From Candidatus Rokuibacteriota bacterium (GTDB lineage Bacteria > Methylomirabilota > Methylomirabilia > Rokubacteriales > CSP1-6), in contig JAUSJX010000037.1 in the NCBI GenBank assembly GCA_030647435.1, forward strand, positions 1-43,164: DNA of 43,164 bases. The letters run 5' to 3'. The notes beneath the pieces are model-generated. The model was not told the DNA's origin. It saw nothing but the letters and a program-made list of their open reading frames with translations, and did no database searches. Positions 1-43,164 of this stretch are shown here, piece after piece. Position 1 is the stretch's first letter; each line of letters begins with the position of its first letter. The position numbers were made by a program, and so were the translations under genes.

Positions 1-1187
1 GCGGCCGACAGAGGCACCTCGGGCAAGGGCCGGCCATCCGGCCGCCGGAACCGAAGCGGGTCGTCCGGCCCGCGCTCGACCCGATAGCCCTCCTCGTGCA
101 CCGCCCGGTGATGCCGGCGACCGAGCAGAGCCAGGTTGGAGAGCGTGGTCGCGCCGCCTTGCGCCCAGTGGCGGAGGTGGAGGCCCTGGGTGACACGGCC
201 GCCGCAGCCCGGGAAGCGACAGCCCCGGTCGCGGTGACAGAGCGCTCGCCGCAAGGCGGGGGGAATCGTCCGCGTCCGCGCCCCGACTTCGAGCAGCCGC
301 CCCTCCGCGTCCTGCCGCATCACCACCCGGCTGGCATCGCACGCCAGGCGGCGGGACGTTTCCGCGGAAACGCCCCCGCCGTCCTCGAGGACCGACTGGC
401 CCGGCTGCTCCGGGTCGGCCAGCGCCGCCGCATCCACGTGGACGACCACCTGGTATCGCTCGCCCGGGGCCCCGGGATCGAGCTCGTGGTGGAGCGCCGT
501 CTCCGCGAGCAGGGCCAGCGCATCCGCCTGCTGCTGGGCCAGGCTCGGGGCGTCCGCAGATGGCTCAGCCGGCGGAGCCCCCTCCTCGCGGCGGGCCCGT
601 TGGTAGAGCGTCTCGCGCGCTGCGGCCAGCGCCTGCATGAGCAGGGCCCCCACTTCCGGCTCCAGCCGCCCCCGCACGATCATCATGCCCTCCTCGTCCT
701 GGTGGACGTGCAGGGCCCGGCTCGCATGCCGCCGGGCCGTGTCCCGCGCCTCGACCTGCCGGTCCACCCGCCGCCAGCCCCGCACGATCCGCTCGACCTG
801 GGCCGCCGTGCCCGCGCGCCCCACCGCCAGCAGGCGCGCTTCGGTCTCCGGGGTGGCCACCCGGCTCAGGGCGCGGACCTTGGCGTAGGACAGCTCCCCG
901 CGGGCCAGCGCCTGGGCGAGGCGGGGGAGCGCCCCGAGGGCGCGCGCGACACGGACCCGCTCGCGCGCCGCCCCCAGGTCGAGCCCCACCCGCCAGCTCA
1001 GCCAGGCCGCGCAGGAGCGGAAGCCCGTGTTCCATCCGCCCCGCGCGTCGAAGGCGCGGATCAGGTCGAGCAGGTGGGCCGTGGCGGCATCGAGGTGCGC
1101 CGACAGCTCGGCGATCTCGTCGCCGAGCCGGTCGAGTGCGGCGACGTGATCCGGAGCAGCAACGAGCGTTGGCAAGCGGATTTCCAT
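1..1187 (-). CDS. DUF222 / HNH endonuclease domain protein (3' end outside window)
   Basis: A minus-strand frame open from ATG at 1187 to the window edge encodes 395 residues with no stop, so the C terminus is missing. The first ~250 residues are an Ala/Arg/Glu-rich helical region typical of DUF222 (13E12-repeat family). At about residues 314-365 an HNH nuclease module is visible: CRFPGC, then HLRHWAQGG, then LALLGRRHHRAVHE, giving the zinc-binding cysteines and metal-binding histidines of this family. The start is supported by an AAGGAGG about 8 nt upstream. DUF222-HNH proteins are abundant in high-GC genomes and often lie in mobile or repeated regions; their biological role is mostly unknown. 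The family assignment is secure, any defence role is not. Confidence 0.85.
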   Translation of the reverse strand, partial: MEIRLPTLVAAPDHVAALDRLGDEIAELSAHLDAATAHLLDLIRAFDARGGWNTGFRSCAAWLSWRVGLDLGAARERVRVARALGALPRLAQALARGELSYAKVRALSRVATPETEARLLAVGRAGTAAQVERIVRGWRRVDRQVEARDTARRHASRALHVHQDEEGMMIVRGRLEPEVGALLMQALAAARETLYQRARREEGAPPAEPSADAPSLAQQQADALALLAETALHHELDPGAPGERYQVVVHVDAAALADPEQPGQSVLEDGGGVSAETSRRLACDASRVVMRQDAEGRLLEVGARTRTIPPALRRALCHRDRGCRFPGCGGRVTQGLHLRHWAQGGATTLSNLALLGRRHHRAVHEEGYRVERGPDDPLRFRRPDGRPLPEVPLSA

Positions 1188-1511
1188 GGCGAGCCCTCCT
1201 TCTGCTGGCGCGACTCTACACCCTGGTTTTCAGCGCCCCTGGCACCGCCGAGGACGAGCGCTTCTGGAGCGGGGAATGATTTCCGGTCGGCTCTCACGCG
1301 GCCGCACACCGGTGGGCCAGTGCCGGCCGCTGGGCGGCCATTCGCTGAGCGCGGCCGACGCATGACCAGCGTCCGCGGCCAAGGCTGTCAAGGGAAAAAT
1401 CGCGCCGGCATCCCGCCGATCCGAGCAAGCATCGCGTCGAAGGCGGCAATCACCGGTCATTCCTCATGGGACCACCACCTGCTGGCAAAGTTATCTTAGT
1501 GGCGATGGGAG
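1188..1511. other. Intergenic stretch without a recognisable gene
   Basis: No reading frame here has convincing protein character. The minus strand holds a TTGACA-like hexamer (reverse of 1386-1391) that could be the -35 of the HNH gene, but the expected -10 position reads TGGTCA, which is a poor match. I see no RNA gene or repeat. Confidence 0.5.
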
Positions 1512-1580
1512 TTAGTCGTGTACCGAGAAACCTACATCCTTGAGAATGCCGACGACCAAGCCGCGACCGAGGTCAATGCC
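1512..1580 (-). pseudogene. Remnant of a HicA-type toxin C terminus
   Basis: Just after and slightly overlapping the hicB-like stop, another minus-strand frame reads GIDLGRGLVVGILKDVGFSV and ends at TAA (1512). This resembles the HicA/YcfA C terminus (a 'dlkpGtLrgILkqaGlsveeF' pattern). The body of HicA, including its catalytic histidine region, is absent. The simplest reading is a hicB-hicA pair in which a deletion removed the hicB 3' end and most of hicA. The match is short and made by eye, so chance resemblance remains possible. Confidence 0.4.
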
Positions 1581-1752
1581 GGTGGGCCAGGAGAGACTGG
1601 AGGTGTTGCTGGATGGCGTCGCGTATATTCCCCTTGGCCTCCTCCACGGTCCGGCCGTTGCTGAAGCAGCCGGGCAGACTTGGGCTGTAGGCCGAGTAGC
1701 CCTCGTCTTCGGCTTCCTTCTCAATCACGGTTTCGAAGGTGAAGTACTGCAC
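1573..1752 (-). CDS. hicB: HicB-like (UPF0150) antitoxin, short
   Basis: This 59-residue frame starts at GTG 1752 and shows the HicB core: a beta-strand segment (VQYFTFETVIEKEAED), the signature GYSAYSPSLPGCFSNG at about residues 17-32, then TVEEAKGNIRDAIQQHL. HicB proteins neutralise HicA mRNA interferases and usually bind their own promoter through a C-terminal DNA-binding domain. No such domain is present here and the frame stops soon after the UPF0150 helix. The 3' end runs into a HicA-like fragment in another frame, so the gene may be the surviving half of a damaged toxin-antitoxin pair. No strong ribosome binding site is visible and the start is uncertain. Confidence 0.65.
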   Translation of the reverse strand: MQYFTFETVIEKEAEDEGYSAYSPSLPGCFSNGRTVEEAKGNIRDAIQQHLQSLLAHRH

Positions 1753-1800
1753 AGGCAGATGATACCGCGAACTCTCAGGCTGCGAAAAGCCTCTTCGCCG

Positions 1801-2400
1801 TCACTTCAGCAGCTTCAGCTTGCGGTTGACGGCGGCCAGGTCGAAGCGCTCGGGGTCGAAACCGCGGCCCACCCAGGCGAGCATGTCCCTGTGCTCGGGG
1901 TGGGTGCGGTCGCGCAGCACGTCGAGCAGGTTCGCGTAGCCGGGCGCGCCGCCGCAGTCCTCGGGCGGACAGGCGCGCTCACCTGCCAGGCACACGGGAT
2001 ACTTGAACGGAGCCGCGGGAGCCTGGATCGCCTCCACCAGCACCTCGTGACCCCACCCGTCGCCGAGGTCGTAGACGTAGCGGAACCGCGCGCCTTCGAT
2101 CGGCGCGGCTCCGCGCAGTGTCAGCTTCCACTCGGGCTCTACTTTGTAGTGCGGCTCGTCCGGCTCCGGCTGGCCGTAGCGCCTGCCGCCGACTTCGAAC
2201 TCGTGGAGATGCACGTCGCGCCAGCCCATGGCTTTCTGAATGACCGTGTGAAGCCGCTCGAGCGTGATGGAACCGGGCACCTGGACGCGGCGCCACACCG
2301 GCGGTTCGACTGCCTCGAGCGTGATCCTGAGAAGGTAAACCGCGTCCTCGCGAGGAGCGACGGAGAGATGGCGTCTCGGAGTCCGTGCAGTCGGCGTCAT
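1801..2400 (-). CDS. Plasmid pRiA4b ORF-3-like protein
   Basis: The 199-residue product belongs to the pRiA4b ORF-3 (IS1096 TnpR-like) family. It has YLLRITLEAVEPPVWRRVQV at residues 20-39, then HTVIQKAMGWRDVHLHEFEV, YDLGDGWGHEVLVE and the cysteine-containing CPPEDCGGAPGY. The frame stays open far upstream, but the start at ATG 2400 is chosen because it overlaps the hsdR stop as ATGA, implying translational coupling. Family members occur beside mobile elements and restriction or repair genes; their biochemical function is unknown. The tight link with an HsdR-like protein is the main clue to its role. Confidence is high for the family and low for function. Confidence 0.88.
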   Translation of the reverse strand: MTPTARTPRRHLSVAPREDAVYLLRITLEAVEPPVWRRVQVPGSITLERLHTVIQKAMGWRDVHLHEFEVGGRRYGQPEPDEPHYKVEPEWKLTLRGAAPIEGARFRYVYDLGDGWGHEVLVEAIQAPAAPFKYPVCLAGERACPPEDCGGAPGYANLLDVLRDRTHPEHRDMLAWVGRGFDPERFDLAAVNRKLKLLK

Positions 2401-4772
2401 GCGGCGAAGAGCCTTTCTTTGGTCTGGCGCAGGATGTCGGCGGGTTGACCGAAAGCCTTGAGAGCGGGGAGCCCGCCTGCACGAGTTACGTCCGGCGTGT
2501 CGAAGACTTGGGGGCTCTCGAGCCCGTCGGTGCCTGAGCGGGCGAACTGGCCGGCCAGGGCCTTGAGCGTCGCCGTGGCGGGGGCGGGCAGGGTCGCGAG
2601 CCAGCGTTCGTGCTTGTAGGTGAAGGCCTCGGCGCGCTGGGGGCGGGTGCGCGGGGCCAGGCCGTAGCCCAGCTCGGCAAGCACGTCGTAGAGGTCGTAG
2701 TCCGTCATCTCTTCGAGCGTGCGAACCAGCAACGGGGCACGGCCGGCATCGGGCAGCCTGCCCATCAGGGCCCGGCGCTCCGGTGGGCTGATCCACCTGG
2801 CGCGGAAGTCCTCGAGCGTCGGCGCTTGCTCCACCAATCGCTCCGCTAGACGCTGCTTGTACTCCTCGACGGTGATCGGCATCGCCTTGCCATCCACGCT
2901 GGTCACGATGTACCGGCCCGCGCCCGTCACGCGCACGTCGAAGCCCTCCACCAGGATGGTCTTCTCGGGCAGCGGCGCGTCGGGCCCCGGCACCTTGGCC
3001 GTGAGCTTGCGGGGCGGAGTGAAACGGCTCCTGAACTTCTCGCCGAAGAGCCGGGTGGCGTCCGTGTAGTCGTAGACGCGGAACATCAGCTTCCCGCTGG
3101 GCATATCGATCCGCGTGCCTCGCCCGACCATCTGATAGAAAGCGATGGGCGAGCGGACATACTTGAAAAAGACGATGTTCCGCACGCAAGGCACATCCAC
3201 GCCGGTCGTCAGCAACTCCACCGTCGTCGCGACGAAGTAGCGGCGCTGGAGCCCTCGGAGGTCCTTGACTAGGTCGGATCCTTCGGAGGCCGCGGTGCAC
3301 TTGAAGGCGTAGGGATCGAGACGCTCGCGGCCCTGCGCCTTACACCATTGAGCGTAGAGGTTGTTCAGAGCCGCGGCCACTTCGTCGGCATGACGGTCGC
3401 GCGCGCAGAAGACGATGGTCTTTTGCTCCGGACCGCCGGTGGCGACCAGGTGCTGGAAGAGGTCCTGGCACATGGCGGCCACGCGTTCCGGCAGTAGCAA
3501 GCGATCCTCGAAGTCGTGGGCTTCGTAACGCCGGCGCGCCTCGGCCGTCGCCAGGACCTCTCCTGTCCGGGCGTCCGTGATTTGCTTGCCCACCAGGTCA
3601 GCTTCGTCCACACCCGTCTCGCGCTCGGGCCGCGGCTTGTCGTCCAGGAAGATGTCTCGGCGGACGATCTCGCAGGCCGCCAGGTAGCCGTCGTCGATCC
3701 CCTGGCTCATGTCGTACTCGTAGACCGGCTCGCCGAAGTGGCGAAGGTTGTCGCCCGAGACCTCGGCGTCCGCCTGGGCTTCCTTGCTCCTCTCGGTCCA
3801 CTCGATCTCGCGCGGCGTGGCCGTCAGCCCGATCTGGACAGCGTCCGGATTGCGCGTGAGCACCTGCGACCACTTACCCCAGGCCGAGCGGTGGCACTCG
3901 TCGATCACGATGTGGCTGAAGTAGTTCTTCGGGTAGTGAGTCGTCAGGAAGTTGGCGTCGGCCTCGTCGGTATCCACGTCCAGCGTCTGGTAGGTCGCGA
4001 TGAGGATGCGGGCATTCTTCTGCGGCTTGCCGCTCGACACCTCAGCCGCGTCGGCGCCGAAGACGTTCTGGAAGGCGCCGAGCCCCTGGCTTCGCAGCTC
4101 GTCACGGTCGCAGAGAAAGAGGGCACGCTTGAGCTGCCCCGCATCCGCGATGCGCTTGAGTAGGTAGACCGCAATGCGGGTCTTCCCCGCGCCTGTGGCC
4201 AGGGAAAGGAGCGCCTTCTTCTCGCCACCCGCCAGCTTCTCCAGCACCGCGCGAATGGCTGCATCCTGGAAGTAGTACCGGCTGGCCTCGCCTCCCGGGT
4301 AGCGCGCGAGGAGTGGACGCGCTTCGGGCGATTCCAGGCTGAAACCCATCGCCTGCTCGTAACGGGCGCGAAGGTCGGCAGGCGTGGGAAACTGTGTCAG
4401 TGGCCGTGGCTTGGTCGTGAAACCCGTCGAGCGGTCGAACTCGACGAAGAGGTGGCCATTGGAGGAGAAGACGAACTGGACGTTGAGCCGCCGGCAGGCG
4501 GCATAGGCCTTGGCCTGCTCGAGGCCGTGGGCAGGCGGGAGATGCTCAGCCTTGGCCTCGATGAGCGACACGGCCACAGGCTGGCTCGCCTGGTTCACCC
4601 TGACCCGCAGGGTGTAGTCAGCCCGCCCCTTGGCGCGCCGCCGGGCCTGCCCTTCGACCATCTCCACTGCCCCCGCCGTCTCCTCGCGTCGGATAAGGTC
4701 TTCCGTCCACCCGCAGGCGTGGAGCGCCGGGTCGATCAGCTTGGCCCGTGTGTCGGACTCGCCCAGAGACAT
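2397..4772 (-). CDS. hsdR: Type I restriction enzyme R subunit-like DEAD/DEAH translocase-nuclease (HsdR)
   Basis: The 791-residue protein has the HsdR layout. An N-terminal PD-(D/E)xK nuclease is marked by D52, E72 and K74 (IEAK). The SF2 helicase core has Walker A ATGAGKT at 192-198, DECH at 291-294, the TAT-type motif GLTATP and motif VI QMVGRGTRI. A helical C-terminal region follows. HsdR normally cleaves DNA after ATP-driven translocation, in complex with HsdM methylase and HsdS specificity subunits. Neither is present within this window, although the upstream side is fully visible and carries a Nudix gene. The only coupled partner is the pRiA4b-like gene (4-bp overlap). The protein is shorter than classical EcoKI/EcoR124 HsdR (about 1,000 residues) but fits compact EcoEI-like R subunits. 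Confidence 0.92.
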   Translation of the reverse strand: MSLGESDTRAKLIDPALHACGWTEDLIRREETAGAVEMVEGQARRRAKGRADYTLRVRVNQASQPVAVSLIEAKAEHLPPAHGLEQAKAYAACRRLNVQFVFSSNGHLFVEFDRSTGFTTKPRPLTQFPTPADLRARYEQAMGFSLESPEARPLLARYPGGEASRYYFQDAAIRAVLEKLAGGEKKALLSLATGAGKTRIAVYLLKRIADAGQLKRALFLCDRDELRSQGLGAFQNVFGADAAEVSSGKPQKNARILIATYQTLDVDTDEADANFLTTHYPKNYFSHIVIDECHRSAWGKWSQVLTRNPDAVQIGLTATPREIEWTERSKEAQADAEVSGDNLRHFGEPVYEYDMSQGIDDGYLAACEIVRRDIFLDDKPRPERETGVDEADLVGKQITDARTGEVLATAEARRRYEAHDFEDRLLLPERVAAMCQDLFQHLVATGGPEQKTIVFCARDRHADEVAAALNNLYAQWCKAQGRERLDPYAFKCTAASEGSDLVKDLRGLQRRYFVATTVELLTTGVDVPCVRNIVFFKYVRSPIAFYQMVGRGTRIDMPSGKLMFRVYDYTDATRLFGEKFRSRFTPPRKLTAKVPGPDAPLPEKTILVEGFDVRVTGAGRYIVTSVDGKAMPITVEEYKQRLAERLVEQAPTLEDFRARWISPPERRALMGRLPDAGRAPLLVRTLEEMTDYDLYDVLAELGYGLAPRTRPQRAEAFTYKHERWLATLPAPATATLKALAGQFARSGTDGLESPQVFDTPDVTRAGGLPALKAFGQPADILRQTKERLFAA

Positions 4773-4780
4773 GCCGGCCC

Positions 4781-4786
4781 ATTATA
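4781..4786 (-). promoter_or_regulatory. Probable -10 element of hsdR (leaderless)
   Basis: The minus strand reads TATAAT, a perfect -10 hexamer in very G+C-rich surroundings. It lies 8 nt before the hsdR ATG (spacer 4773-4780), and no Shine-Dalgarno fits in between. Transcription would start at or next to the start codon. The -35 is not obvious. Confidence 0.6.
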
Positions 4787-4878
4787 CGGGGTACCGATTG
4801 CTACACATGCGTGACGGGAGGGCACGCGGCGCATCCCAGTTCTGCGTGTACGGACCACCCAGGCCGCATACTCGCTTC

Positions 4879-5295
4879 ATGGGCGCGAGGGATGAGCGGG
4901 TCGTCCAGGCCGCGGGCGGCGTCATCGTGAGGCATGCTCCGCGCGGCGAGATCCGGGTCCTCCTCGTCCACCGGCCTCATCGCAAAGACTGGACCTTCCC
5001 CAAGGGCAAGCTCGAAGCGGGCGAGTCACACGAGCGCTGCGCGCTCCGCGAGGTCGAGGAGGAGACAGGCCTGCGCTGCAAGCTGGGCACCGAGCTGGCG
5101 ACCTCTTCATACACGAACGGCAAGGGCCGGCCCAAGGTCGTCCGCTACTGGATCATGGAGCCGGGCAACGGCCGGGCCGAGCCGCGCAACGAGGTGGACG
5201 CGGTCCGCTGGACCTCCCTCGAGGAGGCCGCCACCCTCCTCACCTACCCGCGCGACCGCGAGATCCTGACGGCCTTCGCCGCCGCAGTGCGCTGA
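4879..5295 (+). CDS. Nudix hydrolase
   Basis: The 138-residue protein contains a complete Nudix box at residues 43-65 (G43, E49, R57-E58, E61-E62, G64), in the usual setting after RKDWTFPKGK. These enzymes hydrolyse nucleoside diphosphates linked to another moiety. The RKDW(T/S)FPKGK context is common among MutT-like and diadenosine-polyphosphate hydrolases, but the substrate cannot be read from sequence. The frame is open well upstream. ATG 4879 is chosen because it directly precedes the conserved VVQAAGGVIV strand and follows a CATACT -10-like hexamer by 6 nt. It is divergent from hsdR and probably transcribed alone. Confidence 0.93.
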   Translation: MGARDERVVQAAGGVIVRHAPRGEIRVLLVHRPHRKDWTFPKGKLEAGESHERCALREVEEETGLRCKLGTELATSSYTNGKGRPKVVRYWIMEPGNGRAEPRNEVDAVRWTSLEEAATLLTYPRDREILTAFAAAVR

Positions 5296-5389
5296 GCGGG
5301 CGAGGCCTTCACCGCTCCAGGTAGGCGGTCGAGCGCACCCGTGCCGCATGGTCGAGTTGGTCGAACACCTGCCGCACGGGACGCTGGGG

Positions 5390-5395
5390 TAGTAT
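5390..5395 (+). promoter_or_regulatory. Probable -10 element of the CoA-transferase operon (leaderless)
   Basis: TAGTAT lies 6 nt before the GTG start at 5402, with GGCCGG between. There is no room for a Shine-Dalgarno, so the operon transcript may begin at the start codon. A -35 is not clear. Confidence 0.45.
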
Positions 5396-5401
5396 GGCCG
5401 G

Positions 5402-6322
5402 GTGCCCCAAGACAAGGTCGTCCCCATGCGCGACGCGGTGGCGCGCTTCGTGCCCGACGGCGCCTCGGTCTGCATGGGCACTGCGCTCGAGGCGCTCATC
5501 CCCTTCGCCGCCGGCCACGAGCTGATCCGCCAGCGCCGGCAGGATCTGACACTGATCGGCCCGATCTCCGACATCCTCTTCGACCAGCTGGTCGCCGCGG
5601 GCTGCGTCGCCCGCATCCAGGCCGCATGGGTGGGCAACGTCTCGGCCGGGCTCGGCCACAACTACCGCCGGGCCGTGGAGCACGGCGTCCCCCACCCCGT
5701 CGCCGTCGAGGATCACTCCAATCTCAGCATCGCCCTGGCGCTCCAGGCGGGCGCGATGGGCGCGCCCTACATTCCGACGCGCTCGCTGCTGGGCACGGGG
5801 CTGCTTGACTCCAACCCGACGTTCAAACAAGCGCCCGATCCCTTCTCGGGCGATCCCGTGGTGCTGATCCCGGCGCTCAGGCCCGACGTGGCCATCCTCC
5901 ACGTCCAGCGCTCGGACGCCGAGGGCCACGCGCACTGCTGGGGCACTCTCGGCGTTACGCGCCAGGCGGCGCTGGCCGCCGAGAGGGTCATCATCGTGGC
6001 CGAGGAAATCTGGCCCCGCGAGCGCATCCTCTCCGATCCCGGCCTGGTCCTGGCGCCCGCGCTCAAGGTCGCGGCCGTGGTCCACGAGCCCTTCGGAGCC
6101 TATCCCTCGCCGGTCCAGGGCTACTACGGGCGCGGGCACGACTTCTACCACCGCTACCACGAGGAAATGCGGACGGTGGAAGGCACGCGGGTGTGGCTCG
6201 ACCATTGGATCTTCGGCGTCGCCGACTGGAAGGGCTTTCTCTCAACGCTGGGTCCCGAGGCCCGCGAAGCCGTGCGGGTCAAAACGCCGCGCCTCTCTGA
6301 ACCTCTCGACTACGGAGCCTGA
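5402..6322 (+). CDS. CoA-transferase alpha subunit (glutaconate CoA-transferase-like)
   Basis: The 306-residue product resembles the A subunit of family I (GctA-like) CoA-transferases. It has an N-terminal D-G-A-S-V-C-M-G turn for CoA binding, LTLIGPISDILFDQLVAAG, and VAILHVQRSDAEGHAHCWG, the conserved aspartate/asparagine-rich segment of the domain. The catalytic glutamate is on the partner subunit encoded at 7446. The GTG start at 5402 fits the family N terminus and the TAGTAT element upstream. It heads a five-gene operon and is separated from its partner subunit by an enolase-superfamily gene, an unusual order since the two subunits are normally adjacent. The acyl substrate is unknown. Confidence 0.88.
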   Translation: MPQDKVVPMRDAVARFVPDGASVCMGTALEALIPFAAGHELIRQRRQDLTLIGPISDILFDQLVAAGCVARIQAAWVGNVSAGLGHNYRRAVEHGVPHPVAVEDHSNLSIALALQAGAMGAPYIPTRSLLGTGLLDSNPTFKQAPDPFSGDPVVLIPALRPDVAILHVQRSDAEGHAHCWGTLGVTRQAALAAERVIIVAEEIWPRERILSDPGLVLAPALKVAAVVHEPFGAYPSPVQGYYGRGHDFYHRYHEEMRTVEGTRVWLDHWIFGVADWKGFLSTLGPEAREAVRVKTPRLSEPLDYGA

Positions 6323-6326
6323 GCCC

Positions 6327-7442
6327 ATGAAAATCACAGCTATTGAAGCGATCTGTCTCGCCATCCCGATGAAACCGCTCGACCCGCCGTCGCCCTGGAC
6401 CGCGGCCACGCGCAAGCAGATCATCGTGCGCGTCAGGACCGACGCGGGGCTCACGGGCGTGGGCGAGGCGTTCGCCTACGGCGCGCCGCTCGCCGTCTGC
6501 AACGTGATCGAGGAGAGCCTGGCGCCGCTGCTGATCGGCCAGGACCCGCAGAGGATCGAGTACCTGGCGGACCTCATGCACCGCGGCACCATGATCTACG
6601 GGCGGCGGGGGCTGGCGATGTTCGCCATCAGCGGCGTCGACATCGCGCTGTGGGATCTTCTCGGCAAGTCGCTGAACACCCCCGTCCATGCGCTCCTTGG
6701 GGGCGCGACACGTCCCACCCTGCCCGTGTACGCGAGCCTTATGCGCTACGACTCGCCCAAGGACGTGGCGGGCGCCTGCAAGGGCTTCGTCGCCCAGGGC
6801 TTCACCATGCTCAAGCTCCACCAGACCGACGTGGCCTCGGTCCGCGCGGCGCGTGAGGCCGTGGGGCCTTCAGTGGAGCTGATGCTCGACGTGAATTGCC
6901 CGTGGACTCCCGCCGAGGCCATCGGGATGGCGCGGGCGCTCGCGCCGTACCGGCTCTTCTGGTTCGAGGAGCCCGTGTGGCCTCCCGAGGACTACACGGG
7001 GCTGGCCGAGGTAACGCGGGCCACCGACACGCCCATCGCGCTGGGCGAGAACGAGTCCACGCTCTTCGGCTTCCGCGAGATCGTCGAGCGCCGCGCGGGC
7101 GACATCCTGCAGCCCAGCATCACCAAGGTCGGCGGCATCACGGAGTTCAAGAAGATCGCCGCGCTCGCCCAGGCGGCCAACCTACCCATTGCGCCGCACT
7201 CCTTCTACTTCGGCCCGGGACTCGCGGCGACACTCCACGTCGCGGCAACCTGGGGCGGTGCGATGCCCGTGGAGTTCCCGACGGGCGAGCACGAGACGTC
7301 TTTTCTCGCGCGCCCTATCCAGGCGCACGACGGCCACGTCGAAATCCCTACCGGTCCCGGGCTCGGCGTCGAGATCAACGAGGAGGCCATTCGCCGCCAT
7401 CCCTACGCCGCCTCGGGCGCCAAACCCTTCGTGCTCCACTAG
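6327..7442 (+). CDS. Mandelate racemase / muconate-lactonizing (enolase superfamily) enzyme
   Basis: The 371-residue protein shows the capping domain (residues 1-120) and the TIM barrel of the enolase superfamily. Metal ligands are readable as D188 (LMLDVN), E214 (FEEPVWPPED) and E241 (LGENES). Candidate catalytic residues are K163 and H165 (the KxH motif, MLKLHQ), K267 (ITKVGG), H291 (APHSFYFGPG) and E316. These enzymes abstract the proton alpha to a carboxylate, for racemisation, cycloisomerisation or sugar-acid dehydration. The H291 region and the KxH motif favour a mandelate racemase-like dehydratase or racemase. It starts 4 nt after the CoA-transferase alpha gene, so its product is probably a carboxylate then activated to a CoA thioester. 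Confidence 0.9.
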   Translation: MKITAIEAICLAIPMKPLDPPSPWTAATRKQIIVRVRTDAGLTGVGEAFAYGAPLAVCNVIEESLAPLLIGQDPQRIEYLADLMHRGTMIYGRRGLAMFAISGVDIALWDLLGKSLNTPVHALLGGATRPTLPVYASLMRYDSPKDVAGACKGFVAQGFTMLKLHQTDVASVRAAREAVGPSVELMLDVNCPWTPAEAIGMARALAPYRLFWFEEPVWPPEDYTGLAEVTRATDTPIALGENESTLFGFREIVERRAGDILQPSITKVGGITEFKKIAALAQAANLPIAPHSFYFGPGLAATLHVAATWGGAMPVEFPTGEHETSFLARPIQAHDGHVEIPTGPGLGVEINEEAIRRHPYAASGAKPFVLH

Positions 7443-7445
7443 CCC

Positions 7446-8207
7446 ATGCCGGAGTACACCGATCGCGAGCTGATGGTCATCGCCGCGGGGCGCGAGATCC
7501 GCGACGGCGATCTGGCTTTCGTCGGCATGCGGCTGCCGCTCCTGGCCTTCGCCTTCGCCAAGCGCACGCATGCCCCGGGGGCGATCGGCCTCTTCGAGAA
7601 CGGCATCGTGCGCGACCAGCCGGCGCCGGAGACCCTCATGACCATGAGCGACACGCCGAATATCCCGGGCGCGCTCTGGTCCACAGGCACGCTCGAGATC
7701 ATGTCGCTCCTCCAGCAGGGGCTGGTGGACCTTGGCTTCATCGGCGGCGCCGAGATTGACAAGCACGGCAACCTCAACACCAACTGCGTCGGCGACTGGC
7801 GCAGACCGAAAGTCCGGCTGCCCGGCAGCGGCGGCGGCGCGGACATCGCGAGCCTGGCCAAGCGCTTCGTGGTCATCATGCCGCAGGAGAAACATCGCTT
7901 CAAAGAGCGCGTGGACTTCATCACCTCGCCGGGCTTTGGCGACGGCGCCGGCTGGCGCGAGCGCGTGGGGCTGCCGGGCGGCGGTCCGGCCGCGGTCATC
8001 ACGACCCTCGGCGTCTATCGCTTCGACCCCAAGACACGCGAGATGCTCCTCGCCTCCTGGCACCCGGGGCAGAGCGTCGAGTCGGTGCGAGCCGCGACAG
8101 GCTGGGACCTGCGCGTGGCGGACGGCTGCCGCCAAACGGCGATACCGACGGCAGCGGAGCTCGAGATCGTGCGCGCCTGCGACCCCGCGGGCTTCTGGAC
8201 CCGCTAG
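7446..8207 (+). CDS. CoA-transferase beta subunit (glutaconate CoA-transferase-like)
   Basis: The 253-residue protein has the GctB-type active site FENG with the predicted catalytic glutamate at E51. It also has IPGALWSTGTLEIMSLLQQG, GFIGGAEIDKHGNLNTN and the glycine-rich GSGGGADIASLAK loop. In this family the glutamate attacks the acyl-CoA donor to form a glutamyl-CoA thioester intermediate. It follows the enolase-superfamily gene by 3 nt and precedes an MFS transporter by 3 nt. With the product of 5402 it should form an alpha-beta enzyme. Donor and acceptor acids cannot be inferred from sequence. Confidence 0.9.
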   Translation: MPEYTDRELMVIAAGREIRDGDLAFVGMRLPLLAFAFAKRTHAPGAIGLFENGIVRDQPAPETLMTMSDTPNIPGALWSTGTLEIMSLLQQGLVDLGFIGGAEIDKHGNLNTNCVGDWRRPKVRLPGSGGGADIASLAKRFVVIMPQEKHRFKERVDFITSPGFGDGAGWRERVGLPGGGPAAVITTLGVYRFDPKTREMLLASWHPGQSVESVRAATGWDLRVADGCRQTAIPTAAELEIVRACDPAGFWTR

Positions 8208-8210
8208 CGC

Positions 8211-9509
8211 GTGGAGCAGTCGCCCACCCGTCTCCGCTGGATCATGTGGGGCATCCCCGCCTTCCTCTTCTTCTTCGCGTTCCTGCACCGCGTCGCCCCC
8301 GGTGTCATCGTCAAGGACATCATGCAGGCGTTCGGCGCGAGCGGCGAGATCGTCGGCCTGCTTTCGGCCATGTACTTCTACTCATACGCGGCCTTCATGA
8401 TCCCCGCCGGGCTCTTGATCGACGGCTTCGGGGTCCGCCGCGTGATCGCAGCAGGCAGCGCTGTCATGGGGCTGGGCTCGCTGGCGATGGGCATGGCGGC
8501 CTCGCAGAACGTGCTCATGACCGGGCGGTTCTTCGTCGGCGCGGGCGCGACGGTCACCTTCATCGGCTGCCTCAAAGTTGCCACAAACTGGTTCCCGCCC
8601 TCTCACTTCGGCACGCTCTCGGCGGTGACGGCCACGGTGGGCGTGCTGGGAGCGCTCGGAGGCACCGCGCCCCTGGCTGCGCTGGTCGCGCTGACGAGCT
8701 GGCGCGGCGCCTTCACGACGATCGCCGCGCTGACACTCCTCGGCGCCGCGACGTGCTACCTCGTCGTCCGCGACCACCCGGCGGGCGCCGCCGCGGCGAC
8801 GGCGCCGTCACCGAAACTCGGCGCGGTGCTCCGGGGCATGGTCCAAGTGCTGGGCAACCGCCACACCTGGCCCCCCTTCCTCGCCTTCTTCTTCCTCTAC
8901 GCGGCCATGGGCAACCTCATGCTCTGGGTCGTGCCGTTCCTCCACGACATCTACGCGCTGCCGACGACCAAGGCCGCGACCTATGCCTCGGCCGTGTCAT
9001 TCGCCCTCCTCTTCACGGCGCCGCTCACGGGTTATCTCTCCGACCGGGTCCTGCGCCGGCGCAAGCTCCCCTACACCGTGCTCTCCTTCTGCCTCTTTCT
9101 CTTCTGGGCGGCGCTCGCGCTCACGGCCGGGGCACTGCCGCTCTGGGGAGTGGCGCTGATCCTCTTCGGCATGGGCGGGGTGGGCGGGGCCTTCGTGCTG
9201 ACCTGGCCGATCGGACGTGAAGTCAACCCGCCGCATCTGGCGGGCACCGCGGTGGCGGTCGCGAACATGGGAGGCTTCCTCGGCGCCGCGCTGACCCAGA
9301 AGTACGTCGGCCGCGTGCTCGACGCCGGCTGGACCGGCGCGATGGTCGAGGGCGCGCGCGTCTACCCCGCGGCGGCCTATGCGGGCGCTTTCAAGGTCTG
9401 CGCGGTGTTCGTGCTGGTCGCGGCGGGCATGAGCCTGCTCCTGCGCGAGACGCGCGGGCGCAACATCTACCACGAGCTCCATCCCGGAGGGACCCATGGC
9501 GGCAGCTGA
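8211..9509 (+). CDS. MFS transporter
   Basis: The 432-residue protein has about 12 hydrophobic segments in two halves and MFS signatures. After TM1 (IPAFLFFFAFLHRVAPGVIV) comes the TM2/loop region with GLLIDGFGVRRV, the family's GxxxD(R/G)xGxR motif, and the second half has LTGYLSDRVLRRRKL. The GTG start at 8211 is 3 nt after the CoA-transferase beta stop and matches the beginning of TM1. Its place between acid-activating enzymes and a thioesterase suggests uptake of the organic acid degraded by this operon. That role is inferred from context only. It overlaps the next gene by 14 bp. Confidence 0.92.
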   Translation: MEQSPTRLRWIMWGIPAFLFFFAFLHRVAPGVIVKDIMQAFGASGEIVGLLSAMYFYSYAAFMIPAGLLIDGFGVRRVIAAGSAVMGLGSLAMGMAASQNVLMTGRFFVGAGATVTFIGCLKVATNWFPPSHFGTLSAVTATVGVLGALGGTAPLAALVALTSWRGAFTTIAALTLLGAATCYLVVRDHPAGAAAATAPSPKLGAVLRGMVQVLGNRHTWPPFLAFFFLYAAMGNLMLWVVPFLHDIYALPTTKAATYASAVSFALLFTAPLTGYLSDRVLRRRKLPYTVLSFCLFLFWAALALTAGALPLWGVALILFGMGGVGGAFVLTWPIGREVNPPHLAGTAVAVANMGGFLGAALTQKYVGRVLDAGWTGAMVEGARVYPAAAYAGAFKVCAVFVLVAAGMSLLLRETRGRNIYHELHPGGTHGGS

Positions 9510-9924
9510 CGAGCCGATACGCATCGACCCCGAGATCCTCAACGAGCATCACGAAGGCACGCTGACCAAGCTCATCGGCGCGCGCTTCGTCGAGGCGACG
9601 AAGGACCGGCTCGTGGCCGAGCTGACCGTGCGAGACGACCTGACGACGGTGGGCGGCCGCGTCCACGGCGGGACGCTGATGGCGCTGGCCGACCTCGTGG
9701 GCGCGACCGGGACCTTCATCAACCTGCCGCCGGGGGCGACGGGCACGACCACGCTCGAGTCCAAGACCAACTTTTTCGCCGCCGGGCGCGAGGGCGTGAT
9801 CCGCGCCGAGTCCACGCCGGTCCACCGCGGCAGGACGACCCAGGTCTGGCAGACGCGGGTGACCGACGCCTCGGGCCGCCTTCTGTCGATGACCATCCAG
9901 ACCCAGCTCGTATTGCGAGAGTAG
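9496..9924 (+). CDS. PaaI-family hotdog thioesterase
   Basis: The 142-residue protein is a single hotdog domain. The central motif GGRVHGGTLMALADLVGA (about residues 52-69) contains the HGG turn and the aspartate that acts as base or nucleophile in PaaI/HGG thioesterases. The strands TTTLESKTNFFAAG and VWQTRVTDASGRLLSMT complete the sheet. Enzymes of this type release CoA from stalled or aromatic acyl-CoAs. It overlaps the MFS gene by 14 bp and ends the five-gene plus-strand operon, where it could regenerate free CoA. Confidence 0.92.
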   Translation: MAAADEPIRIDPEILNEHHEGTLTKLIGARFVEATKDRLVAELTVRDDLTTVGGRVHGGTLMALADLVGATGTFINLPPGATGTTTLESKTNFFAAGREGVIRAESTPVHRGRTTQVWQTRVTDASGRLLSMTIQTQLVLRE

Positions 9925-9997
9925 AGACCGACAGGCGGCCGAGAAGGGTCCAGATGCGAGGCCCCGCCCGATGGCCGCACGCGAGGTAACCGTAACC

Positions 9998-10091
9998 GGG
10001 GTCAGGTCTTGCATTGACACATTCCGGGATCCTGTAGATAGGGGCCAGCCTCCCCACCGGGCTCAAATGTCGTAATGCAAGACCTGACCCC
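9998..10091. repeat. Short element with 18-bp perfect inverted ends (MITE/REP-like)
   Basis: GGGGTCAGGTCTTGCATT at 9998-10015 recurs as its exact reverse complement at 10074-10091. The similarity extends inward (GACACA against ACGACA) and outward (GTAAC against CTAAC) with small mismatches. The centre is 58 bp and has no ORF. The element fills the gap between two convergent operons and abuts the crotonase stop codon. From memory, GGGGTCAGGTCTTGC-type ends recur in many genomes near REP-associated (IS200-like) transposases; I could not check this here. The hairpin could also stop transcription from both sides. Confidence 0.75.
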
Positions 10092-10092
10092 G

Positions 10093-10821
10093 TTAGGGGC
10101 GGTCGAGGAAGCCCTCGGTCATCGCGTTGATCACCGGGATACCGTTTGAGGCGATGGCGTTGATGCGCGCCTTGACCTCGGCGAGCGCGCGGAAGGGCTT
10201 CTTGAGCAGGTGCTGGGCGTAGTCCTTCACGGCCTGTTCGAGTTCCGAACCAGGCACGACGCGCGTCACGAGCCCCATGGCCTGTGTCTCGGCCGCCGAG
10301 TAGCGGTGGCAGCCCATGATGATCTCCTTGGCCTTGGTCGGGCCGACGAACCGGACGAAGCGCGTCGTCGAAGCCACGCCGAGCGGCACGCCCAGGTCCA
10401 CCTCGGGAATCCAGAACTGCGCCTCGGCCGCGGCGAAGCGGAAGTCGCAGGCCAGCAGCAGGCCCCAGCCGCCGCCGACCGCGTGGCCGTTGATCATCGC
10501 GATCGTCGCCTGCTCGAGGGTCTCGAGCGCTCCAGTGGCCCGCTCGAAGAGCCTGCGGAACTGGCTCTTATTCTCCAGGAAGAGGCGCCGGCGCTCCTCG
10601 TCCGTCTTGGCGCGGGCGTGTGGCGCGTCCGCCCCGGCGGAAAAAACGGGCGGCGCGCCCGTCAGGATGACGACGCGCGTGCCCGCATCGTCCCGCAATT
10701 CGGCGAGCGCCGCCCCGAGATCGGTCAGCATGGCGTCGCTCAGCGAGTTGCGTCGCTCGGGACGGTTGAGCGAGAGTGTGGCCACAGCCCCGTCCCGCAT
10801 CAGCGTGACGTTGCCGCTCAC
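10093..10821 (-). CDS. Enoyl-CoA hydratase/isomerase (crotonase) family protein
   Basis: The 242-residue protein has the crotonase fold signatures: the oxyanion-hole segment FSAGAD (60-65), GHAVGGGWGLLLACD (112-126) and the second catalytic-region motif IPEVDLGVPLG (138-148). E140 matches the second catalytic glutamate of enoyl-CoA hydratase. The first glutamate (in GGGCEL of the rat enzyme) is glycine 120, so simple water addition is doubtful; an isomerase, hydrolase or decarboxylase reaction is possible. The start overlaps the iorB-like stop as ATGA, so it is probably translated with the 2-oxoacid oxidoreductase genes. Its substrate is likely an acyl-CoA from that pathway. Confidence 0.9.
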   Translation of the reverse strand: MSGNVTLMRDGAVATLSLNRPERRNSLSDAMLTDLGAALAELRDDAGTRVVILTGAPPVFSAGADAPHARAKTDEERRRLFLENKSQFRRLFERATGALETLEQATIAMINGHAVGGGWGLLLACDFRFAAAEAQFWIPEVDLGVPLGVASTTRFVRFVGPTKAKEIIMGCHRYSAAETQAMGLVTRVVPGSELEQAVKDYAQHLLKKPFRALAEVKARINAIASNGIPVINAMTEGFLDRP

Positions 10822-12356
10822 GAGCGCGCGGCCTCGAGGAGCGCCGACTCGATGCCCTTTTCGTCGGCGAGGAGCTTCTCGCGTGTCTCGCCGACGATGT
10901 CCCGGGCGCGCGCATAGCCCTTCCCGGCCGCCCGGTCGCGGGCGACGGCCGGCGCCAGGATCTCGTCGAGGAAGCGCGTGAAGGCGCCGGAGAGGCGGCG
11001 TCTGACCTCGCCATAACCGCGCACCACGGTCGCGATGTCCGCGACCTCACAGGCGAGGTCGTAGTCGAGAGCCGCCGCATCGATGACCGCCTGCTGCCAG
11101 CGATCTATGAGGACGAACTCCCGCTGGGCGCGGAGCGACGAGGGCCGGAGCCAGCGGAGCCGTCCCAGCGCCCAGACACGAGCGTAGCCCAGCACCGACG
11201 TGGTCCTGACGTGCTGGGTGATGGTCGGACGCCCGTCGGGCCAGCGCCGCTCGGCCCAGCGGGCGATGGGCCCACCGATCGCGGCAGGCAGGATGCCGTA
11301 GATCTCGTCGAGGTCGGGCTTGAGGTAGTCCGTCACCACCAGCACCTGGCCGTTCGCCGCGCCGTGGTCGCGCCGGATGCGTTCGAAGCGGCTGCGGCGC
11401 GTCTTGAGGTCGGCCACGCGGATGGCGTCCTCGTAGCTCATCCACACGGCGAGGCGCCGCGCGAAGCGCTCGGTCAGCCGCGTCTCCGTGTCCCGCGCGC
11501 GCACGAGCCGCACGCGCCCGAGGAAGCGTGCTGCGTAGCCCGCGTCCTGGTAGTCGATGAGGCGCGCGGCCGCCTCGCCGAGCGTCGCATGAAGCGCCGC
11601 CGGAAACTCGCCTTCAATCTGCGCCATGACGGCGAGGAAGTCGGCGCTCCTCACCCCGAGAGCGTGCGCCCGCTCGACCTTGATCTCTGCCCACGGCCGC
11701 GCCGGAGCGCTCTCCGGAGCCGCCGCACCGGCCGCGATCTCAATGCCCGCCTTGAAGCCGGCGAGGTTGCGCTCGACGGCGACGCCGCCCACGCGAATGG
11801 CCGCCTCGAAGTCCATTGCTGCAAGCGGGAGCGCGCCCGAGGCCGCCAGCGACCCCATCAGTACCGCGTTGACCTCGCTGCCGGCAGCCCGCGCGACGGC
11901 GAGCGCGTCGCACGCGATCAGGCGCCGCGACAGCGCCCGCGCCGCCTCCTCCACCCGCTCGCGCGGGAAGATGCCGTTGCCGAGCGCCGTCTTCTCGGCG
12001 ATGGCGAAGAGGCGGTGGGTGCTCGTGATGAGCGTGGTCCGCTCGGGCGAGGCGTAGTCCATCTCGACCATGCGCCCCGCCTCGAGCAGCTCCGAGGCCA
12101 TGATCACGTCGACGTCGCCCGGCATCGGGTAGAGGGAAAAGACCGGGTCCGGAGAGCCGGCCGGAAGCGCCTCGGGATAGATCTCGAGATAGTAGGTCGT
12201 CGCCCCGGTGCGCTGCGCCACGCCGGGGATGGACGTCGCCTGGACCGGCAGGCCCGCGTGGGTGGCCGCGGCGACGATCCACTCGGTCAGCACGCCGCCC
12301 CCCTGTCCGCCGAGGGCCGCGATCAAGATGGAGACGGGACGGCGCGCGGCGCTCAT
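10818..12356 (-). CDS. iorB: Indolepyruvate ferredoxin oxidoreductase beta subunit-like, with C-terminal extension
   Basis: The 512-residue protein begins with the gamma-type domain of 2-oxoacid:ferredoxin oxidoreductases: ISILIAALGGQGGGVLTEWI-like N terminus, SIPGVAQRTGATTYYLE (about 42-58) and the DVIMASELLEAGRM strand. About 300 helical residues follow, which I match to the DUF6537-like extension of long IorB proteins. With IorA it would oxidatively decarboxylate aryl-pyruvates (indole-, phenyl- or hydroxyphenylpyruvate) to aryl-acetyl-CoA, passing electrons to ferredoxin. The start overlaps the iorA stop by 4 bp and its stop overlaps the crotonase start by 4 bp. Substrate range is inferred from the family. 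Confidence 0.87.
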   Translation of the reverse strand: MSAARRPVSILIAALGGQGGGVLTEWIVAAATHAGLPVQATSIPGVAQRTGATTYYLEIYPEALPAGSPDPVFSLYPMPGDVDVIMASELLEAGRMVEMDYASPERTTLITSTHRLFAIAEKTALGNGIFPRERVEEAARALSRRLIACDALAVARAAGSEVNAVLMGSLAASGALPLAAMDFEAAIRVGGVAVERNLAGFKAGIEIAAGAAAPESAPARPWAEIKVERAHALGVRSADFLAVMAQIEGEFPAALHATLGEAAARLIDYQDAGYAARFLGRVRLVRARDTETRLTERFARRLAVWMSYEDAIRVADLKTRRSRFERIRRDHGAANGQVLVVTDYLKPDLDEIYGILPAAIGGPIARWAERRWPDGRPTITQHVRTTSVLGYARVWALGRLRWLRPSSLRAQREFVLIDRWQQAVIDAAALDYDLACEVADIATVVRGYGEVRRRLSGAFTRFLDEILAPAVARDRAAGKGYARARDIVGETREKLLADEKGIESALLEAARS

Positions 12357-14452
12357 GCCGGCTGGAAGAGGCCGATTACCCGCCGGCGGAAGGACTGGAG
12401 CCTCCGCTCACGCCAGCCGGGGTTGTGGACCACGCGCGCCTCGTAGAACGACGGGCAGAGAACGGCCGCGTGCGCGACCTCGCCGCAGAGCCCGCAGCCG
12501 ACGCAGGTCTGGTCCACGTGCGCCACCGGGTCGTCGCGCAGCGGGTCGCCGCTCTCCTTGAGCGTGAGGGACGGGCAGCCGTTGAAGCGCATGCAGGACT
12601 TGTCCCCCGTGCAGACATCGGCGTCGACGCCGAAGCGCGGCGCCTCGACGCGCCCGCCAGCCTTGAGCCGGGCCGCCGTCTGCGGCTTCACGCGGCGCTG
12701 ACGCTCGAGCTGGCACTCGCCCCGGGCGATGATGACCTTGAGCCCGCCCGCCGCCGTCGTCATGGCTTCGCGCACCGTCTTGAGCGTGTTGCCGACCTTG
12801 TAGGGGTTCACGACGCGGATCCACGACACGCCGAGGCTCCGGATCGTCTCGGCAATGGACATGCGCACGTTGTCGCCCCGCGGGTTCCTGCCGGTCGAGG
12901 GGTTGGACTGCTGGCCCGTCGCCGACGTGTAGAAGTTCTCGAGGACCACGAGGATCGAGTCCTGCTTGTTGAAGACGGCGTTCGCGACACCCGTCGTCAG
13001 CCCCGAGTGCCAGAAGCCGCCGTCTCCCATGATGGAGATCACGCGCTTGCCGAAATTGGGCGCGACGGCGCTGGACGAGGCCAGTCCCAGGCCGTAGCCC
13101 AGGATCGTGTTGCCCTGGTTGAACGGCGGCAGCGCGGCGAAGGCATGGCAGCCGATGTCGGCCGCCACGTGGGTTTCACCGAGCTCGCGCTGCGCGATCT
13201 TGAGCGCGCTGAACATGGGGCGCTCCGGGCAGCCCGTGCAGAAAGCGGGCGGCCGCTTTGGGAGCGGCGTCTCGAGGACCTGCCTGCCTCGCCCGACATG
13301 ACCCGCGAGAGCGGCCCGCCGCGTCTCGGCATCGCCTCCGAGGAAGCGCGCCAGCGCCGCGAGCACGACTTCGGGCACGTATTCTCCCTGGGCCGCCACC
13401 GTGCCCTTGCCCTCGATGCGGACCGACAGGGCCCGGTCGTACGCGAGAGCCTTGAGCTCCTGCTCGATGAAGTTGGGCATCCCCTCCTCGAGGACGAGCA
13501 CGCGGCGCTTGCCCTCGAGGAAGTCGAGGAGTTGCTCGGGCACGAGCGGGTGGATCACGTTCAGGACGAGAATCGGGATGCGGCTCCTGCCGAAGACATC
13601 GGCCCGGCCCAGGAGCTCCAGCGCGCGGAGCGCGGTCGGCGTGAGCCCTCCCTGGAGGATGATGCCGAGCTCCTTCTCCTCCCCGGGGATGACCTCGTTG
13701 AGCCCGCGCTCGAGAACGTAGCGGCGCGCGGCCGGCAGGCGCTTCTCGAACTTCTGCGCCTCCTGGGTGTAGGTGGAGGGCGGATGGCTGATCCGGCTGT
13801 AGTCGAAGGAGTGCCGCTGCAGCCGGTCGCGCATGCTGATGGCCGGGCGGACATTGTCCTTGCAGACCATGGAGCCCTGCATGTGCGCGGCACGGATGCG
13901 AAGGCTGATCACTGCCGGCAAATTCGACGCTTCCGACATGCCAAAACCTTCCTCGACCATCCGCGCCAGGGTCTGAAGGCTCGGGCGCGGGTCGAAGAGA
14001 CACAGCGACGATTTGAGCGCGAAGGCATGCGTGCGCTCCTGGATGACGCTGGCGCCCGCGCCGTAGTCCTCACCGACCACGATCACCGCGCCGCCGATGA
14101 CGCCGGAGGAGGCCAGGTTGGAGAGCGCGTCGGCCGCGACATTCGTGCCCACGATGGACTTCCAGGTGACCGCCCCCCGCATGGGGTAGTTAATGGACGC
14201 GCCCAGGAGGGCGGCGGCGGCGGCCTCGTTGGCCGAGGCGTCCAGATAGACTCCCATGGGCTTGAGCACGGGCTCGTTTGCGTCAGCCATGACGTCGAGG
14301 AGATGGGACACGGGCGCGCCCGGGTAGCCGCCGACATAGGACACGCCCGACTGGAGGAGAGCCTTGGTGATGGCGAGGATGCCCTCGCCCCGGAGGACCT
14401 GCCCCTGGCCGAGCTGGAGCTGCTTGACTTCTTCCGCGAACGACCGTTCCAT
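12353..14452 (-). CDS. iorA: Indolepyruvate ferredoxin oxidoreductase alpha subunit (TPP enzyme with ferredoxin tail)
   Basis: The 699-residue protein has the 2-oxoacid oxidoreductase order. The N-terminal pyrimidine-binding domain includes GGYPGAPVSHLLDVM at 41-55. A transketolase-C-like middle and a TPP pyrophosphate-binding motif running from GDGG (477-480) to N506 follow. Near the C terminus are iron-sulfur cysteines at 614, 620, 626, 650, 653, 656 and 666. There is an extra CTGC at 405-408. The frame extends upstream to 14509, but ATG 14452 has a GAGGG upstream and matches the family start. The gene heads the iorA-iorB-crotonase operon and is divergent from the hydrolase at 14493, leaving only 40 bp for two promoters. 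It converts aryl-pyruvates to acyl-CoA. Confidence 0.92.
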   Translation of the reverse strand: MERSFAEEVKQLQLGQGQVLRGEGILAITKALLQSGVSYVGGYPGAPVSHLLDVMADANEPVLKPMGVYLDASANEAAAAALLGASINYPMRGAVTWKSIVGTNVAADALSNLASSGVIGGAVIVVGEDYGAGASVIQERTHAFALKSSLCLFDPRPSLQTLARMVEEGFGMSEASNLPAVISLRIRAAHMQGSMVCKDNVRPAISMRDRLQRHSFDYSRISHPPSTYTQEAQKFEKRLPAARRYVLERGLNEVIPGEEKELGIILQGGLTPTALRALELLGRADVFGRSRIPILVLNVIHPLVPEQLLDFLEGKRRVLVLEEGMPNFIEQELKALAYDRALSVRIEGKGTVAAQGEYVPEVVLAALARFLGGDAETRRAALAGHVGRGRQVLETPLPKRPPAFCTGCPERPMFSALKIAQRELGETHVAADIGCHAFAALPPFNQGNTILGYGLGLASSSAVAPNFGKRVISIMGDGGFWHSGLTTGVANAVFNKQDSILVVLENFYTSATGQQSNPSTGRNPRGDNVRMSIAETIRSLGVSWIRVVNPYKVGNTLKTVREAMTTAAGGLKVIIARGECQLERQRRVKPQTAARLKAGGRVEAPRFGVDADVCTGDKSCMRFNGCPSLTLKESGDPLRDDPVAHVDQTCVGCGLCGEVAHAAVLCPSFYEARVVHNPGWRERRLQSFRRRVIGLFQPA

Positions 14453-14492
14453 AGGGCCCTCTTTTACCACACTCCGCATCCGGAGGGCGGCC

Positions 14493-15302
14493 ATGCCCCA
14501 CTCGACCACGCGCGACGGCGTCAGGGTCTACTACGAGGAGCACGGGCGGGGCGAGCCGGTCCTGCTGGCCTACGGCATCGGCGGCAATGCGGGCATGTGG
14601 GACCCCAACATCGGAGCGCTGTCCGCCGGCCACCGACTCATCCTCTGGGAGCCGCGCGGGCACGCCCGCTCCGACAGCCCCGAGGACCCGAAGAAGGTCA
14701 CCTTCGCCCACTGGGTCTGGGACCTCCACGACCTCATGGACCATCTCGAGCTCGAGCGGGCCGTCGTGGGCGGGCTCTCGCTCGGTGGGGGCATCGCGAC
14801 GCGCTTCACGCTGGCGCACCCCACGCGCGTGCGCGCGCTCCTCATCATCGACTCGTCCTCCGCGTCGGGCCTGCCGCTGGGAGTGGACAATATCGTGCTG
14901 CGCGCGAAGAGCATCGAGGTGACGCTCAAGGGCGGGATGGACGCCATGGCGGAGTTCGCCATCGAGTCCAACCCGAACGTGGCGGGGCGGATCAAGCTGG
15001 ACCCGTCGGCGCGGAAGGAGATCTTCGACTACTACCGCATGCTCACGCCCATCGGCTACGCCAACGCGCTGCGGGCCCTGCTCCAGATGGACTACATCAC
15101 GGATCGCCTGGGTGAGATCACGGCGCCCACCCTCCTCGTGTGCGGCGACGAGGACCCCTCGCTCGGACCCATGCGTGAGATCCAGAAGCGCATCGCGCAC
15201 GCCCATTTCGCCCTGCTCTCCCTGGCCGGCCACTTCGCCAACCGGGACCAGCCCGTGGCGTTCAACCGCGCTGTCGTCGAATTCCTGTCCGGCCTCGCCT
15301 GA
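14493..15302 (+). CDS. Alpha/beta hydrolase
   Basis: The 269-residue protein is an alpha/beta-fold hydrolase. It has GIGGNAGMW (oxyanion region, 28-36), the nucleophile elbow GGLSLGGG with S96, the acid in LLVCGDEDPS and the catalytic histidine in LAGHFANRD. ATG 14493 is preferred over upstream alternatives because of the CGGAGGG at about 14481 and because the homology begins there. It resembles 3-oxoadipate enol-lactonase/epoxide hydrolase-type members, but the substrate is unknown. It is transcribed away from iorA. Confidence 0.93.
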   Translation: MPHSTTRDGVRVYYEEHGRGEPVLLAYGIGGNAGMWDPNIGALSAGHRLILWEPRGHARSDSPEDPKKVTFAHWVWDLHDLMDHLELERAVVGGLSLGGGIATRFTLAHPTRVRALLIIDSSSASGLPLGVDNIVLRAKSIEVTLKGGMDAMAEFAIESNPNVAGRIKLDPSARKEIFDYYRMLTPIGYANALRALLQMDYITDRLGEITAPTLLVCGDEDPSLGPMREIQKRIAHAHFALLSLAGHFANRDQPVAFNRAVVEFLSGLA

Positions 15303-15356
15303 GGCGGCGCGCGCCTCGAGCGGCGCCCGGCTCGCTGACACGATGGCCCGCACGGA

Positions 15357-15386
15357 TTGCTTCGGGCGTCGCCGCTGTGGAATACT
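15357..15386 (+). promoter_or_regulatory. Putative promoter of the MATE-transporter leader
   Basis: TTGCTT (15357-15362), an 18-bp spacer and AATACT (15381-15386) lie 7 nt before an ATG. The same architecture (TTGCCC, 18 bp, AACAAT, 7 nt) precedes the MFS gene at 16886, and the two regions are nearly identical from the -10 through the first codons. No Shine-Dalgarno is present, so the transcript would be leaderless. Confidence 0.45.
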
Positions 15387-15393
15387 CGGGCGC

Positions 15394-15444
15394 ATGAGGC
15401 GCCGCGCCCGCGCCGTCGTCGAGTTCCAGAAAGACCTCGCTTGA
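15394..15444 (+). CDS. Possible 16-residue upstream ORF / leader peptide
   Basis: The frame reads MRRRARAVVEFQKDLA and stops at TGA 15 nt before the ATG of the MATE gene. Its first codons are a near copy of the N terminus of the MFS transporter at 16886 (MSRRARAV). The -10-like box and 7-nt spacing upstream are shared too. It may be a translated leader that affects the MATE gene, or a fossil left by recombination of a transporter promoter. Expression has not been shown. Confidence 0.35.
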   Translation: MRRRARAVVEFQKDLA

Positions 15445-15460
15445 CCTGCATCCGTCCGTG

Positions 15461-16828
15461 ATGAGTTCGACGCCCTCGGCCGAGCCCGTGGGGGCCCGCA
15501 CGAAGCGGCTGCTCGAAGCCCCCGTCGTCCCCACCCTGCTCCGCCTGGCCGCGCCCACTGTCTTCGTCACCATTCTCCAGGCGACCGTCGGCACGCTCGA
15601 CGCCGTCTTCGTGGGCTGGCTCGGCTCGAGCGCGCTCGCGGGCGTGTCGCTGGTGTATCCGCTGCTCATGCTCATGCAGACCATGTCGGCCGGCGGCATG
15701 GGCGGCGGCGTCGCCTCGGCCGTGGCGCGCGCACTGGGCGCCGGCAGGCGCGCCGAGGCGCAAGCGCTGGCGGCTCACGCCCTCGTGATCGCGATCGGCA
15801 TGTCCGCGCTGCTCACCATCGGGCTCCTCTGGGGCGGCCCGGCCCTGTACCGCGCCATGGGCGGGACGGGCGCCACCCTCGAAGCCGCGCTGACCTACTC
15901 CCGCGTGATCTTCGGCGGCGCCGTCGTCTACTGGCTCCTCAACACGCTCTCGAGCATCGTCCGCGGCACCGGCACCATGGTGCTGCCGGCGGCCGTCAAT
16001 ATCGGCTCGGCCGTCATCTACCTGAGCCTGGCGCCGGCTCTGGTGATGGGCTGGGGCCCGTTCCCGCGGCTCGGGGTGGCGGGCACGGCGGCGGCGAATC
16101 TCATCGCCTTCGGCGCGTCGACGCTCGTGCTCGGCGCCTATCTGCTGTCCCCGCGAAGCACGTTGCGGCTCTCGTGGGAGGGCTTCCGGCTGCGGTGGGC
16201 GCTCTTCTGGGAGATCCTGCGCGTCGGTGCGCCCGCCTCGCTCAACACGATCCTGACCAACCTGACCGTGGTGCTCATGACGGGGCTCGTCGGCCCGTTC
16301 GGCACAGCCGCGCTGGCAGGCTACGGCATGGGCGCGCGGCTCGAGTATCTCCAGATCCTGGTCGCGTTCGGGATGGGCTCGGCGCTGGTCGCGATGGTCG
16401 GCGCCAACGTGGGCGCGGGGCAGATCGCGCGCGCCGAGCGCATCGCGTGGACGGGCGCGGGCATCGGCGCGGGCGTGACGGGCGCGATCGGCCTCTTCGC
16501 CGCCATCTTCCCGAGTGCGTGGCTCGGACTCTTTACGACGGACCCTGACGTGATCGCCGCGGGAGCGAGCTATCTCCGGATCGTGGGCCCGGTCTACGGC
16601 TTCTTCGGCCTGGGGCTAACCCTGTACTTCGCCTCGCAGGGCGCGGGACGCCTCGGCTGGCCCCTCGCAGCCGGTTTCGCGCGGCTCTTCCTCGCGGCGG
16701 CGGGCGGTTGGGTTTGCGGCTACTGGCTCGGCTGGGGGCTGCCGGGGATCTTCGCGGCCATGGCGGCGGCCCTCATCGTGCTTGGCGGCACGATCGCCGC
16801 GGCTGTCAGATGGGGCGCCTGGCGCTAG
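15461..16828 (+). CDS. MATE family efflux transporter
   Basis: The 455-residue membrane protein has the pseudo-symmetric two-bundle pattern of MATE (NorM/DinF) exporters. The first bundle has LRLAAPTVFVTILQATVGTLD with the conserved P-x-x and D of TM1, then SSALAGVSLVYPLLMLMQTM. The second half repeats it with GAPASLNTILTNLTVVLMTG. Such proteins export cationic drugs or metabolites using Na+ or H+ gradients. GTG 15458 immediately precedes ATG 15461, and either could be used; ATG is chosen. A short leader ORF ends 15 nt upstream. The exported compound cannot be inferred. Confidence 0.9.
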   Translation: MSSTPSAEPVGARTKRLLEAPVVPTLLRLAAPTVFVTILQATVGTLDAVFVGWLGSSALAGVSLVYPLLMLMQTMSAGGMGGGVASAVARALGAGRRAEAQALAAHALVIAIGMSALLTIGLLWGGPALYRAMGGTGATLEAALTYSRVIFGGAVVYWLLNTLSSIVRGTGTMVLPAAVNIGSAVIYLSLAPALVMGWGPFPRLGVAGTAAANLIAFGASTLVLGAYLLSPRSTLRLSWEGFRLRWALFWEILRVGAPASLNTILTNLTVVLMTGLVGPFGTAALAGYGMGARLEYLQILVAFGMGSALVAMVGANVGAGQIARAERIAWTGAGIGAGVTGAIGLFAAIFPSAWLGLFTTDPDVIAAGASYLRIVGPVYGFFGLGLTLYFASQGAGRLGWPLAAGFARLFLAAAGGWVCGYWLGWGLPGIFAAMAAALIVLGGTIAAAVRWGAWR

Positions 16829-16848
16829 GCCGAGCGCCGGAGCGGTCG

Positions 16849-16878
16849 TTGCCCGCGTCACCGCACCTGTGAAACAAT
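16849..16878 (+). promoter_or_regulatory. Putative promoter of the MFS gene at 16886
   Basis: TTGCCC (16849-16854), an 18-bp spacer and AACAAT (16873-16878) are followed after 7 nt by the ATG. The stretch from the -10 box into the coding region matches 15377-15422 at 40 of 46 positions by my count. Confidence 0.4.
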
Positions 16879-16885
16879 CGGGCGC

Positions 16886-18067
16886 ATGAGCCGCCGCGCC
16901 CGCGCCGTTCTCGGTACCGCCTGCGGCACGCACTTCGTCCACGACGGCTTCTCCGACATCCTCTACGTCCTCTTCCCGGTCTGGGCCCGCGAGTTCGGGC
17001 TCTCTTTCGCCCAGGTCGGCCTGCTACGCACGGTGTACAGCGGCGGCATGGCGGCCTTCCAGATCCCGGCAGGGCTCCTCGCGGAGCGCTGGGGCGAGGC
17101 GCGACTCCTGGCGGCGGGGACGGCCGCCACGGCGCTCGGCTTCGTCGCGGCGGGCTTCGCGGGAGGTTATGCGGCGCTTCTGGGATGTCTCCTCGCCGCG
17201 GGGCTCGGCTCGGGCGTCCAGCACCCGCTCTCGTCCTCGCTCGTGTCGCATGCCTACGAAGATGGGCGCCGCCGCGTGGCGCTGGGCACCTACAACTTCT
17301 CGGGCGACCTCGGCAAGGTCGTGGTGCCTGCGGCGGTGGCCTTTGCCGTGCCGTGGCTCGGCTGGCGCGGGGCCGTCGAGAGCTTCGCCGTGGTCGGCAT
17401 GGCGGCCGCAGGACTCGTGCTGCTCGCGCTCACCCGCCTGGAGGTCGGCTACGCGCCGCTCCCCGAAGACAGGGCCGAGCGGCGGCACGGCTCAGACTGG
17501 GGCATCCGCGACGTGCGCGGCTTTCAGGCGCTGTCCGTGATCCACGTGATCGACAACTCGACACGCACGGGCTTCCTCACCTTCCTGCCCTTCCTGCTGA
17601 TCGCCAAGGGGTCGTCGGTACAGGCCGTGGGCTTCGCGCTGATGCTGGTCTTCGCGGGCGGCGCGGCGGGCAAGTTCGCCTGCGGCGTGCTGGCGGAGCG
17701 GCTCGGCGTGATCCGCACCGTGATCATCACCGAGGCGGCGACGGGCGCCGGCATTCTGCTGCTGCTCGGGCTGCCGCTCGGCCCATCGCTGGCGCTGCTC
17801 CCCGTCCTCGGGATCGCACTCAACGGCACGTCGTCCGTCCTCTACGGCACCGTCGCCGACCTGGTCACCAGTGACAGGCGGGGGCGCAGCTACGCGGTCT
17901 TCTACACCGTGGGCGTCGGCGCCTCGGCGCTTTCCCCGTCGGTCTACGGCGTCGTCAGCGACTGGGGCGGCGTGCCGCTGGCCCTCGCCATCGTGGGCTC
18001 GCTCGTCTTCCTGACGCTCCCGCTGACGCTACTGCTGCGGCGTCCGCTCGCGGCCGCGCCAGTCTAG
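16886..18067 (+). CDS. MFS transporter
   Basis: The 393-residue protein has about 12 membrane spans and an MFS loop after TM2 (PAGLLAERWGEARLL). A GTYNFSGDLGKVVVPAAV segment in the N-half and FACGVLAERLGVIRTV in the second half repeat the loop motif. Its start, GTACGTHFVHDGFSDILYVLFPVW, is typical of a small group of MFS carriers related to fosmidomycin-resistance proteins. That group match is from memory and uncertain. It has its own probable promoter and ends 14 bp before the convergent secreted-protein gene. Substrate unknown. Confidence 0.9.
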   Translation: MSRRARAVLGTACGTHFVHDGFSDILYVLFPVWAREFGLSFAQVGLLRTVYSGGMAAFQIPAGLLAERWGEARLLAAGTAATALGFVAAGFAGGYAALLGCLLAAGLGSGVQHPLSSSLVSHAYEDGRRRVALGTYNFSGDLGKVVVPAAVAFAVPWLGWRGAVESFAVVGMAAAGLVLLALTRLEVGYAPLPEDRAERRHGSDWGIRDVRGFQALSVIHVIDNSTRTGFLTFLPFLLIAKGSSVQAVGFALMLVFAGGAAGKFACGVLAERLGVIRTVIITEAATGAGILLLLGLPLGPSLALLPVLGIALNGTSSVLYGTVADLVTSDRRGRSYAVFYTVGVGASALSPSVYGVVSDWGGVPLALAIVGSLVFLTLPLTLLLRRPLAAAPV

Positions 18068-18081
18068 CGCGCGAGGCCCGC

Positions 18082-18714
18082 CTATCGCGCGAGGGAAGGC
18101 ACCGAGACGCGCTCGGTCACGCGTTCCCGGCCCGGCCCCTTGAGCCAGGTGAAGGTCAGCCGCCCGTCGGGGTCGAAGCGGATCTCCTTGATCGCCTCGC
18201 CGGGGGAGAGCCCCGGCGCCCAGTCCCGCTCAATCCGGAACACCTCGCGCGCCGAGAAGATCTGCCGGATCGCGAGAACGCGGCCGTCCGGCTGGGCCAT
18301 GAGCAGCCGCCGGTAGTCCGCGCCGAGCACGTCCCGTCGCGGCTCGGAGAGCAGGTGGCGCCTGGCCTCGAAGAAGTAGCTCCAGGTGCACGGCCGACCG
18401 CAGTCGAAGCGCGCCTCGGCGAAGGTCGCGGTGTGCCAGATGATTTCGGGCTTGGGAAGCGTGGTCACGCCAGCTGGAGGCGTGAACCATGTCGCCCGCT
18501 CGGGCCGACCGTAGTAGTAGCCGACGCGGCAGTCGCGGTCACTCCGGCAGTCGGCGACGATGCCCGCGCTCGGCAGCACCGACCGGTAGAGGCAGTGGGA
18601 CGGGCCGCTGCCGCCGGGGCCCGAGCATTCAGCGGCCGGCGGCGTGGCCGCCGAGACCGGGCCTTGCGCGAGCAGGAGGAGAGCGCCGAGAAGCGACCAC
18701 CGGAGCAGAAGCAG
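18082..18714 (-). CDS. Secreted six-cysteine protein of unknown function
   Basis: The C-terminal ~190 residues look like a genuine exported protein. A hydrophobic signal peptide (LLLLRWSLLGALLLLAQ, cleavage near VSAA) is followed by a mature part with exactly six cysteines, suited to three disulphides: E-C-S, H-C-L, two in DCRSDRDCR, and two in DCGRPCTW. A beta-rich C terminus follows (FRIERDW, LTFTWLKG). No ATG, GTG or TTG occurs in frame near the signal peptide. The frame remains open back through the coxG-like gene, where it is a shadow. The best guess is a CTG at 18714, preceded by GAGGG at 6 nt spacing; CTG 18708 is an alternative. I do not recognise the family. Confidence 0.6.
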   Translation of the reverse strand: MLLLRWSLLGALLLLAQGPVSAATPPAAECSGPGGSGPSHCLYRSVLPSAGIVADCRSDRDCRVGYYYGRPERATWFTPPAGVTTLPKPEIIWHTATFAEARFDCGRPCTWSYFFEARRHLLSEPRRDVLGADYRRLLMAQPDGRVLAIRQIFSAREVFRIERDWAPGLSPGEAIKEIRFDPDGRLTFTWLKGPGRERVTERVSVPSLAR

Positions 18715-18728
18715 GGGAAGCCCTCGGG

Positions 18729-19172
18729 CTAGCCGCCCTCGGCGAGGATCTCGGTCATCCGTGTGAAGAACTGCTCGAGCATCATCTTGCTGACGCCGCC
18801 CAGCATGCGCTGGCCGACGCTGGCGATGAGCCCGCCGACCTGCACATCCGCGCTGTAGCTGACTCGCGTGCCGCCGTCCGCGTCGGAGAGCTCCATGCCC
18901 GCCTCCCCGCGCACGAAGCCGGGCCCGCCGCTGCCCTCGAGCGCCATCCGGTAGCGGGTCGGCGGCTCCAGGTCGAAGAGCCGCACCTTGCCCTCGAACG
19001 TGCCCTTGATGGCGCCGACGCCGATCTTCATCTTCGCCTTGTACTCCCCGGGACCGACGGCCTCGAGACCCTCGCAGCCCGGGAGCGCGCGGGCGAGCGT
19101 ATCGGGATCGAGAAAGGCCGCCCACACGCGCTCGCGCGGGGCGGGGATGTCGTTGGCGCCTTCGATCTTCAT
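18729..19172 (-). CDS. CoxG-like SRPBCC (carbon monoxide dehydrogenase subunit G family) protein
   Basis: The 147-residue protein is a START/SRPBCC domain of the CoxG type. It has MKIEGANDIPAPRERVWAAF at the N terminus, LPGCEGLEAVGPGEYKAKM, then IKGTFEGKVRLFDLEPPTRY and a C-terminal helix with MLGGVSKMMLEQFF. CoxG homologues bind hydrophobic ligands or help assemble and anchor molybdenum hydroxylases. No CO dehydrogenase genes (coxM, coxS, coxL) are in this window, so a role in that pathway is not supported locally. It overlaps the aminotransferase stop by 4 bp (ATGA) and is probably cotranscribed with it. Confidence 0.9.
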   Translation of the reverse strand: MKIEGANDIPAPRERVWAAFLDPDTLARALPGCEGLEAVGPGEYKAKMKIGVGAIKGTFEGKVRLFDLEPPTRYRMALEGSGGPGFVRGEAGMELSDADGGTRVSYSADVQVGGLIASVGQRMLGGVSKMMLEQFFTRMTEILAEGG

Positions 19173-20359
19173 CCTTCGAGGGCGCGCACAGCCGCGGCCA
19201 TCCGGCTCATGCCTTCCTTGATGGTCTCGAGCCCCGTTGCGTACGAGAGACGGATGTGGGCGTCCGAGCCGAAGTCCACGCCCGCCACGGTGGCGATCAG
19301 CGCTTCTTCGAGGAGAAAGGCGGAGACGTCTCGGGAGCCCTTGAGCGTGCCGCCCTTCCACCGCTTGCCGAAGAGCCCCGAGACGTTGGGGAAGACGTAG
19401 AAGGCGCCCTTGGGCATGACGCAGCTGATGCCGGGGATGGCGTTGAGCGCCTCCACGATGACGCGGCGGCGCCGGTCGAACTCCCCGACCATCTTGGCGA
19501 CCTCATCCTGCGGGCCTGCCAGCGCCTCGACGGCCGCCCACTGCGCGATCGAGGTCGGATTCGACGTCACCTGGCTCTGGATGTCGGTCATCGCCTTGAT
19601 GATGACCGTGGGCCCCGCGGCGTAGCCCACCCGCCAGCCCGTCATGGCGTACGCCTTGGAGCAGGTGTTGACGACGAGCGTGCGCGCCTTGATCTCGGGT
19701 GAGAGCGACGCGATCGAGACGTGGCGCCTCTCGTACGTCAGCGCCTCGTAGCATTCGTCCGAGACGATCCAGAAGCCGCGCTCGACGGCGAGCTCCCCCA
19801 CCTGTTTGAGCGCCGCGGCCGAGAAGACGGCCCCCGTCGGGTTTCCCGGGCTGTTGAGCACCAGGATCCTGGTCTTTGCCGTCACCGCCCGCCGGACGGC
19901 CGCGGGATCGAGGTCGAAGCCGGTGGACTCGAGCGTCTCGACGGGCACGGGAACGCCGCCCAGGAGCCGCACCTGCTCGGGATAGGACACCCAGAACGGG
20001 CTCGGGATCACGACCTCGTCACCCGGGTTCACCAACGCCATGACGATGTTGAAGAGCGTGTGCTTGGCGCCGCAGGAGACGGTCACTTCTTCGGGGGTGT
20101 AGTCGAGGCCCAGGTCGCGCTTGAGCTTGTGGCAGATCGCTGCGCGCAGCTCGGGGATGCCGCCGACCTCGGTGTACTTGGTCTGGCCGCTCTCGATCGC
20201 GCGGATCGCCGCGTCCTTGATGCGGCGGGGAGTGTCGAAGTCGGGCTCCCCCGCCCCGAAGGAGATGACGTTCATGCCCTCGGCGCGCATGGCCTTGGCC
20301 CTGGCCTGCATGGCGAGCGTGGGCGATGGCTGGAGCGTCTTGAGGCGGTCGGCGAGCAT
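19169..20359 (-). CDS. Class I/II aminotransferase (aspartate aminotransferase-like, PLP)
   Basis: The 396-residue enzyme matches the AspC-Ib/class I fold. It has ISFGAGEPDFDTP at 32-44, the NSPGNPTG motif with N173, D201 and Y204 for the PLP ring, the Schiff-base lysine K235 in NTCSKAYAMTGWRVGYA, and a C-terminal arginine in IRLSYATG for the substrate carboxylate. It likely transfers an amino group from aspartate or an aromatic amino acid to 2-oxoglutarate. An aromatic specificity would feed the iorAB enzymes, but this is speculative. It starts 6 bp after coaD ends and overlaps the coxG-like gene. Confidence 0.93.
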   Translation of the reverse strand: MLADRLKTLQPSPTLAMQARAKAMRAEGMNVISFGAGEPDFDTPRRIKDAAIRAIESGQTKYTEVGGIPELRAAICHKLKRDLGLDYTPEEVTVSCGAKHTLFNIVMALVNPGDEVVIPSPFWVSYPEQVRLLGGVPVPVETLESTGFDLDPAAVRRAVTAKTRILVLNSPGNPTGAVFSAAALKQVGELAVERGFWIVSDECYEALTYERRHVSIASLSPEIKARTLVVNTCSKAYAMTGWRVGYAAGPTVIIKAMTDIQSQVTSNPTSIAQWAAVEALAGPQDEVAKMVGEFDRRRRVIVEALNAIPGISCVMPKGAFYVFPNVSGLFGKRWKGGTLKGSRDVSAFLLEEALIATVAGVDFGSDAHIRLSYATGLETIKEGMSRMAAAVRALEG

Positions 20360-20365
20360 GCGGAA

Positions 20366-20869
20366 TTACTTTCTGGAGAACTTCGCGTTCAGCCGCTCCT
20401 CGACCAGCGGCGGCACCATCCCGGTGACGGCGGCGCCGAGCGACGAGACCTCCTTGATGAGGCGGGAGGAGATGTACGTGTACTTCTCGTGCGGCATGAG
20501 GAAGACGGTCTCCACCGTGTGGCGGAGCTTGCGGTTCATCAGCGCCATCTGGAACTCGTACTCGAAGTCCGACACGGCGCGGATGCCGCGGACGATACAG
20601 TCGGCCTGCTCCCGATGCGCCAGGTCTATGAGGAGCCCGTCGAAGGACGTGATGCGCATGCGTCCCATGCCGGCCGTCGCCTCGTCGATCATCTCGAGCC
20701 GCTCCTTGACCTCAAAGAGCGGCTGCTTGGACGGGTTGGCGACCACGGCGACGATCAGCTCGTCGAAGATGCGCAGGCTCCGCTCGATCAGGTCGAGGTG
20801 CCCGTTGTGCATCGGATCGAACATCCCCGGGTACACGGCTCGCTTGCCCACGGCGTCCCCCGATCGCAT
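20366..20869 (-). CDS. coaD: Phosphopantetheine adenylyltransferase
   Basis: The 167-residue protein is the penultimate enzyme of CoA synthesis, joining 4'-phosphopantetheine and ATP into dephospho-CoA. It carries the nucleotidyltransferase motif YPGMFDPMHNGH (residues 13-24, with H24 as the catalytic histidine). It also has PSKQPLF, the conserved RGIRAVSDFEYE and YISSRLIKEV near the C terminus. At residue 16 a methionine replaces the threonine or serine of the usual YPG(T/S)FDP. The start at 20869 gives a 5-residue N-terminal extension before the first strand; a start nearer GKRAVYPG is not available as ATG. It lies 32 bp downstream of rsmD in the usual rsmD-coaD order. Confidence 0.95.
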   Translation of the reverse strand: MRSGDAVGKRAVYPGMFDPMHNGHLDLIERSLRIFDELIVAVVANPSKQPLFEVKERLEMIDEATAGMGRMRITSFDGLLIDLAHREQADCIVRGIRAVSDFEYEFQMALMNRKLRHTVETVFLMPHEKYTYISSRLIKEVSSLGAAVTGMVPPLVEERLNAKFSRK

Positions 20870-20901
20870 GTCGCGAGAGTGTCGAAAAAACCACGCTCAC
20901 T

Positions 20902-21456
20902 CTACGCGCCGCCGCGAAAGAAAGTCAAGGTGGTCTCCCCGAAGCGGCGGCTCTTCCAGAGCGTGAGGGCACCGGGCTCGGCCGGCGGAGGCGCCTTGGT
21001 CGAATGCTGCGCCACCACGACGGCGCCGGGCAGGAGGCAGTCGCCGCGAGCGAGCCGCTCAAGCGCGGGCGCGGCGTCGGCCGAGGCGTAGGGCGGGTCG
21101 AGGAAGACGACGCCGAAGCGGGCGCCTTCGCGGGCGAGCGCCTCGAGCGCGCGGAGCACGTCCTGCCTGAGGACCTTGGCGCGGCCGGCCAGGCCGAGCC
21201 TGTCGATGTTGTCCTCGAGGGCCGTCACGGCGGCCCTGTCCTGCTCGACGAAGCAGGCCGACGGCGCCCCGCGCGAGAGCGCCTCGATGCCGACGCCCCC
21301 CGCTCCGGCGAACAAGTCGAGGAAGGGCCCGGCCTCGAGATAGGGCATGAGCGTGTCGAGGCAGGCGATGCGGACCTGGTCTGCCGTCGGCCGCGTGGTC
21401 CGCCCCTTGGGCGTGGTCAGGCGCTGGCCCTTGAGCGCGCCGGCGATGACGCGCAT
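20902..21456 (-). CDS. rsmD: 16S rRNA (guanine-966-N2) methyltransferase
   Basis: The 184-residue protein has the RsmD layout: N-terminal MRVIAGALKGQRL, TRPTADQVRIACLD (22-35), the SAM-binding DLFAGAGGVGIEA (47-59) and the catalytic DPPY motif at 120-123. RsmD methylates G966 of 16S rRNA in the assembled small subunit. Its ATG shares one base with the recG stop (TGATG), so the two are translationally coupled, and coaD follows 32 bp downstream. Confidence 0.95.
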   Translation of the reverse strand: MRVIAGALKGQRLTTPKGRTTRPTADQVRIACLDTLMPYLEAGPFLDLFAGAGGVGIEALSRGAPSACFVEQDRAAVTALEDNIDRLGLAGRAKVLRQDVLRALEALAREGARFGVVFLDPPYASADAAPALERLARGDCLLPGAVVVAQHSTKAPPPAEPGALTLWKSRRFGETTLTFFRGGA

Positions 21457-23552
21457 CAGCCGATCCCCGCCAGGTCGAGCTTGCCGCGCCAGCGCGCGAG
21501 GAGGGCGTCGCGCAGGCCCCGGTGCTCGGATGCAGTCAGCTGCGGGTCCGCGTGGACGAGGGCGAAGGCCTCGCGCCGCGCCTCCTCCAGCATGGCGCCG
21601 TCTCTCAGGAGATCGGCGACGCGGAACTCGGGCAGCCCCGACTGCCGGGTGCCGAAGAAGTCACCGGGCCCGCGCAGCTCCAGGTCGACCTCCGCGATCC
21701 GGAAGCCATCGTTGGTCCCGGTCATGGCGGCGATCCGGCGCTGCGCGTCCTCCGAGGACGAGCCCGCGAGGAGGATGCAGTAGCTCTTCCACGACCCCCG
21801 CCCCACCCGGCCGCGCAGCTGGTGGAGCTGGGAGAGTCCGAAGCGCTCGGCGTGCTCGACCAGCATCACCGCGGCGTTGGGCACGTCGATGCCGACCTCG
21901 ATCACGGTGGTGGAGACGAGGACGTGGACCGCGCCCTCCTTGAACTCGCGCATGACGCGCTCCTTGTCCTGGAAGCCCAGCCGCCCATGGAGAAGCCCGA
22001 CCCGACGCTCCGGGAAGACCTCGCGCTGGAGACGCTCGGCCATCTCGGTGGCGGCCCTGAGATCGGAGGCCTCGGACTCCTCTACGAGCGGGCAGACGAC
22101 GTAGACCTGGCGCCCTTCGCCGATCTGCTTGCGGAGGAAATCGTAAATCTCGCGGCGCTTGGACTCGCCGCGCGCGACCGTGACGACGGGCCGGCGCCCG
22201 GGCGGCAGCTCGTCGAGGACCGAAACGTCGAGGTCGCCGTACAGGGTCAGCGCCAGCGTGCGCGGGATGGGCGTGGCCGTCATCACGAGGACGTCCGGGC
22301 TCTCGCCCTTACCGCGGATCGCCGCCCGGTGTGCCACGCCGAAGCGGTGCTGCTCGTCGATCACGGCCAACCCCAGCCGCTTGAAGCCCACACTCCCCTG
22401 CACCAGCGCGTGGGTACCGATGACGCACCCCGCCTCCCCCCGCTCGGCCGCCGCGGCGGCCGCCTGCCGCGCTTTGCCCTTGACCGCTCCCGTGAGGAGC
22501 ACCACGCGCACGCCCAACGGCTCGAGCAGCTGGGAGAGCGTGATCATGTGCTGCTCGGCAAGGATCTCGGTGGGTGCCATGAGCGCCGCCTGGTAGCCGG
22601 ATTCGATCGCGGTCAGGATGGCGAGGGCCGCGACGACGGTCTTGCCCGAGCCGACATCGCCCTGGAGCAGGCGGCTCATCGGATACGGCTCGGCCATGTC
22701 GGTGCGGATCTCGCCCCACACGCGCTCCTGCGCCGCCGTCAGCGTGTAGGGCAAGGACGCCCGCAGGCGGCCCACGAGCGCGCCCGGCGGGTTCATCGCG
22801 AGACCGCGGCGGCGGCCCTCGCGGTGGCGGCGGATGGCGAGCCCGGTCTCGAGCAGGAAGAAGTCGTCGAAGACGAGCCTTCGGTGGGCCGCGGCCTGCT
22901 CTTCCTGCGTCTCAGGGAAGTGAGCGCCCCTGATGGCCTGGGGCAGCGGCAGCAAGGCGCGCCCCACCCGGACGCGCTCGGGCAGGGGGTCGTCGATCTG
23001 GTCGGCCCAGCCGTCCACCAAGCGCTTCATCAGCCGCCGGAACGGCCTCTGGGTCAGCCCCTCAGTGAGCGGGTAGACCGGCACGAGGCGTCCCGTGTGG
23101 AGCATCTCGTCCGGGCCGTCCTCGACGACCTCGTAGTCCTTCACCAACATCTGCAGCGGCCCGCGGCCGTACGGCTGGACCTTGCCGTGGACGATCAGGC
23201 GCTGGCCGCGCTTGAAGACGCGCGCGAGATACGGCTGGTTGAACCACGCGCAGTTGAGGAAGCCGCTCACGTCCCGGATCATGACGACGAGCGGCATGCG
23301 CGGGCGCCCGCGCGGGGGCGGGCTGATGCCGGCGATGGTGCCGGCGCAGGTGCGAGCCTCCCCCACCGAGACGCGCCCGAGCGGGATGATGCGGCTCCGG
23401 TCCTCGTGGCGCAGCGGCAGGTGCTGGACGAGGGCGTCCTCGATGGTGGCGAGGCCGAGCCTGGCGAGGGCCTTGGCGCGCTGCGGGCCGACGCCGGCGA
23501 GGTCTCCGAGCGCCGTCCGCGGCCCGGGCGCCGCTTCCGCCGCGGTGACCAT
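21456..23552 (-). CDS. recG: ATP-dependent DNA helicase RecG
   Basis: The 698-residue protein has the N-terminal wedge/OB domain (GVGPQRAKALARLGL at 21-35, LPLRHEDRS, then VHGKVQPYGRG). The SF2 core has Walker A GDVGSGKT at 298-305, DEQH at 399-402 (IDEQHRFGVAHR), TATPIPRTLALTLYGD and the C-terminal QLRGRVGRG motif. RecG remodels stalled forks and Holliday junctions. An in-frame TTG at 23588 would add 12 residues; ATG 23552 is preferred as it directly precedes the conserved region. It is divergent from rpmB, with the intervening region holding the rpmB promoter, and heads the recG-rsmD-coaD run. Confidence 0.96.
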   Translation of the reverse strand: MVTAAEAAPGPRTALGDLAGVGPQRAKALARLGLATIEDALVQHLPLRHEDRSRIIPLGRVSVGEARTCAGTIAGISPPPRGRPRMPLVVMIRDVSGFLNCAWFNQPYLARVFKRGQRLIVHGKVQPYGRGPLQMLVKDYEVVEDGPDEMLHTGRLVPVYPLTEGLTQRPFRRLMKRLVDGWADQIDDPLPERVRVGRALLPLPQAIRGAHFPETQEEQAAAHRRLVFDDFFLLETGLAIRRHREGRRRGLAMNPPGALVGRLRASLPYTLTAAQERVWGEIRTDMAEPYPMSRLLQGDVGSGKTVVAALAILTAIESGYQAALMAPTEILAEQHMITLSQLLEPLGVRVVLLTGAVKGKARQAAAAAAERGEAGCVIGTHALVQGSVGFKRLGLAVIDEQHRFGVAHRAAIRGKGESPDVLVMTATPIPRTLALTLYGDLDVSVLDELPPGRRPVVTVARGESKRREIYDFLRKQIGEGRQVYVVCPLVEESEASDLRAATEMAERLQREVFPERRVGLLHGRLGFQDKERVMREFKEGAVHVLVSTTVIEVGIDVPNAAVMLVEHAERFGLSQLHQLRGRVGRGSWKSYCILLAGSSSEDAQRRIAAMTGTNDGFRIAEVDLELRGPGDFFGTRQSGLPEFRVADLLRDGAMLEEARREAFALVHADPQLTASEHRGLRDALLARWRGKLDLAGIG

Positions 23553-23592
23553 GCTGCCGCGTCCCGGGTTTCCTCTCGCAGGGGTCAAGTCG

Positions 23593-23621
23593 TTGCTCCG
23601 CTCACACGATCATGCTATAAA
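23593..23621 (+). promoter_or_regulatory. Sigma70-like promoter of rpmB
   Basis: TTGCTC (23593-23598), a 17-bp spacer and TATAAA (23616-23621) lie about 50 bp before the rpmB ATG. Unlike several genes here, the transcript would carry a leader with a clear AAGGAG ribosome binding site about 8 nt upstream of the start. Confidence 0.65.
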
Positions 23622-23670
23622 AGGGCCTCGCGTCCGGCAAATCAGACGCAGATCCCCTCAAGGAGTCAGC

Positions 23671-23868
23671 ATGGCTCAGCGTTGCGACGTCTGTGGAAAG
23701 GGCCCGTCCGTCGGCCACAAGATCAGTCACGCCCACAATGTCACCAAGCGGCGCTGGCTGGCCAATCTCGTTTCGATGCGGGGCAAGATCGGCACGACAG
23801 GTGTGGTGCAGCGACTGCGCGTCTGCACCCGCTGCCTCAAGGCCGGCAAGGTCACCAAGGTCCTGTAA
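23671..23868 (+). CDS. rpmB: 50S ribosomal protein L28 (bL28)
   Basis: The 65-residue protein has the bL28 signature: MAQRCDVCGKGPSVGHKISH, then NVTKRRWLANL and a C-terminal VCTRCLKAGKV. C5, C8, C52 and C55 form two CxxC pairs, so this is the zinc-ribbon (C+) form. It is part of the large ribosomal subunit near the E site. A strong AAGGAG site and a TATAAA promoter precede it and a perfect 12-bp hairpin follows, so it is probably transcribed alone. Confidence 0.96.
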   Translation: MAQRCDVCGKGPSVGHKISHAHNVTKRRWLANLVSMRGKIGTTGVVQRLRVCTRCLKAGKVTKVL

Positions 23869-23886
23869 GGCCCAGGAGAAAACGCG

Positions 23887-23914
23887 CGACGGGGGGCGTT
23901 GCCGCCCCCCGTCG
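23887..23914 (+). terminator. Hairpin downstream of rpmB
   Basis: CGACGGGGGGCG and CGCCCCCCGTCG form a perfect 12-bp stem around a TTGC loop, 18 bp after the rpmB stop. There is no T-run, so it is a strong hairpin rather than a textbook intrinsic terminator. It sits between convergent transcripts and could act on both. Confidence 0.6.
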
Positions 23915-23940
23915 GGTCCTGCTGTTGCAGCGTGGTAAAC

Positions 23941-23970
23941 GCCGGTGGAAGGCCGCCACCTCCCACCGGC
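23941..23970 (-). terminator. Hairpin downstream of the lysine-rich micro-genes
   Basis: GCCGGTGG (23941-23948) pairs with CCACCGGC (23963-23970) with a 14-nt loop. On the minus strand it begins 8 nt after the stop of the 13-residue peptide and is followed by GTTTACC. It is a plausible 3' end for that transcript. Confidence 0.4.
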
Positions 23971-23978
23971 CCAAAACA

Positions 23979-24020
23979 CTACTTCTTCTTCTTCTTGGCC
24001 GCCTTCTTCTTCTTCGCCAT
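23979..24020 (-). CDS. Lysine-rich micro-protein, 13 residues (copy 2)
   Basis: The minus strand reads MAKKKKAAKKKKK then TAG; nine of the 13 residues are lysine. Upstream, AAAGGGGGTGA sits 7 nt before the ATG, close to the perfect site in front of copy 1. The shared start (ATGGCGAAGAAGAAG) and leader layout indicate that copies 1 and 2 are tandem duplicates. Such a charged peptide could bind rRNA or DNA or interact with ribosomes, but no function is known. It would be missed by ordinary gene finders. It lies convergent to rpmB. Confidence 0.5.
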   Translation of the reverse strand: MAKKKKAAKKKKK

Positions 24021-24071
24021 TTGGAAGTCACCCCCTTTCCTCTGCAATCGTACGGCTGAGTGGCAGCGCGG

Positions 24072-24143
24072 CTAGTGCCGCTTGCGCCCCTTCGTCACCT
24101 TCCTCCGCTTTACGCTCGTCTTCTTCGCCTTCTTCTTCGCCAT
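24072..24143 (-). CDS. Lysine/arginine-rich micro-protein, 23 residues (copy 1)
   Basis: The peptide begins MAKKKAKKTSVKRRKV and ends TKGRKRH; 14 of 23 residues are Lys, Arg or His, with no acidic residue. AAGGAGGTGA, a full complement of the 16S rRNA 3' end, lies 8 nt before the ATG. This is the strongest ribosome binding site I see in the window and argues for real, high-level translation. A second peptide gene with a similar leader follows 51 bp downstream, and the AbiEi-like gene ends 70 bp upstream on the same strand. In size and charge it recalls the small ribosomal protein Thx, but the sequence is not Thx. Function unknown. Confidence 0.6.
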   Translation of the reverse strand: MAKKKAKKTSVKRRKVTKGRKRH

Positions 24144-24161
24144 TGGAGGGCTCACCTCCTT

Positions 24162-24205
24162 CCGGTTCCGCGTCTGGCCGGTTCCGCGTCGGGCCGGTCT
24201 CGCGT
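24162..24205. repeat. 16-bp tandem repeat, about 2.7 copies
   Basis: CCGGTTCCGCGTCTGG is followed directly by CCGGTTCCGCGTCGGG and a partial CCGGTCTCGCGT. It lies between the AbiEi-like gene and copy 1 of the basic micro-proteins, just upstream of the latter's ribosome binding site. Confidence 0.55.
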
Positions 24206-24213
24206 GTGGACGT

Positions 24214-25260
24214 CTAGAAACCCATGGCCTCGCGGCGGAGGTGGGCCGCCTGCTCCCGGCCCCGCCGCTCGTAGTGGTAGAGGTCCGCGTACAGCTGAGG
24301 CAGGCACACGACCGGCACCCCGCTCTTCGTGATTGGCGCGTGGAAGACGCCCAGGTCGTAGGGCGCCAGGAAGTGGACGTTGCCCTCGTCCTCGCCAGGC
24401 CGGAGCCCCAGGGCCTTCGCCACCGGCTCCGGGTCACCCTCGATGTAGCAATGGATGGCCGGAAAACGGACATTGGGCGCCACGAGCGCCGCGCCCGCAT
24501 GGAGCGTGAACGCGACGCGCCGATCCGCCTCCTGGGCAGCGCGGGCGAGGTCGCCGACCAGCTTCCGCGTGATCCGCTCCGGCGAGAAGTAGGTCGCGAT
24601 CTCGTTGAGGCGATACGTGTAGGCGTCAACCCAGGCGTCGAGCAGATCGGCCGGCTTGCTCAGGTGGATGCGCTGCTGCTCGCCCCGCTCGACCCACGCC
24701 AGGTCGCCCAACCGCTTGACCACGTTGTGGGCGTGGCCGAGGCTGACCTGCGAGGCCTTCGCCAGCTCTTCGAGCCGCCAGAGACGGCTTGGATCGACGA
24801 GGAGCGTCCGGACCACCCGGGTCGCCCGGGGCGCGAAGAGGGCCTTGAGCGGCCGCGTGGACGGCCTGAGGTTGGGCTTTCCTTCCTTCTCGATCAGGAC
24901 ATTCCCGAAGGCGAGATAGCAATTCCCGGACAGGTCGAGGTAGCCCAGGCCGTTTCGCTTGAGGAGACCAGCGCCCTGGGGGCTGATGTACTGGGCGACG
25001 GCAACAGGGTAGGCCCCGTCCATCTCCGCGCGAAGCTCTCCTAGCCTGGTAATAGCCTCACGGATCTGCTTGGGCTGACCGACGGAAGTTACTTCGAGAA
25101 GCAAGGTCTGATCCTGGCCTCCGAGCTTGAATTTCACCAGCAGATCAGTCTTTTGGCCCTTGACCTTTGGGCCGGCAGACTCCTCCCATGCCACAGCCTT
25201 AGGGAACAGCTCCCGAAGCCGCTGGGCCACCGATCGCCTGATTTCCTGCGTATTCTCCAT
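24214..25260 (-). CDS. AbiEi-like winged-helix protein (orphan type IV antitoxin-like regulator)
   Basis: The 348-residue protein (start ATG 25260) has three parts. The N-terminal domain has a nuclease-fold look, with D39 (KTDLLVKF) and E56 (LLLEVT), but the usual lysine is replaced, so it may be inactive. GLGYLDLSGNCYLAFGNVLI (105-124) follows. A winged helix-turn-helix spans about residues 138-200 (RLWRLEELAKASQVSLGHAH). A C-terminal alpha/beta domain completes it. I match it to AbiEi-type antitoxins from memory, with moderate confidence. No AbiEii-like nucleotidyltransferase toxin is adjacent. Its promoter overlaps a perfect palindrome, consistent with autoregulation. An in-frame start at 25326 would lie in the -35 box and is rejected. 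Confidence 0.55.
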   Translation of the reverse strand: MENTQEIRRSVAQRLRELFPKAVAWEESAGPKVKGQKTDLLVKFKLGGQDQTLLLEVTSVGQPKQIREAITRLGELRAEMDGAYPVAVAQYISPQGAGLLKRNGLGYLDLSGNCYLAFGNVLIEKEGKPNLRPSTRPLKALFAPRATRVVRTLLVDPSRLWRLEELAKASQVSLGHAHNVVKRLGDLAWVERGEQQRIHLSKPADLLDAWVDAYTYRLNEIATYFSPERITRKLVGDLARAAQEADRRVAFTLHAGAALVAPNVRFPAIHCYIEGDPEPVAKALGLRPGEDEGNVHFLAPYDLGVFHAPITKSGVPVVCLPQLYADLYHYERRGREQAAHLRREAMGF

Positions 25261-25279
25261 GGTTTCATTGGTTGTACGA

Positions 25280-25299
25280 TTTTCAGCGTACGCTGAAAA
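25280..25299. promoter_or_regulatory. Perfect 20-bp palindrome, probable operator
   Basis: TTTTCAGCGTACGCTGAAAA is its own reverse complement and AT-rich at both ends, standing out from the surrounding G+C. It begins inside the -10 box and covers the expected transcription start of the AbiEi-like gene, which encodes a wHTH protein. The layout is that of an autorepressor site. Confidence 0.7.
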
Positions 25300-25326
25300 C
25301 ATACGAACAATTGAAAGTGCTGTCAA
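25298..25326 (-). promoter_or_regulatory. Promoter of the AbiEi-like gene
   Basis: On the minus strand TTGACA (reverse of 25321-25326), a 17-bp spacer and TATGTT (reverse of 25298-25303) form one of the best sigma70-like promoters in the window. The palindromic operator overlaps the last two bases of the -10 and continues downstream. Confidence 0.7.
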
Positions 25327-25398
25327 GGGAAAAGGTTAGCCGTCAGGGCCTAGAACACCCGGGCGGTCTTCGTGGGCGGAGTGGCACGGCCGAACGGA

Positions 25399-25423
25399 GG
25401 CTCGCCGGGCGAAGTCGCGAGCC
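25399..25423 (-). terminator. Hairpin downstream of the rel-metallopeptidase genes
   Basis: GGCTCGC (25399-25405) pairs with GCGAGCC (25417-25423) across an 11-nt loop, 12 bp past the metallopeptidase stop on the minus strand. There is no T-run; it is a possible end point of the long housekeeping operon. Confidence 0.4.
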
Positions 25424-25435
25424 GGACCTGGCCTG

Positions 25436-25807
25436 CTACTGGCCCTGCTCGATGCCTTCCATCGTGTCGTCGTCGAGGCCGAAGTAGTGCCCGATCTCGT
25501 GGATGACCGTGTCCCGGACAAGCTCGGCCATCTCCGCGGCGTCGGCGCAGTCTTCCTCGATGGGCCCCTGGTAGATGTGGATCGTGTCAGGGAGGACGTT
25601 GCCGTACGAGGTATCGCGGTGGGTCAGGTCGATCCCGCGGTAGAGCCCGTAGAGCGTATCGGGCGGCTCGATGCCGACATCGCGCAGCGTCTCGTCGTCG
25701 GCCCAGTCCTCGACCACGATGGCGACGTTGGCGATTTTTTCCTTGAACCGGCGGGGCAGCGTGCGCAGGGCCCGCTCGACGAGGGCCTCGAACTCGCTGT
25801 GGGTCAC
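25436..25807 (-). CDS. Zincin-like metallopeptidase family protein (PF06262-type)
   Basis: The 123-residue protein has the small zincin signature HEIGHYFGLDDD (HExxH with a following aspartate) near its C terminus. The family's N-terminal FEALVERALRTLPRRFKEKI and the internal LYGLYRGIDLTHRD also fit. Such proteins are predicted metal-dependent proteases of unknown target. The GTG start at 25807 is chosen because it overlaps the rel stop as GTGA and places the first helix correctly. It is the last gene of the long minus-strand block. Confidence 0.88.
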   Translation of the reverse strand: MTHSEFEALVERALRTLPRRFKEKIANVAIVVEDWADDETLRDVGIEPPDTLYGLYRGIDLTHRDTSYGNVLPDTIHIYQGPIEEDCADAAEMAELVRDTVIHEIGHYFGLDDDTMEGIEQGQ

Positions 25808-27951
25808 AGCCCTCTGACGCGCTCGACGTTCATCACGTCCTTCACGTCCCGAATGCCCTGCATGATCCCCTGGAGCTGGTGGAGGTCCTCCACCTCGATG
25901 ACGAAGTGGTTGATGCCCTTTCGGTCGTCCGTGACGGTGATCTCGGCCTTGGTGATATTGCCCCGTTGCGAGGAGATGGCCGCGGTGATCTCCGCCAGGA
26001 GCCCGGGGCGGTCCCGGCCGATGTAGACGGCGATCTTGACGGGGCGCGTGGCCGGCTCCCCGCCGTCCCACTCGACCGCCAGCAGACGCTCCTTGTCGAG
26101 CACGTTCTTGACGACGGTCAGGCAGTCGCGCGCGTGCACCGTCAGCCCGCGGCCGCGCGTGATGAAGCCCACGATGCCGTCGCCGGGCACGGGCGAGCAG
26201 CACTTGCCGAAGCGCACCAGGACGTCGTCCACGCCGCGGACGCGAACGGCGCCCTCGCTCTTCCGGGCGGCCTTCTGGGGCTTGGACTCGGGCGCCTGCT
26301 TGTGGTCGCGGACCACGGCGGGAGCCAGCTTGCCCAGCACCTGGTGGATGGAGGCCTTGCCGTAGCCCATGGCGGCGAGCAGGTCGTCCGCGGTGGCGTA
26401 GCCCATCTCCGCGAGGAGCTTCTTCATCTCCTCCGAGGCCAGGAGCGTGGCCGGGACCAGGCGGTACTTCTTGGCGTCGCGATCGAAGAGCTCGCGGCCC
26501 AGTTCGAGCGAGCGGGCCCGCTCCGCGACCTTGAGCCACTGGTTGATCTTGGCCTTGGAGCGGCTGGACTTGACGATCTTGAGCCAGTCCCGGCTCGGAT
26601 GCTGGGTGGGCGAAGCCACCACCTCGACGATGTCGCCCTGGCGGAGCGTGTAGCGCAGCGGCACCAGCTTGCCGTTGACCTTTGCGCCGACGCAGTGATG
26701 CCCGACGTCCGTGTGGACGGCGTAGGCGAAGTCGATGGGCGTCGAGCCCTCGGGCAGCGCCTTGACGTCGCCCTTTGGGGTGAACACGTAGACCTCGTCC
26801 GGGAAGAGGTCGAACCGGACCGTGTCGAGAAACTCCTTCGGGTCCTTCATCTCCTTCTGCGACTCCATCAGCTGGCGGAGCCACGTGAAGGCTTCGTCGA
26901 ACCGGTCGCGGTCGCCCTTCTTCTCCTTGTAGAGCCAGTGGGCCGCGATGCCTTCCTCCGCCACGCGGTGCATCTCCCAGGTGCGGATCTGGATCTCGAA
27001 CGGGTCGCCCTTGGGCCCGATGACCGTCGTGTGAAGCGACTGGTACATGTTCACCTTGGGCATCGCGATGAAGTCCTTGAAGCGGCCGGGCACGGGCTTC
27101 CAGAGGGAGTGGATGACGCCGAGAGTGCCATAGCAGTCGCGCACGGTCTTAGTCAGGACCCGGACGGCCGTCAGGTCGTAGATTTCGTCGAACTCCCGCC
27201 CGCCCTCGTGCATCTTTTTCCAGATCGAGTAGAAGTGCTTGGGCCGGCCCGCGATCTTGGACTCGATGCCGACCTCCCCGAGCTTCTCCTGGAGGAGCGC
27301 GATCAGGGAGTTGATCTCGGCCTCGCGCTCGAGCCGGCGCTTGGCCACCCGGCGCATCAGCTCCTGGTAGTCCTCGGGCTGCATCACCCGCAGCGCCAAG
27401 TCCTCGAGCTCGGCCTTGACCTTGGCCATGCCGAGCCGGTGCGCCAGCGGGGCGTAGATGTCGAGGGTCTCCTGGGCAATCTTCTTGGCCTTCTCGGGCG
27501 CCAGGTAGTCGAGCGTGCGCATGTTGTGCAGGCGGTCCGCGAGCTTGATCATCAGCACGCGCAAATCGTGGGCCATCGCCACGACCATCTTCCGGAAGTT
27601 CTCCGCCTGCCGCTCCTCCCGCGAGGAGAAGGCGAGCTTGCCGATCTTGGTCACCCCGTCGACGAGGTCGGCGATTTCCGGCCCGAACTCCCGCGCCAGG
27701 TCGTCCTTGGTGGCCCCCGTATCCTCGAGCACGTCGTGCAGGAGACCGGCGATGACCGTGGTGACGTCCATCTTGAAGTCCACGAGGAGGCCGGCGACTT
27801 CCAGGGGGTGGGAGAGATAGGGCTCGCCCGACGCGCGCTGCTGGCCCTTGTGGCTCTTCTCGGAGAAGCGGTAGGCGCGGCTCACCAGCTCCAGGTCGGC
27901 ACCCGGCTGGTACTTCGGAATCTCCTCAATCAGCGTCTGTAACTGTGTCAA
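25804..27951 (-). CDS. rel: Bifunctional (p)ppGpp synthetase/hydrolase (RelA/SpoT, Rel)
   Basis: The 715-residue protein has a hydrolase HD domain (H48, H72-D73 in LLHDVLED, and LADRLHNMRTL at 137-147). The synthetase domain has YDLTAVRVL from 258 and PKVNMYQSLHTT. TGS (VYVFTPKGDVKALPEG), a helical region with conserved cysteines (RFGKCCSPVPGD) and a C-terminal ACT domain follow. The synthetase carries R-x-K-D (RFKD), the variant found in bifunctional Rel enzymes. It makes and degrades the stringent-response alarmones at the ribosome. The start is TTG 27951 with AGGAGG at 7 nt. The preceding 65 bp can form a dyad linking the secF stop and this ribosome binding site. Confidence 0.95.
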   Translation of the reverse strand: MTQLQTLIEEIPKYQPGADLELVSRAYRFSEKSHKGQQRASGEPYLSHPLEVAGLLVDFKMDVTTVIAGLLHDVLEDTGATKDDLAREFGPEIADLVDGVTKIGKLAFSSREERQAENFRKMVVAMAHDLRVLMIKLADRLHNMRTLDYLAPEKAKKIAQETLDIYAPLAHRLGMAKVKAELEDLALRVMQPEDYQELMRRVAKRRLEREAEINSLIALLQEKLGEVGIESKIAGRPKHFYSIWKKMHEGGREFDEIYDLTAVRVLTKTVRDCYGTLGVIHSLWKPVPGRFKDFIAMPKVNMYQSLHTTVIGPKGDPFEIQIRTWEMHRVAEEGIAAHWLYKEKKGDRDRFDEAFTWLRQLMESQKEMKDPKEFLDTVRFDLFPDEVYVFTPKGDVKALPEGSTPIDFAYAVHTDVGHHCVGAKVNGKLVPLRYTLRQGDIVEVVASPTQHPSRDWLKIVKSSRSKAKINQWLKVAERARSLELGRELFDRDAKKYRLVPATLLASEEMKKLLAEMGYATADDLLAAMGYGKASIHQVLGKLAPAVVRDHKQAPESKPQKAARKSEGAVRVRGVDDVLVRFGKCCSPVPGDGIVGFITRGRGLTVHARDCLTVVKNVLDKERLLAVEWDGGEPATRPVKIAVYIGRDRPGLLAEITAAISSQRGNITKAEITVTDDRKGINHFVIEVEDLHQLQGIMQGIRDVKDVMNVERVRGL

Positions 27952-27961
27952 CCCGCGACCT

Positions 27962-28024
27962 CCTGAGGTTGACCAGCAATTTTGCCACTGAAATCAGTAT
28001 TTTGCTACGACTTTTTACCTCAGG
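27962..28024 (-). promoter_or_regulatory. Dyad linking the secF stop to the rel ribosome binding site
   Basis: In the minus-strand mRNA CCTGAGGT (28024-28017), which contains the secF UGA, can pair with ACCTCAGG (27969-27962). The latter overlaps the first half of the AGGAGG (27964-27959) of rel. The 47-nt loop is unusually AT-rich. A ribosome finishing secF would break the stem and expose the site, a possible coupling device. The 8-bp pairing is direct observation; its function is inferred. Confidence 0.35.
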
Positions 28025-28958
28025 CCTTCGCCTTGGCTGGGACCTTGCCCCCCGGCCGTGCGCGGGCCCGGCTCCAAGTCTCCCAGTCCATGACCAGGGA
28101 GGCCGCGGCGATGGAGGAATAAGTGCCGGTCACCACCCCGACCACGAGGGCAAAGGCGAAGTCCCTCAGCACCTCGCCCCCGTAGATGAGGAGGACCAGG
28201 GCCGCAATGAAGGTCGTGAATGCGGTCAGGAGCGTCCGGGACAGGGTCTGATTCATGGCCCCGTTGACCAGTTCGGCCACGGTCTGCCCCTTGCGGAGGC
28301 CCTTGCCGCGGCTCTCCCGGATCCGGTCGAACACCACGATGGTGTCGTTGATCGAGTAACCGACGATGGTCAGGAGCGCCGCGAGCACGGGCAGCGACAT
28401 CTCCCGCTGAGTCAGCGACAGGGCGCCGAGCGTGACGATCACGTCGTGGGCGATGGCGACCACGGAGATGACGCCGTCGCGGAAGTGGAAGCGGAGGGCG
28501 ACGTAGATCAGGATGCCCGCCATCCCCGCCAAGACCGCGTACAGGGCCTGGAGCTGGAGGTCCCGCCCCACCTGCGGGCCCACGAACTCGATACGACGGA
28601 TTTCGACCCGGGCGCCCGCCGTCTTCGACAGGGCGTCTTGCACCTGCTTCGACAGCTGGTCTGGCTTTTCCCCGCCCTGGGGCAGCCGGATCAGGTACTC
28701 CTGAACGTCGCCGAACTGTTGGATCACGGCGTTTCCGAGCTTGATCTCGTCGAGGCCGCGCCGCACGAGGTCCACGGACGCCGGCTTGTCGTAGCGGACC
28801 TGGACCAGCGCGCCGCCGGTGAAGTCGATGCCGTAGTTGAGCCCGCCCACGAAGAAGATCCAGACCAGGCTCAGGAGCATGAGGCCGCCCGAGGCCAGGT
28901 AGAACCACCGCCGCTTGCCGACGAAATCGTAGTTGGCGTTGACGAAGATCTGGAGCAT
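28020..28958 (-). CDS. secF: Protein translocase subunit SecF
   Basis: The 312-residue protein has an N-terminal membrane span, the GIDFTGGALVQV motif of the first periplasmic domain and five further spans. The conserved cytoplasmic segment YSINDTIVVFDRIRE is present. SecF forms a complex with SecD and uses the proton gradient to finish protein export on the periplasmic side. It starts 9 bp after secD ends. Its stop is embedded in a possible RNA dyad before rel. Confidence 0.96.
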   Translation of the reverse strand: MLQIFVNANYDFVGKRRWFYLASGGLMLLSLVWIFFVGGLNYGIDFTGGALVQVRYDKPASVDLVRRGLDEIKLGNAVIQQFGDVQEYLIRLPQGGEKPDQLSKQVQDALSKTAGARVEIRRIEFVGPQVGRDLQLQALYAVLAGMAGILIYVALRFHFRDGVISVVAIAHDVIVTLGALSLTQREMSLPVLAALLTIVGYSINDTIVVFDRIRESRGKGLRKGQTVAELVNGAMNQTLSRTLLTAFTTFIAALVLLIYGGEVLRDFAFALVVGVVTGTYSSIAAASLVMDWETWSRARARPGGKVPAKAKA

Positions 28959-28967
28959 CGGCGGCCC

Positions 28968-30521
28968 CTAGATGGAGATGCTCTCGACCCGGCGGCCGCG
29001 CATGTACATGAGGTCGAAGACGAGGCGGGTGAAGAACACCGCCGTGAAGAGGCTGGCCAGGAGGCCGATCGCCAGCGTCACGGCAAAGCCCTTCACGGGC
29101 CCCGTCCCGAACTGGTAGAGGATGGCCGCGGAGACGAGTACGGTGACGTGGGTGTCGATCACGGTGCGGAAGGCCCGCGTGAACCCGGCCTCGATGGCGG
29201 CGCGCACCGTCTTGCCGGTCCGCAGTTCCTCCCGGATCCGCTCGAAGATCAGGATGTTCGTGTCCACGGCCATGCCGATGGTCAGCACCACGCCGGCGAT
29301 GCCGGGCAGGGTCAGCGTGGCATGGAAACCGGCCATGGCCGCCAGCAGGATCAGGAGGTTGAGCGCCAGCGCCACGTCGGCGACGAGCCCGGAGAGGCGG
29401 TAGTACACGAGCATGAAGAGCACGACGGCGATGGCCGCGGCGGCGCTGGAGACGATGCCCTTGCGGATCGAATCCGCGCCGAGCGAGGGCCCGACCGTGC
29501 GCTCCTCGAGGATCTGCACGGGCGCGGGCAGCGCGCCCGCGCGCAGAACGATGGCGAGGTCGGTCGCCTCCTCGGAGTTGAAGCCGCCCGTGATCTGGGC
29601 CTGGCCCGAGGGAATGCGCTCGCGGATCACCGGGGCCGAGTACAGGTTGCCATCGAGGAGGATGGCCAGGCGCCGCCCCACGTTGGCCGAGGTCAGGTCC
29701 GAGAACACCCGGCCGCCGACCCCGGTCAGCTCGAGCGAGACGTAGGGCTCGCTCGTGTTCTGGTCGATCGACACGCGGGCGTTGGCAACGTCCGCGCCGG
29801 TGAGCAGCGCCTTCTTCTCCACCACGAAGGGGACCCGGCGCTCCTCCTTGGTCTCCTTGTCGACGCGGCGCTGGTAGAGGAGCTCCGAGCCCGGCGGCAC
29901 CTGCCCCGCGACGGCCTGCTCGACACCGGCGCCGTCGTTGACGAGCTTGAACTCGAGGAGCGCGGTCTTGCCGATGAGCGCCTTCGCCCGCTCGGGGTCC
30001 TGCACGCCGGGGAGCTGGACGAGGATGCGGTTGTCGCCCTGCTGCTGGATGGACGGCTCGGCCACGCCGAACTGGTCGACGCGGTTGCGGATGGTCTCGA
30101 GCCCCTGCTTCACGAACCACTCGCGCTGCGCCGCCACCTCTCGGGGCCGCATCGAAAGCACGAGGCGACCCGCGGCCTGGTCGGCTTCCTTGACGTCGAA
30201 GATGGGCAGGTCCTTGAGCACGGTCTGCGCGTCGGCCCAGGCCTGCGGCGACGCCAGCTGCACGGTGAGCTCAGTGACGCCGCGGCGCTCGATGGACTTC
30301 ACGCCGACACCCTTTTTTTCCAGCGCGGCCCGCGCGGTGTCGCCGGCGCGCTCCGTCTGCACCTGGAGGGCCTTGTCGATGTCCACGCCGAGCACGAGGT
30401 GGATGCCGCCCTGGAGGTCGAGGCCGAGGTTGATGGTCTTCTTCGGCGGGTAGAGGTAGAAGACCGCGACCGCCGCGACGACGGCGACGATACCGATGCG
30501 GAGCCAGAGCCGCCGCGTCAT
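28968..30521 (-). CDS. secD: Protein translocase subunit SecD
   Basis: The 517-residue protein has a first transmembrane segment, then NLGLDLQGGIHLVLGVD (the D-L-x-G-G motif), the large periplasmic P1 region, and LEERTVGPSLGADSIRKG leading into five C-terminal spans with TIGMAVDTNILIFERIREEL. It partners with SecF in proton-driven export. Its ATG shares one base with the yajC stop (TGATG), preserving the classic yajC-secD-secF order. Confidence 0.96.
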   Translation of the reverse strand: MTRRLWLRIGIVAVVAAVAVFYLYPPKKTINLGLDLQGGIHLVLGVDIDKALQVQTERAGDTARAALEKKGVGVKSIERRGVTELTVQLASPQAWADAQTVLKDLPIFDVKEADQAAGRLVLSMRPREVAAQREWFVKQGLETIRNRVDQFGVAEPSIQQQGDNRILVQLPGVQDPERAKALIGKTALLEFKLVNDGAGVEQAVAGQVPPGSELLYQRRVDKETKEERRVPFVVEKKALLTGADVANARVSIDQNTSEPYVSLELTGVGGRVFSDLTSANVGRRLAILLDGNLYSAPVIRERIPSGQAQITGGFNSEEATDLAIVLRAGALPAPVQILEERTVGPSLGADSIRKGIVSSAAAAIAVVLFMLVYYRLSGLVADVALALNLLILLAAMAGFHATLTLPGIAGVVLTIGMAVDTNILIFERIREELRTGKTVRAAIEAGFTRAFRTVIDTHVTVLVSAAILYQFGTGPVKGFAVTLAIGLLASLFTAVFFTRLVFDLMYMRGRRVESISI

Positions 30522-30856
30522 CAGGAGGAGGCGCCGCCCTCGCCCGAGGCGGGCACGATGCGCCCGATTGCCGTGCGGTCGAACTCCAGGCGCACCTGGT
30601 CGGCGACCTTGAGGGTGACGCCGTGCTCGGAGAGCTTCACCACGGTGCCGTGGAGCCCGCTCGACATCACCACGCGGTCGCCCGGCTTGACGGCGGACAG
30701 CATGGTCCCGCGCTCGCGCTTCTGCTTCTGCTGCGGCCGGATCAGGAGGAAGTAGAAGATGGCGAAGATCGCCGCGAAGAACGCGAGCTGCACCATCATC
30801 GAGCCGCTGCCCTGCCCGCTCGGCGCTTGCGCCGCGGCGTACGCGAAGTTGACCAT
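30521..30856 (-). CDS. yajC: Preprotein translocase subunit YajC
   Basis: The 111-residue protein has a single membrane span followed by the diagnostic FYFLLIRPQQKQKRE and the cytoplasmic VKPGDRVVMSSGLHGTVVKL domain. YajC binds SecDF and the AcrB class in some bacteria. The frame is open upstream, but ATG 30856 gives the normal family length and leaves 5 bp after the tgt stop. Confidence 0.94.
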   Translation of the reverse strand: MVNFAYAAAQAPSGQGSGSMMVQLAFFAAIFAIFYFLLIRPQQKQKRERGTMLSAVKPGDRVVMSSGLHGTVVKLSEHGVTLKVADQVRLEFDRTAIGRIVPASGEGGASS

Positions 30857-30861
30857 GAGCC

Positions 30862-32022
30862 TCAGGCCTCCGTCTGTGTCGAAGTGGGGTCCGAACCGCC
30901 CACGGATTCTACCCCATATCGGTCCAGAAACCGAGAGCGGAATGGCGCGAACGCGCCGTCGGCAACCGCGCGTCGCATCGCCGCCATGAGACCAAGGTAG
31001 AAGGTCAGGTTGTGCAGCGACAGGAGCCGGTACGCGAGGAGCTCGCGCGAGAGGAAGAGATGCCGGAGGTACGCCCGCGAGAAGCCTTGGCACGTCTCGC
31101 AGGGGCACGCGGCGTCGAGCGGCTCGGGGTCCCGCGTGAAGCGCGCATGGGTGATGGTCAGCGGCCCGTCGGCGGTGAAGACCTGCCCGTTGCGGGCGTT
31201 GCGCGTCGGCAGGACGCAGTCGAAGAGATCCACGCCGCGCGCGACGGCCTCGACCAGATCGTGCGGCTTGCCCACGCCCATCAGGTAGCGCGGCCGGCCG
31301 GCCGGCAGGAGGCCGGCGACGAGCTCCGCGATGTCGTAGAGGAGCGATTTCGTCTCGCCCACCGCCAGGCCCCCGATGGCGTAGCCCGGCAGGTCGTAGG
31401 CGCAGGTCGCCTCCACGGCGCGGCGCCGCAGCATCTCGTACCCGCCGCCCTGGACGATGCCGAAGAGCGCGCGTCCGTCGCCGGCCGCGGCGTGAGCCGC
31501 CACGGAGCGGCCGAGCCACCTGAGCGTCAGCGCCAGGGAGCGCTCCGTGTCGCCGAGGGGCGCCGGGTGGGGCAAGCACTCGTCGAGCGGGTGGAGGATG
31601 TCCACGCCCAAGGCGTGCTGGATTTCCACGCAGATTTCCGGCGTCAGGAGCCGCAGCGAGCCGTCGATGTGCGAGCGGAACTCGACGCCCTCCTCCCCGA
31701 GCCGGCGGAGCTTCGAGAGGCTGAAGACCTGGAAGCCGCCGGAGTCGGTCAGGATGGGCCCGTCCCAGGCCATGAACCGATGGAGCCCTCCCATCTCGCG
31801 CACCAGCTCATGGCCGGGACGCAGGAAGAGGTGGTAGGTGTTGGCCAGCACGATCTGGGCGCCCGCGGCGCGCAGGTCGGCCGGGCTCAGGCTCTTCACC
31901 GTGCCCTGCGTCGCGACCGGCATGAAGGCCGGCGTCTCCACCGCGCCGTGGGGCGTCGTGAGCCGCCCGGCCCGCGCGGCGCCGTCCTGCCTGAGCAGCT
32001 CGAAGCGGACCCGCGCCGTCAC
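30862..32022 (-). CDS. tgt: tRNA-guanine transglycosylase (queuosine synthesis)
   Basis: The 386-residue enzyme exchanges guanine-34 for preQ1 in GUN-anticodon tRNAs. Visible motifs are GAVETPAFMPVATQGTVK, the catalytic-aspartate segment LTDSGGFQVFSL, HPLDECLPHPAP, the GIVQGG loop, the nucleophile region GVDLFDCVLPTRNARNG and the zinc site CPCETCQG with a downstream histidine. The GTG start at 32022 overlaps the queA stop (GTGA). The frame is open further upstream but that part is a queA shadow. The queA-tgt-yajC-secDF order is common. Confidence 0.96.
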   Translation of the reverse strand: MTARVRFELLRQDGAARAGRLTTPHGAVETPAFMPVATQGTVKSLSPADLRAAGAQIVLANTYHLFLRPGHELVREMGGLHRFMAWDGPILTDSGGFQVFSLSKLRRLGEEGVEFRSHIDGSLRLLTPEICVEIQHALGVDILHPLDECLPHPAPLGDTERSLALTLRWLGRSVAAHAAAGDGRALFGIVQGGGYEMLRRRAVEATCAYDLPGYAIGGLAVGETKSLLYDIAELVAGLLPAGRPRYLMGVGKPHDLVEAVARGVDLFDCVLPTRNARNGQVFTADGPLTITHARFTRDPEPLDAACPCETCQGFSRAYLRHLFLSRELLAYRLLSLHNLTFYLGLMAAMRRAVADGAFAPFRSRFLDRYGVESVGGSDPTSTQTEA

Positions 32023-33056
32023 AGGATCAGCATGGCGTCGCCGTAGGAATAGAAGCGGTACCCTAGGGCGACGGCGTCGCGGTAGACGTCGAGCACCCGG
32101 TCGCGGCCGGCGAAGGCTGAGACAAGGAGCAGAAGGGTCGAGCGCGGCAGGTGGAAGTTGGTGACGAGGGCGTCGACGACCCGGAAGCGATAACCGGGGT
32201 AGATGAAGAGATCGGCGCCGCCGCGGCCCGTGCGGACCCGGCCGGTCTCGTCGGCGGCCCACTCGAGGGTGCGCGTGGTGGTGGTGCCCACCGCTATGAC
32301 CCGGCGGCCCTGGGCGCGCGCGCGATTGACGGCCTCGGCCGTCGCTGCCGGGATCTCCGCCGCCTCCGGCTCGAGCTGGTGCTGTTCGACCTCGGCCGCG
32401 CGGATCGGCCGGAAGGTCCCGGCTCCCACGTGGAGGGTGACGCGATGGATCTCGACACCCGCCGCGCGCAGGCGCTCGAGCAGCGGGCGAGTGAAGTGAA
32501 GTCCGGCAGTGGGCGCCGCCACCGAGCCCTTCTCGTTCGCATAGACCGTCTGGTAGCGCTCCCAGTCCTCCGGCTTGGGCGCAGCGTGCCTCTCGATATA
32601 GGGCGGCAGCGGCGGCAGGCCGTGGCGCTCCATCAGCAGGTCGACAGGCCACGGCGCCTCGATCTCGACCGCGCGCGCGCCCAGGGCACGGTGCTCGAGC
32701 ACCGTGGCGCGCGCCGCGCCTCCCGCGAGCGTGACGCGCGCGCCGAGGCCGCAGCGCTTCCCCGGGCGGACCAGCGCCTCCCAGCGCCCGCCCTCGAGCG
32801 CACGCAGCATCAGGAGCTCCACAGGCCGTCCGTCCCCTTCGAGGGCGCCGATGAGCCGGGCCGGGATCACCCGGCTCTCGTTCACGACCAGGCAGTCCCC
32901 CGCCCTGAGCCAGCGCGGCAGATCCGAGAAGCGCGCATCCTCCCGCACCCCCCGCGCCCGATCCAGGACGAGCAGCCGCGAGGCATCCCGCGGCTCCGCG
33001 GGCTCCTGCGCGATCCTCTCCGGAGGCAGCTCATAGTCAAACAGCGTGAGATCCAT
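32019..33056 (-). CDS. queA: S-adenosylmethionine:tRNA ribosyltransferase-isomerase
   Basis: The 345-residue protein converts preQ1-tRNA to epoxyqueuosine-tRNA. It starts with MDLTLFDYELPPERIAQEPA and has DCLVVNESRVIPARL, TAGLHFTRPLLERL and TLHVGAGTFRPIR. An in-frame ATG at 33083 would add 9 residues not seen in the family, so ATG 33056 is used. Its stop overlaps tgt by 4 bp, and csaA ends 91 bp upstream of its start. Confidence 0.96.
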   Translation of the reverse strand: MDLTLFDYELPPERIAQEPAEPRDASRLLVLDRARGVREDARFSDLPRWLRAGDCLVVNESRVIPARLIGALEGDGRPVELLMLRALEGGRWEALVRPGKRCGLGARVTLAGGAARATVLEHRALGARAVEIEAPWPVDLLMERHGLPPLPPYIERHAAPKPEDWERYQTVYANEKGSVAAPTAGLHFTRPLLERLRAAGVEIHRVTLHVGAGTFRPIRAAEVEQHQLEPEAAEIPAATAEAVNRARAQGRRVIAVGTTTTRTLEWAADETGRVRTGRGGADLFIYPGYRFRVVDALVTNFHLPRSTLLLLVSAFAGRDRVLDVYRDAVALGYRFYSYGDAMLIL

Positions 33057-33147
33057 GTCGTGTGAGTCTACAGTCAGCGCCACAGCATGGCCAACAGCCG
33101 AAGGCGGTGAAAGAAGACGCAGAGGCCGACGGGGGTAGCAAGCCGAG

Positions 33148-33480
33148 CTACCCGATTTTCGAGCCCGGAGAAACGTCGAAGTCAGGACGCAGCAGGATCA
33201 CGTGCCCGTCCTCGTCGTACGCGCCTAGCACAAGCACCTCCGACACGAACGACCCGATCTGCTTGGGCGGGAAGTTGACCACGGCGATCACGCGCCGGCC
33301 CACGAGCGCAGCAGGCGCGTAGCGCTCCGTGATCTGGGCGCTCGAGCGCTTCACGCCCAGCGGGCCGAAGTCGATCCAGAGCTTGAGGGCGGGCCGCCTG
33401 GCCTCGGGAAAGGGCTGGGCGTCGACGACGACGCCCACGCGCATGTCCACCCGCTCGAAATCGACCCACGTGATCGCCAT
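33148..33480 (-). CDS. csaA: CsaA-like tRNA-binding domain protein
   Basis: The 110-residue protein is a single EMAP-II/Trbp111-type OB fold. It has MAITWVDFERVDMRVGVVVD, LKLWIDFGPLGVKRSSAQI, GRRVIAVVNFPPKQIGSFVS and EVLVLGAYDEDGHVILLRPD. Such proteins bind tRNA or act as export-related chaperones in Bacillus; the chaperone role is not established for most members. ATG 33480 gives the usual length. It lies in the long operon between spoIID-like and queA. Confidence 0.92.
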   Translation of the reverse strand: MAITWVDFERVDMRVGVVVDAQPFPEARRPALKLWIDFGPLGVKRSSAQITERYAPAALVGRRVIAVVNFPPKQIGSFVSEVLVLGAYDEDGHVILLRPDFDVSPGSKIG

Positions 33481-33500
33481 GGGGCGCTCCGCCGGCGGGA

Positions 33501-34736
33501 CTACTTCAGCGACGAGATGCCGGTCAGCGAGGACAGCGTGGCGCCCGGATAGTAGTACTGGACGATCTGGCGCGCCGTGTAGCCCTGATCGGCCATCGTC
33601 TTCGCGCTCCACTGATCGAGGCCGACGCCGTGCCCGTAGCCACGGCCGGCGAAGCGGGCGTAGCTCCGGTCAACCGAAACTGCGAAGAGCGTGCTCTTGA
33701 GCGTGTCGTAGCCCACGAGCCGCCTGAACTCGTTTCCGCGCAGGGTCGCCGACCCGCGCGTGCCCAGGACGGAGATGCGCGAGACGCGGAGCGAGACGCT
33801 CCGCTCCAGAACCCGCAGGCCCATGATGCTGCCTACCGAGACGCCGCCCCGCCTGAGCGCGGCCGCGAGGTCGCCGAGCGCCACGTCGAGGCTCCAAGCG
33901 TGATGCGGCGAGTGCGAAGGAAATTCCACGCGCACGGGCTGGAGCGCCGGCATATTGGCGGCCGCGAACACCACGCGCGGGTCCTCCGTGTGGCCGCCGC
34001 TGTCCGTGTGGTAGAAGGCGGGGAAGAGGTCGCCCTCCCAGAGCAGCACCTGCCCTTCCGTGTCGAGAACCGCGGTCCACGCGGGCGAGTCGGCGTTGAC
34101 CCGGCCGGCGTACTGCTGGTTCGCCGTGCCGGCGGCGATGTGGTACGGCTTGGCGGCGTTGAGGCGGCGGTGGTAGGCCGCGTAGGTGCGGGCGACGATC
34201 GCCTGGGCCTTGAGCATCTCGATGGGCATCTTGTCGCCCGCCTCCGCCTTCACCGCGCCGACCAGGTACTCTTCGAAGGGCAGCTCGTTGACCACGATCA
34301 GCCCCTCGGGCGCGCCCACCACGTCGATGATCCCGGGGTACGGCCGCTGCTGGAAGCGCAGCGGGGCGGCTCCTGCCGGGACGACGCGTATCCCCGACAC
34401 GCGCCGGCCGCGCCATTCGACGGCGCCGTCCTTGCGCAGGACGCGGAGCGAGGTGACCGGGTCTTCGGCGATGGCGCGCCCGCTGAGATCCTGGACGAGC
34501 ATCGGTACGCCGCTCAGCTCGACGGCCGCCAGCCCCTCGCCGAGCCCCACGCGAATCTCGCCGGCGGCGTGAGCCGGAGCGGGAAGGGCGAAGACGGCCG
34601 CGAAGGCTAGCGCCGGGAGAAGAGCCAGAGGAGCAGCGACAGCACGACGGAGAGAAGGATGGAGGTGCCGAGCGGGAAGTAGAACCGCCAGTTCTCTCGC
34701 TCGATGGAGATGTCGCCCGGCAGCCGTCCGAGCCAT
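33501..34736 (-). CDS. SpoIID/LytB-domain secreted protein
   Basis: The protein has a signal peptide region (hydrophobic stretch ending PAPAHA) and a SpoIID/LytB domain: LPFEEYLVGAVKAEAGDKMP, IEMLKAQAIVARTYAAYHRR, FYHTDSGGHTEDP and GRGYGHGVGLDQWSAKTMAD. In Bacillus, SpoIID is a peptidoglycan lytic transglycosylase; homologues in non-sporulating bacteria may act on denuded glycan strands. The start is doubtful. ATG 34736 gives 411 residues but overlaps the DUF2905 gene by 130 bp and a long N-terminal arm precedes the signal peptide. A CTG near 34630 would remove most of that overlap. No closer ATG, GTG or TTG exists in frame. Confidence 0.85.
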   Translation of the reverse strand: MARTAAGRHLHRARELAVLLPARHLHPSLRRAVAAPLALLPALAFAAVFALPAPAHAAGEIRVGLGEGLAAVELSGVPMLVQDLSGRAIAEDPVTSLRVLRKDGAVEWRGRRVSGIRVVPAGAAPLRFQQRPYPGIIDVVGAPEGLIVVNELPFEEYLVGAVKAEAGDKMPIEMLKAQAIVARTYAAYHRRLNAAKPYHIAAGTANQQYAGRVNADSPAWTAVLDTEGQVLLWEGDLFPAFYHTDSGGHTEDPRVVFAAANMPALQPVRVEFPSHSPHHAWSLDVALGDLAAALRRGGVSVGSIMGLRVLERSVSLRVSRISVLGTRGSATLRGNEFRRLVGYDTLKSTLFAVSVDRSYARFAGRGYGHGVGLDQWSAKTMADQGYTARQIVQYYYPGATLSSLTGISSLK

Positions 34737-34846
34737 GGCACCTTTCCGGCGGAGTTGCCCGCCAATAGGAGGATTCCACCCAGAACTACCATCACGAGCC
34801 CTAAACCCAGAAGGATTTTCCCCAGGTCGGCCACGGCGGCACGCAC
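34607..34846 (-). CDS. DUF2905 family small membrane protein
   Basis: The 79-residue protein has two membrane segments (ILLGLGLVMVVLGGILLLAG and FPLGTSILLSVVLSLLLWLF). Between them is the family motif VPWLGRLPGDISIERENWRFYFP-like loop, seen here at about residues 37-58. Its role is unknown; members often sit next to ruvB or queA. The GTG start at 34846 shares one base with the ruvB stop, indicating coupling. Confidence 0.92.
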   Translation of the reverse strand: MRAAVADLGKILLGLGLVMVVLGGILLLAGNSAGKVPWLGRLPGDISIERENWRFYFPLGTSILLSVVLSLLLWLFSRR

Positions 34847-35880
34847 TAGAGCGGCAGCTGCCCCTGGCCGCCCGGCGCGGCGGGGGCGCTGATCCCGAGA
34901 TGGACATAGGCCGGGGGCGTCGCCTTGCGGCCGGTGGGCGTACGGATGAGGAAGCCGATCTTGAGCAGGAAGGGCTCAACCACCTCGGCCAAGGTCTCTG
35001 CCTCGTCATTGATGGTCGCCGCGATGGCCTCGAGCCCAACGGGGCCGCCGCCGTACTGCTCGATGATGGCGACGAGGAAGCGGCGGTCGAGCTTGTCGAG
35101 GCCGGCCGAGTCTACGCCCTCGCGGTCGAGCGCGTCGACGGCCCCCGCGGCCGTTACCACCCCGCTGCCCTTGACCTGGATGTAGTCTCGCACCCGCCGC
35201 AGGAGCCGGTTGGCGATCCGCGGCGTCCCGCGCGAGCGCTTCGCGATGGCGGCGGCGCCATCGGGCTCGACGTTGGCGCCCAGGATGGAGGCCGAGCGTG
35301 CGACGATGGCCTGCAGCTCTTCCAGCGAGTAGAAGTCGAGGTGGTGGAAGATCCCGAAGCGCTCGCGGAGCGGCGAGGACAGCATCCCCGGCCGCGTGGT
35401 CGCGCCCACCATGGTGAAGGGGCGGAGCGGGATGCGCATGGTCCGGGCGTTGAGACCCTTGTCCATGATGAAGTTGACCGTGAAGTCCTCCATCGCCGGG
35501 TAGAGCAGCTCCTCGATCACCCGCGGCAGCCGGTGGATCTCGTCCACGAAGAGGACGTCGCGCTCGTTGATATTGGTCAGGATGCCCATGAGGTCGCCGC
35601 CGCGCTCGAGCGACGGCCCCGCCGTGGTGACCATGGCGGCGCCCATCTCGTTGGCGAGAATGGTCGCGAGCGTGGTCTTGCCGAGACCCGGCGGTCCCGA
35701 GAGCAGCACGTGATCGAGCGGCTCGCCGCGCTGGCGCGCCGCCTCGACCGACACGCGCAGGCTCTCGACGGTCGCGCGCTGGCCCACGTACTCGTCGAGC
35801 CGCTGGGGGCGCAGCTGGCGCTCGATCTGCGTCTCCTCCGGCAGAGCAATGCGGCTCATCACCCGCGCCTCGTCGGTCAC
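34846..35880 (-). CDS. ruvB: Holliday junction branch migration helicase RuvB
   Basis: The 344-residue AAA+ motor has RPQRLDEYVGQ, Walker A GPPGLGKT at 62-69, Walker B with DEIH at 113-116, the GATTRPGMLSSPLRERFG sensor region and a C-terminal winged helix (GGPVGLEAIAATI). It drives branch migration with RuvA. The GTG start at 35880 overlaps the ruvA stop (GTGA). Confidence 0.97.
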   Translation of the reverse strand: MTDEARVMSRIALPEETQIERQLRPQRLDEYVGQRATVESLRVSVEAARQRGEPLDHVLLSGPPGLGKTTLATILANEMGAAMVTTAGPSLERGGDLMGILTNINERDVLFVDEIHRLPRVIEELLYPAMEDFTVNFIMDKGLNARTMRIPLRPFTMVGATTRPGMLSSPLRERFGIFHHLDFYSLEELQAIVARSASILGANVEPDGAAAIAKRSRGTPRIANRLLRRVRDYIQVKGSGVVTAAGAVDALDREGVDSAGLDKLDRRFLVAIIEQYGGGPVGLEAIAATINDEAETLAEVVEPFLLKIGFLIRTPTGRKATPPAYVHLGISAPAAPGGQGQLPL

Positions 35881-36533
35881 GGCTTGGCTCCGCGGTAGAT
35901 TTCGTCGAAGAGCTCTTCGGGTGTCGTGATGCGCGGGTTGCGGCCGAGGGCTGTCGAGATCAGCTGGGCAGCCTCGCTGGGCCGGTGCCCGAGCTGCTTG
36001 GTCAGGATCTCGAAGACGGCGCCGCGCAGCCCGTCCTCGTCCATGCCGGTCGGCACAGGCCCGGCGGCCCCGCCGTCTACGGGTGCTCCCGGCTGGGAGA
36101 GGGCGAACTTCGCGACCTTCGAGGACAGCTGCGCCACGATGTTCTTGGCCTTCTGGGGTCCGATGCCCGGCAGCCGCCTCAGGTACGCCTCGTCCTGGCG
36201 CGCGATGGCGGCGGCGATCTCGGCGACGGGAGCGGCCAGCGACCGGGCGGCCACGAGGGGCCCCACGTCCTTGACCGTGATGAGCTTCTCGAAGAACTCC
36301 TTGTCGAGCCCCGAAAGGAAGCCGATCAGCACCGGCGAAGGCTGGTTCTGCGTCGCGTGGTAGTGGATCTCGAGCGTGACCTCCGCGGCTCCATCGCCGT
36401 CGCTCGCCATCGCGCCAACGAGCGCGCGCTGAACCACCGGCGGCAGCACCACCTCGTAGCCCACCCCGGCGGCCTCGATCACGACGCGATCCTCGTGCTT
36501 GCGCCTGAGCCTTCCCCTGATGAGCGCAATCAT
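35877..36533 (-). CDS. ruvA: Holliday junction branch migration protein RuvA
   Basis: The 218-residue protein has the OB domain (MIALIRGRLRRKHEDRVVIE), helix-hairpin-helix motifs (FEKLITVKDVGPLVAARSLA and LRRLPGIGPQKAKNIVAQL) and the C-terminal RuvB-binding domain, joined by a Gly/Ala/Pro linker. It binds four-way junctions. The ATG at 36533 overlaps by 4 bp the stop of the upstream repeat ORF, which in turn overlaps ruvC. Confidence 0.95.
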   Translation of the reverse strand: MIALIRGRLRRKHEDRVVIEAAGVGYEVVLPPVVQRALVGAMASDGDGAAEVTLEIHYHATQNQPSPVLIGFLSGLDKEFFEKLITVKDVGPLVAARSLAAPVAEIAAAIARQDEAYLRRLPGIGPQKAKNIVAQLSSKVAKFALSQPGAPVDGGAAGPVPTGMDEDGLRGAVFEILTKQLGHRPSEAAQLISTALGRNPRITTPEELFDEIYRGAKP

Positions 36534-36754
36534 TTGGGAACGGGGGCCTCGAAATGGCCCCCGTACTCCCCCCGTCGGCAGTCCTCCCGTGCGGGTCTCA
36601 TCGGATGGCCCCCGTACTCCCCCCGTCGGCAGCCCTCCCGTGCGGGTCTCATCGGATGGCCCCCGTACTCCCCCCGTCGGCAGTCCTCCCGTGCGGGTCT
36701 CATCGGATGGCCCCCGTACTCCCCCCGTCGGCAGTCCTCCCGTGCGGGTCTCAT
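36530..36754 (-). CDS. Repeat-encoded 74-residue ORF wedged between ruvC and ruvA
   Basis: The frame consists of four copies of the 17-residue unit MRPAREDCRRGEYGGHP (one copy has D to G; the last ends GGHF) followed by EAPVPK. Its ATG lies in the ruvC stop (ATGA, 36751-36754) and its own TGA lies in the ruvA start (ATGA, 36530-36533). Every unit begins with ATG, and 51 bp keeps the frame. The perfect fit at both ends suggests it is translated as a coupling bridge. The near identity of the units equally suggests a recently expanded minisatellite. Each unit has one cysteine. No relation to known proteins is seen. Confidence 0.45.
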   Translation of the reverse strand: MRPAREDCRRGEYGGHPMRPAREDCRRGEYGGHPMRPAREGCRRGEYGGHPMRPAREDCRRGEYGGHFEAPVPK

Positions 36755-36757
36755 CGG
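36554..36757. repeat. 51-bp tandem repeat, four copies
   Basis: Units begin at 36554, 36605, 36656 and 36707 with exact 51-bp spacing. They are identical but for one T/C change in the second unit (CAGTCC against CAGCCC). The minus strand of each unit carries G-runs (GGGAGG, GGGGGG, GGGGG), so the ruv transcript could form G-quadruplexes, and a small CCCG-CA-CGGG hairpin. There are no unique spacers, so this is not a CRISPR array. Confidence 0.95.
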
Positions 36758-37254
36758 ATGGCTCGCGGCCTCGGGGTGATGCCGGTCACTCGGGCGAGGC
36801 CCGTGACGGCGAGACCGAGGGCGTCGGCGACGTGCGAGGGCCGCGGCAGGTCCTTGAGGCCCAGCAGCGTCTGGACGCCGCGCTGGACCTGCGCCTTGCC
36901 GGCCGAGCCGCTGCCCGTCACCGCTCGCTTGACCTCCGACGGCGCCAGCGCCGTGACGCCGACGCCCAGCTGGCGGGCCGCGAGATAGATGACGCCGCGG
37001 GCGTGGCCCATGAGGATGGCGGTGCGCGGGAACTTGTACTCCGTGTAGAGGTCCTCGACCACAAGGAAGGTCGGCGTGCGCGCCTCGATGATCTGGAGCA
37101 CGGCGCGGTAGATGGCGTTGAGCCGGGCCTCGAGGGGCTGGGTGCTGACGGTCGTGATCACGCCGGCATCAAGGACGGTAACGGCGCCCGGCGCGGCCTC
37201 GAGGACCCCGAAGCCGGTGGCGACGAGCCCCGGGTCCACACCCATCACGCGCAA
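36751..37254 (-). CDS. ruvC: Holliday junction resolvase RuvC
   Basis: The 167-residue nuclease begins MRVMGVDPGLVATGFG, with D7 as the first catalytic residue, then E67 (LVVEDLY). The C-terminal SHVADALGLA carries H141 and D144, matching the histidine-aspartate variant known from Thermus thermophilus RuvC. The TTG start at 37254 reproduces the family N terminus (MRVLGIDPG); GTG 37248 and ATG 37245 are possible. It begins 4 bp after yebC ends. Its stop overlaps the repeat ORF. Confidence 0.95.
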   Translation of the reverse strand: MRVMGVDPGLVATGFGVLEAAPGAVTVLDAGVITTVSTQPLEARLNAIYRAVLQIIEARTPTFLVVEDLYTEYKFPRTAILMGHARGVIYLAARQLGVGVTALAPSEVKRAVTGSGSAGKAQVQRGVQTLLGLKDLPRPSHVADALGLAVTGLARVTGITPRPRAIR

Positions 37255-37258
37255 GCCG

Positions 37259-38011
37259 CTAGGCCGCGGAGATGGCGTCGAAGACCTCGTCGGGAATGTC
37301 GTAGTTGGAATAGACGGACTGGACGTCTTCCTGCTCCTCCAGCGCCTCGATGAGCCGCAGCACGGCGACGGCGTCCTTGCCCTCCACCCGCACGGTGGAC
37401 TGGGGGACCATGGCGGCTTCCGCCTCGAGCACCGGCATCCCCTTCGCTTCGAGCGCGTGACGCACCGTCTCCATTTCATCAGGCGTGGTGGTGATCTCGA
37501 AAACTTTTTCCACGGTCCGCATGTCCGTGGCGCCGGCCTCGAGCGCCTGCTCCAGCACCTCGTCCTCCTTGGACTTCTCGGCGTCCACCTGGATCACGCC
37601 GCGGCGGTCGAACATCCACGCGACGGAGCCCACCACGCCCATGCGGCCGCTCTGCCTCTCGAAGATGTGCCTGATCTCGGGCCCCGTCCGGTTCTTGTTG
37701 TCCGTCAGGACCCGCACCAGCACCGCCACGCCGCCCGGGCCATAGCCCTCGTACGTGATCTCCTCGTACTGCTCCCCCGGCAGCTCGCCCGTGCCCTTCT
37801 GGACGGCACGCTTGATGTTGTCGGCGGGCATGTTCGCCGCCTTGGCCGACTCGATCGCCGCCTTGAGCCGCACGTTGCCCTTGGGGTCACCGCCGCCGTG
37901 CTTGGCCGCCACCGTGATCTCTCGGAGGATCTTGGAGAAGAGCTTTCCCCGCTGGACGTCGGCCTTGCCCTTCTTGCGCTTGATCTGAGACCACCGGGAG
38001 TGACCGGACAT
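37259..38011 (-). CDS. yebC: YebC/PmpR family transcriptional/translational regulator
   Basis: The 250-residue protein starts MSGHSRWSQIKRKKGKADVQ and has the family hallmarks KLFSKILREITVAAKHGGGDP, NMPADNIKRAVQKGTGE and YEEITYEGYGPGGVAVLV. YebC-type proteins were described as DNA-binding regulators and more recently as factors helping ribosomes through proline stretches. It heads the yebC-ruvC-ruvA-ruvB block, which is a conserved arrangement. Confidence 0.96.
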   Translation of the reverse strand: MSGHSRWSQIKRKKGKADVQRGKLFSKILREITVAAKHGGGDPKGNVRLKAAIESAKAANMPADNIKRAVQKGTGELPGEQYEEITYEGYGPGGVAVLVRVLTDNKNRTGPEIRHIFERQSGRMGVVGSVAWMFDRRGVIQVDAEKSKEDEVLEQALEAGATDMRTVEKVFEITTTPDEMETVRHALEAKGMPVLEAEAAMVPQSTVRVEGKDAVAVLRLIEALEEQEDVQSVYSNYDIPDEVFDAISAA

Positions 38012-38015
38012 GTCC

Positions 38016-38999
38016 TCACCTTCCCTCCTGGATGGATGCCTTGAGCCGCTTGACGCGCTCGATCCTGTGCGCCCGGCGCTCCTCGGCCTCGGCCCAGCGC
38101 CGCCTCTCGCCCGGGGTCTCGGGCACGAAGCGCGGGCACGGCCGGGGCCGGAGGTCCGGGCCGAGGTGGACGAAGGTCAGGTACGCCGTGCAGGCGTGGC
38201 GGATCTCCCCTGACCAGGGCACCTCGGTCAGAACCTTGACGCCGATCTCGAGCGACGAGCTGCCGACGTGGTTCAGCGCCGCCTTGAACGTGACGACCTC
38301 GTGGGTGGAGATGGGCGCGTAGAAATCGAGCGCGTCGAGGCACGCCGTCATCACGAAGCCCCGGTTGTAGCGCATGGACAGGATGCCGCCCGCCTCGTCG
38401 ATGCCCATGAGGAGCTTGCCCGGGAACATGGTGTTCCCGAAGATCGTGTCCTCGGGCAGCACCGACCGGCAGGACTCGAACGCCCACCTGAGCTCCTCGC
38501 CGCTTTCGTCGCGTACCTGCGCGGCGGCCGACGCCCGGCGGCCGAGGCGCACGAGCCGCTGGCGCCGGCGCTCCTGCGCGGCGGCAACGAGCGCTTCCTC
38601 GACGGCCCCCTTGGGCGCGATGGCCGTGGGCACGGGCGTGGGCTTGAGGTGCTCGTCCACCTTCACGAAGACGAGGTGCGAGTTGAGAGTCATGGCCCGG
38701 GCCCCGGAGGCCAGGTTTTCGGCAAAGACCTGGACCCCCACCTCGATCGAGCAGCGCCCGATCGCCTCGACCTGAGCCCGCAGGACCGCGATCTCCCCCA
38801 CCTTGACCGAGTGGAGGAAGTCGATGTCGTCCATGGCGCCGAGCAGGCACTGGCCGCGGGCCACGCGCGCTGCGGCCATGTTCCCCACGGTGGCTATCCA
38901 CTGCATCATGCGTCCGCCGTGGATTTGCCCCGGCGCTCCCGCGTGCTCGGGGAACACCCACTGGACCATCTCGGTGACGGTGTCGTTGATCGATAGCAT
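38016..38999 (-). CDS. Two-domain hotdog acyl-CoA thioesterase
   Basis: The 327-residue protein contains two hotdog domains of the ACOT/YciA type. The first has PGQIHGGRMMQWIATVGNMAA with DDIDFLHSVKVGEI; the second has PGKLLMGIDEAGGILSMRY with DALDFYAPISTHEVV. A basic linker (about residues 143-160) joins them. The tandem arrangement forms a pseudo-dimer as in mitochondrial-type ACOTs. It hydrolyses acyl-CoA to free acid and CoA; chain-length preference is unknown. It ends 4 bp before yebC and may be its upstream operon partner. Confidence 0.9.
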   Translation of the reverse strand: MLSINDTVTEMVQWVFPEHAGAPGQIHGGRMMQWIATVGNMAAARVARGQCLLGAMDDIDFLHSVKVGEIAVLRAQVEAIGRCSIEVGVQVFAENLASGARAMTLNSHLVFVKVDEHLKPTPVPTAIAPKGAVEEALVAAAQERRRQRLVRLGRRASAAAQVRDESGEELRWAFESCRSVLPEDTIFGNTMFPGKLLMGIDEAGGILSMRYNRGFVMTACLDALDFYAPISTHEVVTFKAALNHVGSSSLEIGVKVLTEVPWSGEIRHACTAYLTFVHLGPDLRPRPCPRFVPETPGERRRWAEAEERRAHRIERVKRLKASIQEGR

Positions 39000-39079
39000 G
39001 GGTCAGCGCCGGGACAGGCGTAAGTCCTTCATTTATCTACCATGCGGCCCGCGCCAAGTCCAGCCGCGCGGCTGCCGCG

Positions 39080-40633
39080 TTACGGCGTGCGGGGCGCGGG
39101 CGGTTGAGCCTGAGGCGGGACCTCGACCCAGGCGCGGTCGAGACGGTGATTGCCGCTCGGGTGCAGCCGGAAGTTGCGCACCTCGGGCCGCGCCACGGCC
39201 CAGTGCAGGCGCACGTAGAGGGGTATCCACGGGATCTCCTCGGCGAGGAAGGCCTGGGCCCGAGCGTAGAGGCGCTGGCGCTCCGGCCTGAAAGAGATCT
39301 GGCTCGCGCGGATCAGGAGATCGTCGAGCCGCGGGTTCCGGTAGAAGGAGAAGTTGGTCGCGGTGGGCCCGCGGACCGCGCCCTCGCTGGTGGACAGCGG
39401 GTACAGGAGCAGGTGCGGGTCGCCCGCCTCCACCCTCGCCTCGGCCAGCGCCAGGTCGTGGGCGCCGCTCTGCATCGCCACGAGCGCCGCGTCCGTCGCC
39501 TCGGCCCGCACGCTCACCGCGATGGAAGCGGCGCCGAGCGCCTCCCGGATCGTCTCGGCCGCCCGCGCGATCTCGGGCCCCGCGCCCGCGTCGGCGACCA
39601 GGGAAGCCGTGAAGCCCTGGCCGACGCCAGCCTCCCCCAGCAGGCGCCGGGCCGCCGCGGCGGCGCCCAGGGCAAACGGCGGGGTCTCGGTCCACGCCCA
39701 CACGCCGCGCGGCAGGAAGAGACCGAGGGCGACGGCCAGCGGCTCGAGCGACGTGGTGATCGCCGCGGGTGAGAGCGCGGCGGCGATGGCCTGGCGGACC
39801 TTCTTCCGCTTGAAGGGCTCCTTTTCGGTCTGCACGGCCAGGTAGCCGATCCGCCAGCCCGGCACCGACAGCGCCCCCTGCATCCGTGAGGGCGCTCCCG
39901 CCGGGACCAGGAGATCGAGGCCGCGCGAGTCGAGATCGGCCTCGGCCTTGGCGGGGTCGCCGGCGTCGAGCAGCACGACCCGCGCCGAACGCGGCGGAGC
40001 GGCCCAGTACGAGGGATTGGCGTCGAGCGTGATGCGGCCGGGGCTGACCTCGCTGACTGAATAGGGCCCCGTCCCGATCCAGCGCATGGCGCCCGTGCCC
40101 GAGTGCGCGACGGAGAAGACGGGGTGCGCGAGCACGGTGAGGAGCGGCGCGTACGGCAGGGCGAGGTTGATCTGCACCGTTCGCTGGTCCGGCGTGAGGA
40201 TCTCCCTCACTACGCCGGGCGAACCCCGCAGGAGCCGGGAGGGCGCCGGGTTCGGCGAGGGCGCCATTGGGTGGCCGGGCACGATGATGCGGTCGAGGCT
40301 CTCCGCCACGTGGCGCGCCGCGAGCGGGGTGCCGTCGTGGAAGCGGACACCGTCGCGGATGCGGAAGGTCCACTGGAGCCCGTCGCGGGAGACCGTCCAC
40401 GAGGTCGCCAACCCGGGCTCCACGTCGCTCGAGCCCTCGCGATACCGGACAAGGGTGTCGAATACCTGGCGCGCGATCAGGGGCACGGGGCCATCGAGAG
40501 CCGTGGCCGGATCCAATGCGGCGGGAATGGACGGCAGGCCGACCCGGAGCGGGACACCTTGGGCTGCAGCAGGAGCGGGCGTCGCGACGGCGGCCAGCAC
40601 CGCCAGGACCAGGCCGCCGACCCTGCAGGACAT
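39080..40633 (-). CDS. ABC transporter substrate-binding protein, family 5 (peptide/nickel type)
   Basis: The 517-residue protein has a signal peptide (LVLAVLAAVATPAPAAA) and the SBP family 5 pattern. It includes LRVGLPSIPAALDPATAL, FDTLVRYREGSSDVEPGLATSW (split here by family position), WTFRIRDGVRFHDGTPLAARHV, and a C-terminal DDLLIRASQISFRPERQRLYA. Such proteins bind oligopeptides, nickel or other solutes for an ABC importer. No permease or ATPase genes are adjacent, so it is an orphan in this window. It has a TATAAA box 6 nt before the ATG and is probably leaderless. A palindrome, CAGCCGCGCGGCTG at 39061-39074, follows the stop. Confidence 0.92.
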   Translation of the reverse strand: MSCRVGGLVLAVLAAVATPAPAAAQGVPLRVGLPSIPAALDPATALDGPVPLIARQVFDTLVRYREGSSDVEPGLATSWTVSRDGLQWTFRIRDGVRFHDGTPLAARHVAESLDRIIVPGHPMAPSPNPAPSRLLRGSPGVVREILTPDQRTVQINLALPYAPLLTVLAHPVFSVAHSGTGAMRWIGTGPYSVSEVSPGRITLDANPSYWAAPPRSARVVLLDAGDPAKAEADLDSRGLDLLVPAGAPSRMQGALSVPGWRIGYLAVQTEKEPFKRKKVRQAIAAALSPAAITTSLEPLAVALGLFLPRGVWAWTETPPFALGAAAAARRLLGEAGVGQGFTASLVADAGAGPEIARAAETIREALGAASIAVSVRAEATDAALVAMQSGAHDLALAEARVEAGDPHLLLYPLSTSEGAVRGPTATNFSFYRNPRLDDLLIRASQISFRPERQRLYARAQAFLAEEIPWIPLYVRLHWAVARPEVRNFRLHPSGNHRLDRAWVEVPPQAQPPAPRTP

Positions 40634-40639
40634 GGAGCC

Positions 40640-40645
40640 TTTATA
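40640..40645 (-). promoter_or_regulatory. Probable -10 element of the substrate-binding protein gene (leaderless)
   Basis: The minus strand reads TATAAA followed by GGCTCC and the ATG, a 6-nt gap. No Shine-Dalgarno can be accommodated downstream of a normal start site. The -35 is not clear. Confidence 0.5.
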
Positions 40646-40944
40646 TCAAAGTGCGCAACTCGATGTGCCGTGGCGCGGCACACGCTGCTCATCGTTTCCG
40701 CACCGGCGCGGCCATCTGCGGCGGGCATGGGGCTGTTCTCATGGCTTTCCGGCTCCGGCCCTTCCGTGGCACCAAACGTGCTTTGTTCTCTGGCAGGAAC
40801 AAAGGGGCCCTTCGAGCCATCGCGGAACCGGCGTCGATGGCCGCAGGTTGCACTTGATGAGAGCCATCGGAGAAGCCGAAGGGGCGAAATGGAAAAAGTC
40901 GAATGAATTCAATAGCTCTGAACCGTCATTCGTGGCCAATTCCC
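40646..40944. other. Intergenic region without a convincing gene
   Basis: About 300 bp separate the substrate-binding protein promoter from the mpa promoter. A hairpin CTTTGTTC/GAACAAAG (40781-40788 with 40797-40804, 8-nt loop) is the only clear structure. A plus-strand frame starting MGLFSWLSGSG at 40729 runs 59 codons, but lacks a ribosome binding site and plausible composition. Base composition shifts towards A+T near 40880-40980. Confidence 0.5.
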
Positions 40945-40974
40945 TTGACTTGTTTCAAACCGGCCCCCTATACT
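40945..40974 (+). promoter_or_regulatory. Sigma70-like promoter of mpa
   Basis: TTGACT (40945-40950), an 18-bp spacer and TATACT (40969-40974) lie about 85 bp before the mpa ATG. They are embedded in an AT-rich patch. The long leader contains an AAAGGA ribosome binding site shortly before the start. Confidence 0.7.
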
Positions 40975-41059
40975 GAGAAAACTTTCGGGACCACCGACTG
41001 AGAGCAGAGGCCGGCTCTCAGGAAGCGCCCACTGGACCACCAGAAAGGAACGGGCGAAC

Positions 41060-42889
41060 ATGAAGGAGTTCGAGAAAAAGACTCCGAGCCGGGAGCCGTC
41101 GTCCGAAGGGATGACGGGCCTGTCCAAGTTTCTGCCCATGTCCGATTCCAACTACCGCCGCCGGCTGACCGAGTACGAGGTCCAGGTCCAGGACCTCCAG
41201 GCCTACGTGCATTCGCTCGAAGCCGAGACCGGCCGCCTGCGCAAGAAGCTCGAGGACGCGCCGAAGGAGTTCATGGTCCTCGAGAACAAGCTGCGCGAGG
41301 CCAACCGCCAGCTCGTCCAGGCCTTCAACCAGAACGAGAAACTCGTCAGCGCGCTCTACGAGGCGCGGGAGCAGATCACCTCGCTGAAGGAGGAGGTCGA
41401 CAAACTCTGCGCGCCGCCGTCGACGTACGGCGTCTACCTCTCGGTCAACGAGGACGGGACGGTCAACGTGCTGTCCCAGAGCCGCAAGGTCAAGGTCAAC
41501 CTGCACCCGTCCATCAAGTCGGAGGGGCTCAAGCCCGGCCAGGAGCTGGTGCTGAACGAAGGGCTCAACGTCGTCGAGGCCGCGGGCTACGAGATCCAGG
41601 GCGACGTGGTCATCCTCAAGGAGCTGCTCGAGGAGGGCCGCGCGATCGTCACGCTCCGCGCCGACGAGGATAAGGTCGGCATCGTGGCCGACCCGCTCCG
41701 TTCGGTGAAGCTCAAGGTCGGCGACCACATCCTGATGGACGGCAAGAGCGGCTACCTGCTCGAGAAGCTGCCGAAGAGCGAGGTCGAGGACCTGGCGCTC
41801 GAGGAAGTGCCGGACATCAACTACGAGGACATCGGCGGCCTCACGACCCAGATCGAGGCCATCAAGGACGCGGTCGAGTTGCCGTACCTCTACGCCGACT
41901 ACTACCGCGAGCACCAGCTGAGGCCGCCCAAGGGCGTGCTGCTCTACGGCCCTCCGGGCTGCGGCAAGACCATGATCGCCAAGGCGATCGCGAACAACCT
42001 CGCCCAGAGGATCTCCGAGAAGCGGGGCGAGAAGGTCAAAGGCTACTTCCTGAACATCAAGGGCCCGGAGCTGCTCAACAAGTACGTCGGCGAGACCGAG
42101 CGGAAGATCCGCGAGATCTTCGTCAAGGCCCGCGAGAAGGCGGCCGAGGACGTGCCGGTGATCGTCTTCTTCGACGAGATGGACGCGCTGTTCCGCACGC
42201 GCGGCTCGGGCATCTCGTCGGACGTGGAGACGACCATCGTGCCGCAGCTCCTGGCCGAGATCGACGGCGTCGAGCACCTGCGGAACGTCATCGTCGTCGG
42301 CGCCTCGAACCGCCAGGACCTCATCGACCCGGCCATCCTGCGCCCCGGCCGGCTCGACGTGAAGGTCAAGATCGAGCGGCCGGACCGCGTGGCCGCCGTG
42401 GACATCTTCAACAAGTACCTGACCGTCGGTCTGCCGATCCACCAGTCGGAGCTCAGCCAGCACGACGGCGACGTGCAGCCCGCGCTCGACCGCATGATCG
42501 CGGCCGCCGTGGAGGAGATGTACAGCCTGGACGAGGAGAACCGCTTCCTCGAGGTGACGTACGCCAACGGCGACAAGGAGGTCCTGTACTTCAAGGACTT
42601 CTCGTCGGGGGCCATGATCGAGTCCGTGGTGCGCCGGGCCAAGAAGCTGGCGCTGAAGCGCTACATCCAGTCGAGCGAGAAGGGCATCAACCTCGACGAC
42701 CTCCTCAACGCCGTCCGCGAGGAGTTCAAGGAGAACGAGGACCTGCCCAACACGACGAACCCCGACGACTGGGCCAAGATCGCCGGCAAGAAGGGCGAGC
42801 GGATCGTCTACGTCAAGCCGCTGATGGGCGAGGCGAAGGAGAAGCAGCGGGCCGTCGAGCGGGTGATCAACACCGGCCAGTACCTGTAA
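41060..42889 (+). CDS. mpa: Proteasome-associated AAA+ ATPase (Mpa/ARC)
   Basis: The 609-residue protein has the full Mpa/ARC plan. An N-terminal coiled coil (about 30-116) is followed by two OB-type domains (about 120-245) and an AAA+ module with DIGGL, Walker A GPPGCGKT at 297-304, Walker [10 protein letters not shown] and the arginine-rich [20 protein letters not shown]. The C terminus ends GQYL, the docking motif that opens the 20S proteasome gate. It unfolds Pup-tagged proteins and feeds them to the proteasome. A good promoter lies upstream and dop follows after a hairpin. ATG 41060 fits the family. Occurrence outside Actinobacteria is known for a few phyla, including Nitrospirae-like lineages. 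Confidence 0.95.
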
Positions 42890-42895
42890 GCATCC

Positions 42896-42930
42896 CGGCG
42901 GGAGGGGGGCATAAGCACCTCCTCCCGCCG
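42896..42930 (+). terminator. Hairpin between mpa and dop
   Basis: CGGCGGGAGG (42896-42905) pairs perfectly with CCTCCCGCCG (42921-42930) over a 15-nt loop, 7 bp after the mpa stop. The next bases are TCTGTTCTC, only weakly T-rich. It may end part of the mpa transcripts or protect the 3' end while dop is read through. Confidence 0.55.
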
Positions 42931-42965
42931 TCTGTTCTCACCACGAGCTGTCGTCCGGGGGCTCC

Positions 42966-43164
42966 ATGGCGATTCCGAAAGTGATGGGTATCGAGACCGA
43001 GTACGGGATCACGGTCAAGAACCAGCCCGACTTCAACCCGATCCTCTCGTCGCTCCTGCTCATCAACTCGTACGAAACGTACCGCTCCTCGCGCATCCGG
43101 TGGGACTACGAGGCCGAGAGCCCCCTCCGGGACGCGCGCGGCTTCGAGTACATGGAGGAGAAGG
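42966..43164 (+). CDS. dop: Pup deamidase/depupylase Dop (5' part; runs off the window)
   Basis: The visible 66 codons start MAIPKVMGIETEYGITV, the N terminus shared by Dop and the Pup ligase PafA, with E10 and E12 in the metal/ATP site. LLINSYETYRSSRIRWDYEAE and then ESPLRDARGFEYM follow. The MGIETEYG start and the position directly after mpa favour Dop over PafA. Dop deamidates Pup's C-terminal glutamine and removes Pup from substrates. The start lies 76 bp after the mpa stop, with CGGGGG upstream as a weak ribosome binding site. The rest, and probably pup and prcBA, lie beyond the edge. Confidence 0.88.
   Translation, partial: MAIPKVMGIETEYGITVKNQPDFNPILSSLLLINSYETYRSSRIRWDYEAESPLRDARGFEYMEEK

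Follow-up and report, generated by a model that had tools for sequence, protein, structure and literature searches.

The closest described counterparts of the genes reported here are the histone H1-like proteins (Chlamydia Hc2, PF07382; NF038052/NF038053; Pseudomonas AlgP), and KPAA-repeat peptides of AlgP, which are rich in lysine and alanine, bind DNA in vitro (PMC9239181). Comparison is also due with the ribosomal proteins bL37 and bTHX, with the type IV toxin-antitoxin system AbiE and with amino-acid attenuation leaders such as HisL, in which a run of one residue behind a good Shine-Dalgarno (SD) sequence is followed by hairpins. Here we set against these systems a pair of lysine-rich micro-ORFs from a Candidatus Rokuibacteriota bacterium, found in a stretch of 43,164 nucleotides, which as a whole is called the window below, together with similar ORFs in other genomes.

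Both micro-ORFs lie on the reverse strand. Micro-ORF 1 (24072..24143) translates into the 23-residue peptide MAKKKAKKTSVKRRKVTKGRKRH, and micro-ORF 2 (23979..24020), recognised from its sequence and its conservation across genera, encodes the 13-residue peptide MAKKKKAAKKKKK. Their SD sequences, AAGGAGGTGA (24152..24161, reverse strand) and AAAGGGGGTGA (24028..24038, reverse strand), are located 8 and 7 nt before the respective ATG, which confirms the two same-strand ORFs of 23 and 13 codons behind strong SDs at matching distance that had been described in the initial annotation. Its statement that the first SD surpasses that of every large gene also held, since AAGGAGGTGA matches the complement of the 16S tail over 10 nt and no long ORF of the window exceeds 8 nt. 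The description of both sites as near-perfect applied to the first alone, as AAAGGGGGTGA has GGGGG in place of GGAGG and its longest exact match to the same complement is 6 nt. Over the whole window, RGGRGGTGA followed by an ORF of 8–35 codons, whatever its composition, was found just at micro-ORF 1 and micro-ORF 2. Comparable SDs elsewhere in the host genome precede mainly short secreted-like proteins, among them three of 82–88 aa with an AAAGGRGGTGA-type SD (L272, L278 and L279; G000:C12, C56 and C83), two of which are paralogues. On the far side of the pair lies rpmB (bL28; 23671..23868, forward strand), a landmark outside the unit, which is convergent to the micro-ORFs, as had been noted, so that they are not co-transcribed with this ribosomal gene.

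The arrangement proved to be constant among relatives. The 39 genomes sampled from this order of uncultured bacteria all keep the arrangement AbiEi-like gene, Lys micro-ORF(s), convergent rpmB, with at least one micro-ORF between the two genes in each of them and two in 36, and recG followed beyond rpmB wherever the contig extended far enough. The combined leader-plus-ORF pattern GGTGA-N4-10-ATG-GCN-AAR-AAR-AAR was present in 33 of 60 relatives, commonly as pairs approximately 70–125 nt apart, and 58 of the 60 genomes searched within the order had a relaxed pattern, with a count of 0 in the control (reversed pattern) in both cases. Matches against an empty control, together with the unbroken synteny, argue that the micro-ORFs are not due to chance, and by these comparisons they are real, conserved micro-genes. 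In the rest of the class, the relaxed pattern gave no micro-ORF in the 15 genomes of one family (f5), and in two others (f7 and f8) such ORFs come some 500 nt downstream of a wHTH gene. Frames and leaders are thus kept in relatives, as is the position beside rpmB, which supports the earlier proposal of selection on a tiny, cationic and strongly initiated product. The accompanying view that the two ORFs are duplicates of one another could not be substantiated, because the sequences are too short and an unlinked third copy also encodes the 13-residue peptide of micro-ORF 2. No named family had been recognised for the peptides, and none was matched in Pfam, NCBIfam or Rfam; a search of one literature library for these peptide strings and for small proteins of Rokubacteria likewise returned no paper.

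The composition of the ORFs indicates what is being conserved. Micro-ORFs of the order are 10–23 aa long, and the 67 distinct ones hold 572 Lys, 163 Ala and 40 Arg residues and no Asp or Glu. Lysine is encoded by AAG 528 times and by AAA 44 times, the codons GAG, GAA and CAG do not occur in these 67 ORFs though they are one step from Lys codons, and alanine is encoded with all four third bases. As a purine-rich RNA element would allow GAR codons, and the micro-ORFs do without them, it is the peptide, or its nascent form, that appears to be under selection; on codon evidence, selection acts on the amino-acid sequence. Of 73 micro-ORFs in the order, 61 have GGTGA 7–8 nt ahead of the start, and the ORFs are predicted to be translated. 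Their stops in the 67 distinct ORFs are TAG (45) and TAA (22), never TGA; since AAG and TAG are one base apart, the length of the micro-ORFs may shift that way. A frameshift site was considered and dropped, given that the runs are of AAG and not slippery A runs, and that the spacing between stop and hairpin does not preserve the frame.

The micro-ORFs are not isolated genes in the window. Upstream of them and on the same strand, where the initial annotation had placed it, lies an AbiEi-like gene (24214..25260, reverse strand) that heads a predicted operon of which the window pair forms the distal genes. The encoded regulator combines a PD-(D/E)XK-like N domain, a wHTH and an AbiEi_2 C-terminal region; it scored 26.8 bits against PF09952 (cut-off 21), its AF2 model had a mean pLDDT of 88, and Foldseek returned repair endonuclease/EndoMS structures as best matches of this model (E 3.5e-4) over approximately 100 columns, corresponding to the N domain. 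In this domain Asp39 is invariant and Glu56 almost so, and the customary ExK lysine is not kept (EVxS). The gene on the other side of the regulator (25436–25804) is Zincin_1.

The operon with its promoter and operator-like site, the conserved hairpin and the free-standing third copy were all absent from the initial annotation. The promoter, TTGACA-N17-TATGTT (25298..25326, reverse strand), has its TTGAC at equal distance in other genomes, and the palindromic operator-like site TTTCAGCGTACGCTGAAA (25281..25298), beside the -10, occupies the same location ahead of the AbiEi-like gene throughout the order. Wherever the region upstream of this gene was available, it contained TTGAC(A) as -35 and TTTCAGC-NNNN-GCTGAAA, or a close variant, beside the -10. 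Of the 30 genomes scanned in the order, 27 have a single copy of the exact palindrome and two have none; one further genome (G002) had two exact palindromes and two operon copies, and the scanned genomes of the class outside the order had none. With one such site per genome, the AbiEi-like regulator probably governs its own operon alone. Assessed by eye, the leaders of the AbiEi-like start carry no strong SD, unlike those of the micro-ORFs.

Two hairpins follow the pair. Hairpin 1, GCCGGTGGGAGGT-GGCG-GCCTTCCACCGGC (23941..23970, reverse strand), begins 8 nt past the stop of micro-ORF 2; its stem has at least nine pairs in 37 of 38 loci, and in most of them the GGCG loop and a near-invariant stem are kept. 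Its core occurs once in the host genome, and the idea of a dispersed repeat was rejected on this ground. The conservation of this hairpin across genera exceeds what a terminator needs. Hairpin 2 (23887..23914, reverse strand), GC-rich and with a T-rich tail, resembles an intrinsic terminator and would end the micro-ORF transcript. Conservation of the hairpins hints at a possible additional role of the transcripts at the RNA level.

With the patterns used, one further gene of this kind was found in the host genome, on another contig (G000:C30:28856), and this third copy was examined in 38 loci. TTGACA is present in 37 of these, 62–138 nt before the start, with a mostly TAGCAT- or TAGAGT-like -10 located 17–18 nt beyond it, and the stop is followed in 35 of 38 loci by a hairpin, CGGCCCTG-N-CAGGGCCG, in which substitutions at the inner pairs leave the pairing intact. 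With about one occurrence per genome, beside the micro-ORF, a hairpin of that sequence was likewise rejected as a dispersed repeat. In most genera the neighbours are a divergent gene for a B12-binding domain upstream and, downstream, a convergent nrdR and then a glyA-like gene; in the genus of the window and some others pyrE lies upstream, in part with an EamA-like gene downstream, and in some genera the EamA-like gene follows the third copy in the same direction. Having its own promoter, hairpin and neighbours, the third copy is a gene in its own right.

Upstream of the third-copy promoter lie two CCCC-NNATNT-GGGG-like boxes, approximately 31–33 bp apart. NrdR boxes are known with such a spacing, about three helix turns (PMC12051234; PMC9110341), and the third-copy boxes fit them in spacing and core. 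The boxes near ribonucleotide reductase (RNR) genes of the same genomes are CACAATATCTTGTGG-like, with CACA/TGTG arms, and the CCCC/GGGG arms of the third-copy boxes differ from these, so that NrdR may not bind here. Control of the third copy by NrdR is therefore put forward as a hypothesis only, and at the window operon no box pair of the NrdR type was found. Two genes for the RNR large chain (L253 and L259; G000:C86 and G015:C129) occupy very long open frames, of 1593 and 2316 aa, in which the family matches are split, perhaps by inteins.

Similar ORFs were also returned from outside the class by a collection-wide scan, in which the distribution beyond the class is to be read as a sample among the matches listed. 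In AT-rich genomes many matches proved to mark where a long, unrelated gene begins, and these were discarded. In Brocadiales-type Planctomycetota, three loci among the matches listed (L099, L119 and L162) have the order nrdG, micro-ORF, smc, and in one of the three nrdR belongs to the same run; a conserved sequence and a TTGACA-like promoter lie between micro-ORF and smc. Elsewhere in the Planctomycetota listed, the same start and SD precede AAKKKV repeats that reach 40 aa, and the longer AAKKKV-repeat ORFs of Sedimentisphaerales/Phycisphaerae have, in the matches listed, mostly nadD divergent and lysA downstream. Several of these loci (L074, L107, L144, L181 and others), in which the Lys-repeat ORF of 18–40 aa precedes lysA, have a terminator-like hairpin in between. 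In Levyibacteriota (L148, L150 and L176), an ORF of the MAKKKKKKKK type follows serS, with secA next in two of these three listed matches, and inverted repeats of the TTGGTAA...TTACCAATTGATCAGTTGGTAA type and then a terminator-like hairpin come after the ORF. In-frame examples with near-perfect SDs were listed from Eisenbacteria, Omnitrophota, Elusimicrobia and some archaeal bins as well. For sequences so short, common descent of the micro-ORFs across phyla cannot be demonstrated.

The lysA context is, among the matches listed, the only setting that would suit a lysine attenuator. It gave rise to the idea that the micro-ORFs are leader peptides, which was rejected both for the window, because the pair is followed by a terminator and the convergent rpmB, and for the third copy, because its downstream neighbour is mostly the convergent nrdR. 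Judged by these surroundings, the micro-ORFs are regulated genes, not leader peptides.

Taken together, the reading that we favour, with a confidence that falls a little short of even, is that the micro-peptides are diffusible polycations that neutralise and compact nucleic acid, most likely DNA, in the manner of a detached Lys/Ala tail of histone H1 or AlgP type. The AbiEi-like wHTH protein would act on its own promoter only, through the single TTTCAGC-N4-GCTGAAA site. As the regulator is without a strong SD and the micro-ORFs have very strong ones, the main protein output of the operon would be the peptides, predicted to be highly translated, short and disordered, Lys-rich, 10–23 aa long and without an acidic residue. 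Released as free polycations, these would neutralise and compact nucleic acid, DNA foremost, and the NrdR-like boxes of the free-standing copy may adjust its expression to the supply of DNA precursors. Polyanion binding is suggested by the composition of the peptides, and DNA is favoured because of the longer H1-like relatives, the nrdR/nrdG neighbourhoods and the DNA binding of the AlgP peptides. A link of NrdR to the state of DNA has precedent, since NrdR of Pseudomonas aeruginosa also acts on topA, a DNA-topology gene (PMC4409342). A polycation of 10–13 residues would nevertheless bind any polyanion, so DNA is not singled out by such a peptide. The differing arms of the third-copy boxes and the absence of the genes from family f5 likewise speak against this reading.

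A possible alternative is that the micro-peptides, in the manner of bL37 or bTHX, serve as accessory proteins of the ribosome or bind rRNA. Their size, charge and strong SDs fit, and the pair adjoins rpmB in 39 of 39 genomes; rpmB is convergent rather than co-transcribed, however, and the partner gene codes for a wHTH regulator, genomes hold two to three similar copies, and none of the copies listed from other phyla adjoins a ribosomal protein gene. A search of PDB sequences with the peptide of micro-ORF 1 returned no chain at E up to 10, a result of little weight for a 23-residue query of low complexity. On balance we consider a ribosomal role unlikely. Equally unlikely in our view is that translation itself is what matters, with poly-Lys synthesis slowing ribosomes as they reach the end of the ORF, thereby affecting the downstream hairpin, termination or transcript decay. 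An effect in the exit tunnel would select Lys runs without acidic residues in the same way, and a conserved hairpin begins approximately 8–27 nt past the stop. Such an effect would have no obvious target in cis, however, because what lies downstream is a terminator and the convergent rpmB in the window and, in most genera, the convergent nrdR at the third copy.

Slightly more doubtful still is a toxin-antitoxin-like pair, in which the micropeptides would serve the AbiEi-like PD-(D/E)XK-wHTH protein as neutraliser, cofactor or toxin. The AbiEi_2 match of the regulator, the one palindromic operator-like site, typical for an autoregulated module, and the adjacent, co-directional micro-ORFs in 39 of 39 genomes are consistent with it. 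The locus nonetheless occupies one fixed chromosomal site across the order rather than a patchy distribution, no AbiEii gene adjoins it, and the third copy is without an AbiEi-like gene. The paralogous AbiEi-like loci examined have no micro-ORF, and the idea that the micro-ORFs are constant companions of AbiEi-like genes was rejected for this reason. We regard it as very improbable that the RNA is the product, that is, a short structured regulatory RNA with SD-rich and hairpin segments and a secondary ORF: stem sequences are kept beyond pairing and the third-copy transcript would be only about 150 nt, but the ORF is constrained at the amino-acid level, the hairpins of window and third copy have no obvious common sequence, and there was no match in Rfam. 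Binding of polyphosphate or another polyanion instead of nucleic acid, brought to mind by the association of AlgP, with its Lys-rich H1-like tail, with polyphosphate granules (PMC9239181), is the least probable, as no polyphosphate gene was noticed beside any copy and the neighbours that recur by theme are nrdR and nrdG.

Returning to the polycation reading, the wider proposal that stand-alone polylysine micro-genes of approximately 8–40 codons with near-perfect SDs form an unrecognised class in several phyla, their products being free polycations that act as a regulated counterpart of the H1 tail and are tied in some lineages to deoxynucleotide supply, is tentative and rather unlikely to hold. 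Genes of 10–23 codons fall under the usual annotation cut-offs, and this micro-gene family has probably remained unannotated; standard annotation would miss it. The promoters, ribosome-binding sites, amino-acid constraint and hairpins of such tiny genes are all legible from sequence, and the near-perfect SD with the MAKKK start offers a simple way to find them elsewhere. Should the peptides prove to bind DNA or RNA, then bacteria would possess free, regulated polycations akin to detached H1 tails, and a link between the supply of DNA precursors and the state of the nucleoid could be tested directly by way of the nrdR/nrdG neighbourhoods.

Compared with the described systems, the micro-peptides share with bL37 and bTHX their size and charge, but there is no detectable sequence match and they come in two to three copies outside ribosomal operons. 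The window operon resembles AbiE in being headed by an AbiEi_2-containing wHTH regulator with a palindromic operator-like site; it differs in that the next ORFs are micro-ORFs, with no AbiEii nucleotidyltransferase gene adjoining, and in the added PD-(D/E)XK-like N domain. Like attenuation leaders of the HisL kind, the micro-ORFs have a run of one residue behind a good SD, then hairpins, whereas a regulated gene downstream is missing in the window and, in most genera, at the third copy. The window peptide gave no profile match with Hc2 (PF07382) or NF038052, and the Planctomycetota relatives reached at best 10.2 bits (cut-off 40) and 7–8 bits (cut-offs 80–135) against H1-like profiles; these weak echoes of their repeats in Hc2 and H1-like DNA-binding proteins are far under the cut-offs and perhaps due to composition only. 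As the H1-like cut-offs were not reached, no solved chain was matched and no AbiEii adjoins, the micro-peptides are assigned to none of these families. The H1-like proteins are 100–350 aa long, and the micro-peptides, at 10–23 aa and with no folded domain, are tiny separate ORFs in up to three copies per genome. They are nevertheless Lys/Ala-rich, without acidic residues and presumably disordered, as the H1-like proteins are, the longer Planctomycetota forms carry the same kind of AAKKK/VAKKK repeats, and by this analogy the micro-peptides may work like H1 tails.
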